Source: Petrotoga mexicana DSM 14811 (GTDB taxonomy: Bacteria; Thermotogota; Thermotogae; Petrotogales; Petrotogaceae). From it: a DNA stretch of 43,168 nucleotides. Each line of letters starts with the position of its first letter. The stretch's first letter is position 1. The stretch covers positions 1 through 43,168 of the forward strand of contig NZ_AZRN01000002.1 in the NCBI RefSeq assembly GCF_002895565.1. The letters run 5' to 3'. The translations under genes were made by a program, and so were the position numbers. Below the pieces are notes generated by a model. The model worked only from the letters and a program-made list of their open reading frames with translations, made no database searches and had not been told where the DNA came from. Shown here one piece after another: positions 1 to 43,168 of this stretch.

Positions 1-35
1 CCCTTCCACCCCGCTCCCCACCCATCTAAGGAAGG
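1..35 (-). repeat. GC-rich dispersed repeat, module A, cut by window edge
   Basis: On the minus strand this reads as CCTTAGATGGGTGGGGAGCG followed by GGGTGGAAGGG, matching the module-A core seen at seven other places in the window. It lies just past the stop of the GlmL-type gene and is oriented with it. The left end is outside the window. Confidence 0.75.
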
Positions 36-1381
36 CATTCTATATCATTTTGTAATATTTTCTTTGCTATTTCTTTGTCGAGGTTTGCGATAACACCTAT
101 GTTAGCGAATATGTAATTTTTGTCGTAGGCGAAGGTTACCTCTTTTGATGGTAGTAATAGGTCATCTGAATTTTTTAACTGTTTTAAGCTTTCAAATATC
201 TCTTTTTTGTACTTCGACCTTGATAGTATTCCTCCGGTGCCAAAGATGATTTTTACGGCGGTTAAATCTTTTCCCTGAGCCACCTTTTTTCTTCCAGTGG
301 GAGTAAAGATGTAATCAATTCTTCCAGCATGTCTTTTTAGGGAAGTTAAGAAGCAAAACTTTGCCAAGTAAGTTGCAAATTTTTCTTGTTCGTCGTTTTG
401 TGGATAAGGGGATAGATTTTTTAGTATCTCTTCGTAGTTTTCAAAGTCCTTTTTTATTTGTTCTTTGCCTATCATTTCAACTACGTTATGTGCGTTTACG
501 TATATTCCCATATCTCCATCGACTGTTCTTTTGGAACGGGGTTGTGGAGATATTAAAATCTTTTGAATTTCTGGTGAGCCATCGGTAACGGAGTCTATAT
601 CCGTGGTGGCTCCTCCAATGTCAATTGTTAGAACATCTCCATACAGTTCATTTAGTAATTCAGTGGTGTTCATAACAGCCGCAGGGGTAGGAATGACTTC
701 TTCATCCACTACATCATAGATTTTTTCCATACCTGGGGCATGAATTATATGTTTTGAGAAAACTTCTTGGATTATTTTTCTTGCCGGTTCAACGTTGAGG
801 TGATCTATTTTAGGGTAGACGTTTTCTGTTATGATTATATTTTTGTTCTTTTCTTTGAAGATTTCTTCTATTTCTTCTTTTACAGCGGTGTTTCCTGCGT
901 ATATTATGGGGATGTCTAAAGGCAAGTTAGAGAGTAATTCAGCATTGTAAAGAACGGTTTCTTCTTCTCCGTAATCGACTCCACCTGATAAGAGAATCAA
1001 TTTTGGCTTAATCTTTAAAATTTGCTTCAAATGGGTTTCTCTAAGTTTGCCGGATGTAATATATTTTAAAATAGCCCCAGCTCCTAATGCCGCTTCTTTC
1101 GCTGCCCTGACTGTCATATCGTATACCAATCCGTGGACCGTCATACTTAGCCCACCGGCAGCAGAAGAGGTTGCTAAAAATTTTTCCCAACTTATTTTAT
1201 CTTTAACTTTTTCTTCCATATTTTTTAGTGCCTTTTCTATTCCAATGGTTACATCACCTTTGTCTATGGTTGTGTAACTTTCTGTTTGAGCTATTATTTT
1301 AACGCTCTTTTCCATGAGCTGGTAAGCTGTGATCACGGTTGTTGTACTTCCTATCTCAGCTACTAATAAATCAATTTTCAT
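26..1381 (-). CDS. glmL: GlmL/MutL-family ATPase (mutase-associated, not mismatch-repair MutL)
   Basis: A 451-residue protein of the GlmL/MutL family, named for glutamate mutase operons and thought to maintain or reactivate adenosylcobalamin-dependent carbon-skeleton mutases and aminomutases. Visible signs of the actin/Hsp70-like ATPase fold are the N-terminal EIGSTTT phosphate loop (residues 9-15), LLSGGVDYG (about 130-138), the second phosphate motif TIDIGGATTDI (about 252-262) and FGTGGILSR near 380. Length is normal for the family. The ATG overlaps the stop of the upstream aminotransferase gene as ATGA, so the two are translationally coupled. No mutase subunit gene is in the window, so the partner is unknown; in related bacteria an ornithine or glutamate mutase is possible. 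Automatic annotation often confuses this family with the DNA repair protein MutL, which it does not resemble. Confidence 0.85.
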   Translation of the reverse strand: MKIDLLVAEIGSTTTVITAYQLMEKSVKIIAQTESYTTIDKGDVTIGIEKALKNMEEKVKDKISWEKFLATSSAAGGLSMTVHGLVYDMTVRAAKEAALGAGAILKYITSGKLRETHLKQILKIKPKLILLSGGVDYGEEETVLYNAELLSNLPLDIPIIYAGNTAVKEEIEEIFKEKNKNIIITENVYPKIDHLNVEPARKIIQEVFSKHIIHAPGMEKIYDVVDEEVIPTPAAVMNTTELLNELYGDVLTIDIGGATTDIDSVTDGSPEIQKILISPQPRSKRTVDGDMGIYVNAHNVVEMIGKEQIKKDFENYEEILKNLSPYPQNDEQEKFATYLAKFCFLTSLKRHAGRIDYIFTPTGRKKVAQGKDLTAVKIIFGTGGILSRSKYKKEIFESLKQLKNSDDLLLPSKEVTFAYDKNYIFANIGVIANLDKEIAKKILQNDIECLP

Positions 1382-2535
1382 ACGTTTTCCGTCTCCAAAT
1401 CCGTTAGGAACTTTCTAAGTATTTCGACCGCCTTTTGCAAATCATTCATAGAGGCTGCAAAAGAGAGTCTGATATGCCCGTCAGAAAAGAAAGCCGAACC
1501 TGGGACTACTGCCAAACCATAATCGAGTAATTTTTCACAGAATTCTTTATCGTTCAATCCATACTTCGATATGTCGATAAAATAATAGAAAGCACCTTTT
1601 GGTTTGTGAAAAGTTAAACCGAGTTTTATGAATTCAGCATACAAGTAGTCCCTTCTTTTTTTGAATTCTTTTACCATGTAAGAATTGTCTATTTCTAGAG
1701 CTTTGAGTGCAGCATATTGAGAGGGTGTGTTCACATTAGAAGTTGAATGAGATTGAATCTTAGCCATCTGAGTTATGATTTTTTCGTTGGCAATCGTATA
1801 TCCCACTCTCCATCCCGTCATTGACCAGGTTTTTGAGAAACTGTTTATAAATATTGTTCTATCTCTTGATTCTTCAAAGTTTGCCATAGAGGTGTAATCA
1901 CCATCGTATACAAGTGCATCGTATACTTCATCACTTAAGATTATAAAGTCATGATCGATGGAGAGTTTTGAGATAAAGCTCAAAAACTCTTTATCGTAAA
2001 CCACACCTGTTGGGTTGTTGGGAGAATTAATTATAATAGCTTTTGTTTTTTTGGTTATAGCTTTTTCTAGATGTTTTTTTTCTGGTATGTAGTTATTTTC
2101 TTTCGTAGTTTTAACGTGAACGGGAATTCCACCAACCATTCTGATTTGTGCGTCGTAACTGACCCAAGATGGATCAATTACTATTATTTCATCACCCGGA
2201 TTTGTTATCAAAAAGAGTGAGTTAAATAAAGCTTGTTTTCCCCCATTAGTTACGATTACATTGTTCTCATTGTAATTAGTTGAGTATTTTTTATTTATAT
2301 ATTGAGCTATCTTTTGTCTGAGTTCTTTTATTCCTTTGTTGTCCGTGTATTTGGTTTTTCCTTCTTTCATGGCTTGGTAAGCAGCGTTTATTATAGGCTG
2401 AGGAGTATCAAAATCAGGTTCTCCAGCCGTCAGCCTGACTATTTCGTACCCTTTGTTTTGTAATTCTAAAGCCTTTGAGTTTAACTCAATAGTTGCAGAT
2501 GGTTGTAATGATTCTATTTTAGTAGAAAATTCCAT
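1378..2535 (-). CDS. Class I PLP-dependent aminotransferase (aspartate aminotransferase type)
   Basis: A 385-residue fold-type I aminotransferase, probably moving the amino group between aspartate (or another amino acid) and 2-oxoglutarate in the cytoplasm. The N-terminal segment with LTAGEPDFDTP (about 35-45) is typical of the subgroup Ib aspartate aminotransferases. SPNNPTG (about 171-177) contacts PLP, SDEVYD (201-206) supplies the pyridine-binding Asp, and Lys235 in NSFSKTWSMTGWRVGY is the Schiff-base lysine. The C-terminal IRLSFA holds the substrate-carboxylate Arg. ATG start with AAAGGAGG a few bases upstream. It is coupled to the GlmL-type gene by a 4-bp overlap. Substrate specificity cannot be settled from sequence alone, so I give no symbol. 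Confidence 0.88.
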   Translation of the reverse strand: MEFSTKIESLQPSATIELNSKALELQNKGYEIVRLTAGEPDFDTPQPIINAAYQAMKEGKTKYTDNKGIKELRQKIAQYINKKYSTNYNENNVIVTNGGKQALFNSLFLITNPGDEIIVIDPSWVSYDAQIRMVGGIPVHVKTTKENNYIPEKKHLEKAITKKTKAIIINSPNNPTGVVYDKEFLSFISKLSIDHDFIILSDEVYDALVYDGDYTSMANFEESRDRTIFINSFSKTWSMTGWRVGYTIANEKIITQMAKIQSHSTSNVNTPSQYAALKALEIDNSYMVKEFKKRRDYLYAEFIKLGLTFHKPKGAFYYFIDISKYGLNDKEFCEKLLDYGLAVVPGSAFFSDGHIRLSFAASMNDLQKAVEILRKFLTDLETENV

Positions 2536-2552
2536 AAAAGCCTCCTTTCAAT

Positions 2553-2772
2553 TGTTGAGGGCTTTACCCTGAACCCTTTTAAAATCGAAACCTTATTTTT
2601 TAAAGATGAAATTTTTTGTAAGCTATGCTTAGTCTTTATTAGCGCCCCTTCGCCCCGCTCCCCACCCGTATGGAAAAGGAACATTATTTGCGCCCCTTCG
2701 CCCCGCAGCCCGCCCATTTAAGGAAAGGGACCTGCGGTCCCTAACCCAGCAAGGGAAGGTCTTTGACCTGTA
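2553..2772 (-). repeat. GC-rich composite repeat cluster (modules B-A-A plus long spacer)
   Basis: Fills the gap between rlmD and the aminotransferase gene. On the minus strand it reads: hairpin AGGTC-AAA-GACCT, a CCCTTGCTGGGTT segment, hairpin GGGACC-GCA-GGTCCC, CCTTAAATGGGCGGGCTGCG with GGGCGAAGGGGCGC (module A), a second module A ending GCGCTAATAAAGA, then an AT-rich spacer (with TTTCGATTTTAAAAGGGTTC) ending in AGGGtaaaGCCCT. The spacer is clearly related to that in the 10454-10671 cluster. No plausible gene lies in this stretch. Confidence 0.85.
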
Positions 2773-2779
2773 ACTCACT

Positions 2780-4120
2780 TTAGTTTTTTTCTAAAATGCC
2801 AACGTTTTCGATGTGGTATGAGTGTGGAAACATATCAAATGGTTGAACTGATTTTAGAGTGAATCCATTTTTTGTAAATATATTGAGATCTCTGGCAAAA
2901 GTTGAAAGGTCACAAGATACATAGATAATCCCCTTTTTTGCCATAGAAGATAGTAATTGGATCTCTTTCTTTTCCAAACCTTTTCTTGGGGGATCTAAGA
3001 TGACATAGTCAAATCTGTTATCGGAATTTTTCATGAGATACGGTTTTGAACTTGCTAATATGAAATTAACGTTTTTAATAAAGTTTATATGAGAATTTGA
3101 GATCGCCGCTTTTACTGAAACTTTGGAGGTTTCAACGGATTCTATATGTTTAAAGAGCGGTGAAAAGTATATTGAAAATAGTCCAACACCAGAGTATAAG
3201 TCTAACATAGTGTCATCTTTTTGTGTGTTGTTTTTGAAATATTCTAATATGTGCCTTAATAGTTTTTGTGTAACATTGTAGTTGTTTTGAAAAAAAGCAG
3301 TTGGTGGAATTTGGAATTTAAAATCGTCAAACTCCTCATTTAATACTCCTTCACCGAGAAGCGTTTTGTAAGGACCCCGTAGTACAACGCTATCGGAACT
3401 GTTCATCAAGTGAATGAGTGAATAAGGATGGAAATTCTGTTGAAAAAACTGTTTTATCTCTTCTTCATAAGGCAAATACTCTGTGTTGGTAACTATAATA
3501 ACCATCGTTTGATTTTTGGAAAAGGATCTTCGGATGACTAAATGTTTCAAGATTCCTTTTTTTGAGTTTTTGTCGTATATTTCGATATTCAATTTATTAA
3601 CTAGTTCTCTGAATTTATTTCTTATGTTATCAAATAAATTAGGTGAGATTGGGCATGAGTAGATATCAAGAACCTTGTTTGAATTGGCAATATTTAAACC
3701 TAATTTTAAGTTATTATTTTTCTGAAAGGCGTATTCCATTCTGTTTCTGTAACCCCAAATTAAATCGCTTTCGATTATGGCATTCACAAGGGAGCTATCT
3801 AACTTACCGATTCTTTCTAACTGTTCTTTTACTATCTCTGTTTTTGATTTTAGTTGAGATTGATAATCATAATCGAGCCATTGGCAACCTCCGCATTCAG
3901 GGAAGTGTTTGCATTTGGAGGATACCCTTTGATGGGATGGTTGTATGATTTCTTTTAGATCTGCAAATACTAAATTTTTATTCGTTCTTGTTGGAATAAC
4001 GGAGACAAACTCTCCAGGGTAAACGTTGTTTACCATGTAGATTTTGCCGGCATAACGTGCCATGCCGTATCCACCGTAGACTAATTTTTCGATGACGATT
4101 TTTACTTCTTCATTATCCAT
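2780..4120 (-). CDS. rlmD: 23S rRNA (uracil-5-)-methyltransferase, RlmD/RumA family
   Basis: A 446-residue SAM-dependent enzyme that makes 5-methyluridine in RNA, most likely 23S rRNA. Domains in order: TRAM RNA-binding domain (about 1-58), a [4Fe-4S] ligand set CKHFPECGGCQW (Cys70, Cys76, Cys79) with the fourth Cys in YSCPISP (about 155), an RNA-recognition segment with FFQNNYNVTQ, the SAM motif LDLYSGVGLFS, ILDPPRKG, and VSCDLSTFARDL with the catalytic Cys. Length and motif set fit RumA/RlmD rather than TrmA, which lacks the cluster. Bacteria with only one such enzyme may methylate both U747 and U1939 (RlmCD), so the exact target is uncertain. GGAGG lies 7 nt before the ATG. GC-rich repeats lie on both sides. 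Confidence 0.9.
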   Translation of the reverse strand: MDNEEVKIVIEKLVYGGYGMARYAGKIYMVNNVYPGEFVSVIPTRTNKNLVFADLKEIIQPSHQRVSSKCKHFPECGGCQWLDYDYQSQLKSKTEIVKEQLERIGKLDSSLVNAIIESDLIWGYRNRMEYAFQKNNNLKLGLNIANSNKVLDIYSCPISPNLFDNIRNKFRELVNKLNIEIYDKNSKKGILKHLVIRRSFSKNQTMVIIVTNTEYLPYEEEIKQFFQQNFHPYSLIHLMNSSDSVVLRGPYKTLLGEGVLNEEFDDFKFQIPPTAFFQNNYNVTQKLLRHILEYFKNNTQKDDTMLDLYSGVGLFSIYFSPLFKHIESVETSKVSVKAAISNSHINFIKNVNFILASSKPYLMKNSDNRFDYVILDPPRKGLEKKEIQLLSSMAKKGIIYVSCDLSTFARDLNIFTKNGFTLKSVQPFDMFPHSYHIENVGILEKN

Positions 4121-4156
4121 CTAAATGCCTCCAAGATATGGAATTATTGTCCTTAT

Positions 4157-4252
4157 TAGCGCCCTTCCACCCCGCTGCCCACCCATCTAAGGAAAGGGTC
4201 TGGAGCCCCTTAAACCCAGCAAGGGGAGGGCTTCGCCCTGTAACCCTTTTAT
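4157..4252 (-). repeat. GC-rich repeat cluster, modules B-A
   Basis: On the minus strand this is one clean B-A unit: AAAAGGGTTAC, hairpin AGGGC-GAA-GCCCT, CCCCTTGCTGGGTTTAAGGG, GCTCCAGACCC, TTTCCTTAGATGGGTGGGCA, GCGGGGTGGAAGGGCGCTAA. It matches the cluster near 10574-10668 at about nine bases in ten. Its left edge abuts the murD stop codon, and the whole element lies between murD and rlmD. Confidence 0.85.
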
Positions 4253-5544
4253 TATTTTTCTACCAAAGAATTGAAGTGTTCCCCTCTTTCTTCATAATTT
4301 TTATATTTATCAAAACTTGCTCCCGCTGGTGAAAATACTACATTGTCTCCAACTTCACATATTTCACTTAGGTATAAAAACACTTCTTCTAAATTACTTT
4401 TGAAGATAAATTTGTGATTCAATGGGTATTTTTTGACTTCTTTTTCCATTTCTCCAAAAACTACAACGGCTTTGGCATACGTTTTAAGTTCTTCTATTAG
4501 TGGTGTTAAGTCTTCATTTTTAGGGATTCCACTTAGGATTGCTATATAACTCTTTCTTCTGAAACTTTTGTAAGCGTTGTAAGCGGAGTGAGCGTTGGTT
4601 GCTTTTGAATCGTTGTAATAACTGACTCCGTTTTTGCTTTTTATCAGTTCTAACCTATACTTTAGTGGTTTGAAAGAGTTTATTGCTTCTTCGATAATTT
4701 TTTCAGAGATTCCAAGATTTAACGTCGTCACTACTGATGCCAAGATGTCTTCTTTGAAGATGTCCAGTTCAAATATTTTGTTGTTGACATGTATTTTTTT
4801 GTCTCTGTATTTAATGTAGTTACCTTCAATTACGTCTTTAGAGAAAGTTATAAACCTTTCACTTGATTGATAATCTTTTAGGTTTAAAAGATTCACAGAG
4901 TCTTCGTTGATAACTGCCACTCCTCCTGATTTAAGGGTTCTTAACAATAAGTTTGCTTTGGTTTTGTAATAATCATTCAAGTCTTTATGCCAGTTTAGAT
5001 GATCGGGTGCTAAGTTCGTTAATACAGATATTTCAGGAGTAAACGTTTTTGACCAGAATATTTGAAAAGAACTAACTTCAACTACGTAATAGTTTAAAGT
5101 TTCTGCTACTTGAGCTAAGGGAACTCCAATATTACCCCCTACAAAGGTTAAAGGATCTGCGAATTTTAATATATGTCCTATTAAAGAGGTGGTAGTTGAT
5201 TTCCCGTCGGTTCCTGTTATTCCAATAAAAACAGCTTTTTTGTTTGCTTTTTTTATACTTTCCCATGAATACTCTAATTCTGTAGTGTAATCGATATTAT
5301 TTTCAAATATTATTTTAGCAGCCTTACTGTTTGGAGGGATGCCAGGGCTTACGATAGCCAAATCACAGTTTTTTAAAAGGTCGTTGTGTTCGGTTTCATA
5401 TTGAATGTTGTTTTTCTTAAAGTATATTTCATCGTTTTTTTTAAAATCTCTGTCTTGACTGACAAAGATTTGATGGTTTGTTTTTAAAAGCTTCGTCAGT
5501 AAATCTGTGTTACTCTTTCCGTATCCTACAAGGCATATCTTCAC
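4252..5544 (-). CDS. murD: UDP-N-acetylmuramoyl-L-alanine--D-glutamate ligase MurD
   Basis: A 430-residue Mur ligase adding D-glutamate to UDP-MurNAc-L-Ala in the cytoplasm. The N-terminal Rossmann-like domain begins KICLVGYGKSN. The ATP-binding P-loop GITGTDGKSTTT is at residues 108-119, followed by TFVGGNIG, the middle-domain segment VLTNLAPDHLNWH and the C-terminal-domain motif YYNDSKATN (about 310-318), which identifies MurD among Mur ligases. Start is GTG, overlapping the mraY stop as GTGA, with GGAGG 6 nt upstream inside mraY. Last gene of the murE-murF-mraY-murD run; ftsW and murG, which often follow, are not next here. The stop codon lies at the edge of a GC-rich repeat. Confidence 0.95.
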   Translation of the reverse strand: MKICLVGYGKSNTDLLTKLLKTNHQIFVSQDRDFKKNDEIYFKKNNIQYETEHNDLLKNCDLAIVSPGIPPNSKAAKIIFENNIDYTTELEYSWESIKKANKKAVFIGITGTDGKSTTTSLIGHILKFADPLTFVGGNIGVPLAQVAETLNYYVVEVSSFQIFWSKTFTPEISVLTNLAPDHLNWHKDLNDYYKTKANLLLRTLKSGGVAVINEDSVNLLNLKDYQSSERFITFSKDVIEGNYIKYRDKKIHVNNKIFELDIFKEDILASVVTTLNLGISEKIIEEAINSFKPLKYRLELIKSKNGVSYYNDSKATNAHSAYNAYKSFRRKSYIAILSGIPKNEDLTPLIEELKTYAKAVVVFGEMEKEVKKYPLNHKFIFKSNLEEVFLYLSEICEVGDNVVFSPAGASFDKYKNYEERGEHFNSLVEK

Positions 5545-6485
5545 AATATTCCTCCTAGAGCGACTATTCCAGTTAATAAGTTTATAGTCCAGAATGTTAG
5601 TACGATTCGTTCTTCATTCCATTTTTTTAGTTCAAAATGATGATGAATTGGAGCCATTAAAAAGACTCTTTTTTTTCGTATTTTGAAACTTCCCACTTGT
5701 ATTATAACGCTAAACATCTCTGTAATAAATATAAAACAGGTTAAAATAGTAAAAAGTTCAACAGAATAATATAACGCTAAAGAACCTAATATTCCACCTA
5801 AAGCTAAAGATCCAGTGTCTCCCATAAATATTTTTGCCGGTTTTATGTTGTAAAAGAGATACGCTATTACAGGCAATATCAATATGGGAATGTAATTAAA
5901 ATTCACGCCTGCAATCAGTGTGGTGAATAGTGCTGATGTTACATAAATTCCTGCGGACAGTCCGTCTATTCCGTCAGTTAAATTTGTTGCGTTGGACATA
6001 CCTGTTAGGTATATTATCCCCCACAGCGGATAGAAATATTTTAGGTCTAAGCTTTTAGTTGTGAAAGGTATTTTCAATATCGAATGGGGATTCATTTTTG
6101 ATATGAGATATACTATAAAGATGGAGAATAAGAATTGCATTAATAATTTTTGTATGGCCGTTAACCCTGTGGAATCTTTCTTTTTTATACTCAGATAGTC
6201 ATCGAGAAATCCAATAAACCCAAAAAGTAAAGTAGCAACTCCAATTATCAGAAATAAATCTTCATTTTGAATGAAGTAAGTGAGCATACTCAGAAAAAAA
6301 ATAGCGAGAACGAATAAAATTCCCCCCATTGTAGGGGTTCCTTGCTTGTAATTATGAATATCAGGACCTTCTTTTCTGATATATTGTCCAAATTGCCTTT
6401 TTTTTAACCATTTTATAAATATTGGATAGAGAAAAAGTAAAACAATAAAAGTTATTAACGTGATATAAAATATTAGTCTTTCCAA
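5541..6485 (-). CDS. mraY: Phospho-N-acetylmuramoyl-pentapeptide-transferase MraY
   Basis: A 314-residue integral membrane enzyme that moves phospho-MurNAc-pentapeptide onto undecaprenyl phosphate to make lipid I. About ten hydrophobic helices are visible. Family motifs are present in order: GTPTMGGI (about 49-56), GFLDDYLS with the paired aspartates, NLTDGIDGLSAG, FMGDTGSLALGG and PIHHHFE near the end. The TTG start lies inside the end of murF (13-bp overlap), with AAGGA about 12 nt upstream, so translation is probably coupled. Confidence 0.95.
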   Translation of the reverse strand: MERLIFYITLITFIVLLFLYPIFIKWLKKRQFGQYIRKEGPDIHNYKQGTPTMGGILFVLAIFFLSMLTYFIQNEDLFLIIGVATLLFGFIGFLDDYLSIKKKDSTGLTAIQKLLMQFLFSIFIVYLISKMNPHSILKIPFTTKSLDLKYFYPLWGIIYLTGMSNATNLTDGIDGLSAGIYVTSALFTTLIAGVNFNYIPILILPVIAYLFYNIKPAKIFMGDTGSLALGGILGSLALYYSVELFTILTCFIFITEMFSVIIQVGSFKIRKKRVFLMAPIHHHFELKKWNEERIVLTFWTINLLTGIVALGGIL

Positions 6486-7765
6486 ATTAAGTCACTTTCC
6501 TTGAGATATTTGTTTATTCCTGTAGCGTTAGATCCTTTTATATAGATCACTCCTTTGGTGGTGTTTGATATTATTTCATCAATTGTTTTTAGTTTTTGAA
6601 AGAAGGTAACTTTATCGTTTGATAGATATGAAAATTTGTCTTGTGGATCATAGAAATAAATCCGGTCAAAAATGTTTAAGGCTTCTGTTATAACTTTAAT
6701 ATGGTATTCTTCACTGTATTTTCCTAATTCTTTTATTTCCCCCATTATGATAATTTTAGGGGAAAGACTAAATTTACTTATGCTGTTAAAAGCACTTTTA
6801 AAAGATTCGTACGATGCGTTGTATGAGTCGTTCACTATTAAAAGATTTCCACGTTTTATGGTTTGAAAACGGTCTTGAGGGATGTTAATATTGGATAAAT
6901 AGTATGGATCAATTGGTAAGTCGATGAATCTCAAAAACAACAATCCTGAAAGCAAGTCTAATATCTGACCTTCACTCCAATAATTGTTCAGTGTTACCAT
7001 GAAATCTTCTTTAAGAATTTTGGCGTAAACAGTTGTGGTGTGGTTTTCATTGTAATGGAAGCTTTGCAAAACGGCATCGTTTTCATCTTTGGTTCCAAAG
7101 GTTAGTTGGTTCAGATGCTTCGGCGCCAATTCTTTTAATATCGAGTAATCTCCATTGATTATCAAAACCCCTTTATCCATGCTACTTGTTATCTTCATCT
7201 TTTCTTTAGTTACCGTCTCTAAAGAATCTAAAAATTCCAGATGTGAAGCCCCTACGTTTGTGATGATAGCGACGTCCAATTTAAAGTATCTCGATAAAAA
7301 TTCGAGGTCTCCTTTTTTTCTAAGACCCTCTTCTAGTATGACGGTTTCTTCGTTGTTATAGTTGTTTAAAATCGATAATGGTATTCCTATCTCTGTATTC
7401 AAATTCATCTCGTTTCTAAAGGTTTTGAAATAGGCTAACAACAAATAGTATAAGCATTCTTTCGTGGTGGTTTTCCCAGTGGACCCAGTTATTCCAATCT
7501 TTAATTTAGCGTTTTGATTGATTAATGTGGAAGCAGAGATAAGCATTTCTTCCAAGACGCTGTTGACTTTTATTATTTTTTCTTTTGGAAAACCTGCAAC
7601 ATCTTTTTCAACAATTACATAAGACGCCCCGTTTTTCAATGCGTCGTTTATAAAAAGATGTCCATCTGTTTTCTCGCCTTTTAAACATAAAAACACGTCA
7701 CCTTTGTTGACTTTTCGAGAGTCAATTTGAAAATTGTGGCCTTTATATTTTAACCGTTCTAACAC
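6473..7765 (-). CDS. murF: UDP-N-acetylmuramoyl-tripeptide--D-alanyl-D-alanine ligase MurF
   Basis: A 430-residue Mur ligase that adds D-Ala-D-Ala to the UDP-MurNAc-tripeptide. It shows the N-terminal substrate domain (IDSRKVNKGDVFLCLKG), the P-loop GITGSTGKTTTKE, the middle-domain VAIITNVGASHLEFL, and C-terminal IVNDSYNASYES, whose NDSYNA motif is diagnostic of MurF. Start is GTG, sharing one base with the TAG stop of murE and preceded by GGGAAGG. The C-terminus overlaps the first codons of mraY. Confidence 0.93.
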   Translation of the reverse strand: MLERLKYKGHNFQIDSRKVNKGDVFLCLKGEKTDGHLFINDALKNGASYVIVEKDVAGFPKEKIIKVNSVLEEMLISASTLINQNAKLKIGITGSTGKTTTKECLYYLLLAYFKTFRNEMNLNTEIGIPLSILNNYNNEETVILEEGLRKKGDLEFLSRYFKLDVAIITNVGASHLEFLDSLETVTKEKMKITSSMDKGVLIINGDYSILKELAPKHLNQLTFGTKDENDAVLQSFHYNENHTTTVYAKILKEDFMVTLNNYWSEGQILDLLSGLLFLRFIDLPIDPYYLSNINIPQDRFQTIKRGNLLIVNDSYNASYESFKSAFNSISKFSLSPKIIIMGEIKELGKYSEEYHIKVITEALNIFDRIYFYDPQDKFSYLSNDKVTFFQKLKTIDEIISNTTKGVIYIKGSNATGINKYLKESDLIWKD

Positions 7766-9267
7766 TACCTTCCCGAACTCCTTTTTATTTTGTCAATTAG
7801 TTTTTTGGTCACTTCGTAATCGTTGAACTCAACCTTTTTTCCGTGGGCGAAGAGTTGGTATTTTTCATGACCTCTTCCCGCTATGATTACCATGTCGCCT
7901 TTGTTGGCAAATCTTAAGGCTGTGTCTATGGCGGTTTCTCTATCAGGTATGATAATGAAATGTTTATCTTTGTCTATACCTTTTGATACATCTTCTATTA
8001 TTTGGTTGGGATCTTCGTCCTTTGGATCATCGTTGGTGAGAACTATGACGTCTGAATTCTCACTTACAACTTGTCCCATCAACTTTCGCTTTCCTTGGTC
8101 TGCGTTTCCACCGGCCCCAAATACTGTGATTATCCTACCTTCAGTTATTGACGAAGCGGTTTTTAATACTTCGTTAAGTGCATCAGGGGTGTGTGCAAAA
8201 TCGATAACCGCAACAAATCCCAACGATTGACTGTTTGGAACAATTTGGAACCTTCCAGGGACACCTTTAAATGTGAAAATGGGATAGATGATTTTTTCAG
8301 GATCCAGCCCGAATAGGGTTGCTATTACAAAGGCATTTGTTATATTGTAAACGTTGAACTTCCCAATCAAGTGGGATCGTATTTCAAAACTCTTATTTTC
8401 CTTTGTTGTTATCGTGAATTTCATTTGTTGAAGCGTTTGTTCGTAATTATCTATAACAAAGTCTGCGTTTTTTTTAAATCCATAGGTGATAACTTCTTTT
8501 CCGCTTTTAACGAAGTCTTCTTTGTTCAACCTGTCGAGATTAATTATTATTTTTCCTTCATCTTTTAAATAGTTCATCAGGGACAATTTGATATTTTTGT
8601 ACTCTTCAAAATCTTTATGATAGTCCAGATGATCCCTTGTGATGTTTGTGAAAGATATGATATCGAATTTAAAGCCTTCAATTCTTCTTTGATGGATAGC
8701 ATGAGAGGATACTTCCATGTTTATAAATTCAATATTATTTTCTTTGCTGTTTTTTAATATTTTGGACAACTCTAAGATACTGGGAGTGGTGTTGTATGGT
8801 TCCTTAATTACCTCGTCTTTTATTTTAATTTCTACGGTACTTATTAGTGTCGAATCCTTATCTGATTTTTGTAAGATGTGATGAACTAAAGATACCGTTG
8901 TAGATTTGCCATTAGTGCCTGTTACTCCCAGTATTTTAAAATCATCTGGGGAGATGTCAAATAATTTGTGAGATAAATCGGCAGCAGCCTTCTTAATATC
9001 ATCTACGATTATGTATTGTAGAGAATCAGTTGTTGGGATCTTTTCTTCGTTTTGAGCAATTATTAATGAAGCACCTTTATCAAATGCTGAAAGGATAAAA
9101 TCATGGCCATCGAAACGTGAACCTTTAAAAGCGATAAAAACATCGTCTTTTTCAACGTTTTCACTGTTGTCTTTAATATCTGCTATATTGAATATTTCAT
9201 TGTTGATTACTTTCTTTTTTATATTACCGTTTAAAAGTTTTATTAATTCGTTTGAAGGGATTTTCAT
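7765..9267 (-). CDS. murE: UDP-MurNAc-L-Ala-D-Glu ligase MurE (third-residue amino acid ligase)
   Basis: A 500-residue Mur ligase that adds the diamino acid at position 3 of the stem peptide. Motifs: GVTGTNGKSTTVS P-loop (about 119-131), NTTPS, EVSSHAIHQRR, FTNITRDHLDYH, VIDFAHTPDAL, GAGGNADQGKR, and the specificity-pocket segment TNDDPKDEDP. Enzymes that add meso-diaminopimelate usually carry DNPR at that place; here it is DDPK, which argues against plain DAP use and fits the lysine-containing peptidoglycan reported for Thermotoga. First gene of the mur run, with AGGAGG 7 nt before the ATG. It is divergent from hrcA across about 136 bp. I see no convincing sigma-70 promoter for it there. Confidence 0.93.
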   Translation of the reverse strand: MKIPSNELIKLLNGNIKKKVINNEIFNIADIKDNSENVEKDDVFIAFKGSRFDGHDFILSAFDKGASLIIAQNEEKIPTTDSLQYIIVDDIKKAAADLSHKLFDISPDDFKILGVTGTNGKSTTVSLVHHILQKSDKDSTLISTVEIKIKDEVIKEPYNTTPSILELSKILKNSKENNIEFINMEVSSHAIHQRRIEGFKFDIISFTNITRDHLDYHKDFEEYKNIKLSLMNYLKDEGKIIINLDRLNKEDFVKSGKEVITYGFKKNADFVIDNYEQTLQQMKFTITTKENKSFEIRSHLIGKFNVYNITNAFVIATLFGLDPEKIIYPIFTFKGVPGRFQIVPNSQSLGFVAVIDFAHTPDALNEVLKTASSITEGRIITVFGAGGNADQGKRKLMGQVVSENSDVIVLTNDDPKDEDPNQIIEDVSKGIDKDKHFIIIPDRETAIDTALRFANKGDMVIIAGRGHEKYQLFAHGKKVEFNDYEVTKKLIDKIKRSSGR

Positions 9268-9342
9268 TAATGTTGCCTCCTAAATAATTGCTTTTCTCAT
9301 CACTCAAAACTTTTCTTGTTACAATGTAGTAAATTAATATAT

Positions 9343-9371
9343 TTGACAATGTATATAAGACCTGGTATCAT
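9343..9371 (+). promoter_or_regulatory. Sigma-70-type promoter of the hrcA operon
   Basis: TTGACA (9343-9348), a 17-bp spacer, then TATCAT (9366-9371) preceded by TGG, an extended -10. The predicted transcription start, about 9377-9379, falls inside the CIRCE operator, so HrcA binding would block initiation directly. Confidence 0.8.
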
Positions 9372-9375
9372 ATTA

Positions 9376-9402
9376 TTAGCACTTAATATGCAGGAGTGAT
9401 AA
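9376..9402 (+). promoter_or_regulatory. CIRCE operator (HrcA binding site), slightly degenerate
   Basis: TTAGCACTT-N9-GAGTGATAA: two 9-bp arms with exactly 9 bp between, against the consensus TTAGCACTC-N9-GAGTGCTAA. Each arm has a single change. The right arm contains the SD of hrcA (AGGAG) and ends one base before its ATG, so the operator covers both the start site of transcription and the ribosome-binding site. Confidence 0.88.
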
Positions 9403-9403
9403 A

Positions 9404-10411
9404 ATGGCTAAGGTGCTACACGATAGACAAAAGGAAATTCTAAAAACTATTGTTGAATTATACATAAAAAACGAAAAACCAGTTAGCTCTGATGAAGTTT
9501 TGGAAAATTCAAATATAAAAGCTAGTAGTGCCACTATTAGAAACGATATGCAAAAACTCCAAAAATTAGGATACATTTATCAACAACACTCAAGTGGTGG
9601 AAGAATTCCTACAAATCCCGCTTTAAAGATCTATTTTCAAATGATAAAAGACGCCTACAACCAAGAGGATACACATATCGAAATTCCAAAAAGGTACAAG
9701 TTTTACGATTTGAATCTTATGTTTCAAAGTTTGAGTGAACTAATAGCCAATACCTTGGAAGGTTTGGTGATTTTTGAATATCCTAATCCAAAATATGTAT
9801 ATATAACTCGGGTAACGGTTACCCCTTTGATGGATACGAATAACGTCATTACTATTTTAACAAATTTAGGTTTAGCTGTATCCAGGACGGTTGAAATATA
9901 TGGTCTGCCACCTTCAAAGGAATTAGAAAATATTTTGAATAATGGTCTTGTTGGCAAATCTTTTCATTCACTTTTCATGTTTCTTTCAGCTCCAAAATTC
10001 GAAACAGAAGATCTAAGGGTGACTAATTTCATAGAGATTTTGGGGCATTTAACATCTGAGTTCAACAGAAAAAAATATATTATAAGCGGTCTTGAAAAAA
10101 TCATTTCTCAATCTATTCCAGACTTGGAAGCTATCGAAACATTGGCTTCAATGGTTGAAAATGATACAATCAAAGAAGGGATATTTAAACTTTTAGATTT
10201 CACCGATGATATAGAAATATTATTTGGTGAAGATTTAAACTCTAAAGCGCTAAAAAAAATGGTATTTTTTTACACTACTTATAAATTAAATGCTGATCCT
10301 CTTGGTAGAGTGTTGTTTATAACTCAAAAATACTGTAATTATGAAAAAAATTACTATTTTTTGAGAGAGTATATTTCTAGACTCTCAGAGATTATATCAA
10401 AAAATTTGTGA
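9404..10411 (+). CDS. hrcA: Heat-inducible transcription repressor HrcA
   Basis: A 335-residue repressor of class I heat-shock genes that binds CIRCE and is kept active by GroEL. The N-terminal winged helix has the family pattern LHDRQKEILKTIVELYI (about 5-21), then PVSSDEVLE and SSATIRNDMQKLQKLGYI (about 41-58), followed by HSSGGRIPT. The middle GAF-like domain and the dimerisation region follow to the end. The CIRCE site directly upstream indicates autoregulation. It leads an operon with grpE and dnaJ, though a 300-bp gap filled by repeats separates it from grpE. dnaK and groESL are not in the window. Confidence 0.95.
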   Translation: MAKVLHDRQKEILKTIVELYIKNEKPVSSDEVLENSNIKASSATIRNDMQKLQKLGYIYQQHSSGGRIPTNPALKIYFQMIKDAYNQEDTHIEIPKRYKFYDLNLMFQSLSELIANTLEGLVIFEYPNPKYVYITRVTVTPLMDTNNVITILTNLGLAVSRTVEIYGLPPSKELENILNNGLVGKSFHSLFMFLSAPKFETEDLRVTNFIEILGHLTSEFNRKKYIISGLEKIISQSIPDLEAIETLASMVENDTIKEGIFKLLDFTDDIEILFGEDLNSKALKKMVFFYTTYKLNADPLGRVLFITQKYCNYEKNYYFLREYISRLSEIISKNL

Positions 10412-10453
10412 AAATGGTATATAATTTTGTTTATAGACTCAAGAGATAAAACG

Positions 10454-10671
10454 TTTTAAAAGGGTCCCAGCTCGAAACTCTCTATGGGTGGGCTGCAGGG
10501 TGAAAGAGGCGCTAATAAAGATTAAGCGCAGCATAGAAAAAAGAACATCTTTCAAAAATAAGATTTCGATTTTAAAAAGGGTTCAGGGCGAAGCCCTCCC
10601 CATACTGGGTTTAAGGGGCTCCAGACTCTTTCCTTAGATAGGTGGGCTGCGGGGTGAAAGGGCGCAAACTT
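10454..10671 (+). repeat. GC-rich composite repeat cluster (A-spacer-B-A) between hrcA and grpE
   Basis: In order on the plus strand: a degraded module A (GGGTGGGCTGCAGGGTGAAA ending GCGCTAATAAAG), an AT-rich spacer containing ATTTCGATTTTAAAAAGGGT, hairpin AGGGC-GAA-GCCCT, CCATACTGGGTTTAAGGGG, CTCCAGACTC, then module A (CCTTAGATAGGTGGGCTGCG with GGGTGAAAGGGCGC). It occupies most of the 300-bp gap. Apart from it I see only the grpE SD. The spacer matches that of the 2553-2772 cluster on the other strand. Confidence 0.85.
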
Positions 10672-10712
10672 AAAAATAGTAATAATCAGTTTTTAGGAGG
10701 TGTTTCGCTGAA

Positions 10713-11435
10713 ATGGAAAAAAGAGACAAAGCTGAAGAAAGAGAAGAAAGAGCACAGCAAGAAGAAAGAGAAGAAATGAAAGAAACAAAAGAGAAAGAAT
10801 CAAATCAAGAAGATATCGAATCGTTGAAAAAGAAAGTAGAGGAATTGGAAAAAGAAAATAAAGAGCTGAAAAACGAGTTAAAAAAGGTAGAAAAAGAAAG
10901 AGATGAATTTAAAGAGTATTCTATATATCTTAAAACTAAATTTGAAGATTACAAAAATTTAGTTGAGAAAGAAAAAAAGCAAATAAAATTGAGTACAACA
11001 AAGAAGATAATAGAAAAATTACTTGTTCCTTTTGAAAAGTTGAAGCTTTCTTTGAATTACAAAGATGAACCTGAATTTGTTTCGGCAGTTGAGATGGTTT
11101 ACAAAGACATGTTGAAGGTCTTTGACTCCTTGAAAATGAAATTTATCGTTCCTCAAAAAGGTGATCAATTCGATCCATTCGAACACGATGTTATTGACAA
11201 GTTTGAAACGAAAGAAGTGAACGAATACTGCATATACGATGTCCAATCAATTGGTTACAAATTGGAAGGCGAAGTAATAAAACCAGCAAGGGTTATAGTT
11301 GCTGTTAAACCGAAGGAGAACACCCCGAACGGGGTCAAGGGAAAAGTTGAAGACAAGAAAAACCCTTGTGACGAAAATGCCGGTTCCGAGGAACAAACTG
11401 CGGAAGGAATCGACTCAAAAGAAGGTGATAAATAA
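10713..11435 (+). CDS. grpE: Nucleotide exchange factor GrpE
   Basis: A 240-residue GrpE, the exchange factor and thermosensor for DnaK. The first ~100 residues are almost entirely Lys/Glu-rich and form a long coiled coil (about 30-105). The four-helix bundle and beta domain follow, with the family region [20 protein letters not shown] (about 140-160), then DVIDKF and a [11 protein letters not shown] strand ending near 201. After the normal end there is a ~37-residue hydrophilic tail containing NTPNGVKGK. The ATG has AGGAGG 12 nt upstream, a little far, but no better in-frame start exists. Three bases separate the stop from the dnaJ start. Confidence 0.93.
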
Positions 11436-11437
11436 TT

Positions 11438-12571
11438 ATGGCTGAAAGAAAAGATTATTACAAAATCTTAGGAGTAGATAGAAATGCATCACAAGAAGAG
11501 ATAAAAAAGGCGTATAGACAAAAAGTTAAAGAGTGGCATCCTGATAGACACCGTGAAAATAAAGAAGAGGCAGAGCGCAAATTTAAAGAGATTCAGGAGG
11601 CTTATGAAGTTTTAAGTGATCCACAAAAAAGGAAAGTGTACGATAGATTCGGGTTTGTACCAGAAGAAGGAACCGCCTATACAGGGCAAAGTAGTGCAGG
11701 CGGTGGCATAGGTGATATTTTTGGAGATATATTTGGAGAAGATTTTGGTGGAGGCCCATTCTCTGACTTTTTCGATATGTTCTTTGGTACACAAGGAAGC
11801 GGAGGTAGGTCTTCTTCTAGACAAAGAAACGTTGCCAAAGAACGTGGAGAAGATATTAATGTAGTAATCAGTTTAAAATTAGAAGAAATTATGTACGACG
11901 TTAAGAAAATTGTTGAGTACAACAGGTACGAAGTATGTCAGCACTGTCATGGTACCGGAGCAGAAAACGGCACCAGTTTTGAAACTTGTCCAAGATGTAA
12001 TGGTAAAGGGGTTATAAGAGAGGAGCAAAGGAGTTTTTTTGGTAGTTTTGTTAGAACATATACATGTCCAACTTGTAATGGAGAAGGTAGAATAATCAAC
12101 CATAGATGTTCTTATTGCGCTGGTAGCGGAAAAGTTTTGAAAAAAGAAAAGATTGAAATTACGATTCCTGCAGGAGTTCCAAATAGCTATACTATGAGGA
12201 TAAGAGGGAAAGGTAATGCAGGTAAGAATGGAGGTCCAAACGGTGATTTAATTGTTCAAGTAAGAGTTCTTCCCCATGAAAAATTTGTCAGAAAAGGGGC
12301 AGATTTAGAAACAGAGATCACGATAAATTATTTGAAAGCAGTTTTGGGAGGAACGGTCAAAATTCCCACGTTGGAGGGAGACATCGAAGAAGAATTACCA
12401 GAAGGAACCAACCCTGGAACCATTTTAAGGTTTAGAAATATGGGACTTCCAGAATTTGGTGGTGGCAAAAGAGGAGATTTATATGTCAAAATAAACGTGA
12501 AAATCAACAAGCCATCGAGAAAAGAAAGGAAGATCCTTAGTCAACTTTTGGAAGAAACAAACGTAGAGTAA
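11438..12571 (+). CDS. dnaJ: Chaperone DnaJ (Hsp40, type I)
   Basis: A 377-residue J-protein that delivers substrates to DnaK and stimulates its ATPase. The J domain (about 5-70) has HPD in VKEWHPDRH. It is followed by a G/F-rich linker (about 85-130), then the zinc-binding domain with four C-x2-C-x-G-x-G repeats: [24 protein letters not shown] and CSYCAGSG. The C-terminal beta domains I and II complete it, with [13 protein letters not shown] and GDLYVKINV. Everything expected of a full-length type I DnaJ is present. It follows grpE directly, with GGTGATAAATAATT before the ATG. Confidence 0.96.
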
Positions 12572-12592
12572 TTCATCGTGGGGGTATAAAGA

Positions 12593-13489
12593 ATGAAATT
12601 TAATATCTCTGATCAAAAAATAGTTATCAAGGATTATATCATTATTACGCTGGGTACTTTAATTACCGCTCTGGGGTTAGTTCTTTTCATGATTCCCTAC
12701 AATATTATTGCTGGTGGTGTTAGCGGGCTGGCTATAATATTAAACAATTTTTTTGGTTGGTGGGTAGGGATACAAATGTTTGCTTATAATTTGATTTTGT
12801 TCTTTTTGGGATTTTGGTTGCTTGGAATAGGATTTGGAATAAAGAGTATATACTCGGCTGCTTTACTATCCTTTTCAACTGATTTTTTTCAGCATGGTTT
12901 AGGCTTAGATCAACTTATTCCTTCATTGATGAGAGAAACAGGAAATGCAGGTCTAGAAATGACCTTATTAGCTGCATTTTACGGGGCTTTGATAGCTGGA
13001 TTTGGCATGGGGCTAGTTATATGGAAAGGTGCAACTACCGGTGGAACAGATATAATCGCAATGATTTTCAACAAATATCTCTCTTTGAGTGTAGGTACGG
13101 GTCTTATGATTGCTGATACCGTTATAACCGCGTCTTCCATATTAATTAATCCCTTATTACCAATGTATGGAATAATAGCGATTTTTGTAACTGCAAGGAC
13201 AATAGATGGGGTGATAGAAGGATTTGAATCGACAAGAACAATTTTGGTTATAAGCGATCATTATGATAAAATTAAAGAGGATATATATAGCAAATTAGAT
13301 AGAGGAGTTACCTTTTTAAAAGGAGTAGGTAGTTACACTAATCAAGAAAAAAATATTATAATGGTGACTATTTCAAGATCAGAGATAGGCTTACTTAAGA
13401 AGATTGTAAAAGAAAGGGATAGTAACGCGTTTATGGTTATTTTACCAAATAGTGAAGCCATAGGATATGGTTTCAAAAAAATATCGTAA
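12593..13489 (+). CDS. YitT-family membrane protein (DUF161/DUF2179)
   Basis: A 298-residue protein of the YitT family, whose transport role is not established. The N-terminal ~200 residues carry five to six hydrophobic helices with family motifs GLVLFMIPYNIIAGGVSGLA (about 23-42) and IWKGATTGGTDIIA (about 143-156). The C-terminal cytoplasmic DUF2179 domain has TRTILVISDHYDKI, RGVTFLKGVGSYT and the last strand FMVILPNSEAIGYGFKKI. It starts 21 nt after dnaJ with GTGGGGG upstream and is probably cotranscribed. Its link with the chaperones is only positional. Confidence 0.88.
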   Translation: MKFNISDQKIVIKDYIIITLGTLITALGLVLFMIPYNIIAGGVSGLAIILNNFFGWWVGIQMFAYNLILFFLGFWLLGIGFGIKSIYSAALLSFSTDFFQHGLGLDQLIPSLMRETGNAGLEMTLLAAFYGALIAGFGMGLVIWKGATTGGTDIIAMIFNKYLSLSVGTGLMIADTVITASSILINPLLPMYGIIAIFVTARTIDGVIEGFESTRTILVISDHYDKIKEDIYSKLDRGVTFLKGVGSYTNQEKNIIMVTISRSEIGLLKKIVKERDSNAFMVILPNSEAIGYGFKKIS

Positions 13490-13506
13490 TAAGGAGCTGA
13501 TGGATA

Positions 13507-14856
13507 GTGGATGACCCCGGTGGTTTGTGGGGCTCATTAGTTTTACTAATTGTTCTTTTATTTCTTTCAGGATTTTTTTCTGGATCTGAAACTGCTTTAA
13601 CTACAATAGGGAAATACAGAATAAAAGAACTGATTGATGAAGAAAAAGATGAGAAAAAAAGAAAAAAGTATCAACATTTTGTTGAAAATCCAAATCATTA
13701 TTTAACCACTATACTTGTAATGAACAATCTTGTAAACATCTTAGCTACATCTACGGCAACAGTTTTTGCAGTAAGATTAATGCCGTCTTCCCATAGTGGC
13801 GCAGTTGGTTTAGTAACGGCTATCATGACCATATTAATATTGATTTTTGGAGAAATAACACCTAAGGTATATGCTAGAGAAAATAGAGAAAAATATTTTA
13901 ACTTTGCCTTTTTCACAATCAATTTTTTAAATCAACTTTTAACACCCGTTGTGTGGTTACTTGTAAATCTTTCAAACGTGTTTATCAGACTTTTTGGTGG
14001 TGAGATCATTACCAATGCTCCACCACTTATCACAGAGGACGAAATAATTTCTTACTTAGACATAGGACATGAAGAAGGGGTAATTGAGAAAAGTGAAAAG
14101 TATCTGATGCAAAGAAGTCTAGAAATGAAGGAGACTTCTGTCAAAGAAATTATGACTCCAAGAGTAGATATATTAGCCATTGAGGATACAAAGACTATGG
14201 AGGAATTGATCAAGATAATAAATGAAGAAGGATACTCGAGGATTCCTGTTTTCAAGGAAACGTTAGACAATGTTATTGGCATCGTTTACGCAAAAGATAT
14301 TTTCAAAAAACTAGACGAAGTAAAAGATTTTACCAAACTGCAAAAACTAAAAGTTGCGGAAATTATGCATAAACCATTCTTTGTACCCATAACGATGAAA
14401 ATAAGAGATGTTTTTAGAATGTTTTTAAATAATCATACACATATGGCCATAGTTGTTGATGAATATGGAGGAACAGCAGGATTAGTTACTTTAGAAGATA
14501 TAATAGAAGAGATGACCGGAGAAATTTTTGATGAGTACGATGACTACAGTGATGAAACTAATATAATAAGAGTATCAGAAAATGTTATACTAGTGGATGG
14601 TACAACACCAATTAACGATGTAGAAAGAGAGTTGGACATAGAATTTCCAGAAACTGAGTTTGAAACCATTGGTGGATTTTTACTTGAAAGGTTCAAAAGA
14701 TTTCCTAAACCTGGTGAGATATATTATCTAGAAAATTATGAATTCGAAGTAATTTCCGTAACCATTAACAAGATCGATAAAGTCAAAATAACTGTACATC
14801 CAAAAATGCAAACAGAAAACCAAGAAGGGAATGATAAAGAGAAAGATGAACGATAA
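13507..14856 (+). CDS. CorC/HlyC-type transporter (DUF21-CBS-CorC_C), CNNM family
   Basis: A 449-residue membrane protein of the CNNM/CorC family, linked in other species to Mg2+ (or Co2+) export and resistance. A DUF21 transmembrane domain (about 1-180) carries FLSGFFSGSETAL and IFGEITPKV. Two CBS domains follow (about 205-330: VKEIMTPRVDILAIE and VAEIMHKPFFVP), then DEYGGTAGLVTLEDIIEE and the C-terminal CorC_HlyC domain with FPETEFETIGGFLLERF. The GTG start has AAGGAG 10 nt upstream; an ATG at 13500 is in another frame. It is named a haemolysin in many databases, which is misleading. Confidence 0.9.
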   Translation: MDDPGGLWGSLVLLIVLLFLSGFFSGSETALTTIGKYRIKELIDEEKDEKKRKKYQHFVENPNHYLTTILVMNNLVNILATSTATVFAVRLMPSSHSGAVGLVTAIMTILILIFGEITPKVYARENREKYFNFAFFTINFLNQLLTPVVWLLVNLSNVFIRLFGGEIITNAPPLITEDEIISYLDIGHEEGVIEKSEKYLMQRSLEMKETSVKEIMTPRVDILAIEDTKTMEELIKIINEEGYSRIPVFKETLDNVIGIVYAKDIFKKLDEVKDFTKLQKLKVAEIMHKPFFVPITMKIRDVFRMFLNNHTHMAIVVDEYGGTAGLVTLEDIIEEMTGEIFDEYDDYSDETNIIRVSENVILVDGTTPINDVERELDIEFPETEFETIGGFLLERFKRFPKPGEIYYLENYEFEVISVTINKIDKVKITVHPKMQTENQEGNDKEKDER

Positions 14857-15244
14857 AAATATTGTTGAAAAATTGTATGAAGAAGCTATGAAAACAAGAG
14901 AAAATGCATATGCACCTTATTCTAATTTTAAGGTAGGAGCATGTTTATTATCAAATGATGGAGAAATCTTTTCAGGTTGTAATGTGGAAAATGCTTCGTA
15001 TGGGTTATCTATTTGTGCTGAAAGAAATGCAATATTTTCTGCTGTTGCCAAGGGCAAACGTGAGTTCAAAGCTATGTTAATCGTTGCACAAGGTGAGGCA
15101 CCTGTAAAACCATGTGGGGCATGTAGACAAGTAATGGCTGAGTTCGGGGATTTCGACGTTTATCTAGCAAATACAAAAGGGAAAATAGAAAAGACGAAAG
15201 TAAGTGAGTTACTACCAAATGCCTTTGGCCCAAAGGATCTGTGA
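14831..15244 (+). CDS. cdd: Cytidine deaminase
   Basis: A 137-residue tetrameric-type cytidine deaminase of pyrimidine salvage (cytidine or deoxycytidine to uridine). Zinc and catalytic residues are in SICAERNAIFSA (Cys, Glu) and PCGACRQVMAEF (two Cys). AYAPYSNFKVGACL and GCNVENASYG form the substrate pocket. The start is ambiguous: ATG at 14831 or the in-frame ATG at 14846. Both lie inside the end of the CorC-type gene, and neither has an SD at the best distance; the second gives a length closer to the family. Last gene before a GC-rich repeat cluster. Confidence 0.93.
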   Translation: MIKRKMNDKNIVEKLYEEAMKTRENAYAPYSNFKVGACLLSNDGEIFSGCNVENASYGLSICAERNAIFSAVAKGKREFKAMLIVAQGEAPVKPCGACRQVMAEFGDFDVYLANTKGKIEKTKVSELLPNAFGPKDL

Positions 15245-15261
15245 AATCGCTAAACATCCTT

Positions 15262-15437
15262 TTCATAAGGTGGGCTAGTAGGAGAAGAGACAAAGTCTTC
15301 TACTCTTCCTTATGCTTGGGAAACGGGCTAAAGGAACCGCAGGCCCTTCCTTAAAGGGGTGGGCAGCGGGGTTGAAAGGGCGGCCTTTTATTCTTCCTTA
15401 GATGGGTGGGCAGCGGGGCGAAGGGGCGCTAACACAA
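15262..15437 (+). repeat. GC-rich repeat cluster between cdd and the Nudix gene
   Basis: Three module-A-like units: TTCATAAGGTGGGCTAGTAGG, then CCTTCCTTAAAGGGGTGGGC with AGCGGGGTTGAAAGGGCGG, and TTCCTTAGATGGGTGGGCAG with CGGGGCGAAGGGGCGCTAAC. The first two are separated by a module-B remnant, GGAACCGCAGGCCC. Oriented with the flanking genes. The final GCGCTAACACAAG is identical to that at 39536. Beyond it, to 15488, only the nudF SD is visible. Confidence 0.82.
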
Positions 15438-15488
15438 GCTTTAGAGTTTCTAAAAATAATAAAATTATAATTTAGGAGTCTAACTATT

Positions 15489-16019
15489 ATGGATTTAATA
15501 GAAAAAGAATTATCAAAAGAAGTTATCTTTAGAGGAAAAATCTTGAATCTAGAAAAATACAACGTTGAATTACCAAACAAAAACACATCAACCAGGGAAG
15601 TTGTTAACCATCCTGGAGCAGTAGCAATATTGCCAGTAGATAATGAAGGAAACATCTACCTCGTTAAACAATACAGATTCCCAATAAGAAAAGTATTAAT
15701 AGAAATACCTGCAGGAAAGTTCGACTCACCTAATGAGAACCCTTTAGAATGTGGCAAAAGGGAATTAGCAGAAGAAATAGGAAAGCAAGCAAACAAATGG
15801 GTTGAGTTAGGATACATATACACAACCCCAGGTTTTTCAACGGAAAAAATATATTTATATCTGGCCAAAGAATTAAATGAAGTTGGAATCAATCCAGATG
15901 ATGACGAGTTTGTTGAAGTTTTAAAGGTAACAACAAATGAAATGAAAGAGATGATAAAAAAAGGTGAAATTACCGATTCAAAAAGTATTTGTGCTTTCTA
16001 CAAATATTTACTTCTTTAA
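15489..16019 (+). CDS. nudF: Nudix hydrolase, ADP-ribose pyrophosphatase type
   Basis: A 176-residue Nudix protein that probably cleaves ADP-ribose to AMP and ribose-5-phosphate. The Nudix box runs from GKFDSPNENPLECGKRELAE into EIG (about 77-99) with the full E-x7-RE-L-x-EE-x-G core and one extra residue near its start, as is common in the ADPRase group. AVAILPVDNEGNIYLVKQYR upstream and GYIYTTPGFSTE downstream also fit the ADPRase subfamily. TAGGAG precedes the ATG. It is probably the first gene of nudF-gltX-cysS-cheX. Confidence 0.87.
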   Translation: MDLIEKELSKEVIFRGKILNLEKYNVELPNKNTSTREVVNHPGAVAILPVDNEGNIYLVKQYRFPIRKVLIEIPAGKFDSPNENPLECGKRELAEEIGKQANKWVELGYIYTTPGFSTEKIYLYLAKELNEVGINPDDDEFVEVLKVTTNEMKEMIKKGEITDSKSICAFYKYLLL

Positions 16020-16049
16020 TAAAATCAAAAAATTTTGGAGGACTAAACG

Positions 16050-17516
16050 ATGATCTCAAATACTGTAAGAACAAGATTTGCACCAAGTCCAACAGGGTAT
16101 CTTCACGTTGGTGGAGCTAGAACAGCACTTTTTAACTATCTCTTTTCCAAAAAAAATGAAGGAAAATTTATCTTAAGAATCGAAGACACAGACATAGAAC
16201 GTTCGACAAAAGAATCCGAAGATCAACTTATAAATACTCTAAAATGGTTGGATTTGAATTGGGATGAAGGGCCTCTAATCGGTGGAGATTATGGACCATA
16301 TAGACAGAGTGAAAGGTTAGAAATCTACCAACAAAGAGCAAAAGAACTAATAGAAAAAGGGAAAGCATATGAGGCATATATCTCACCAGAAGAAATAGAA
16401 GAAGTAAAAAACCAGTTAATCAGCGAAGGTAAACCACCACATTATACCTATGATTTGATTTCAAAGTACAACACAAAGGAAAGAATAAAAGAGTACAATT
16501 ACAAAGGGTTAAACCCCGTTGTTTTTTTGAAGATGCCTCAGAAAGATTATGAACTCGATGATAAAATAAAAGGTAAAGTTATCTTTAAGAAAGGTGCTAT
16601 TGGAGATTTTATAATTCTGAGAAGTAATGGTATACCTACATATAATTTTGCTGTCGTTGTGGATGATATAGAAATGAAAATCACCCATGTTATCAGGGGG
16701 GACGATCATTTACCAAACACTTTACGACAACTGGCGATTTATGAGGCTTTTGAGGTAGAACCCCCAATATTTGCACATGTTTCTATGATCTTGGGTCCAG
16801 ATGGTAAAAAATTATCTAAAAGGCATGGCGCTACTTCTGTCGAAGAGTTTATGGTTCAGGGATATTTGCCTGAAGCTGTTGACAATTATCTAGCCCTACT
16901 TGGTTGGTCTCATCCTGAGGGTAAAGAAATATTGCCTCTCCCTGAAATAATTGATAATTTTACTTTGGATAGAGTTAATTCAAGTCCAGCTATATTCGAT
17001 GAGAAAAAATTAAAATGGATGAACGGGCAATATCTAAGAAACAAATCTCTGGAAGAAATCTATCAACTCACAGAACCTTTTGTGATTGGATCAAAACTAC
17101 TAAGTAAAGAACAATATGAAGTAAACAAAAAATGGGTTATTAAAGCTTTAGAAACTATTCTTTCTTCTGTTGAAATACTAAGTGAAATACCCGAAAAAAT
17201 GGAAGTTTTTCTAAAAGATGTATTCCCAGATACAAATGATCCTGAATTTAAAGAATACTTCAATAAAAGAGGAGTAAAAGAAGCTATTAACTTAGTTTAT
17301 AAGTATTTTAATGAAGATGACAAATGGGATGTACAAACGATAACGGAAAATTTAAAGAATGCCATGAAAGAAGCTAATCCCCAAAAGAAACCATTTTACA
17401 TGTCTTTAAGAAAAATTTTAACTGATTCATTTCATGGACCTGATTTGATAAATACGATATTTTTGTTAGGTAGAAACACAGTTTTGGAAAGACTCCAAAG
17501 GGTGATCGAGATTTGA
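16050..17516 (+). CDS. gltX: Glutamyl-tRNA synthetase
   Basis: A 488-residue class Ib synthetase that charges tRNA with glutamate. The HIGH-type signature is [15 protein letters not shown] (about 10-24), and KLSKRHGA (about 254-261) is the KMSKS loop. The Rossmann core with [20 protein letters not shown] and [19 protein letters not shown] is intact, and an alpha-helical anticodon-binding region fills the C-terminal third. GGAGG lies before the ATG. The stop overlaps the start of cysS. Whether it is discriminating or also charges tRNA-Gln cannot be read directly. Confidence 0.95.
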
Positions 17517-18922
17517 AGCATCTTCCTATAATTAAAATATACGATACTTTAAGTGCACAACTAGTTGATTTAGTACCGGTGAAAGAAGGCGAAATAAAGA
17601 TTTATCTTTGTGGACCGACGGTCTACAACTTGTTACACATTGGGAATGCCAGGCCTATTATAATATTTGATGCCTTTAGGCGTTTTTTGGAATATATTGG
17701 TTACAAAGTTACATTAGTACAGAACTTCACCGATATAGACGATAAGATCATCGATCAAGCAAAAAAAGAGAACCTACCTTTCGAAGAGTTAGGAAAAAGA
17801 TATATAATTGAGTATTGGAGAGACATGACGGCTCTTAAAGCAAGGGCTTTTAATTTTCACCCAAAAACTACCAACTATGTTGATGAAATTATTTCTTACA
17901 TAAAGGAACTTGAAGAAAAAGGTTACGCCTATAAGGCTGAAAATGGGGATGTTTACTTTGAAGTGGGAAAATTTTCAAAATATGGAGAGTTATCCCACAG
18001 AAAGATTGAAGATCTGAAAGTAGGGGTCAGAGTAGAAGTTTCTGAATACAAAAAAAATCCTTTGGACTTCGCCCTATGGAAATCTTCAAAAGAAGGAGAA
18101 CCGTTTTGGGAAAGTCCATGGGGAAAAGGTCGCCCGGGATGGCACATAGAATGTTCTGTTATGTCTTCTGAAATATTGGGAGATACCTTCGATATTCATG
18201 CGGGAGGGAACGACCTTATCTTTCCTCATCACGAGAACGAGAGGGCTCAAGCTATAGCAAAAAGCGGTAAAGATTTTGCAAAATATTGGATGCACAACGG
18301 AATGATTCGTATGGCACAAGATAAGATGTCAAAATCCTTAGGGAACGTTTGGTATTTAAGAGACCTTTTGAAAAAATTTGATTCGGATGTCTTAAAAATT
18401 TTTGTACTCAGCAAGCACTATCGGATACCTATAGATGTAAGTGAAGAATTGCTTCATAACCAAGAGGTATCAGTTAATAGAGTTAAAGAATCATTGAATG
18501 ACGCTGAAGCTTTCTTTAACGGAAAAGTCCCTTATCCTCGGGAAATGAATTGTTTTAAGGAACAAGAAGAATATCTCATTAGTAATCTTTCGAATGATTT
18601 TGATACACCTTCAGTTGTAGCAAGAATCTTTGAATTATCGAGAGATTTAAACAAAGCGTTAAATTCACGTGATGAAGAAACAATAAAAAATAATTATTAT
18701 ATAATAAGGAATATTTATGGAAGTATTTTAGGGGTTTTTGAAACTAATGAACAAATGCAGAAGAACAAGGTAGAATTAAATCAATTAATGGAAATTATTC
18801 TAAACGTAAGATCTGCTCTTAGAGAAGAAAAGTTATACAATCTTTCTGACTACATAAGGGATAACTTAAGCAAAATTGGTATAGAAATAAAAGATACCCC
18901 TGAAGGAACAAAATGGTCTTAG
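17513..18922 (+). CDS. cysS: Cysteinyl-tRNA synthetase
   Basis: A 469-residue class Ia synthetase. Zinc-site and HIGH motifs are in [18 protein letters not shown] (Cys32 and HIGN). WHIECSVMS and [13 protein letters not shown] carry the other zinc and substrate ligands, and KMSKSLGN (about 268-275) is the KMSKS loop. The DALR-type helical domain follows to the end. The start is TTG, overlapping the gltX stop as TTGA, which couples the two. The synthetase pair is followed by cheX after 18 bp. Confidence 0.95.
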
Positions 18923-18940
18923 AACTGGAGGTGCTATTAA

Positions 18941-19420
18941 ATAGACGTTAATATAATAAATTCAGTACTGGCCTCTCTCAAAAATACCTTTAAGATAATC
19001 ACAAAGATAGATATTCAATTGGAAAAGCCCTCTGTTGTTAAAGAAATTGAAAAGCATTACGATGTGGTTACTAATATAGGTTTTACAGGTGAACTTGAAG
19101 GAAATATTCTTTATTCCTTTACCGAGAATGTCGCAAAGGATATAGTTAATAATATGATGGATGGTATGATGAAAATAGAGGAGATTAATGATATGGCTAT
19201 CAGCGCCATAGGAGAACTTGGCAACATGGTTTCTGGTTCCATAGCAACTAATCTTGAAAAATATGGTTATAATATAGTTGTAACCCCTCCATCCGTATTC
19301 ACTGGCAAGATTGTAAAAGTGAATTCTAAAGGTGTTATATTGGGGTTTCCCGTTTACGTTTCTGGTGACAACGAAATGGATTTGTACTTTATTTACAGAG
19401 AAGCGAACAAGGATTTTTAG
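18941..19420 (+). CDS. cheX: Chemotaxis phosphatase CheX, apparent ATA start
   Basis: A 159-residue CheC/CheX/FliY-type phosphatase that dephosphorylates CheY-P. SAIGELGNMVSGS (residues about 88-100) holds the E-x2-N catalytic motif, and the flanking GFTGELEGNILYSF and VTPPSVFTGK are typical of CheX. CheX proteins begin with M-D-x-x-[IV]-[IV]-N about 30 residues before the KPS motif. In this frame that region is encoded from 18941 as ATA-GAC-GTT-AAT-ATA-ATA-AAT, with GGAGGTG (18927-18933) 7 nt upstream and an in-frame TAA immediately before. No ATG, GTG or TTG is available until a TTG at 19019, which would remove 26 conserved residues and has no SD. So ATA is either a real rare initiator or a changed base. 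Confidence 0.88.
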   Translation: MDVNIINSVLASLKNTFKIITKIDIQLEKPSVVKEIEKHYDVVTNIGFTGELEGNILYSFTENVAKDIVNNMMDGMMKIEEINDMAISAIGELGNMVSGSIATNLEKYGYNIVVTPPSVFTGKIVKVNSKGVILGFPVYVSGDNEMDLYFIYREANKDF

Positions 19421-19558
19421 GAAGGGAAATTCGGCTTATCGTTATAAAAAAAGTTATGGCAAAAGGTTAATTTAAATATGAGATTTAGAGAAAGTTGATT
19501 ATTAATTAGTAGAATTTCTAAAGACACAAAAAAGTGCAGAGGCTAAGGAGGAATATAA

Positions 19559-19750
19559 ATGTCTAGAAAATGCGAGATATGCGGAAAAAGTCCGGCGACT
19601 GGAAACACCGTTGCTAAATCAAAAGTAACGACCAGGAGGGTATGGAAGCCTAACCTTCAAAAGATAAGAGTAGTAACCGACGAAGGTACAGTAAGAAAAA
19701 TGTATGTTTGTACGAAATGTTTAAAATCTGGAAAAGTTCAAAAGGCATAA
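19559..19750 (+). CDS. rpmB: 50S ribosomal protein L28
   Basis: A 63-residue L28 with two C-x2-C pairs, CEICGKSP near the start and CTKCLKSGKV near the end, i.e. the zinc-binding form. KVTTRRVWKPNLQ is the conserved core. GGAGG precedes the ATG by 6-7 nt. It follows cheX after 138 bp, in which I see no clear promoter, and is closed by a strong terminator. Confidence 0.95.
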   Translation: MSRKCEICGKSPATGNTVAKSKVTTRRVWKPNLQKIRVVTDEGTVRKMYVCTKCLKSGKVQKA

Positions 19751-19753
19751 ACA

Positions 19754-19786
19754 AAAATCGGTCTAAAATAAGACCGATTTTATTTT
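19754..19786 (+). terminator. Rho-independent terminator after rpmB
   Basis: Perfect 11-bp stem AAAATCGGTCT / AGACCGATTTT with loop AAAATA and a T-rich tail. Because the left arm starts with an A run, it could also stop transcription from the tRNA side. Confidence 0.9.
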
Positions 19787-19793
19787 CATAATT

Positions 19794-19870
19794 TGGCGTG
19801 CCTGGCCGGATTTGAACCGGCAACCTCCGGATCCGCAGTCCAACGCTCTATCCAATTGAGCTACAGGCAC
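19794..19870 (-). tRNA. tRNA-Arg, anticodon GCG
   Basis: On the minus strand: acceptor GTGCCTG/CAGGCAC, D-arm GCTC-AATTGGATA-GAGC, anticodon stem TTGGA/TCCGG, loop CTGCGGA giving anticodon GCG, T-arm GCCGG-TTCAAAT-CCGGC, discriminator G and encoded CCA. 77 nt. Most bacteria read CGU/CGC/CGA with ACG (inosine); GCG is less usual. The first two anticodon-stem pairs are T-G wobbles. Confidence 0.93.
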
Positions 19871-19892
19871 ATTAATACAATAATTGATAAAA

Positions 19893-19984
<92 letters not shown>

Positions 19985-20053
19985 GTGATTTTTGCTTCTT
20001 ATTCAACCCTGAAATATTATAGCATTGATATTCTCAACTGTCAAGGAAACATT

Positions 20054-21760
20054 TCATTTCTTTGCTTTTTTCATTTCGTACATCTTATTATCAGCTTCTT
20101 TTATTAATGATTCAAGGTTTATATCCTTTTGAAAGTCTCTATATTCTGAAACACCGTAACTTAAATCAATCCTCACGTTACCATCCACTTTAACCTCTTT
20201 GAGTTGACTTAAAATTCTTTGAAAAATTTTGTGAACATCAACTTCTTCAGCGTTTGGAAGCCCTAAAATGAATTCGTCTCCACCTATTCGTATTATCAAA
20301 TCAGATTCTCTTAAAGTACTTTTTAATACATCTGTTACCTTTTTTAGGATATAATCTCCCGCATCGTGACCATAATTGTCGTTTATGTATTTGAGATTGT
20401 CTATATCAATAAAAACGATAGATAGAGGCTCTTGCCTTCTTTTGGCAAGTTGAAAATATTTTTCTAAAGCATAAAAACCAGCTCTCCTGTTATAAGAACC
20501 AGTTAAATCGTCGAAAGTCGCGTATTTTTTAAGTATTTCTTCAAGTTTTTTCTTTTCGGTAATGTCTGTTATAACTAAAATAATTCTACTTACGTCAACT
20601 TCTTCATACGTTACACCCGTTAATAAAACTGGGACTTTGTTACCACTTTTCGTAACTAAGTTAGACTCGAAAGAAATTATATTATTAGAGCTTCTTTTTA
20701 AATTTTGCATATTTTCATAAAAAGTTTCCCAATCGCTTTGATCTAATACTTTTTTTAAATCTGATATTTCTTCTTCAAATTCAAGCATTTTGTAGAAAGT
20801 TTTATTGGCATATTTAACGTTAAAATCAAAATCTAATAAAACTAGACCTTGTCCCATGTTTTCGACAACTTTTTCAATAAAATCTTTCTCTTTTTTTATT
20901 TCGTCGATTTTCTTCTTGTTTTCAGTTATTTCTAAATAAGTACCAACCATATTCAAAGGTAGTCCAAACTTGTTTCGTTCTAAAACTTTACCCCTTGAAA
21001 GAAACCATTTGTCATTATTGTTCACATCTTTTATGCGGTACGCTCCTTCAAATTTGCTTGTTTTAGTCAAAAAATGTTCTCTCATATTTTTTATTACCAA
21101 TTCTGTGTCTTCTTCATTGATCGACTCTTCGAATTTGCTCCATTTGCCTTCAAATGGGTCTATGGTGTATCCTAAGATTTCTTTGTATCTTTCGTCATAA
21201 TTGAATTTACCGGAGTTCACATCCCATTCCCAAATTCCTATTTGAGAGACTTCTAAAGCTTTTCGAATAGTTCCTTGGTTTTTTTGAATGATTTCGATCT
21301 CCTTTTTGTACTTTTCACTTTCACTTAAATCTTTTCCAATTAATATGTAAAGGTTTTCATCGTTTAGCCGGAAATTTTCTAATTTGAATTCAAAAGTTGT
21401 TTCTTCTCCATTTCTGTTGGGAAAGTATGATTTAAAAATCAACAACTTGCTCTGATTGTGCCTTCTAAAGAAATATTCGATCTGTTTCTTAACGTCAACT
21501 TCAAAAAAAGTTATGATATCTTTACCGATAAAATCTTTTTTCGAAAAACCGAAATTATTGATCTTTTTGTTTACAAAAACAATTTTTCTATCACAATCCA
21601 TAATAAGTATAAGATCATTCAAGTCATCTAAAATGTAAGAAGGGAAGTTTGCTTCGATAAATTCAAAGGGTTCGTTTTTCGATTCCTCATATTTTTTTTG
21701 AAGTTGAGATAATATAAAGTTTTTCTCTACCCCTGTAAGTTTTTCGTAGTTATCGGATAT
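20054..21760 (-). CDS. PAS-PAS-PAS-GGDEF diguanylate cyclase, apparent ATA start
   Basis: Counted from the ATA at 21760, a 568-residue cyclic-di-GMP synthase with no membrane segment. Three PAS-like sensor domains lie at about 50-150 (DLILIMDCDRKIVFVNKKI), 160-280 (QIGIWEWDVNSGKFNYDERY) and 290-400 (GLVLLDFDFNVKYANKTFY), followed by GGDEF at about 408-568. The active site is intact (IRIGGDEFIL), and RESD five residues upstream matches the product-inhibition I-site. The frame stays open upstream of the first usual start (a TTG at 21622 with no SD) to a TGA at 21769-21767. In that stretch AGGGGTG (21774-21768) sits exactly 7 nt before ATA, 22 bp after the regulator gene stop. The start is an inference; the domain assignment is firm. 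Confidence 0.88.
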   Translation of the reverse strand: MSDNYEKLTGVEKNFILSQLQKKYEESKNEPFEFIEANFPSYILDDLNDLILIMDCDRKIVFVNKKINNFGFSKKDFIGKDIITFFEVDVKKQIEYFFRRHNQSKLLIFKSYFPNRNGEETTFEFKLENFRLNDENLYILIGKDLSESEKYKKEIEIIQKNQGTIRKALEVSQIGIWEWDVNSGKFNYDERYKEILGYTIDPFEGKWSKFEESINEEDTELVIKNMREHFLTKTSKFEGAYRIKDVNNNDKWFLSRGKVLERNKFGLPLNMVGTYLEITENKKKIDEIKKEKDFIEKVVENMGQGLVLLDFDFNVKYANKTFYKMLEFEEEISDLKKVLDQSDWETFYENMQNLKRSSNNIISFESNLVTKSGNKVPVLLTGVTYEEVDVSRIILVITDITEKKKLEEILKKYATFDDLTGSYNRRAGFYALEKYFQLAKRRQEPLSIVFIDIDNLKYINDNYGHDAGDYILKKVTDVLKSTLRESDLIIRIGGDEFILGLPNAEEVDVHKIFQRILSQLKEVKVDGNVRIDLSYGVSEYRDFQKDINLESLIKEADNKMYEMKKAKK

Positions 21761-21782
21761 ATTCAGTCACCCCTAATCACCC

Positions 21783-22553
21783 TTATTCTACTTTTATTAT
21801 AGAGTATTTGAGTCCTTTTTCATTTAAAAGATTGTTGATCTTTTTAACAACAATTTCTCTACTCTCAGAAAGGTTTTTAATTCCTCTAAATAAAATATAT
21901 ATATGGTGAGAATTATAAGTTATTAAATCTTCCCGTCTTATGTTTTTTTTCAATTCATTAATTAATGAATCGTTAAAAGAAGAATTCAATTTAATCTCCA
22001 CCAATAGGTGGTCTTTATCTCTTTTAACTTTCTCAAGTTCGAGAACTATGTCGAATAATTCGGAGGATAAAAGGTTACCATCTTTTTCGTAAAATGTTGG
22101 TGATTCTTCATCATTTACTTTGACTGGTGTGAAGGGAAACTCTTTGGCATGCCCAAAAATATCTTTGTATTCGTTGAATAAACCTTTAGCTTTTTCAACT
22201 TCATTATTTTCTGTGTAGAATTTAATCAATCTTAACCAACTATCTTCTCTTTGCGAATAATAAAACGCCTTTTGGAAATAATAATGCGCATCGATTTTGT
22301 TGTTCATTTTTTGATGAATATTACCCATTTCAATTAACATATCAACATATATCCGTTTTAAATATTCCCTTTTTTCTCTTACCCATTCCTCGTGAACATT
22401 TTCCTTTAATAACTCACCTTTGTATAGACTAACAGCCTTCGAGAACAAAAACAAACGTCTATTGATTTCTTTCTCTTTAAAACCTTCATCGCTTAAAACT
22501 AAAAATTCTTCAAAATCAATATATATATGTCTTTTGATTTTGAAAACGTACAA
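21783..22553 (-). CDS. C-terminal part of a SARP/BTAD-type regulator (frameshifted)
   Basis: About 256 codons in the frame that continues the 22499-22816 gene. It lacks a proper start: the first possible codon is TTG inside the upstream frame, without SD. Residues about 10-110 form the helical, TPR-like BTAD region that follows the DNA-binding domain in SARP-type activators (IDFEEFLVLSDEG, VSLYKGELLKENVHEEWVRE, DAHYYFQKAFYYSQREDSW). The last ~90 residues (LLVEIKLNSSF to LKYSIIKVE) look like a degenerate nucleotide-cyclase-like fold without a GGDEF motif; that is tentative. Together with the upstream fragment it would be a protein of roughly 345 residues. See the frameshift finding. Confidence 0.7.
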   Translation of the reverse strand: MYVFKIKRHIYIDFEEFLVLSDEGFKEKEINRRLFLFSKAVSLYKGELLKENVHEEWVREKREYLKRIYVDMLIEMGNIHQKMNNKIDAHYYFQKAFYYSQREDSWLRLIKFYTENNEVEKAKGLFNEYKDIFGHAKEFPFTPVKVNDEESPTFYEKDGNLLSSELFDIVLELEKVKRDKDHLLVEIKLNSSFNDSLINELKKNIRREDLITYNSHHIYILFRGIKNLSESREIVVKKINNLLNEKGLKYSIIKVE

Positions 22554-22816
22554 AAATCCTCTTGTAAGGTTAATTCGTTGCTACTCAGTCCTAAATTTTT
22601 TCTAATATAATATAGTGTAGTATTTAAATTTTGTCTCGCACTTTCATCATCGAAACCGGGCCAAAACAGATCGTACAAATCAAAAACTAAGACCTTCTGG
22701 CCTCTATTGAGAATAAGATATTTCAGAATTTCTCTGGCTTTTCTTGATTTTAAATTTTCTATTGGTTTATCATCAAGAAAGATTTTAAAATCCCCCAACA
22801 TATAAACTTTAAGCAT
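22499..22816 (-). CDS. N-terminal DNA-binding part of a SARP/BTAD-type regulator (frameshifted)
   Basis: 105 codons. Residues 1-90 are an OmpR/SARP-type winged helix: MLKVYMLGDFKIFLDDKPI, then LKSRKAREILKYLILNRGQ, VFDLYDLFWPGFDDESARQN and LNTTLYYIRKNLGL. The frame then runs into an unrelated 15-residue end while the neighbouring frame carries the expected IDFEEF continuation. AAAGGAG precedes the ATG. The start codon lies in a short inverted repeat, AGCATA-CTA-TATGCT. It is the first gene upstream of the diguanylate cyclase and is downstream of the secreted-protein operon, so it may regulate that block. Confidence 0.75.
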   Translation of the reverse strand: MLKVYMLGDFKIFLDDKPIENLKSRKAREILKYLILNRGQKVLVFDLYDLFWPGFDDESARQNLNTTLYYIRKNLGLSSNELTLQEDFCTFSKSKDIYILILKNF

Positions 22817-22849
22817 ATAGTATGCTCCTTTAATAATTAATCCATTAAT

Positions 22850-22877
22850 ATTTTACCACTTTTGATGATAAACCCAA
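22850..22877 (-). promoter_or_regulatory. Possible promoter of the SARP-type regulator
   Basis: On the minus strand: TTGGGT (22877-22872), a 16-bp spacer and TGG-TAAAAT, an extended -10 at 22855-22850. The -35 is weak. This would allow the regulator and the cyclase to be expressed apart from the upstream operon. Confidence 0.4.
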
Positions 22878-22911
22878 AAAATATTAACGTATTTTAATAA
22901 ATGTATAACTA

Positions 22912-23991
22912 CTAAAATTCGTAGGAGTATGTTAAAGAAAAAGAAAATGTGTTAGAAACAAAATTGTAACCACCTAAGGTTTCAAATTTAAAGTTGTATA
23001 TTTGATTCAAAATGCCTCCTGTTAAGGAAAAGTCGTATTGATTTTCCAAATAATTTAATCCCAAACCAATAAAAAAGTTGTTGTCCATATTTACAGACAA
23101 CTTTTGAAGCTCTCGCCCAAGATAAAATCCGGGGTCTTCAAAATTCAACGCTTGAGCTAATTTCTCTCCCAAATAAAAACCTTGTTCTTCGTTGGTAAGT
23201 ATATCTTTTAAATCGACGATTTTAAATGTGGGGAAGTTTTTGGTTGCTGTGAATGCAAAATCTCCTTTGAAATCAAAGTTGTTATTAGAAAATTTGTAAG
23301 GTACAAATATTCCATCGAATTCAAAAGAGTCAATATATGTTCTATCATTCAAAAACAGATAAAAGGTATCGTTTCGATAGTTAACACCAACTTTCAATCC
23401 GTTAAAAATGAGTCCTACATAGTAACCCCCATTTTTGTAATCAAGTAAGTTACTCATGCCAAAGAAAATTAAATCATTCAATTCCACTTCTGTTTCGGCA
23501 ACGAACTCATCTTCATAATAAGAAAATTGATTATAATAAGTTTTAAAGGTAATTTTATTCTCTTTTGAAATTTCTTTTTGATCTGTGAATTCTAACTTTT
23601 CAACGTTGTTCACTACAAGATAGATATCCAACGTCTTTTCTTCTTCTCCTTCTAAATAATAAATCGAGGTGACATAGTTTTTCTCGTTTTTCAAAAGGTC
23701 AATAGTATTTTCAAAGTGCATATTCACACTGTCTATAATAATTTTTGTTCTAACCTTATCTCCCAAGTCATTGAGAGGAGTAATTTCGAAAGTAGCCTCA
23801 ACATTGCCTTTTGAATCAAAATTGAAAGTATAGCCTTGAATCACAGCTACACTACCGAGCAACGTTTCACTTTTGCTTTCATTCTTCAAGGTAGAGTATA
23901 TTGAGTAATTATACATTTGAGAACTTTGTGAAAATGCAAAAATTTGAAAGATCAAAACAAAAGGCATTAAAAGATAGATATACTTTTTCAT
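22912..23991 (-). CDS. Secreted, probably outer-membrane beta-barrel protein, unrecognised
   Basis: A 359-residue protein with a signal peptide (MKKYIYLLMPFVLIFQIFAF, cleaved near SQSS). The rest alternates short polar and hydrophobic/aromatic strands, e.g. FYLFLNDRTY and FKFETLGGYNF, and ends FSLTYSYEF. A C-terminal phenylalanine with alternating aromatics is the classic outer-membrane beta-barrel signal. Two similar segments, QGFYLGEKLAQAL and PGFYLGRELQKL, form a small internal repeat near 265-300. I do not recognise a family. The ATG overlaps the stop of the secretin gene as ATGA, so the two are made together and probably act together. Confidence 0.75.
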   Translation of the reverse strand: MKKYIYLLMPFVLIFQIFAFSQSSQMYNYSIYSTLKNESKSETLLGSVAVIQGYTFNFDSKGNVEATFEITPLNDLGDKVRTKIIIDSVNMHFENTIDLLKNEKNYVTSIYYLEGEEEKTLDIYLVVNNVEKLEFTDQKEISKENKITFKTYYNQFSYYEDEFVAETEVELNDLIFFGMSNLLDYKNGGYYVGLIFNGLKVGVNYRNDTFYLFLNDRTYIDSFEFDGIFVPYKFSNNNFDFKGDFAFTATKNFPTFKIVDLKDILTNEEQGFYLGEKLAQALNFEDPGFYLGRELQKLSVNMDNNFFIGLGLNYLENQYDFSLTGGILNQIYNFKFETLGGYNFVSNTFSFSLTYSYEF

Positions 23992-25154
23992 TTCTGATCA
24001 ACCCCTTCAATGGTTGGGGTAGCAGTTAAAAATATCATCATCCGTTTACTTTCGTCTTTACTTTGGTTGTCCCCAAATAAAAACCTAAGAAAAGGAAGAT
24101 CTTTCAGCAACGTTGTTCCCCCACTTTTTGAATAAAGTTGGCTCAAATCCAAATCCGCTATCAACAAAATCTCGTTGGGGTTTAAATGGATCTTAGTCTC
24201 CAACTCTGATTCTGAAAGTAAATAACCATCTTTTGTAACTTCCATCAAGTTTGATGTTTTTGTCCTAAACGAAATTTGAAGGATTTTATCCCTCATAGTT
24301 GGGGTCATTTCTATTTCTATTCCACTCTCAATATTTCTAAATTCGTTTCTGTATGTAGTAAAAACGATACTCTCCAAATTCTTCAAACTTAATAACGCTG
24401 GCTCTCCGGGTAAAACATTTACAACCTGTTTAGTAACTAAATTTGCGGTTTCGTTCTTTTCGTACATCTCTATTTCAGCCTCAAAAAGATCTTGTACAGA
24501 AAATCCTATTACCGGACTGGTAAAAGAAAAGCTGTTAATGATACCTTCTTGGTTTATATTGAACACATTGCCCTTTATTAAATCGGAGTATCTTTCATTT
24601 GTCTCAACGATATAAACGGTTAATTCAATATATGGTTCACTCTTGTCCAACTTTTCAACCAGATCTTTTATATAATCTATTGTATTTTGTGGAGCATACA
24701 CAACTATTTGATTGGTTTCTTTGTTTGTTTTTATGTATTGATGTAGATTTTCGGGAATCAAATTTAAAAATTTATCAACCGAAATATAATTCAAAGAAAT
24801 CACTTGGGTTTCAGTTAGGTTCAGAAAATTATGGCTTTGAGGATCTGCTAATCCCACAAAGTAAACATTTTCATCAATTTTTTTGTAAGAGTAGCCACCC
24901 GGGAGTAGAAGTATATTCAATGCCTCTTCTAAATCTACTTCTACAAAGTCTGCTGTGACCAAACCACTCACGTATTGATCGGTTAAAATTGTTACCCCCG
25001 TTTGAAGAGATATTTCGTTCAAAGCCTCTATCAAATCGGTGTTGTAAAAAGTCGCCGTCACTTTTGGGGCAGTACTTTCTTGGGAGAAGGCTAAAAAACA
25101 CATAAGTGATAAAACAGACAAAGTTAATGCTCTTTTTAATATACTTTTTATCAC
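23988..25154 (-). CDS. Short secretin-like protein (STN, N1 and secretin domains)
   Basis: A 388-residue outer-membrane secretin homologue. Signal peptide to about 25 (SLMCFLAFS), then an STN/N0-like domain (about 30-100: ATFYNTDLIEALNEISLQTG), an N1/NolW-like domain (about 113-168: VISLNYISVDKFLNLIPENL, NQIVVYAPQNTIDYIKDLVE) and the secretin core (about 172-385) ending in the signature TTLLKDLPFLRFLFG and MMIFLTATPTI. It is much shorter than PilQ or GspD because it has a single N1-type repeat. The GTG start overlaps the upstream gene stop as GTGA with AGGGGG before it. No other type II or IV secretion gene lies nearby, so its partners are either the adjacent secreted proteins or encoded elsewhere. 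Confidence 0.82.
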   Translation of the reverse strand: MIKSILKRALTLSVLSLMCFLAFSQESTAPKVTATFYNTDLIEALNEISLQTGVTILTDQYVSGLVTADFVEVDLEEALNILLLPGGYSYKKIDENVYFVGLADPQSHNFLNLTETQVISLNYISVDKFLNLIPENLHQYIKTNKETNQIVVYAPQNTIDYIKDLVEKLDKSEPYIELTVYIVETNERYSDLIKGNVFNINQEGIINSFSFTSPVIGFSVQDLFEAEIEMYEKNETANLVTKQVVNVLPGEPALLSLKNLESIVFTTYRNEFRNIESGIEIEMTPTMRDKILQISFRTKTSNLMEVTKDGYLLSESELETKIHLNPNEILLIADLDLSQLYSKSGGTTLLKDLPFLRFLFGDNQSKDESKRMMIFLTATPTIEGVDQK

Positions 25155-26635
25155 ATTAACGCCCCCTCGAAGACTTTTAATCTTTGCTCATTGTTATAAA
25201 TAGTGAGGATGTATCTATAACCTTCCTCTTCTAAAATTGGCACTTCGCCAATCAGCAACGTTTCTTGGTTTGAAACTAACCACTCTTGGCTCGATGAAAG
25301 AAGATCGTAAACGCCTATGCTTACGCCATCTTTATCTAAAATGCTCAAGCTTCCTTTAGGGATAATGTATCTTTCCCCCGTATTTTTGATCAAGGCACTG
25401 AAAATTCCGCTGCCTTCTATTTTTTCATAATTTGAGCTCACTAACTCTACATCATAATTTACTTCACCTATGATAGTCTCTACGTTGACCTTTTTCTGAG
25501 ATAAAAATTTTCCCGATTCATCGTAGGCATTTAAAACGATCTTTCCGTAGTATGCACCATTTTCTACTTCTTTTGGTACATTTATTGAAAGGATAACCCT
25601 CGAGGTTCGTTGAGTGTTAACTGTAAAAGATGATGGGGACCTCAAAGATATCCAAGATAGTAAGTATCTATCTTTAGGTAAACTCGCAAAATCTTCTCCA
25701 CCAACTTGTACCGTAACGTTTTGATTGGACATATTTTGTAGATTTATAACAAAGGTTTTTACAGCACCAGGGTAAAGTTCATAACTGAACTCTGTATTGT
25801 CAAGTATAAGTGCAAGTTCCGTTGGAGGAGTGAAATTAAACCCTTCTTCAGGAACATTTATATCGTACGTAAAGACTCTTTGCCTGTTGGAGTAGTTAAC
25901 AAAGAGGTTTATTTTATAATCTCCTGGAGCTAATAAATACATGGGTTTACCTGAAAAAACAACTTTGTTCCCTTTTAATACTCTTTGGGTGGTTATATTG
26001 TTTTTTTCCATGTAAGAAGATTTTAAGGGCAATCTTTCTATCATCCGGCCTGATTTATCTCTCAAGATAGCTTCAGCAGAAATTACGAGGTCATAACTTG
26101 AACCGTTAGCAATTGTAGCTTCGAATACTGGTTTACCTTCTTCATCCGGAACGATCTTCACATCTTCAACTTCTACCCTTGTTATGACGGTTCCTTGTAT
26201 GTGAGCTGTGATTCTTATCGCATACCTTATAATTATTCCTATCGTTCCACTAGTTTCAACTTCTGGGGTAATCATGAGGATAAAATTGTAAGTTCCAAAA
26301 GGAGCGTTTGAAGGGATATTAACGATAACATCAACAGGCGTTGTCGAACGTGGAGAAACGGTAATGGAGTTTGGAAACTCAATCCAATTTGAATATATAA
26401 AGTTATCTGGAGTTGCTTCTACATAATCAAAATTTCCAGTTAAGTCCTGACTCAGTTGGTAAAGTTCTATATTGACGTTTTGTGTGGTGTTGCCTCCAAT
26501 GACGTTTATAGTAGCAACGAATTCCTCCCCTGCCCTGACGTCCTTTTCAACGGACAGGGGTGAAACGGTTATCTGAGTAAAAGAAAAAGTTGTAAAAAGT
26601 AAAAAACTAATCGATAGAATAAAAAATTTCTTCAT
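25151..26635 (-). CDS. Secreted multi-Ig-like protein (DUF916/NEW3-like), putative periplasmic chaperone or scaffold
   Basis: A 494-residue secreted protein: signal peptide (FFILSISFLLFTTFSFTQ) followed by four or so beta-sandwich domains. The first (about 20-150: ITVSPLSVEKDVRAGEEF, then APFGTYNFILMITPE) resembles the DUF916 or pilus-chaperone-like N-terminal domain. The second (about 155-265) holds VANGSSYDLVISAEA-type strands, the third (about 270-395) is NEW3-like (ELYPGAVKTFVINLQNMSNQ, VPKEVENGAYYGKIVLNAYD), and the last runs to the end. No transmembrane anchor is visible at the C-terminus. It is first of three overlapping genes with the secretin and the barrel. Its role as chaperone or scaffold for the small secreted proteins upstream is inference from fold and position. 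Confidence 0.75.
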   Translation of the reverse strand: MKKFFILSISFLLFTTFSFTQITVSPLSVEKDVRAGEEFVATINVIGGNTTQNVNIELYQLSQDLTGNFDYVEATPDNFIYSNWIEFPNSITVSPRSTTPVDVIVNIPSNAPFGTYNFILMITPEVETSGTIGIIIRYAIRITAHIQGTVITRVEVEDVKIVPDEEGKPVFEATIANGSSYDLVISAEAILRDKSGRMIERLPLKSSYMEKNNITTQRVLKGNKVVFSGKPMYLLAPGDYKINLFVNYSNRQRVFTYDINVPEEGFNFTPPTELALILDNTEFSYELYPGAVKTFVINLQNMSNQNVTVQVGGEDFASLPKDRYLLSWISLRSPSSFTVNTQRTSRVILSINVPKEVENGAYYGKIVLNAYDESGKFLSQKKVNVETIIGEVNYDVELVSSNYEKIEGSGIFSALIKNTGERYIIPKGSLSILDKDGVSIGVYDLLSSSQEWLVSNQETLLIGEVPILEEEGYRYILTIYNNEQRLKVFEGALM

Positions 26636-26664
26636 GATTATTACCCATCCCCTTTTTTGTGTCT

Positions 26665-26673
26665 ATTATATCA
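26665..26673 (-). promoter_or_regulatory. Extended -10 promoter for the Ig-like/secretin/barrel operon
   Basis: On the minus strand TGATATAAT, i.e. TGn plus a perfect TATAAT, 30 bp before the ATG at 26635. No good -35 is seen. It would give the assembly genes a second, weaker source of transcript beyond read-through of the upstream terminator. Confidence 0.55.
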
Positions 26674-26732
26674 CAATTTATAATTATGAAATCTTTAATT
26701 TTAATATTTTATTCCTTAAAAGACTTTGCACC

Positions 26733-26786
26733 TAAATAATAATAAAATTACCCCTTTTACGTGCTTTATAGCAAAAAGGGGTAATT
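26733..26786 (-). terminator. Strong hairpin terminator after the putative major subunit gene
   Basis: 13-bp stem AATTACCCCTTTT / AAAAGGGGTAATT (26746-26758 with 26774-26786), extended by an inner TGCT/AGCA stem with loop TTAT. On the minus strand it is followed by TTTTATTATTATTT. It lies 45 bp after the stop of the 26831-27283 gene and before the assembly genes. Confidence 0.85.
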
Positions 26787-26830
26787 GATAGATATGAAAT
26801 ATTATTAATAAATGTTCTTGAAAAAAACTT

Positions 26831-27283
26831 TTAGATTGAAGCTATGGTGAAGGTTACATCGGCGATTTTTGTGCTTGGTGTGAGTGAACCTAGATTTAAG
26901 TTGCCTAGAACGTCAAGTGTTGCAGTAACGTCGAAAACCACATTTCCTGCCCCTCCAAAACCAGCTGCCGCTGTGTCTATAGTAATTTGTAATAAATTAG
27001 ACCAAATGGAATAGCCTGCCATCGCGGTTACTGAACTAGTAACATTATAACTCACGTTTGCCTCAGCTAAGAGCTTTACAGTGTCTGAGGGATTTGCGGG
27101 ATTTGCTGGATCAAATACTAAATCGAACTGGCTATCAATACTTGAAGAATCTACTGACAATCTCACAAATGCTGGAACATTCAAAAAGACAGGAACGTTA
27201 ACAGTATCAGAAACTTGTGCCAACCCTGAAACTGACATCAACATCACCATCATCAAAACTACTAAACCTAAAACTTTTTTCAT
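26831..27283 (-). CDS. Small secreted Ig-like subunit 1 (putative major subunit), unrecognised family
   Basis: A 150-residue secreted protein: signal peptide (KKVLGLVVLMMVMLMSVSGL, cleaved after AQ) and one beta-rich domain that is unusually rich in Ala, Val, Ser and Asn and has no Cys. It begins VNVPVFLNVPAFVRLSVDS and ends TKIADVTFTIASI. Both ends are shared with the proteins at 27416 and 29428 and with the last domain of the 28029 protein. The SD is AGGGGTG, 7 nt before ATG. It has its own promoter and is followed by a strong terminator, the pattern expected for an abundant structural subunit. Its DNA is less AT-rich than its neighbours. Function unknown. Confidence 0.75.
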   Translation of the reverse strand: MKKVLGLVVLMMVMLMSVSGLAQVSDTVNVPVFLNVPAFVRLSVDSSSIDSQFDLVFDPANPANPSDTVKLLAEANVSYNVTSSVTAMAGYSIWSNLLQITIDTAAAGFGGAGNVVFDVTATLDVLGNLNLGSLTPSTKIADVTFTIASI

Positions 27284-27347
27284 AATTTTACACCCCTTTT
27301 AAAATTTTTTGTTTTTTGAATTATTTTCATTTTGCTTTTCTAATTTA

Positions 27348-27391
27348 ATTATACTTGTCATACTAAAACCATACTAATTTTTAATAAAAAT
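27348..27391 (-). promoter_or_regulatory. Promoter region of subunit 1 with 11-bp-spaced direct repeats
   Basis: On the minus strand: -10 TATAAT (27353-27348), no TTGACA, but two copies of TTAGTATG (27377-27370 and 27366-27359), start to start 11 bp, the distal one covering the -35 position. Upstream lies ATTTTTATTAAAAATTA (27391-27375), which recurs at the same distance (38 bp) from the -10 of the next gene. Such helical-period repeats at -35 are how SARP-type activators bind. Confidence 0.6.
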
Positions 27392-27415
27392 TCAATCAGA
27401 ATTTATGTTACAAAT

Positions 27416-27868
27416 TTAGATACTCGAAACTGTTATTTGAATATTTCCGATTTGGCCATTTATAAAGGTATAGATAATACCTTGCAAAAGGCCTACATCC
27501 AACTGAAAAGTCAAAGTGTAGCTTTGTATTCCAGGAGTTCCTCCAGAGCCTGACAAAAACAAACTATAAGAATCTTCTATTAAACCTTGTTGAAAACTAG
27601 AAAATGATTCAAGGACCGTAAAAACAGCTGTTAAATTATAATTTATATTGGATTCTACTATAAAAGTTAAACTGTCTTCGACTATGTCGCCCCAGTTGGC
27701 AATCGTGGCATACAAGTCTAAACGTGAATCGCTAAGGTTGGTAATTTTCAAGTATTCAGGTACCGTTATATAAATAGGAACGGTAAATTCTTCATTTGTA
27801 GCAAATGAGACTGATGAAATAATAATTACAAAAGTGAAAATAAATGTGTATTTTAATTTTTGAACCAT
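27416..27868 (-). CDS. Small secreted Ig-like subunit 2, paralogue of subunit 1
   Basis: A 150-residue secreted protein with a signal peptide (YTFIFTFVIIISSVSFA). The mature start EEFTVPIYITVPEYLKI and the C-terminal GQIGNIQITVSSI match subunit 1 in pattern and spacing, with ESNINYNLTAVF against its AEANVSYNVTSSV in the middle. Overall identity is modest, so these are diverged paralogues. The SD TGAGGA precedes the ATG closely. It shares its promoter architecture with subunit 1. Family and function unknown. Confidence 0.72.
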   Translation of the reverse strand: MVQKLKYTFIFTFVIIISSVSFATNEEFTVPIYITVPEYLKITNLSDSRLDLYATIANWGDIVEDSLTFIVESNINYNLTAVFTVLESFSSFQQGLIEDSYSLFLSGSGGTPGIQSYTLTFQLDVGLLQGIIYTFINGQIGNIQITVSSI

Positions 27869-27915
27869 TAGTCCTCACGCCCTGACTTAATTTTCTATAA
27901 ACTAATTCTAATTTA

Positions 27916-27959
27916 ATTATACTCCGGGTAATAAGATGACAATTAATTTTAATAAAAAT
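27916..27959 (-). promoter_or_regulatory. Promoter region of subunit 2, paralogous to that of subunit 1
   Basis: On the minus strand TATAATTAAATTAGAA, identical over 16 bases to the sequence at the subunit 1 promoter, with ATTTTTATTAAAATTA exactly 38 bp before the -10 as there. No -35 consensus. The 11-bp direct repeats of the subunit 1 promoter are not obvious here. Confidence 0.55.
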
Positions 27960-28028
27960 ACAATAAGAATTTTGAAGAAAAACAGTAAAATGAAAATAAA
28001 AAAATTAGAGGAAAGATTTAGGAAGGTA

Positions 28029-29231
28029 TCAAGAAGCCGAAAGAGTGATATACACATCTCCTATATGGATAATTTCATCGACGGTGATAACTTTATTTTC
28101 AAAAAGGGATAGTATTAGTTCACGTTTATCATTCCACAAATCGGCAAAGTTTGCCTTTATTTCAATATCAAAATCGGTATTGCCGTTCTCTACGGATATT
28201 ACTTCATCATTTTGTAAAAAAATGTAATCTGCCAAAAAGTTATAAGTCTCAAAAATAACCATTGAAAGATAAATCTCGTACTTTGGCAAGGTTGATTTAA
28301 TCTGCACTGGAAGTGAAGAAATAACATTATTCTGTGGGTTTGCAAGGTCAAAAGTTAGTTGAATTCTGCCTTCTCCTCCGATGATGAAGGTTATATCAGG
28401 TTCAGGAACCTTAAAGTAAATAGGAATTGCTAAATAACTAAAACACCCACCTTCCATCGGGATAGATATGACAGCGTTCGCTACGTGAAGTCCTTCTTTG
28501 GGAGACCCAGCCTCAACATATTTTTCTTGTAACAAACTTCCATAATTGTTGAATAGGTTACCTAAATTAGAGCCAACTTTTACATCGAACTCTACATTTG
28601 GATTATTTAAATAGATATTAGGAGAACTTAAAAATTGTAAATAACTATCTTCAGATAGAAAATCAAACCCATCTAACAACTCAACACTAACGTAAACATG
28701 AAGGGGGGGTAAGTTAGACTTGAGAGATAGGTTAGAAATTTTTTGATCGTACCATGGCCCACTACCTGGATAAGGTGGAGAAAATACAAAGACTATGTCG
28801 TTTGAAACTGTATAGTTCACAAAGAAGTCATCAACTACGAAATAAACGTCAACAAAATCTAACTGTTTCCCATTTGAGTCAAAAAGCAAAAATTCTCCTA
28901 TTTTTGTGCCTGAAGAAGATAAAAGACCATTCTTAAACATAGCTAGAATTTTTTGGTTATTACTTTGCCAAAATGTTTGGACATTAAACCCTAGTTGTAT
29001 TATATAAGTATTTCCGTTTTTCCAACTTGAAGGGTTGAAATAACTTTTAAAAAATTCGTAATTACGTTCTAGTTGTAATTCTACACGAGAAACGTTCGAT
29101 TGCTTAACATCAATTAGAATTTGCTGGTAGTTGTAATGGTCCTTATCTAATTTGAATTCGAAATAATTGTTTGTTGAAAATATGCTTATAGTTATGAACA
29201 AAAAAGTTAAAAAGACAATTATTTTCCTCAT
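28029..29231 (-). CDS. Secreted protein of three tandem subunit-like domains
   Basis: A 400-residue secreted protein (signal peptide RKIIVFLTFLFITISIF). I count three related beta domains, roughly 25-130, 130-260 and 265-400. Each seems to carry a strand pair with an aromatic/FL segment (LLDGFDFLSEDSYLQFL and IFETYNFLADYIFLQ in the last two), then a FDVKVGSNLGNLFNN or FDIEIKANFADLWND stretch, and each ends in a strand like IGDVYITLSAS, the same C-terminal pattern as the small subunits. The third opens with AIPIYFKVPEPDITF, the PVY-x-VP motif. ATG at 29231 is preferred over the GTG at 29240 because AGGAAG then lies 8 nt upstream. It may be a tip, anchor or minor subunit. Confidence 0.7.
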   Translation of the reverse strand: MRKIIVFLTFLFITISIFSTNNYFEFKLDKDHYNYQQILIDVKQSNVSRVELQLERNYEFFKSYFNPSSWKNGNTYIIQLGFNVQTFWQSNNQKILAMFKNGLLSSSGTKIGEFLLFDSNGKQLDFVDVYFVVDDFFVNYTVSNDIVFVFSPPYPGSGPWYDQKISNLSLKSNLPPLHVYVSVELLDGFDFLSEDSYLQFLSSPNIYLNNPNVEFDVKVGSNLGNLFNNYGSLLQEKYVEAGSPKEGLHVANAVISIPMEGGCFSYLAIPIYFKVPEPDITFIIGGEGRIQLTFDLANPQNNVISSLPVQIKSTLPKYEIYLSMVIFETYNFLADYIFLQNDEVISVENGNTDFDIEIKANFADLWNDKRELILSLFENKVITVDEIIHIGDVYITLSAS

Positions 29232-29262
29232 TTTAATCACTTCCTAATAATTTTCTTTCTAA

Positions 29263-29268
29263 ATTATA
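29263..29268 (-). promoter_or_regulatory. -10 element of the three-domain protein gene
   Basis: TATAAT on the minus strand in GAGGTATAATTTAGAAAG, 31 bp before the ATG at 29231. Like the other two minus-strand subunit promoters it lacks a -35 consensus and has AT-rich ATTTTTATTGAAAG about 40 bp upstream. Confidence 0.5.
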
Positions 29269-29365
29269 CCTCATTTTTTATAAATAATTTTAATTCTTTC
29301 AATAAAAATTTAATAAAAATGATTATAATTCGCCTTTAATAATGATTACAAAAAAACAAGAAAGC

Positions 29366-29394
29366 TTGACATTTTCATTTTTATTTAGTATAAT
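29366..29394 (+). promoter_or_regulatory. Consensus sigma-70 promoter of subunit 3
   Basis: TTGACA (29366-29371), a 17-bp spacer and TATAAT (29389-29394): a perfect match in both boxes. It drives the divergent gene at 29428. The contrast with the -35-less promoters of its paralogues suggests constitutive against regulated expression. Confidence 0.88.
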
Positions 29395-29427
29395 TTTATT
29401 AGACTTTTATTAGAGGTGGTGAGTGTA

Positions 29428-29922
29428 ATGAAAAAGACAATTTTCGTAACGTTAATAATTTTGTTTGTTATGAATATAAGCGTTATTTCTTTTTCTCAAA
29501 CTTCTGATAGTGTTAATATCCCGGTTTATATCAGTGTTCCCAGCTATGCTGCAATTGACTCTGTTGATAAAGAGAGATTAGATTATGAATTAGATTTGTC
29601 ATCTCCTGAAAACAAAAATGAAGAGGTTAAAATAAAAATCGTAGCAAATACAGCTTTTGAGATTAATGTGGAATTTGATGCCGAAGAAAGCAACTTTAAC
29701 GAACAGAACCAAGCATTGTTTGAATTGTTGAATAGCAGTTATAATTACTCTCTAAATAGTAACGATTCATCGTCTGGAGTTATTGAAAAAACCGTTCAAG
29801 TGGGCTTTAATTTTCAACAGGTGCTTGATAGCAATCCTGAAATGAGAGAGTTACTTTTGGAAAGTGGAGAATACAACGATAAGGTTGGAAATTTTGTTTT
29901 CACAGTTTCTCCTGCAGTTTAA
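29428..29922 (+). CDS. Small secreted Ig-like subunit 3, divergently transcribed paralogue
   Basis: A 164-residue secreted protein: signal peptide (TIFVTLIILFVMNISVISF, cleaved near SQ), mature start SDSVNIPVYISVPSYAAID (compare subunit 1, VNVPVFLNVPAF) and C-terminus DKVGNFVFTVSPAV. The middle is more acidic (Asn/Glu/Ser-rich) than in the paralogues. ATG at 29428 with GAGGTGGTGAG before it is preferred to the GTG at 29416, which lies inside that SD. Its last codons fall in a 13-bp sequence repeated at 30064-30076 on the other side of a repeat cluster. Confidence 0.75.
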   Translation: MKKTIFVTLIILFVMNISVISFSQTSDSVNIPVYISVPSYAAIDSVDKERLDYELDLSSPENKNEEVKIKIVANTAFEINVEFDAEESNFNEQNQALFELLNSSYNYSLNSNDSSSGVIEKTVQVGFNFQQVLDSNPEMRELLLESGEYNDKVGNFVFTVSPAV

Positions 29923-30076
29923 AGATAATTAAGCGCCCCTTAGCCCCGCAGCCCGCCCACAAGGAAAAGGTTCTTTGCCCTTTCATCACGTTTTCCGCCC
30001 TTCTAAGGAAAAAATAAAAGTCTTTGTCCAACATTCCACCCAATGAAGGAAAATTTTCCGTGTAGTTTAAAGATAA
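29916..30076 (+). repeat. 13-bp direct repeats flanking a GC-rich repeat insertion
   Basis: AGTTTAAAGATAA occurs at 29916-29928 (spanning the stop of subunit 3) and at 30064-30076. Between them lies the GC-rich cluster. Removing one copy and the cluster would join the gene end to the terminator at 30096 with a short natural spacing, so the pair looks like a target duplication. Confidence 0.65.
29930..30057 (-). repeat. GC-rich repeat cluster, opposite in direction to the flanking genes
   Basis: On the minus strand it holds two or three module-A-like units of falling quality: one ending GGGCTAAGGGGCGC after CTTGTGGGCGGGCTGCG, then CCTTAGAAGGGCGGAAAACG, then CCTTCATTGGGTGGAATGTT. It is the only cluster in the window that opposes the surrounding genes. 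Confidence 0.75.
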
Positions 30077-30095
30077 ATACTGCAGCAAACGTTCG

Positions 30096-30124
30096 AGAGG
30101 TAGGTTGATCCCTGCCTCTTTTTT
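30096..30124 (+). terminator. Rho-independent terminator downstream of subunit 3
   Basis: 9-bp stem AGAGGTAGG / CCTGCCTCT with one G-U pair, loop TTGATC and a run of seven T. It would end the subunit 3 transcript before the DUF177-rpmF operon. Confidence 0.85.
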
Positions 30125-30200
30125 ATTATTCAAAAATTAACAATTATTTTGTATTTGATAAACTTTTTTGAAGTAAAATAAAACGGCTGAGGTGAGAATA

Positions 30201-30764
30201 ATGTTTAACGAAGAATTGAAAAATAAAAACCTTATAATTGAATTAGAATCTTTTGAAAAGATATTAGAAAGAGAAATCATCATTAGAAATTGGAAAGAAA
30301 TTGAACTACCTTCTGAAAAGGCAAAGATACTTGCCCCGATAGATGTCAATGTTTCTTTGGAGAAAGGAGAAAGTCGTGTATTAGTAAGTGGTAAAATTGA
30401 AACTATGGTCCAGCTTCATTGCTCGAGATGTTTGAAACCCATTGAGTACTGGATAGAAGAAAGTTTTGAAGCAGTCTATTTAAGTAGGAACTTTGAAAAG
30501 TATTTGTCAAAAACTGAGCGTTTAAAAACATTGGATAATCTTATTTACTATGATGGCCAATCACTAGATTTGACAAATCGAGTAATAGAGACTATAATAT
30601 TATCAGTACCAGAGGTTCCACTGTGTAGAGAAGATTGTAAAGGGTTATGTCCTATCTGTGGGACTGATTTAAACGAAAATCCAGATCATTCTTGTGAAAC
30701 AGAGGAGATTGACCCACGTTTTGTAACATTAAAAAAATTGCTGGATAACGAAAAATTAAATTAA
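30201..30764 (+). CDS. yceD: YceD/DUF177-family protein
   Basis: A 187-residue DUF177 protein, found next to rpmF and plsX in most bacteria and linked in plants and E. coli to 23S rRNA accumulation. The domain shows LHCSRCLKPIEY in the middle and a zinc-type C-terminal segment VPLCREDCKGLCPICGTDLN (about 143-162) with four cysteines. ATG at 30201 with GAGGTGAG upstream is preferred to the GTG at 30192, which is part of that SD. The gene order DUF177-rpmF-plsX supports the call. Confidence 0.88.
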   Translation: MFNEELKNKNLIIELESFEKILEREIIIRNWKEIELPSEKAKILAPIDVNVSLEKGESRVLVSGKIETMVQLHCSRCLKPIEYWIEESFEAVYLSRNFEKYLSKTERLKTLDNLIYYDGQSLDLTNRVIETIILSVPEVPLCREDCKGLCPICGTDLNENPDHSCETEEIDPRFVTLKKLLDNEKLN

Positions 30765-30791
30765 TACAAAATACTAAAGGGGGAAACATAC

Positions 30792-30974
30792 ATGGCAACG
30801 CCAAAACAAAAACCTTCAAGAAGTAGGACACATTCAAGAAGAGCAAAATTTTACTCTGCATACAAGATCAACGTTGTAAAATGTCCGAAGTGCGGAGAGC
30901 CAAAATTACCACACCGCGTTTGTTTGAATTGTGGATACTATGGTGACAAACAAATCTTAGAAATAGGTGAATAA
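30792..30974 (+). CDS. rpmF: 50S ribosomal protein L32
   Basis: 60 residues, with the basic N-terminus ATPKQKPSRSRTHSRRAKF and a zinc ribbon of two C-x2-C pairs (VKCPKCGEPKLPHRVCLNCG). AAAGGGGGAAAC precedes the ATG. The stop is followed after 4 bp by the plsX start. Confidence 0.95.
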   Translation: MATPKQKPSRSRTHSRRAKFYSAYKINVVKCPKCGEPKLPHRVCLNCGYYGDKQILEIGE

Positions 30975-30978
30975 GCCA

Positions 30979-31959
30979 ATGGATAGTGTAAAAATAGGTA
31001 TAGATCTATACGGCGGTGATAATGCGCCCCACTCAGTTGTTGAGGGCGCACTTTTTGCTTTGAAGAATAAGTTTCTTTCCCCGGACGAATTGATTATAGT
31101 GGGAAATGAAATTTCGAAAGAAGATTTAGATAAAATATCGAATTTAAAGATTGTACCAGCTAAAAACTTGGTTAGTAACGAAACAAAACCAACAGAAGTT
31201 TTGAAATTGAAGGAATCTTCCATGTATGTTGGTTGTGATATGTTGAAAAATAACGAATTAAATGCTTTTGTGAGTGCAGGCAACACTGGTGCATTACTTT
31301 CAAGCGGTACTTTTGTTGCTGGTAGGCTTCCTGGTATAAAAAGGCCTGCCTTGGTTTTGGCCCTTCCTTCTAAATCAAATAAACCTAAAATTTTGGTGGA
31401 TGCGGGAGCGAATGCTGAAGTAAAAGCTGAACATTTTTACGATTTCGCTAGGGAAGGAATAGCTTATGCTAAATTTTTGAATCTTGAAAATCCCAGAGTG
31501 GGGATTTTAAATATCGGTTCTGAAGACGAAAAGGGGAATTCACTAGTTAGAGAAGCTTCTAATTTGTTAAAAGAAGAAAAGAAGTTTAATTATGTCGGCT
31601 ATATAGAAGCACGTGAACTGTTTGATGACACGTGTGATATAATAGTTACAGATGGATTCACTGGTAACAACGTTTTAAAAACAATAGAAGGTACAGCTTA
31701 TTTCATCCTCCACGAATTGAAAGAAACGATAAAAAAGGGTGGGTTGTTCACAAAATTAGGAGCCTTGTTTTTAAAAGGGTCATTGAAGTCTTTAGTTAAT
31801 AAGATTGATTATAGGAGTTATGGTGGAACATTCTTTTTGGGGGTCAATGGTATTTTAGTCAAGGCACATGGGTCTTCAGACGCAGAGGCAATAGCTAACG
31901 CTTTGTATGTGGCTTACAGAGCTGCTAAATTTGACTTGATCAAAAAGATTGAGATTTAA
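30979..31959 (+). CDS. plsX: Phosphate acyltransferase PlsX
   Basis: A 326-residue enzyme that makes acyl-phosphate from acyl-ACP for phospholipid synthesis, peripheral at the membrane. Motifs: KIGIDLYGGDNAPHSVVEGA at the N-terminus, FVSAGNTGALLSSGTF, LVDAGANAEVKAEHFYDFA, VGILNIGSEDEKGN and VTDGFTGNNVLKTIEG. ATG at 30979 with AGGTGA 8 nt upstream is preferred to the GTG at 30967, which overlaps rpmF. Length is normal. Confidence 0.95.
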   Translation: MDSVKIGIDLYGGDNAPHSVVEGALFALKNKFLSPDELIIVGNEISKEDLDKISNLKIVPAKNLVSNETKPTEVLKLKESSMYVGCDMLKNNELNAFVSAGNTGALLSSGTFVAGRLPGIKRPALVLALPSKSNKPKILVDAGANAEVKAEHFYDFAREGIAYAKFLNLENPRVGILNIGSEDEKGNSLVREASNLLKEEKKFNYVGYIEARELFDDTCDIIVTDGFTGNNVLKTIEGTAYFILHELKETIKKGGLFTKLGALFLKGSLKSLVNKIDYRSYGGTFFLGVNGILVKAHGSSDAEAIANALYVAYRAAKFDLIKKIEI

Positions 31960-31974
31960 AAGGGGGTTTAAAAA

Positions 31975-33813
31975 TTGTGTGGGATAGTAGGGTTTGTTTC
32001 AGATAGAAAAGTGAAGGTTGAAGATCTTATTTCTGGGTTAAAAAAACTTGAGTATCGAGGGTACGATTCCGCAGGTTTAGCTTACAATGTAAATCATTCT
32101 ATTAAATATTTAAAAAAGCCTGGAAGAATTAGCGAGATTGAAAAATTACTATTAAATGAAGGGTTATTAGAAGAAAGTTTTTATTCTGGAATTGCGCACA
32201 CAAGATGGGCAACCCACGGGGTTGTTTCAGAGCAAAACTCCCATCCGCATTTGGATTGTAAAGAAGAGATAGCCGTTGTACATAACGGTATCATAGAGAA
32301 CTTTCAAGAGTTGAGAACTGAGCTTGAAGTTAAGGGCCATATCTTCAAATCAGAAACCGATTCCGAAGTTATCGCTCATTTGATAGAAGATAAATACAAC
32401 GGAGATCTTTTTGATTCGGTTTTAAAAGCTTTAAAGGAACTTGAAGGTGCGTATGCGATTGCCGTAGTTCATAAAGACAAATCTGATCAAATCATAGCAG
32501 CAAGAAAAGGCAGCCCTTTAGTGGTTGCAAGTAATGAAAATATAAGTATGTTAGCTTCAGACGTCACTCCTTTATTGAAGTATTCAAAAGAGATGAATTT
32601 TTTGAATGATGGCGAGGTAGCTATTTTAACGCCTAAAGGTTATTCTTTATTTAACTTGGAGGGTGTTCCCCTTGAGAAAAAACCGATACGTATAACCTGG
32701 GATGAGTCGCTGGCAGAGAAATCAGGATATCCACATTTCATGTTGAAAGAAATTTTTGAGCAACCAATAGCGTTAGAATCTGTTTTAGTTGGCCGATTAA
32801 AAGATGGAAAACCACAGATAAAAGAAGTACAATCTTTAGAAGGTTTTGTGAAGAACAAAATGAAGAAAGTATATGTAGTCGCATGTGGTACGAGTTATCA
32901 TGCTGGTTTAGCTGCAAAATACTTCATGAATAGATATTCAGATATTGATTTTGACATAGAGGTTGCCTCAGAGTTCAGATACATGGATCCAGTAATAGAT
33001 AGTAATACTTTGGTGCTGGCTATATCTCAATCTGGTGAAACTATAGATACGCTAGAGGGGGTCAGATTAGCAAAGAAAAAAGGAGCATATGTATTAGCTA
33101 TAAGTAATGTAGTTGGTTCTACTATCTGTAGAGAATCTGACGCAGTTCTCTATCTCAACACTGGTCCGGAGATAGGGGTTGCCGCAACAAAAACTTATAC
33201 TGCACAGATAGCTTTGCTTTACACCTTAGCTGCACAACTTATCCATTGGAAAGGTTACAAAGACGAAGAGCTGGATGACATAATGAGAACCATCGAGAAA
33301 ATGCCAGAATTGTTTAGGATGATCTTAGATAAAACAAACGGTCACATGATGGAGTTGGTAAAGAAGTATAAAAACTTCAAAGATATGATGTATATAGGTA
33401 GGATTTTTGGTTTTCCTGCGGCTCTGGAAGGTGCTTTAAAATTAAAAGAAATCAGTTATATCAATGCGATCGCCTATCAAGCAGGTGAATTAAAACACGG
33501 GCCAATAGCCCTATTAGACGATAATTTTCCAGTATTTGCAATAGTCCCTTCAGGGAAACTAAGAGAGAAGATGATTTCCAATATTATGGAAGTGAAAGCG
33601 CGTAGCGCGAGGGTTATAGCTTTAACTCCCATAGATGATCAACAAACGAAGAAAATATGTGATGATTACATCGATGTGCCTACTGTTTCGGAACCTTTAA
33701 TACCGTTGGTAGTGGCTCCTATTACGCAACTTTTCGCTTATTACACAGCGGTACAAAAAGGTTTAGATCCTGATAAACCAAGAAATTTAGCAAAAAGTGT
33801 CACGGTTGAATAA
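31975..33813 (+). CDS. glmS: Glutamine--fructose-6-phosphate aminotransferase GlmS
   Basis: A 612-residue isomerizing GlmS, making glucosamine-6-phosphate for peptidoglycan. The N-terminal class II amidotransferase starts (M)CGIVGF with catalytic Cys2, which fixes the TTG start, and carries IAHTRWATHGVVSEQNSHPH and VVHNGIIENF. Two SIS domains follow (about 290-430 and 460-600: VACGTSYHAGLAAKY, AISQSGETIDTL, GELKHGPIAL), and the end PRNLAKSVTVE is diagnostic. Only 15 bp separate it from plsX, with GGGGG as SD, so there is no room for a glmS ribozyme. Confidence 0.96.
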   Translation: MCGIVGFVSDRKVKVEDLISGLKKLEYRGYDSAGLAYNVNHSIKYLKKPGRISEIEKLLLNEGLLEESFYSGIAHTRWATHGVVSEQNSHPHLDCKEEIAVVHNGIIENFQELRTELEVKGHIFKSETDSEVIAHLIEDKYNGDLFDSVLKALKELEGAYAIAVVHKDKSDQIIAARKGSPLVVASNENISMLASDVTPLLKYSKEMNFLNDGEVAILTPKGYSLFNLEGVPLEKKPIRITWDESLAEKSGYPHFMLKEIFEQPIALESVLVGRLKDGKPQIKEVQSLEGFVKNKMKKVYVVACGTSYHAGLAAKYFMNRYSDIDFDIEVASEFRYMDPVIDSNTLVLAISQSGETIDTLEGVRLAKKKGAYVLAISNVVGSTICRESDAVLYLNTGPEIGVAATKTYTAQIALLYTLAAQLIHWKGYKDEELDDIMRTIEKMPELFRMILDKTNGHMMELVKKYKNFKDMMYIGRIFGFPAALEGALKLKEISYINAIAYQAGELKHGPIALLDDNFPVFAIVPSGKLREKMISNIMEVKARSARVIALTPIDDQQTKKICDDYIDVPTVSEPLIPLVVAPITQLFAYYTAVQKGLDPDKPRNLAKSVTVE

Positions 33814-33837
33814 TTTTAGTAAAGGTAGTAAATACAC

Positions 33838-34005
33838 CTTTATCCTTAGATGGATCGGGGCAAAGGGCAAAAGCTTTTTAATCCTTAGAGGTCGGGCAGC
33901 AGGGCAAAGCCTTTTACTCTTCCTTAGAAGGGCGGGGAGCGGGGCAAAGGGCAAAACTTTTTAATCCTTAGAGGTCGGGCTGCGGGGCGAAGGGGCGCTA
34001 AAAGT
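33838..34005 (+). repeat. Tandem array of four GC-rich module-A units
   Basis: Four units of about 40-45 bp in a row, starting ATCCTTAGATGGATCGGGGC, ATCCTTAGAGGTCGGGCAGC, TTCCTTAGAAGGGCGGGGAG and ATCCTTAGAGGTCGGGCTGC; the last ends GGGGCGAAGGGGCGCTAA. The joints are T-rich (CTTTTTAAT, CTTTTACTC). It fills the gap between glmS and rsfS; nothing else is visible there. Confidence 0.85.
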
Positions 34006-34037
34006 GCAAAAAAAATTCCATCGGAGGTGGTAAATTT

Positions 34038-34385
34038 TTGTTAAAAACTGATGTTTTTAATTCCGTTAAAGAAATAGTCGAATTGCTAGAAGAAAAAGAT
34101 GGAGAAAATATTGTAGTACTTGACATGGAAGATTCCGAGTTGATGGTTGATTACTTTGTCATTGTTACGGGAAATTCAGAACCACATAGAGTAGCGTTAA
34201 GAGACCAAGTAGTCAGGTATCTAAAAGATGAAGATATACCCATAACATTTTACGATAAAGGTCAAAGTACCGATTGGATGATAATCGATGCGGGTATCTT
34301 TATAGTTCATATATTCTCCGAAGAGAGTAGAGAATTTTACGATTTAGAAGGACTTTGGGGCGAACAAAATAGAACGGTATTATAA
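34038..34385 (+). CDS. rsfS: Ribosome silencing factor RsfS (Iojap)
   Basis: A 115-residue RsfS, which binds L14 on the large subunit and blocks subunit joining in poor conditions. Family pattern: DMEDSELMVDYFVIVTGNSE (about 29-48), HRVALRDQVVRYL, GQSTDWMIIDAGIFIVHIFS and YDLEGLWG. The TTG start has GGAGGTGG about 8 nt upstream. It lies between a tandem repeat array and rpsB. Confidence 0.93.
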   Translation: MLKTDVFNSVKEIVELLEEKDGENIVVLDMEDSELMVDYFVIVTGNSEPHRVALRDQVVRYLKDEDIPITFYDKGQSTDWMIIDAGIFIVHIFSEESREFYDLEGLWGEQNRTVL

Positions 34386-34399
34386 AATAACACTCACAT

Positions 34400-34450
34400 C
34401 TTCCGTTTTTCACCCCGGTGCCCGTAAAAGGGTCGGTGAAAAAAAGGAAG
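34400..34450 (+). promoter_or_regulatory. Structured RNA leader upstream of rpsB (candidate S2 autoregulatory element)
   Basis: Nested pairing: CTTCC (34400-34404) with GGAAG (34446-34450), TTTTTCACC (34406-34414) with GGTGAAAAA (34435-34443), and CCC (34421-34423) with GGG (34430-34432) around GTAAAA, leaving an internal CCGGTG/TC loop. There is no T run after it, so it is not a simple terminator. It ends 46 nt before the rpsB start. A role in feedback by S2 is inference. Confidence 0.55.
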
Positions 34451-34496
34451 GTGGAGGTTAGAAAACCAAATCAAACATTTACGGAGGTGTATTTTT

Positions 34497-35372
34497 GTGT
34501 CAGTGGTAAGTATGAAACAGTTACTTGAAGCAGGAGCTCACTTTGGTCATAGGACGAGAAGATGGAATCCCAAGATGCAGCCTTATATCTTTACTGAAAG
34601 AAAAGGGATTCATATTATTGATTTACAAAAGACTTTAAAAAGTATCGACGAAGCCTATGAATTTCTGAAAAGTTCGGTCATGGAAAAGAAAAGGGTATTG
34701 TTTGTTGGAACTAAGAAACAGGCGCAGCAAATCGTTGCCGATGAAGCACGCAGATGTGGAGAATTTTTTGTAAACAACAGATGGCTTGGCGGTTTGTTAA
34801 CCAACTTCAAGACGATAAAATCAAGAATTGATAAATTGGAGCAATTAAGTGAGTACGTTGAAAGCGAAGAGTTTTCAAAACTACCCAAAAAAGAACAAGC
34901 CACCATACGAAGAAATTTGGAGAAATTAGAAAAAAACTTGGGTGGTTTACGTGGAATGAAAAAAATTCCAGATGTAATATTCATTATTGATCCTAAAAAA
35001 GAAGAGATCGCTGTGAAAGAAGCAAATTTACTTAAATTACCTATAATAGCAACGGTAGATACTAATTGTGATCCTGATCTTATCGATTACGTTATTCCCG
35101 CAAATGATGACGCTATTAGAACCATAATGCTTATTGCCTCGAAAATGGCCGATGCGATTATTGAAGGAAAAGAAGGGAGAATAGAAACCCTCGAAGAAAG
35201 TAGCGAAGAGGAAGTGGAAGAAGAAAAAGGTGAAGTAGATGAAGTAGACGAAAAATTAGAGGCTGAGGAGAAATACGCCAGTTACGCCGAAGAATTAGAA
35301 GAGGAGGAAGAAGAACTTATTCCTTCAGAAGTAGGAGAAGAAGACGACGAAACTGAAGAAGAAAAATTTTAA
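34497..35372 (+). CDS. rpsB: 30S ribosomal protein S2 with long acidic C-terminal tail
   Basis: A 291-residue S2. The body (1-~222) has the family motifs [58 protein letters not shown] and [20 protein letters not shown]. After residue ~225 comes a tail of nearly 70 residues that is mostly Glu and Asp, about 40 residues longer than a typical S2. The GTG start follows GGAGGTG; an ATG five codons in is also possible. tsf does not follow; a terminator does. Confidence 0.95.
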
Positions 35373-35392
35373 TTGTTAGTTGCACATAATAC

Positions 35393-35418
35393 ACCGGGGG
35401 ATTGCTCCCGGTTTTTTT
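35393..35418 (+). terminator. Rho-independent terminator after rpsB
   Basis: Stem ACCGGG / CCCGGT with loop GGATTGCT and seven T. It separates rpsB from miaB, which has its own SD but no evident promoter in the few bases left, so miaB may depend on read-through. Confidence 0.85.
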
Positions 35419-35434
35419 GTAAGAGGTGATGATT

Positions 35435-36763
35435 TTGAAATTTTACATAAGAACATTTGGTTGTCAAATGAATATAAACGAAAGTGAAATAATGGCAGGT
35501 CTTTTGAAAGAAGAAGGTTTCGAATGGACAGAAAATCCAAAAGAGGCCGATATAATATTGATAAACAGTTGTGCTGTTAGAGAAAAAGCAGAAAATAAGA
35601 TGTATGGAGCTATAGGAGGCTACGGTAAACTAAAAGATGAAAATAAGAAATTAATCTTGGGTGTAGGAGGTTGCTCGGCAGAAAAAGAAAGGGAACAGTT
35701 ACTTGAAAGATTTAAAAAAGTGGATTTTGTCTTTGGCACTAGAAATGTGATAGACATAGCAAATTTGGTAAAACGCGCTTTAAATGGAGAAAGGTTCGCT
35801 GATTTTAGCGACAAATTGAATGATGTCAGTTACGATATTCCAAAGATGCCTTCAAGTAAACATCATGCTTGGATTACTATTATATACGGATGCAATAAGT
35901 ATTGTACATACTGTATAGTTCCATACACCAGAGGTTTTGAGAAAAGTAGACCTATGGAAGATATAATAAAAGAAGTTGAAAGTTATGCGAAAAAAGGCTA
36001 CAAAGAAATTACTTTTTTAGGTCAAAATGTTGATTCTTACGGTAAGGATTTTGGGGACAAAAAATCTAAATTAGACCTGCTCATCCAAAAGGCAGCAGAA
36101 TTTGATTCTATAAAAAGAATTTGGTTTTTAACCTCGTATCCTTCTGATATAACGGATTCTTTGATACAGACTGTTGCTAACGAGGAAAAAGCGGCAAATT
36201 ATTTTCATCTCCCAGCTCAATCAGGGAGCAACAAAATTCTCAAAGCGATGAATAGAAAATACACAAGAGAAGAGTTCATTGAACTTGTAAATAAGGTAAA
36301 GAAAGAAGTAGCTAACGTTACAGTATCCAGTGATTTTATAACAGGCTTCCCATCTGAAACAGATGAGGATTTTGAAGAAACGGTAGATTTGATCAAGCGG
36401 TGTAGATTTGAGAGGATAAATATCGCAGAATATTCTCCAAGAGAAGGAACCATAGCTTATAAATATCAAAAAGATGATGTTCCTAAACATATTAAAAATA
36501 AAAGATTGCAATATCTGATGGAGTTACAAAAAAGGATAAACCTTGAAGAAAATGAAAAGTATCTTGAACAAGAAGTTATTATAATTCAAGAAGGAAAAGC
36601 AGGTAAAAATGGTACTTATATGGGAAGAACTATGAACAATAAATTAATAATCTTCGAAAGTAATGAAGAATTGAACGGCGAATTTTTGAAAGTAAAGATC
36701 AATAAGATTACACCGGGTCCATTGTATGGAGAGGTCGTGAAGACGAACTACACGAGCGTTTAA
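35435..36763 (+). CDS. miaB: tRNA-2-methylthio-N6-dimethylallyladenosine synthase MiaB
   Basis: A 442-residue radical-SAM methylthiotransferase acting on i6A37 of tRNAs. The N-terminal UPF0004 domain holds the three cluster cysteines in FGCQMNINESE, NSCAVREKAE and GVGGCSAEKE. The radical-SAM triad is GCNKYCTYCIVPYTRG (about 151-166), and a TRAM domain ends the protein (about 375-440). I prefer the TTG at 35435, which has AGAGGTG 6 nt upstream and gives the usual MKFYIRTFGCQMN start. A GTG at 35426 and an ATG at 35429 lie inside or against that SD. Confidence 0.93.
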   Translation: MKFYIRTFGCQMNINESEIMAGLLKEEGFEWTENPKEADIILINSCAVREKAENKMYGAIGGYGKLKDENKKLILGVGGCSAEKEREQLLERFKKVDFVFGTRNVIDIANLVKRALNGERFADFSDKLNDVSYDIPKMPSSKHHAWITIIYGCNKYCTYCIVPYTRGFEKSRPMEDIIKEVESYAKKGYKEITFLGQNVDSYGKDFGDKKSKLDLLIQKAAEFDSIKRIWFLTSYPSDITDSLIQTVANEEKAANYFHLPAQSGSNKILKAMNRKYTREEFIELVNKVKKEVANVTVSSDFITGFPSETDEDFEETVDLIKRCRFERINIAEYSPREGTIAYKYQKDDVPKHIKNKRLQYLMELQKRINLEENEKYLEQEVIIIQEGKAGKNGTYMGRTMNNKLIIFESNEELNGEFLKVKINKITPGPLYGEVVKTNYTSV

Positions 36764-36791
36764 TAATATATAGAAAAAGGAGTGTTCACAC

Positions 36792-37622
36792 TTGACACAT
36801 GGAAAAGTCTATGAATCATTATCGTTTTATAGCCAAGCACTAAAAAGCGATATGAAATATTCTATTTATCTCCCGCCTAAATACGACATTGAAACTAGGA
36901 AATATCCGACTATTTATCTACTGCATGGACATGGGGGAAACGAAACGAGTTGGCTAAGAAAAGGTAGAGTAGATCAAAGTTTGGATTTAATGATAAATAA
37001 CAATGAAATTCCACCTTTTGTAGCTGTGATGCCTGATGCCAAGAACAGTTGGTACGTTAATTCTCCAACGGGGGAGAACTATGAAACCGCTTTGATTGAA
37101 GACCTGATTCAACATATAGAAACGCAGTATAAGGTTTACAACGAACGCTCTTCGAGGTTCATAGCTGGACTATCCATGGGGGGTTACGGTGCCTTAAGGT
37201 TGGCATTTAAGTATCCCGAGTTATTTTTGTCTGTTGCAAGTTTAAGTGGGGGAATAACTAGAGAAGTTCCCCCTGAAAAAGAAGTCGATTTAGATGGGAA
37301 TGAAATTAATGTCAGAGAAGATTACTATCATGATGCATTTGGTTGGCCCTTTAACCCAGAGTTATGGGAAAAAGAGAATATTTTTAACTACATAGAAAAC
37401 TTGAAACAAAGCGAATTAGAGCTTCCGGTTTATCTTTCTTGTGGAAGTGAAGATTATTTTTACCTATATTTAGGTGCTTCTGAACTGCACCATGAATTAA
37501 GAGTAAACGGCATATCTTCAACTCTTTTTATAAAACCTGGTGATCATAATTGGTTTCTTTGGAGCCAAGAAATAAAAGAAGTATTAAGGTTCTTTGCGAA
37601 AAACATGCTTATAATCCATTAA
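36792..37622 (+). CDS. Alpha/beta-hydrolase esterase (EstA/esterase D type)
   Basis: A 276-residue cytoplasmic esterase of the tributyrin-esterase/S-formylglutathione-hydrolase-like group. KYSIYLPPKYD and YPTIYLLHGHGGNETSWL form the oxyanion region. AGLSMGGYGALRLAFKYPE carries the nucleophile Ser (about 126), the Asp is in SCGSEDYFY, and His is in PGDHNWFLW. No signal peptide. The TTG start has AAAAGGAG 8-9 nt upstream. The substrate is unknown. It sits between miaB and folT with short gaps, apparently in one transcript. Confidence 0.85.
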   Translation: MTHGKVYESLSFYSQALKSDMKYSIYLPPKYDIETRKYPTIYLLHGHGGNETSWLRKGRVDQSLDLMINNNEIPPFVAVMPDAKNSWYVNSPTGENYETALIEDLIQHIETQYKVYNERSSRFIAGLSMGGYGALRLAFKYPELFLSVASLSGGITREVPPEKEVDLDGNEINVREDYYHDAFGWPFNPELWEKENIFNYIENLKQSELELPVYLSCGSEDYFYLYLGASELHHELRVNGISSTLFIKPGDHNWFLWSQEIKEVLRFFAKNMLIIH

Positions 37623-37637
37623 GTAAGGAGTGAATTT

Positions 37638-38174
37638 ATGGACCAAAAAAATGGCACCTATAGATTAGTAATGAATTCTTTGTTTATAGTTCTATCCATA
37701 CTTTTGTCAAGGTTATTAGCGATTAGAATTCCCATAGGTAATGTTGAAGTTATTAGATTTGGGTTTGGAACTATTCCTATGTTTCTTTCAGCCTTTATTT
37801 TTGGGCCTTTGGATGGATTTATTGTTGGAGGTTTATCTGATTTGATTGGTTATTGGATAAATCCAATGGGAGCTTTCCTTCCCCAATTCACGTTAACCTC
37901 AGCTTTACACGGTTTGATTCCGGGTATAATATTTAAGTACTTTTTTAAAAGAAGAATCAATTATTGGACATTAGCCGTTTCTTGTGGTTTAGGTGAGGCG
38001 GTAGGAATTACCTTAACGCCATTCTTTCTTCATCAAGCGTTTGGTATTTCATATGCGGTTCTTATGCCCCCACGTTTAGGTGGCTATGTGGTTTCATTCT
38101 TTTTGAATGCTTTTATAATGCTGTTGCTACTCACTAGAATTCCTCAAATTAATAAAATGATGGAGAAGAAATAA
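37638..38174 (+). CDS. folT: ECF transporter S component, folate type (FolT)
   Basis: A 178-residue membrane protein with six hydrophobic helices, the substrate-binding S component of an energy-coupling-factor importer. LAIRIPIGNVEVIRFGFGTI (about 27-46), GPLDGFIVGGLSDLIGYWIN and the later MPPRLGGYVVSFFLNA fit the FolT subgroup. The shared EcfA/EcfT module is not in the window. AAGGAG precedes the ATG. One base separates its stop from prmA. Folate specificity is by family pattern only. Confidence 0.82.
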   Translation: MDQKNGTYRLVMNSLFIVLSILLSRLLAIRIPIGNVEVIRFGFGTIPMFLSAFIFGPLDGFIVGGLSDLIGYWINPMGAFLPQFTLTSALHGLIPGIIFKYFFKRRINYWTLAVSCGLGEAVGITLTPFFLHQAFGISYAVLMPPRLGGYVVSFFLNAFIMLLLLTRIPQINKMMEKK

Positions 38175-38175
38175 G

Positions 38176-39024
38176 ATGGATAAATTTTATGAGTTTATTT
38201 ATGAATTGGAATCCAACGAGGAAGAAAAGATAATAGATCAGTTCATAAAATATGGGTTTAATTCCTTTTACATCGAGGAAGATGTAGAAAGTTCAAAAAC
38301 TTTTCTGAAGTTGTATGTCAAGAAGGAAGAGCAAATCAAGGATATTTTGGATTTACTTTCCCTGTATGGTTTAAGATTGCTTTCAAAAGAAATCACCGAA
38401 GAATCACAATGGTTAGAAGAATGGAAAAAAACAATAAACGTTTTTGAACTTATAGACGGGGTCTGGGTTAACCCTTTTTCCGATAAAAAAATAGAAAAAC
38501 CTGGAATAGTATTGAACGTAATACCGGGAAGTGCCTTTGGTACCGGTTTACATTCAACAACTAAACTGGCGGCTGAACTTTTGAGAAAAGCTGATTGCAT
38601 AGGCAAAGATGTTATAGACGTTGGAACAGGCAGTGGGATATTATCGGTTTTGGCCAAAAAGTTTGGAGCTAATCGTGTTTTGGCTTTAGATAACGATACT
38701 TTAGCTATAGAAAAAGCTAAGGAAACAGCTATTTTAAACGATGTTGATATTGAAATACGAGAATCAGATTTGTTAAGCGCTGTTGAAGAACACGAGAGAT
38801 TCGACATATTAGTTTCTAATATTGTGGCTGAAGTACTGATACAGTTAATGAAAGATCATAAATTTGATAAAGTACTTAAAGAAAAAGGATTTGTTATCTT
38901 TTCTGGTATAATTGAAAGCAAAGAGAAATCTGTTATTGAACAAGCAAAAGAAGTGAATTTAGTATTGAGAGATAGAACGGAGGACGGTTCTTGGATAGCT
39001 CTATTATTTCACAAGAAGACTTAA
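38176..39024 (+). CDS. prmA: Ribosomal protein L11 methyltransferase PrmA
   Basis: A 282-residue SAM-dependent methyltransferase modifying L11. A shorter N-terminal L11-recognition domain (about 1-65) is followed by EWKKTINVFEL, GSAFGTGLHSTTKLA, the SAM motif VIDVGTGSGILSVLAKKFGA (about 155-174), VLALDNDTLAIEKA and LVSNIVAEVL. ATG with GGAGAAG upstream. The last 34 bp overlap the next gene in another frame. Confidence 0.92.
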   Translation: MDKFYEFIYELESNEEEKIIDQFIKYGFNSFYIEEDVESSKTFLKLYVKKEEQIKDILDLLSLYGLRLLSKEITEESQWLEEWKKTINVFELIDGVWVNPFSDKKIEKPGIVLNVIPGSAFGTGLHSTTKLAAELLRKADCIGKDVIDVGTGSGILSVLAKKFGANRVLALDNDTLAIEKAKETAILNDVDIEIRESDLLSAVEEHERFDILVSNIVAEVLIQLMKDHKFDKVLKEKGFVIFSGIIESKEKSVIEQAKEVNLVLRDRTEDGSWIALLFHKKT

Positions 39025-39542
39025 TAATAATAAAAAAACAATTAGGACGTGGTGTAAGTAATGTATTAAATATTGAAAAAAGATGTATATATGGCTATCC
39101 TCAAGTAATAAAGAGCTTTCCTTTAAAAGATGGAAAGCCTTTTCCTACTCTTTACTGGTTAACTTGTCCATATTTAGTGGAAGAAGTTTCTAAGTTGGAA
39201 GCACAGCAAAAAATCACGGAAATAGAAAAGATTATACAAAATGATCCAGTATTAAGGCAACAAATGATCCATGCTCACAAAGAAGAAATTAAAAAAAGAA
39301 TGAAGTTATTAGGAGAAAAAATCAGTTCCCTCTCTGAAAACATGATTAAGAAGTTAAAACAAACGGGAATAGGTGGGATTGAGGATTTTTCTACTATAAA
39401 GTGCTTACATTTACACTATGCATCTTATTTAGTTGGGGAGAACAATCCCGTGGGGGAAATAGTGGATCGTTATATTGCTAAGAAATGCTGCGACGACAGT
39501 AGATGTGAAAAATGGGTGGGCTGCGGGGCGAAGGGGCGCTAA
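38991..39542 (+). CDS. DUF501 protein with repeat-derived C-terminus
   Basis: A 183-residue DUF501 protein of unknown function, with the family features LGRGVSNVLNIEKRCIYGYP (about 18-37), FPTLYWLTCPYLVEEVSKLE and CLHLHYASYLVGENNPVGEI. Start is TTG inside prmA; GGAGG (38979-38983) lies 7 nt upstream, supporting the overlap. The last nine residues, WVGCGAKGR, and the TAA stop are encoded by module A of the GC-rich repeat, so the original end of the gene has been replaced. DUF501 genes in other bacteria tend to lie near enolase or ppx genes; not so here. Confidence 0.85.
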   Translation: MDSSIISQEDLIIIKKQLGRGVSNVLNIEKRCIYGYPQVIKSFPLKDGKPFPTLYWLTCPYLVEEVSKLEAQQKITEIEKIIQNDPVLRQQMIHAHKEEIKKRMKLLGEKISSLSENMIKKLKQTGIGGIEDFSTIKCLHLHYASYLVGENNPVGEIVDRYIAKKCCDDSRCEKWVGCGAKGR

Positions 39543-39736
39543 CACAAGATAATGAAACAAAGATTCATAGGGTTCTTAAGGGGTAAGCACAGATTCCTTA
39601 TGGGTGGGGAGCGGGGTGAAAGGGCGCTAAAACCAACTTTTGAATATCTCAAAGTAATACCTTATTGCAGCTTTACACGAAAAACTTTTCAAATCAAATA
39701 AAGATTTTAGGGTTTTTAAGGGGCGAAGCCCCTTAA
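39511..39736 (+). repeat. GC-rich repeat cluster overlapping the DUF501 gene end, with a 9-bp hairpin before uvrC
   Basis: Module A (AATGGGTGGGCTGCGGGGCG ending GCGCTAACACAAG) begins inside the DUF501 gene. A second unit follows at about 39595 (CCTTATGGGTGGGGAGCGGG, TGAAAGGGCGCTAA), then an AT-rich spacer and the perfect hairpin TTAAGGGGC-GAA-GCCCCTTAA (39716-39736). That hairpin ends 20 bp before the uvrC start. Confidence 0.85.
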
Positions 39737-39756
39737 CGTATGGAGGGAAACAACCT

Positions 39757-41481
39757 ATGATAGACAGATCGATTTTAAAAAACATCCCTAAAAAACCAGG
39801 GGTATATATTTTTAAAAACAATAAAGGTGATCCTATATATATAGGCAAGGCAAAAAACTTAAAAAACAGAGTTTCTTCATACTTTAACAAGAAAAATTAC
39901 ATAGGAAATGAAAAAACTTATGAAATGCTAGAAAAAGCTGCAAATTTAGACTACATAATAACTTCAAATGAAAATCAAGCATTTATATTAGAAGCCAACC
40001 TCATCTATGTTCATAAGCCAAAATACAATATAATGCTAAAAGATACACGAGTGTATCCATATATCTTAGTTACGGATGAACAATTTCCCAAGATAAAATA
40101 CGTTCGAACAAAAAAAGAAGAAAAGGGTAAATACTATGGTCCATATTCTGATGTGAAATTTGTAAAAGATGTTATTGAAGTACTGCAAAGTGTTTATAAG
40201 ATCAGAAGTTGTGACAGAGATTTAAGCAGAAAAAGCAAACCATGTTTCCTTTACCATTTAGGAAGATGTTATGGTCCATGTTACAAGGACGTAGACGAAA
40301 CGGTATATCAAGAATCAGTGGAAAAGGTTAAAAAAGTTTTATCAGGAGACATTGAAGAAGTGAAGAACTATCTTCAAAAAGCCATGAAAGATTATGCCAA
40401 AATAAAAAACTATGAAAAAGCTGCTCAGATGCGTGACACGCTGTTCAAATTAGAAAATTTATTTGAAGAAGTAGCTGTTGAATACAAAAACGGAAAAAAT
40501 TTAGATATAATAATGTATGAACCTCCAGTTTATTTAGTTTTAATAGTAAGAAAAGGATACTTAATTTCAAAGCTTTCCTTTACAATGGAAGGAACGTTAG
40601 AAGAGTTCTTGTATCAATACTATATTGTAAGAAAGAATGAGCCGCCTTCTTTGATATCGACACTATACAAAGAAGAAATTTCTTCAGAAATCTTGGATTT
40701 TCTTAAAGAAAAAGGCTTAAAAAGGATAGAAAAGATTGGTAAAAGTTCTAAAATATACGAAATGGCTTATACAAATTTGCAAGAAGAAATCAAAAGGCAA
40801 AAAGACTTAAGCTATGCCTTAAAACAGGCAAAAGAGATACTTTCATTGAAAAAAGAGCCAAAAATTATTGAAGGGATAGACATATCTCATCTTCAAGGAT
40901 TATATACCGTTGCATCTTTAGTGCGTTTCGAAAACGGCAAGCCCAAAAAAGAAGGATACAGGAAGTATCGTTTAGATAATATAAAAGCGCCAGATGACTT
41001 TGAAAGTATCAGAACAGTTATAAAAAGAAGATATCAAAAGCATGAATTACCTGATCTGTTATTCATTGATGGAGGAAAAGGACAGGTAAATTCGGCTGTA
41101 GAATCACTAAAAGAAATCGGCTATTCTTTAAAAGATGTGGATGTTGTCGGCATTGCCAAAGAAGATGAAAGGATAGTTTTACCAGGTGATATACCCGATC
41201 TTCACTTACCTCTGGATCATCCAGTTTTAAGATTACTTATATACGTAAGAGATGAGACTCATAGATTTGCCATAGGTTTTAACAGAAGTCTCAGAAGTAA
41301 ACGATTCGAAAAAACCAAATTGGATGATATTTATGGTATAGGTCCAAAGAGGAAAAAAGAATTAATAAAGCATTTTGGAGGAATTCAAAAAGTATTGGAA
41401 GCATCAACTGAAGAAATATCAAAAGTCGTTAAAAGTGAAAAAATTGCGAAAAGAATAAAAGAAAGTTTAGGAGAGAAATGA
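39757..41481 (+). CDS. uvrC: Excinuclease ABC subunit C (UvrC)
   Basis: A 574-residue nuclease that makes both incisions in nucleotide excision repair. The GIY-YIG domain (about 10-95) begins PGVYIFKNNKGDPIYIGKAK. A Cys-containing segment SKPCFLYHLGRCYGPC follows, then the UVR motif (about 205-240: KNYEKAAQMRDTLFKLE), the RNase H-like domain (about 370-520: IEGIDISHLQGLYTVASLV, LLFIDGGKGQVNSA, RDETHRFAIGFNR) and C-terminal helix-hairpin-helix (DDIYGIGPKRKKELIKHFGG). Slightly shorter than the E. coli protein but complete. GGAGGG precedes the ATG. Confidence 0.96.
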   Translation: MIDRSILKNIPKKPGVYIFKNNKGDPIYIGKAKNLKNRVSSYFNKKNYIGNEKTYEMLEKAANLDYIITSNENQAFILEANLIYVHKPKYNIMLKDTRVYPYILVTDEQFPKIKYVRTKKEEKGKYYGPYSDVKFVKDVIEVLQSVYKIRSCDRDLSRKSKPCFLYHLGRCYGPCYKDVDETVYQESVEKVKKVLSGDIEEVKNYLQKAMKDYAKIKNYEKAAQMRDTLFKLENLFEEVAVEYKNGKNLDIIMYEPPVYLVLIVRKGYLISKLSFTMEGTLEEFLYQYYIVRKNEPPSLISTLYKEEISSEILDFLKEKGLKRIEKIGKSSKIYEMAYTNLQEEIKRQKDLSYALKQAKEILSLKKEPKIIEGIDISHLQGLYTVASLVRFENGKPKKEGYRKYRLDNIKAPDDFESIRTVIKRRYQKHELPDLLFIDGGKGQVNSAVESLKEIGYSLKDVDVVGIAKEDERIVLPGDIPDLHLPLDHPVLRLLIYVRDETHRFAIGFNRSLRSKRFEKTKLDDIYGIGPKRKKELIKHFGGIQKVLEASTEEISKVVKSEKIAKRIKESLGEK

Positions 41482-41482
41482 T

Positions 41483-42268
41483 TTGGAAGAACTAATCAAA
41501 TTTGCCGAAAATTACTTAAATAAATACAAGAACTTTTTAGCCGAGGAGTTTCAACATTTTTTCTTTGGTACTGTTTACGATAGCGAAGATAAATTTCCAG
41601 TCTACTGTATTTTTATAGATGAAGACGGAAGAGTTTTTGAAACTTTTGGACCTGATAAACCAGGAAAAGTTATGAGTGTCCTATACCCTACTTATTACAA
41701 TGATTCTGATATATTAGTAAATAAATACACAGAACTATCAAGACAATACAATAAAATAGTACAACCCAATACGGCATTTGGTATTGTACAATCGCCTTTT
41801 AAAATTACATCGTACAGGGTATGGGGAAACGAAAGACTCATAAAAAAACTCATATTTTCCGAAAAGTTAAAGGGAGAAGAATACATTTCTCTCCATCAGA
41901 ACATAACAGATGAGAAATTGAAATTCATAATTGAACATTACAAGCAATGGGATGATGACATATTTTATTTTCCATATTTGAAGGATATTCATGTTTTATT
42001 TAGAGTTCCTGATTATATAAGCAGTTCAGAAGTATCCATATATATAGAAATTGGACGAATATTAAAAGAAAAAGTCCTTCAAAGATACGATTTTTTGGAA
42101 AATTCTTACAAACTCCCAGAAATGAAAGTTAAAACACCAGCATTAGCTGTATTCAAAGTACCTGCAGACCGCATCCTTGATGTAGACTTCAAATCTATTT
42201 ATGATCAAGTTATCAAAAAGACTGCTAAAATAGTTGAACAAATTAATGAAATAGAAATTGAATTATAA
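41483..42268 (+). CDS. Unrecognised cytoplasmic protein
   Basis: A 261-residue protein whose family I do not recognise. It has no signal peptide, membrane segment or Cys cluster. It is rich in aromatic and charged residues (EEFQHFFFGTVYDSEDKFPV, HYKQWDDDIFYFPYLKDIHV) and ends in a helical acidic stretch (KTAKIVEQINEIEIEL). The TTG start follows AGGAGAG, one base after the uvrC stop, so it is in the uvrC transcript. A repair link is possible but rests on position alone. Confidence 0.7.
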   Translation: MEELIKFAENYLNKYKNFLAEEFQHFFFGTVYDSEDKFPVYCIFIDEDGRVFETFGPDKPGKVMSVLYPTYYNDSDILVNKYTELSRQYNKIVQPNTAFGIVQSPFKITSYRVWGNERLIKKLIFSEKLKGEEYISLHQNITDEKLKFIIEHYKQWDDDIFYFPYLKDIHVLFRVPDYISSSEVSIYIEIGRILKEKVLQRYDFLENSYKLPEMKVKTPALAVFKVPADRILDVDFKSIYDQVIKKTAKIVEQINEIEIEL

Positions 42269-42315
42269 AAGTATAGGGCGCTATAAAAGTAATTAATCAT
42301 CAAAAGGAGAGAAGA

Positions 42316-42840
42316 ATGAAAGTAAACATTGAAGATTATTATAAAAGAACAAATCAAAATATAACGCCAAAAAGTTTAAAAAAAGAAAAAAAATCTCCTT
42401 TCACCCTCGCTGAAATGTTGTATGGAACATTTAATACAGTTATTTCTGTACTATTTATATTACTCATATTAATAACGAACACCTTAAAACCTATCATAAA
42501 TGATATAATTAACCCCAATTTTCCATTAGAAACCAGACAAATATTTTTTCTGTCTATATTAATACTTATATTAGGAATATTATTTGAAATATATGCCATA
42601 GAAAAAGCTAGACTCCACAGATATTCGGTAACAGGAGCTATCATATTTTTCTTTTCACTTTTTATGGCTTTTTCTATAACTTATATAATAATAAAATACT
42701 CTTTAAACTGGGTAGGAATTCAGCTATTCGGTCAAACTGAAATAGGCCAAAACAAATGGTTTTATTTACCTTCCATAGTCTATTTGGGATACTCAATATT
42801 CAATATATACTACTCTTTTGCTTTGATGAATTCACAATAA
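42316..42840 (+). CDS. Unrecognised four-helix membrane protein
   Basis: A 174-residue protein with a basic N-terminal tail of about 30 residues (SLKKEKKSPF) and four hydrophobic helices at about 37-57, 75-95, 105-127 and 149-169. No recognisable motif. GGAGAG precedes the ATG closely. It is the last gene before the rRNA promoter, 27 bp upstream of the -35, and I see no terminator between, so read-through into the rRNA leader is possible. Confidence 0.7.
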   Translation: MKVNIEDYYKRTNQNITPKSLKKEKKSPFTLAEMLYGTFNTVISVLFILLILITNTLKPIINDIINPNFPLETRQIFFLSILILILGILFEIYAIEKARLHRYSVTGAIIFFFSLFMAFSITYIIIKYSLNWVGIQLFGQTEIGQNKWFYLPSIVYLGYSIFNIYYSFALMNSQ

Positions 42841-42867
42841 TTTTCAAATAAGTTCATAAAAAAGAAA

Positions 42868-42897
42868 TTGACAAAGTGGAGAGAGATGTGGTAATAT
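42868..42897 (+). promoter_or_regulatory. rRNA operon promoter
   Basis: TTGACA (42868-42873), an 18-bp spacer, TAATAT (42892-42897). A transcript would begin about 160 nt before the mature 16S. Only one such promoter is visible. Confidence 0.7.
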
Positions 42898-42954
42898 ATA
42901 CAACGCTGATGGATGAAAAGGAAAAAGAGCAGATGAAAAAAGCGTAGAGAAATT

Positions 42955-43042
42955 GTTGAGAATGGAGTTTGCGTTACGGAGCGAACGAAGGAACGGTGAA
43001 TATAGGAGAGAGATTCTCAACGAGAGTTGGTCTTTGAAAAGT
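42955..43042 (+). promoter_or_regulatory. rRNA leader: inverted repeat and boxA-like antitermination site
   Basis: GTTGAGAAT (42955-42963) pairs with ATTCTCAAC (43013-43021), a perfect 9-bp stem around 49 nt. Just after it, TGGTCTTTGAAAAGT (43028-43042) resembles the boxA of rRNA leaders (TGYTCTTTGAAAA) bound by NusB/NusE. Confidence 0.6.
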
Positions 43043-43065
43043 AGATAGAGGAGACTGAAGAGTTT

Positions 43066-43168
43066 AGGATGAAGGGTTTGATCCTGGCTCAGGGTAAACG
43101 CTGGCGGCGTGCGTAACACATGCAAGTCGGACGGGTTATACTTCTTAGGAAGTATAATCAGTGGCGAA
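43066..43168 (+). rRNA. 16S rRNA, 5' end only (runs off the window)
   Basis: Contains GGGTTTGATCCTGGCTCAGG, the universal 5' primer site, then ACGCTGGCGGCGTGCGTAAC and ACATGCAAGTC. The start is set by aligning with E. coli position 1, six bases before the A of TGAAG, so it is good to a few bases. The GGTAAACGCTGGCGGCGTGC form is the kind I associate with Petrotoga. Confidence 0.96.

Follow-up and report, generated by a model that had tools for sequence, protein, structure and literature searches.

In type II and type IV systems, the N0-like STN domain of the secretin binds inner-membrane partners. In Gram-positive WxL clusters, AlphaFold work has predicted that the DUF916 hairpin strand of the WxL-interacting protein (WxLIP) completes the WxL sandwich (PMC10599100). 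A survey of secretion systems found Thermotogae to be the sole diderm clade lacking all of the systems searched, and suggested that systems of their own may have evolved in them (PMC4793230). The locus described here, from Petrotoga mexicana DSM 14811 (phylum Thermotogota), is a candidate answer to these missing secretion systems. On balance, it is probably a chaperone-secretin pathway for surface proteins, through which strand-complemented subunits would be exported and perhaps assembled into a fibre. Its combination of a short secretin (SEC), a chaperone candidate (IGC) and subunits (SUB1-SUB4) was not described in the open-access papers that were searched.

Organisation of the locus

The stretch of DNA analysed (the window) is 43,168 nucleotides long and is one whole contig (NZ_AZRN01000002.1). 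Seven open reading frames (ORFs) were confirmed at 22912-29922, and every product begins with a hydrophobic, signal-like segment and has nothing resembling a membrane helix further on. These seven secreted proteins constitute one module. Transcription on the (-) strand follows the order SUB3, SUB2, SUB1, IGC, SEC and OMP, and SUB4 lies alone on the (+) strand. An earlier account made from the DNA alone (the sequence-only reading) had described three overlapping genes, and these are OMP, SEC and IGC, with an overlap of 4 bases at each junction. Pfam searches of ten flanking window proteins identified housekeeping genes, a PAS-GGDEF protein and a split regulator, in agreement with the earlier observation that no pilus ATPase, prepilin peptidase or usher is encoded nearby. 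The PAS-GGDEF protein, a diguanylate cyclase, is encoded close to the module at 20054-21622, and a related gene cluster lies near some of the other loci.

The short secretin

SEC (P0002, 388 aa; 23988..25154, (-) strand) comprises an STN domain, one N1 repeat and a secretin core, and matches to Secretin (PF00263, 3e-10), STN (4.9e-7) and Secretin_N (1.1e-6) all exceeded the Pfam cut-offs. The sequence-only reading had described a secretin with a single N1-type repeat; the one N1 repeat stands, and the protein also contains the N0-like STN domain that the description had left out. Against the curated NCBIfam cut-offs, SEC scored far too low for PilQ (55 bits versus 284), GspD (40 versus 351) and SctC alike. 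A separate PilQ-like secretin is encoded elsewhere in the P. mexicana genome as a 698-residue open frame. A phylogenetic tree of secretin cores, aligned against the short-secretin profile, places the IGC-linked secretins together with L146 and L151, which have no IGC within the fetched stretch, apart from Thermotogota PilQ and other secretins (SH-aLRT 88), with SH-aLRT as the sole support measure and several long branches. L149, labelled 'other' in this tree, turned out to have an IGC neighbour. With moderate support, the IGC-linked short secretins appear to form a separate secretin lineage. The cut-offs, the tree and the separate PilQ-like secretin speak against a firm grouping with a known type II or type IV system, which the earlier reading had recognised as a possible outcome.

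The same results bear on a rather improbable alternative, in which the short secretin is another exit for a type IV pilus or a type II-like pseudopilus and the subunits are its cargo. SEC retains the N0-like STN domain, as would be expected of such an exit, but the genome already has its separate PilQ-like secretin and the short secretins lie outside the Thermotogota PilQ group.

The chaperone candidate

IGC (P0003, 494 aa; 25151..26635, (-) strand) is a secreted protein whose first half resembles a whole WxLIP, and is the proposed subunit chaperone. The IGC family profile aligned with both domains of the solved structure of EfmWxLIP1 (9i1y/9i25) with an E-value of 2.9e-9, and the alignment spans the first half of the profile. 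WxLIP_PGBD was detected in 14/25 family members and WxLIP_HBD in 2/25 (E<=0.01), and P0003 itself has a sub-threshold WxLIP_PGBD match at residues 283-311. On profile similarity, IGC is a homologue of the WxL-interacting protein of Gram-positive bacteria (DUF916 plus DUF3324), and the match to EfmWxLIP1 sharpens the earlier idea of an Ig-like chaperone to that of a WxLIP-like protein. The second half of IGC appears to repeat the unit of the first half, given its length, the W...P...VP...G-Y pattern that is visibly repeated in the family alignment, and the sub-threshold match at residues 283-311. P0003 has no hydrophobic segment near its C-terminus, that is, the C-terminal membrane helix of WxLIP is absent. 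Donation of a strand by IGC is proposed because the WxLIP hairpin is predicted to complete WxL (PMC10599100).

A less probable alternative, though one to be weighed seriously, is surface display without polymerisation, in which single subunits would pass through the secretin and, bound by IGC or by the barrel, coat the cell or sheath in the manner of WxL clusters. The composition of the module parallels those clusters, with small and large subunits and a WxLIP-type protein (PMC10599100), and in WxL clusters WxLIP is a surface component, not a shuttling chaperone. However, IGC lacks the membrane helix of WxLIP, and a simple coat needs less than a multimeric secretin.

A second IGC-like gene is present in the P. 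mexicana genome (L053, G000:C14:60872-63750) and is followed by a gene for a 448-aa STN/N1 plus beta protein. Neither a short secretin nor recognised subunits lie alongside, and the arrangement is repeated in several related genomes.

The third gene

OMP (P0001, 359 aa; 22912..23991, (-) strand) is the third-gene product. It is beta-rich and ends in YSYEF, consistent with the earlier description of a beta-rich protein with a terminal Phe. Comparison by hhalign matched P0001 to the third genes of Thermotogota and Bacillota (probability 92.6, E 4.5e-7) and matched that third-gene family to the secretin core (probability 95.6, E 1.3e-8); the direct match between the family of P0001 and secretins was not significant. 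A model of the relative L093_08, not of P0001, exhibits an overall pLDDT of 74.8 with a poor N-terminal part, and its twelve C-terminal antiparallel strands match KdgM with a TM-score of 0.77 (KdgM-normalised). From these comparisons and the model, the third-gene family combines the remnant of a secretin core with a predicted outer-membrane barrel of 12 strands. The OMP of the window is a divergent member, for which the secretin-core and 12-strand-barrel assignment would hold at the level of the family. A longer version of the third gene that retains STN and N1 is present at other loci (L110_01), and third genes were identified solely in loci of Thermotogota, Bacillota and Atribacteria. Identification of the third protein as a plain porin was rejected, given the additional kinship of its family with the secretin core.

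The barrel predicted for the third-gene family also brings in a very improbable alternative, in which the secretin, barrel, Ig proteins and subunits form an envelope tether or porin-like assembly that links the outer membrane, wall and sheath. The phylum is toga-bearing and has a known OmpA/OmpB tether and porin (PMC3387000), but a secretin is not expected in such an assembly.

The subunits

SUB1 (P0004, 150 aa; 26831..27283, (-) strand), SUB2 (P0005, 150 aa; 27416..27868, (-) strand) and SUB4 (P0007, 168 aa; 29416..29922, (+) strand) are small secreted subunits that form one family in iterated profiles. SUB4 is divergently transcribed, and its orientation relative to the other subunits is kept in L033, L035, L036, L062 and L072. 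SUB3 (P0006, 403 aa; 28029..29240, (-) strand) is a large subunit in which residues 271-402 match the SUB HMM (i-E 8e-7), preceded by unrelated N-terminal beta domains, a layout that would be analogous to that of a tip adhesin. The iterated profiles and the HMM match of SUB3 show the small proteins to be related to each other, as had been supposed. The strand motifs that the sequence-only reading assigned to all four proteins hold in full at the N-terminus, where P[VI][FY][ILF]xVP is present in each of SUB1-SUB4, and in three of four at the C-terminus, where SUB3 ends in HIGD instead of [KQ][IV][AG][DN]. The N-terminal motif occurs 17 times among 1593 ORFs of related loci, only in the subunit family, versus 0.25 occurrences with shuffled residues. 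A whole-genome search placed all four Petrotoga-type subunit homologues of P. mexicana at the module locus and none elsewhere.

In Thermotoga and relatives, the Petrotoga-type subunits are replaced by a second subunit family (VRKPG) with the core W-x-[WY]-x-V-[RK]-K-P-G. Its small members are about 215-250 aa in length, and its large members are about 310-440 aa and possess a C-terminal domain. All members in the collected loci lie 1-6 genes from IGC, and every match in six whole genomes is at the module locus and nowhere else. The profiles of the two types match over just 48 columns (probability 84), and they were therefore counted as two families. Extra small secreted proteins upstream of IGC (L047_16-17, L057_07-10 and L058_12-16) form a cluster of their own, at loci whose third gene has STN/N1, and may represent a third subunit family. 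A 403-aa ORF on the (+) strand at L036:12593-13804, between two subunit genes, is unmatched by the module families and is possibly an insertion.

An AlphaFold2 model of SUB1 (mean pLDDT 89.8) contains strands at residues 40-44, 66-75, 79-87, 98-102, 113-123 and 141-149, and residues about 21-39 are extended and unpaired. SUB1 is thus confidently predicted to fold as an Ig-like sandwich of six strands, preceded by a loose strand at the N-terminus. Such a free strand, as modelled, suits donation to a neighbour and argues against surface display without polymerisation. The top Foldseek match in the PDB was the PapD-bound PapGII pilin domain (E 0.013, TM about 0.4), and further weak matches were to PapK, CFA/I and the Pyrobaculum bundling pilus (7ueg), none of which reached E 0.001. 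Because these fold matches are weak, the likeness of SUB1 to pilins is suggestive only. Subunit profiles found nothing above chance among PDB sequences, and profile comparisons detected no sequence similarity of the subunits to WxL or pilins. Identification of the subunits as WxL domains was rejected for want of sequence support, as the WxL domain (PF13731) is unmatched in them; this domain was also not found in the P. mexicana genome.

Distribution of the module

Among 103 Thermotogota genomes, the short secretin is present in 59, IGC in 63 and both in 57 (Fisher p 2e-19, which overstates independence because the genomes are related), and about 40 of the 103 lack the short secretin. SEC and IGC are separated by <=400 bases in 62/70 Thermotogota cases. 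The locus is also present in T. maritima-type genomes from culturable organisms. A profile scan of 84,980 species genomes with a narrow secretin alignment returned 36 loci, most of which lie outside Thermotogota: in Bacillota MAGs including Halothermothrix, WOR-3, Omnitrophota, Hydrothermota, Atribacteria, Latescibacterota, Abditibacterium/Armatimonadetes, Planctomycetota and Eisenbacteria. In 29/36 of these loci, the distance between IGC and SEC is 1-6 genes; the remaining seven comprise five in which SEC sits at a contig end or close to one, plus L108 and L118. The co-occurrence of the neighbours in other genomes, on which the sequence-only reading depended, is therefore upheld across Thermotogota and beyond. 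The presence of the module far outside toga-bearing bacteria, and its absence from many Thermotogota, count against an envelope tether.

Omp85 is present in 23/23 non-Thermotogota module genomes tested, and these genomes therefore look diderm. T2SSF-type proteins are present in 22/23 of them, which favours the short secretin as an alternative exit for a pilus or pseudopilus. At L107 (G115) the module is present and a T2SSF-type protein was not detected, which counts against that alternative but is possibly due to MAG incompleteness. L105 (G113), a MAG labelled Aneurinibacillus, is probably a mislabelled diderm, since it carries Omp85, several T2SSF genes and the secretin module.

Neighbour clustering of 45 representative loci, picked for holding the SEC-IGC pair, identified the secretin/third gene and IGC in 45/45, a SARP/BTAD regulator in 18/45, and small secreted protein families, with no additional widely shared family. 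No assembly ATPase, inner-membrane platform or prepilin peptidase is widely shared among the 45 loci; an inner-membrane or ATPase gene is never a conserved neighbour, which also argues against the alternative exit. Given its position near SEC in 18/45 loci, the SARP/BTAD-type protein is likely to regulate the module. In the window, this regulator (21783..22816, (-) strand; Trans_reg_C-like and BTAD matches) is split near 22519, where a TA repeat differs by 2 bases, and alignment identified an intact 351-aa version in a close relative (L033_07). The split could reflect a sequencing error, a pseudogene or repeat-length switching.

Proposed pathway

The co-occurrence of SEC and IGC, the distinct secretin and the related small proteins support the earlier view that the subunits are exported or assembled at the surface. 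We infer that strands are donated, that the secretin is the route of export and that a fibre forms, by steps that would run as follows. Sec would export the subunits into the periplasm, where the IGC hairpin strand would complete their open Ig sandwich, in the way predicted by AlphaFold for the WxLIP-WxL pair. The IGC-subunit complex would dock onto the N0/N1 ring of SEC, a neighbouring subunit would displace the IGC strand with its own N-terminal strand, and the product would exit via the secretin pore. The role of tip or adhesin, at the leading end, would fall to the large subunit, which carries the subunit domain at its C-terminus; the secretin/barrel protein would serve the channel as an anchor, gate or cap. 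Since the locus has no linked ATPase, the energy for assembly would come from folding, as it does in chaperone-usher pili. Given the T2SSF-type proteins in 22/23 module genomes, the module may instead borrow a type II/IV inner-membrane engine.

A narrower form of the chaperone-secretin reading is advanced tentatively, as somewhat doubtful: a diderm pathway in which a WxLIP-derived chaperone and a short secretin acting as usher would build an ATP-independent fibre, with a secretin-core/beta-barrel fusion serving the channel. This form covers Thermotogota, diderm Bacillota, WOR-3, Omnitrophota, Planctomycetota and others. If subunits do polymerise through the secretin, the module would be a new route to surface fibres. 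It connects WxLIP, a surface module of Gram-positive bacteria, with an outer-membrane channel in an arrangement that diderm Bacillota share, and this link bears on how surface machines change between one- and two-membrane cells.

Comparison with known systems

In the 103 Thermotogota genomes, the usher (PF00577) never exceeded the cut-off and the PapD-type chaperone (PF00345) was not found at all, and the E. coli controls were positive for both; membership of the chaperone-usher family was therefore rejected. Membership of a standard T2SS or T4P was rejected on the SEC scores, the separate PilQ-like secretin, the tree and the neighbour clustering. The locus is thus not a standard type II, type IV or chaperone-usher locus, as the sequence-only reading had concluded.

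The module shares with TasA/CalY and archaeal bundling pili secreted beta subunits and a donor-strand style of assembly, proposed here, and 7ueg is among the weak SUB1 fold matches; this similarity is not significant, and those systems have no outer-membrane channel. With GspD of type II secretion and PilQ of the type IV pilus it shares the STN, N1 and secretin-core domains, whereas SEC is short and far under the family cut-offs, and no ATPase, prepilin or peptidase is linked to it. WxL clusters resemble the module in the likeness of IGC to WxLIP over both domains, in the layout of small and large subunits and in strand insertion, which is predicted for WxLIP. Unlike those clusters, the module resides in diderm hosts and includes a secretin, its subunits have no WxL domain match, and IGC is about twice the length of WxLIP and lacks the C-terminal helix. 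From chaperone-usher systems the module differs in that its channel is a secretin, its chaperone is WxLIP-like and its subunits have no sequence similarity to pilins. It resembles them in its Sec-exported subunits, predicted to be Ig-like with an N-terminal strand, its Ig-type chaperone candidate, the absence of an ATPase from the locus, an outer-membrane channel, and a two-part large subunit with a C-terminal subunit domain.
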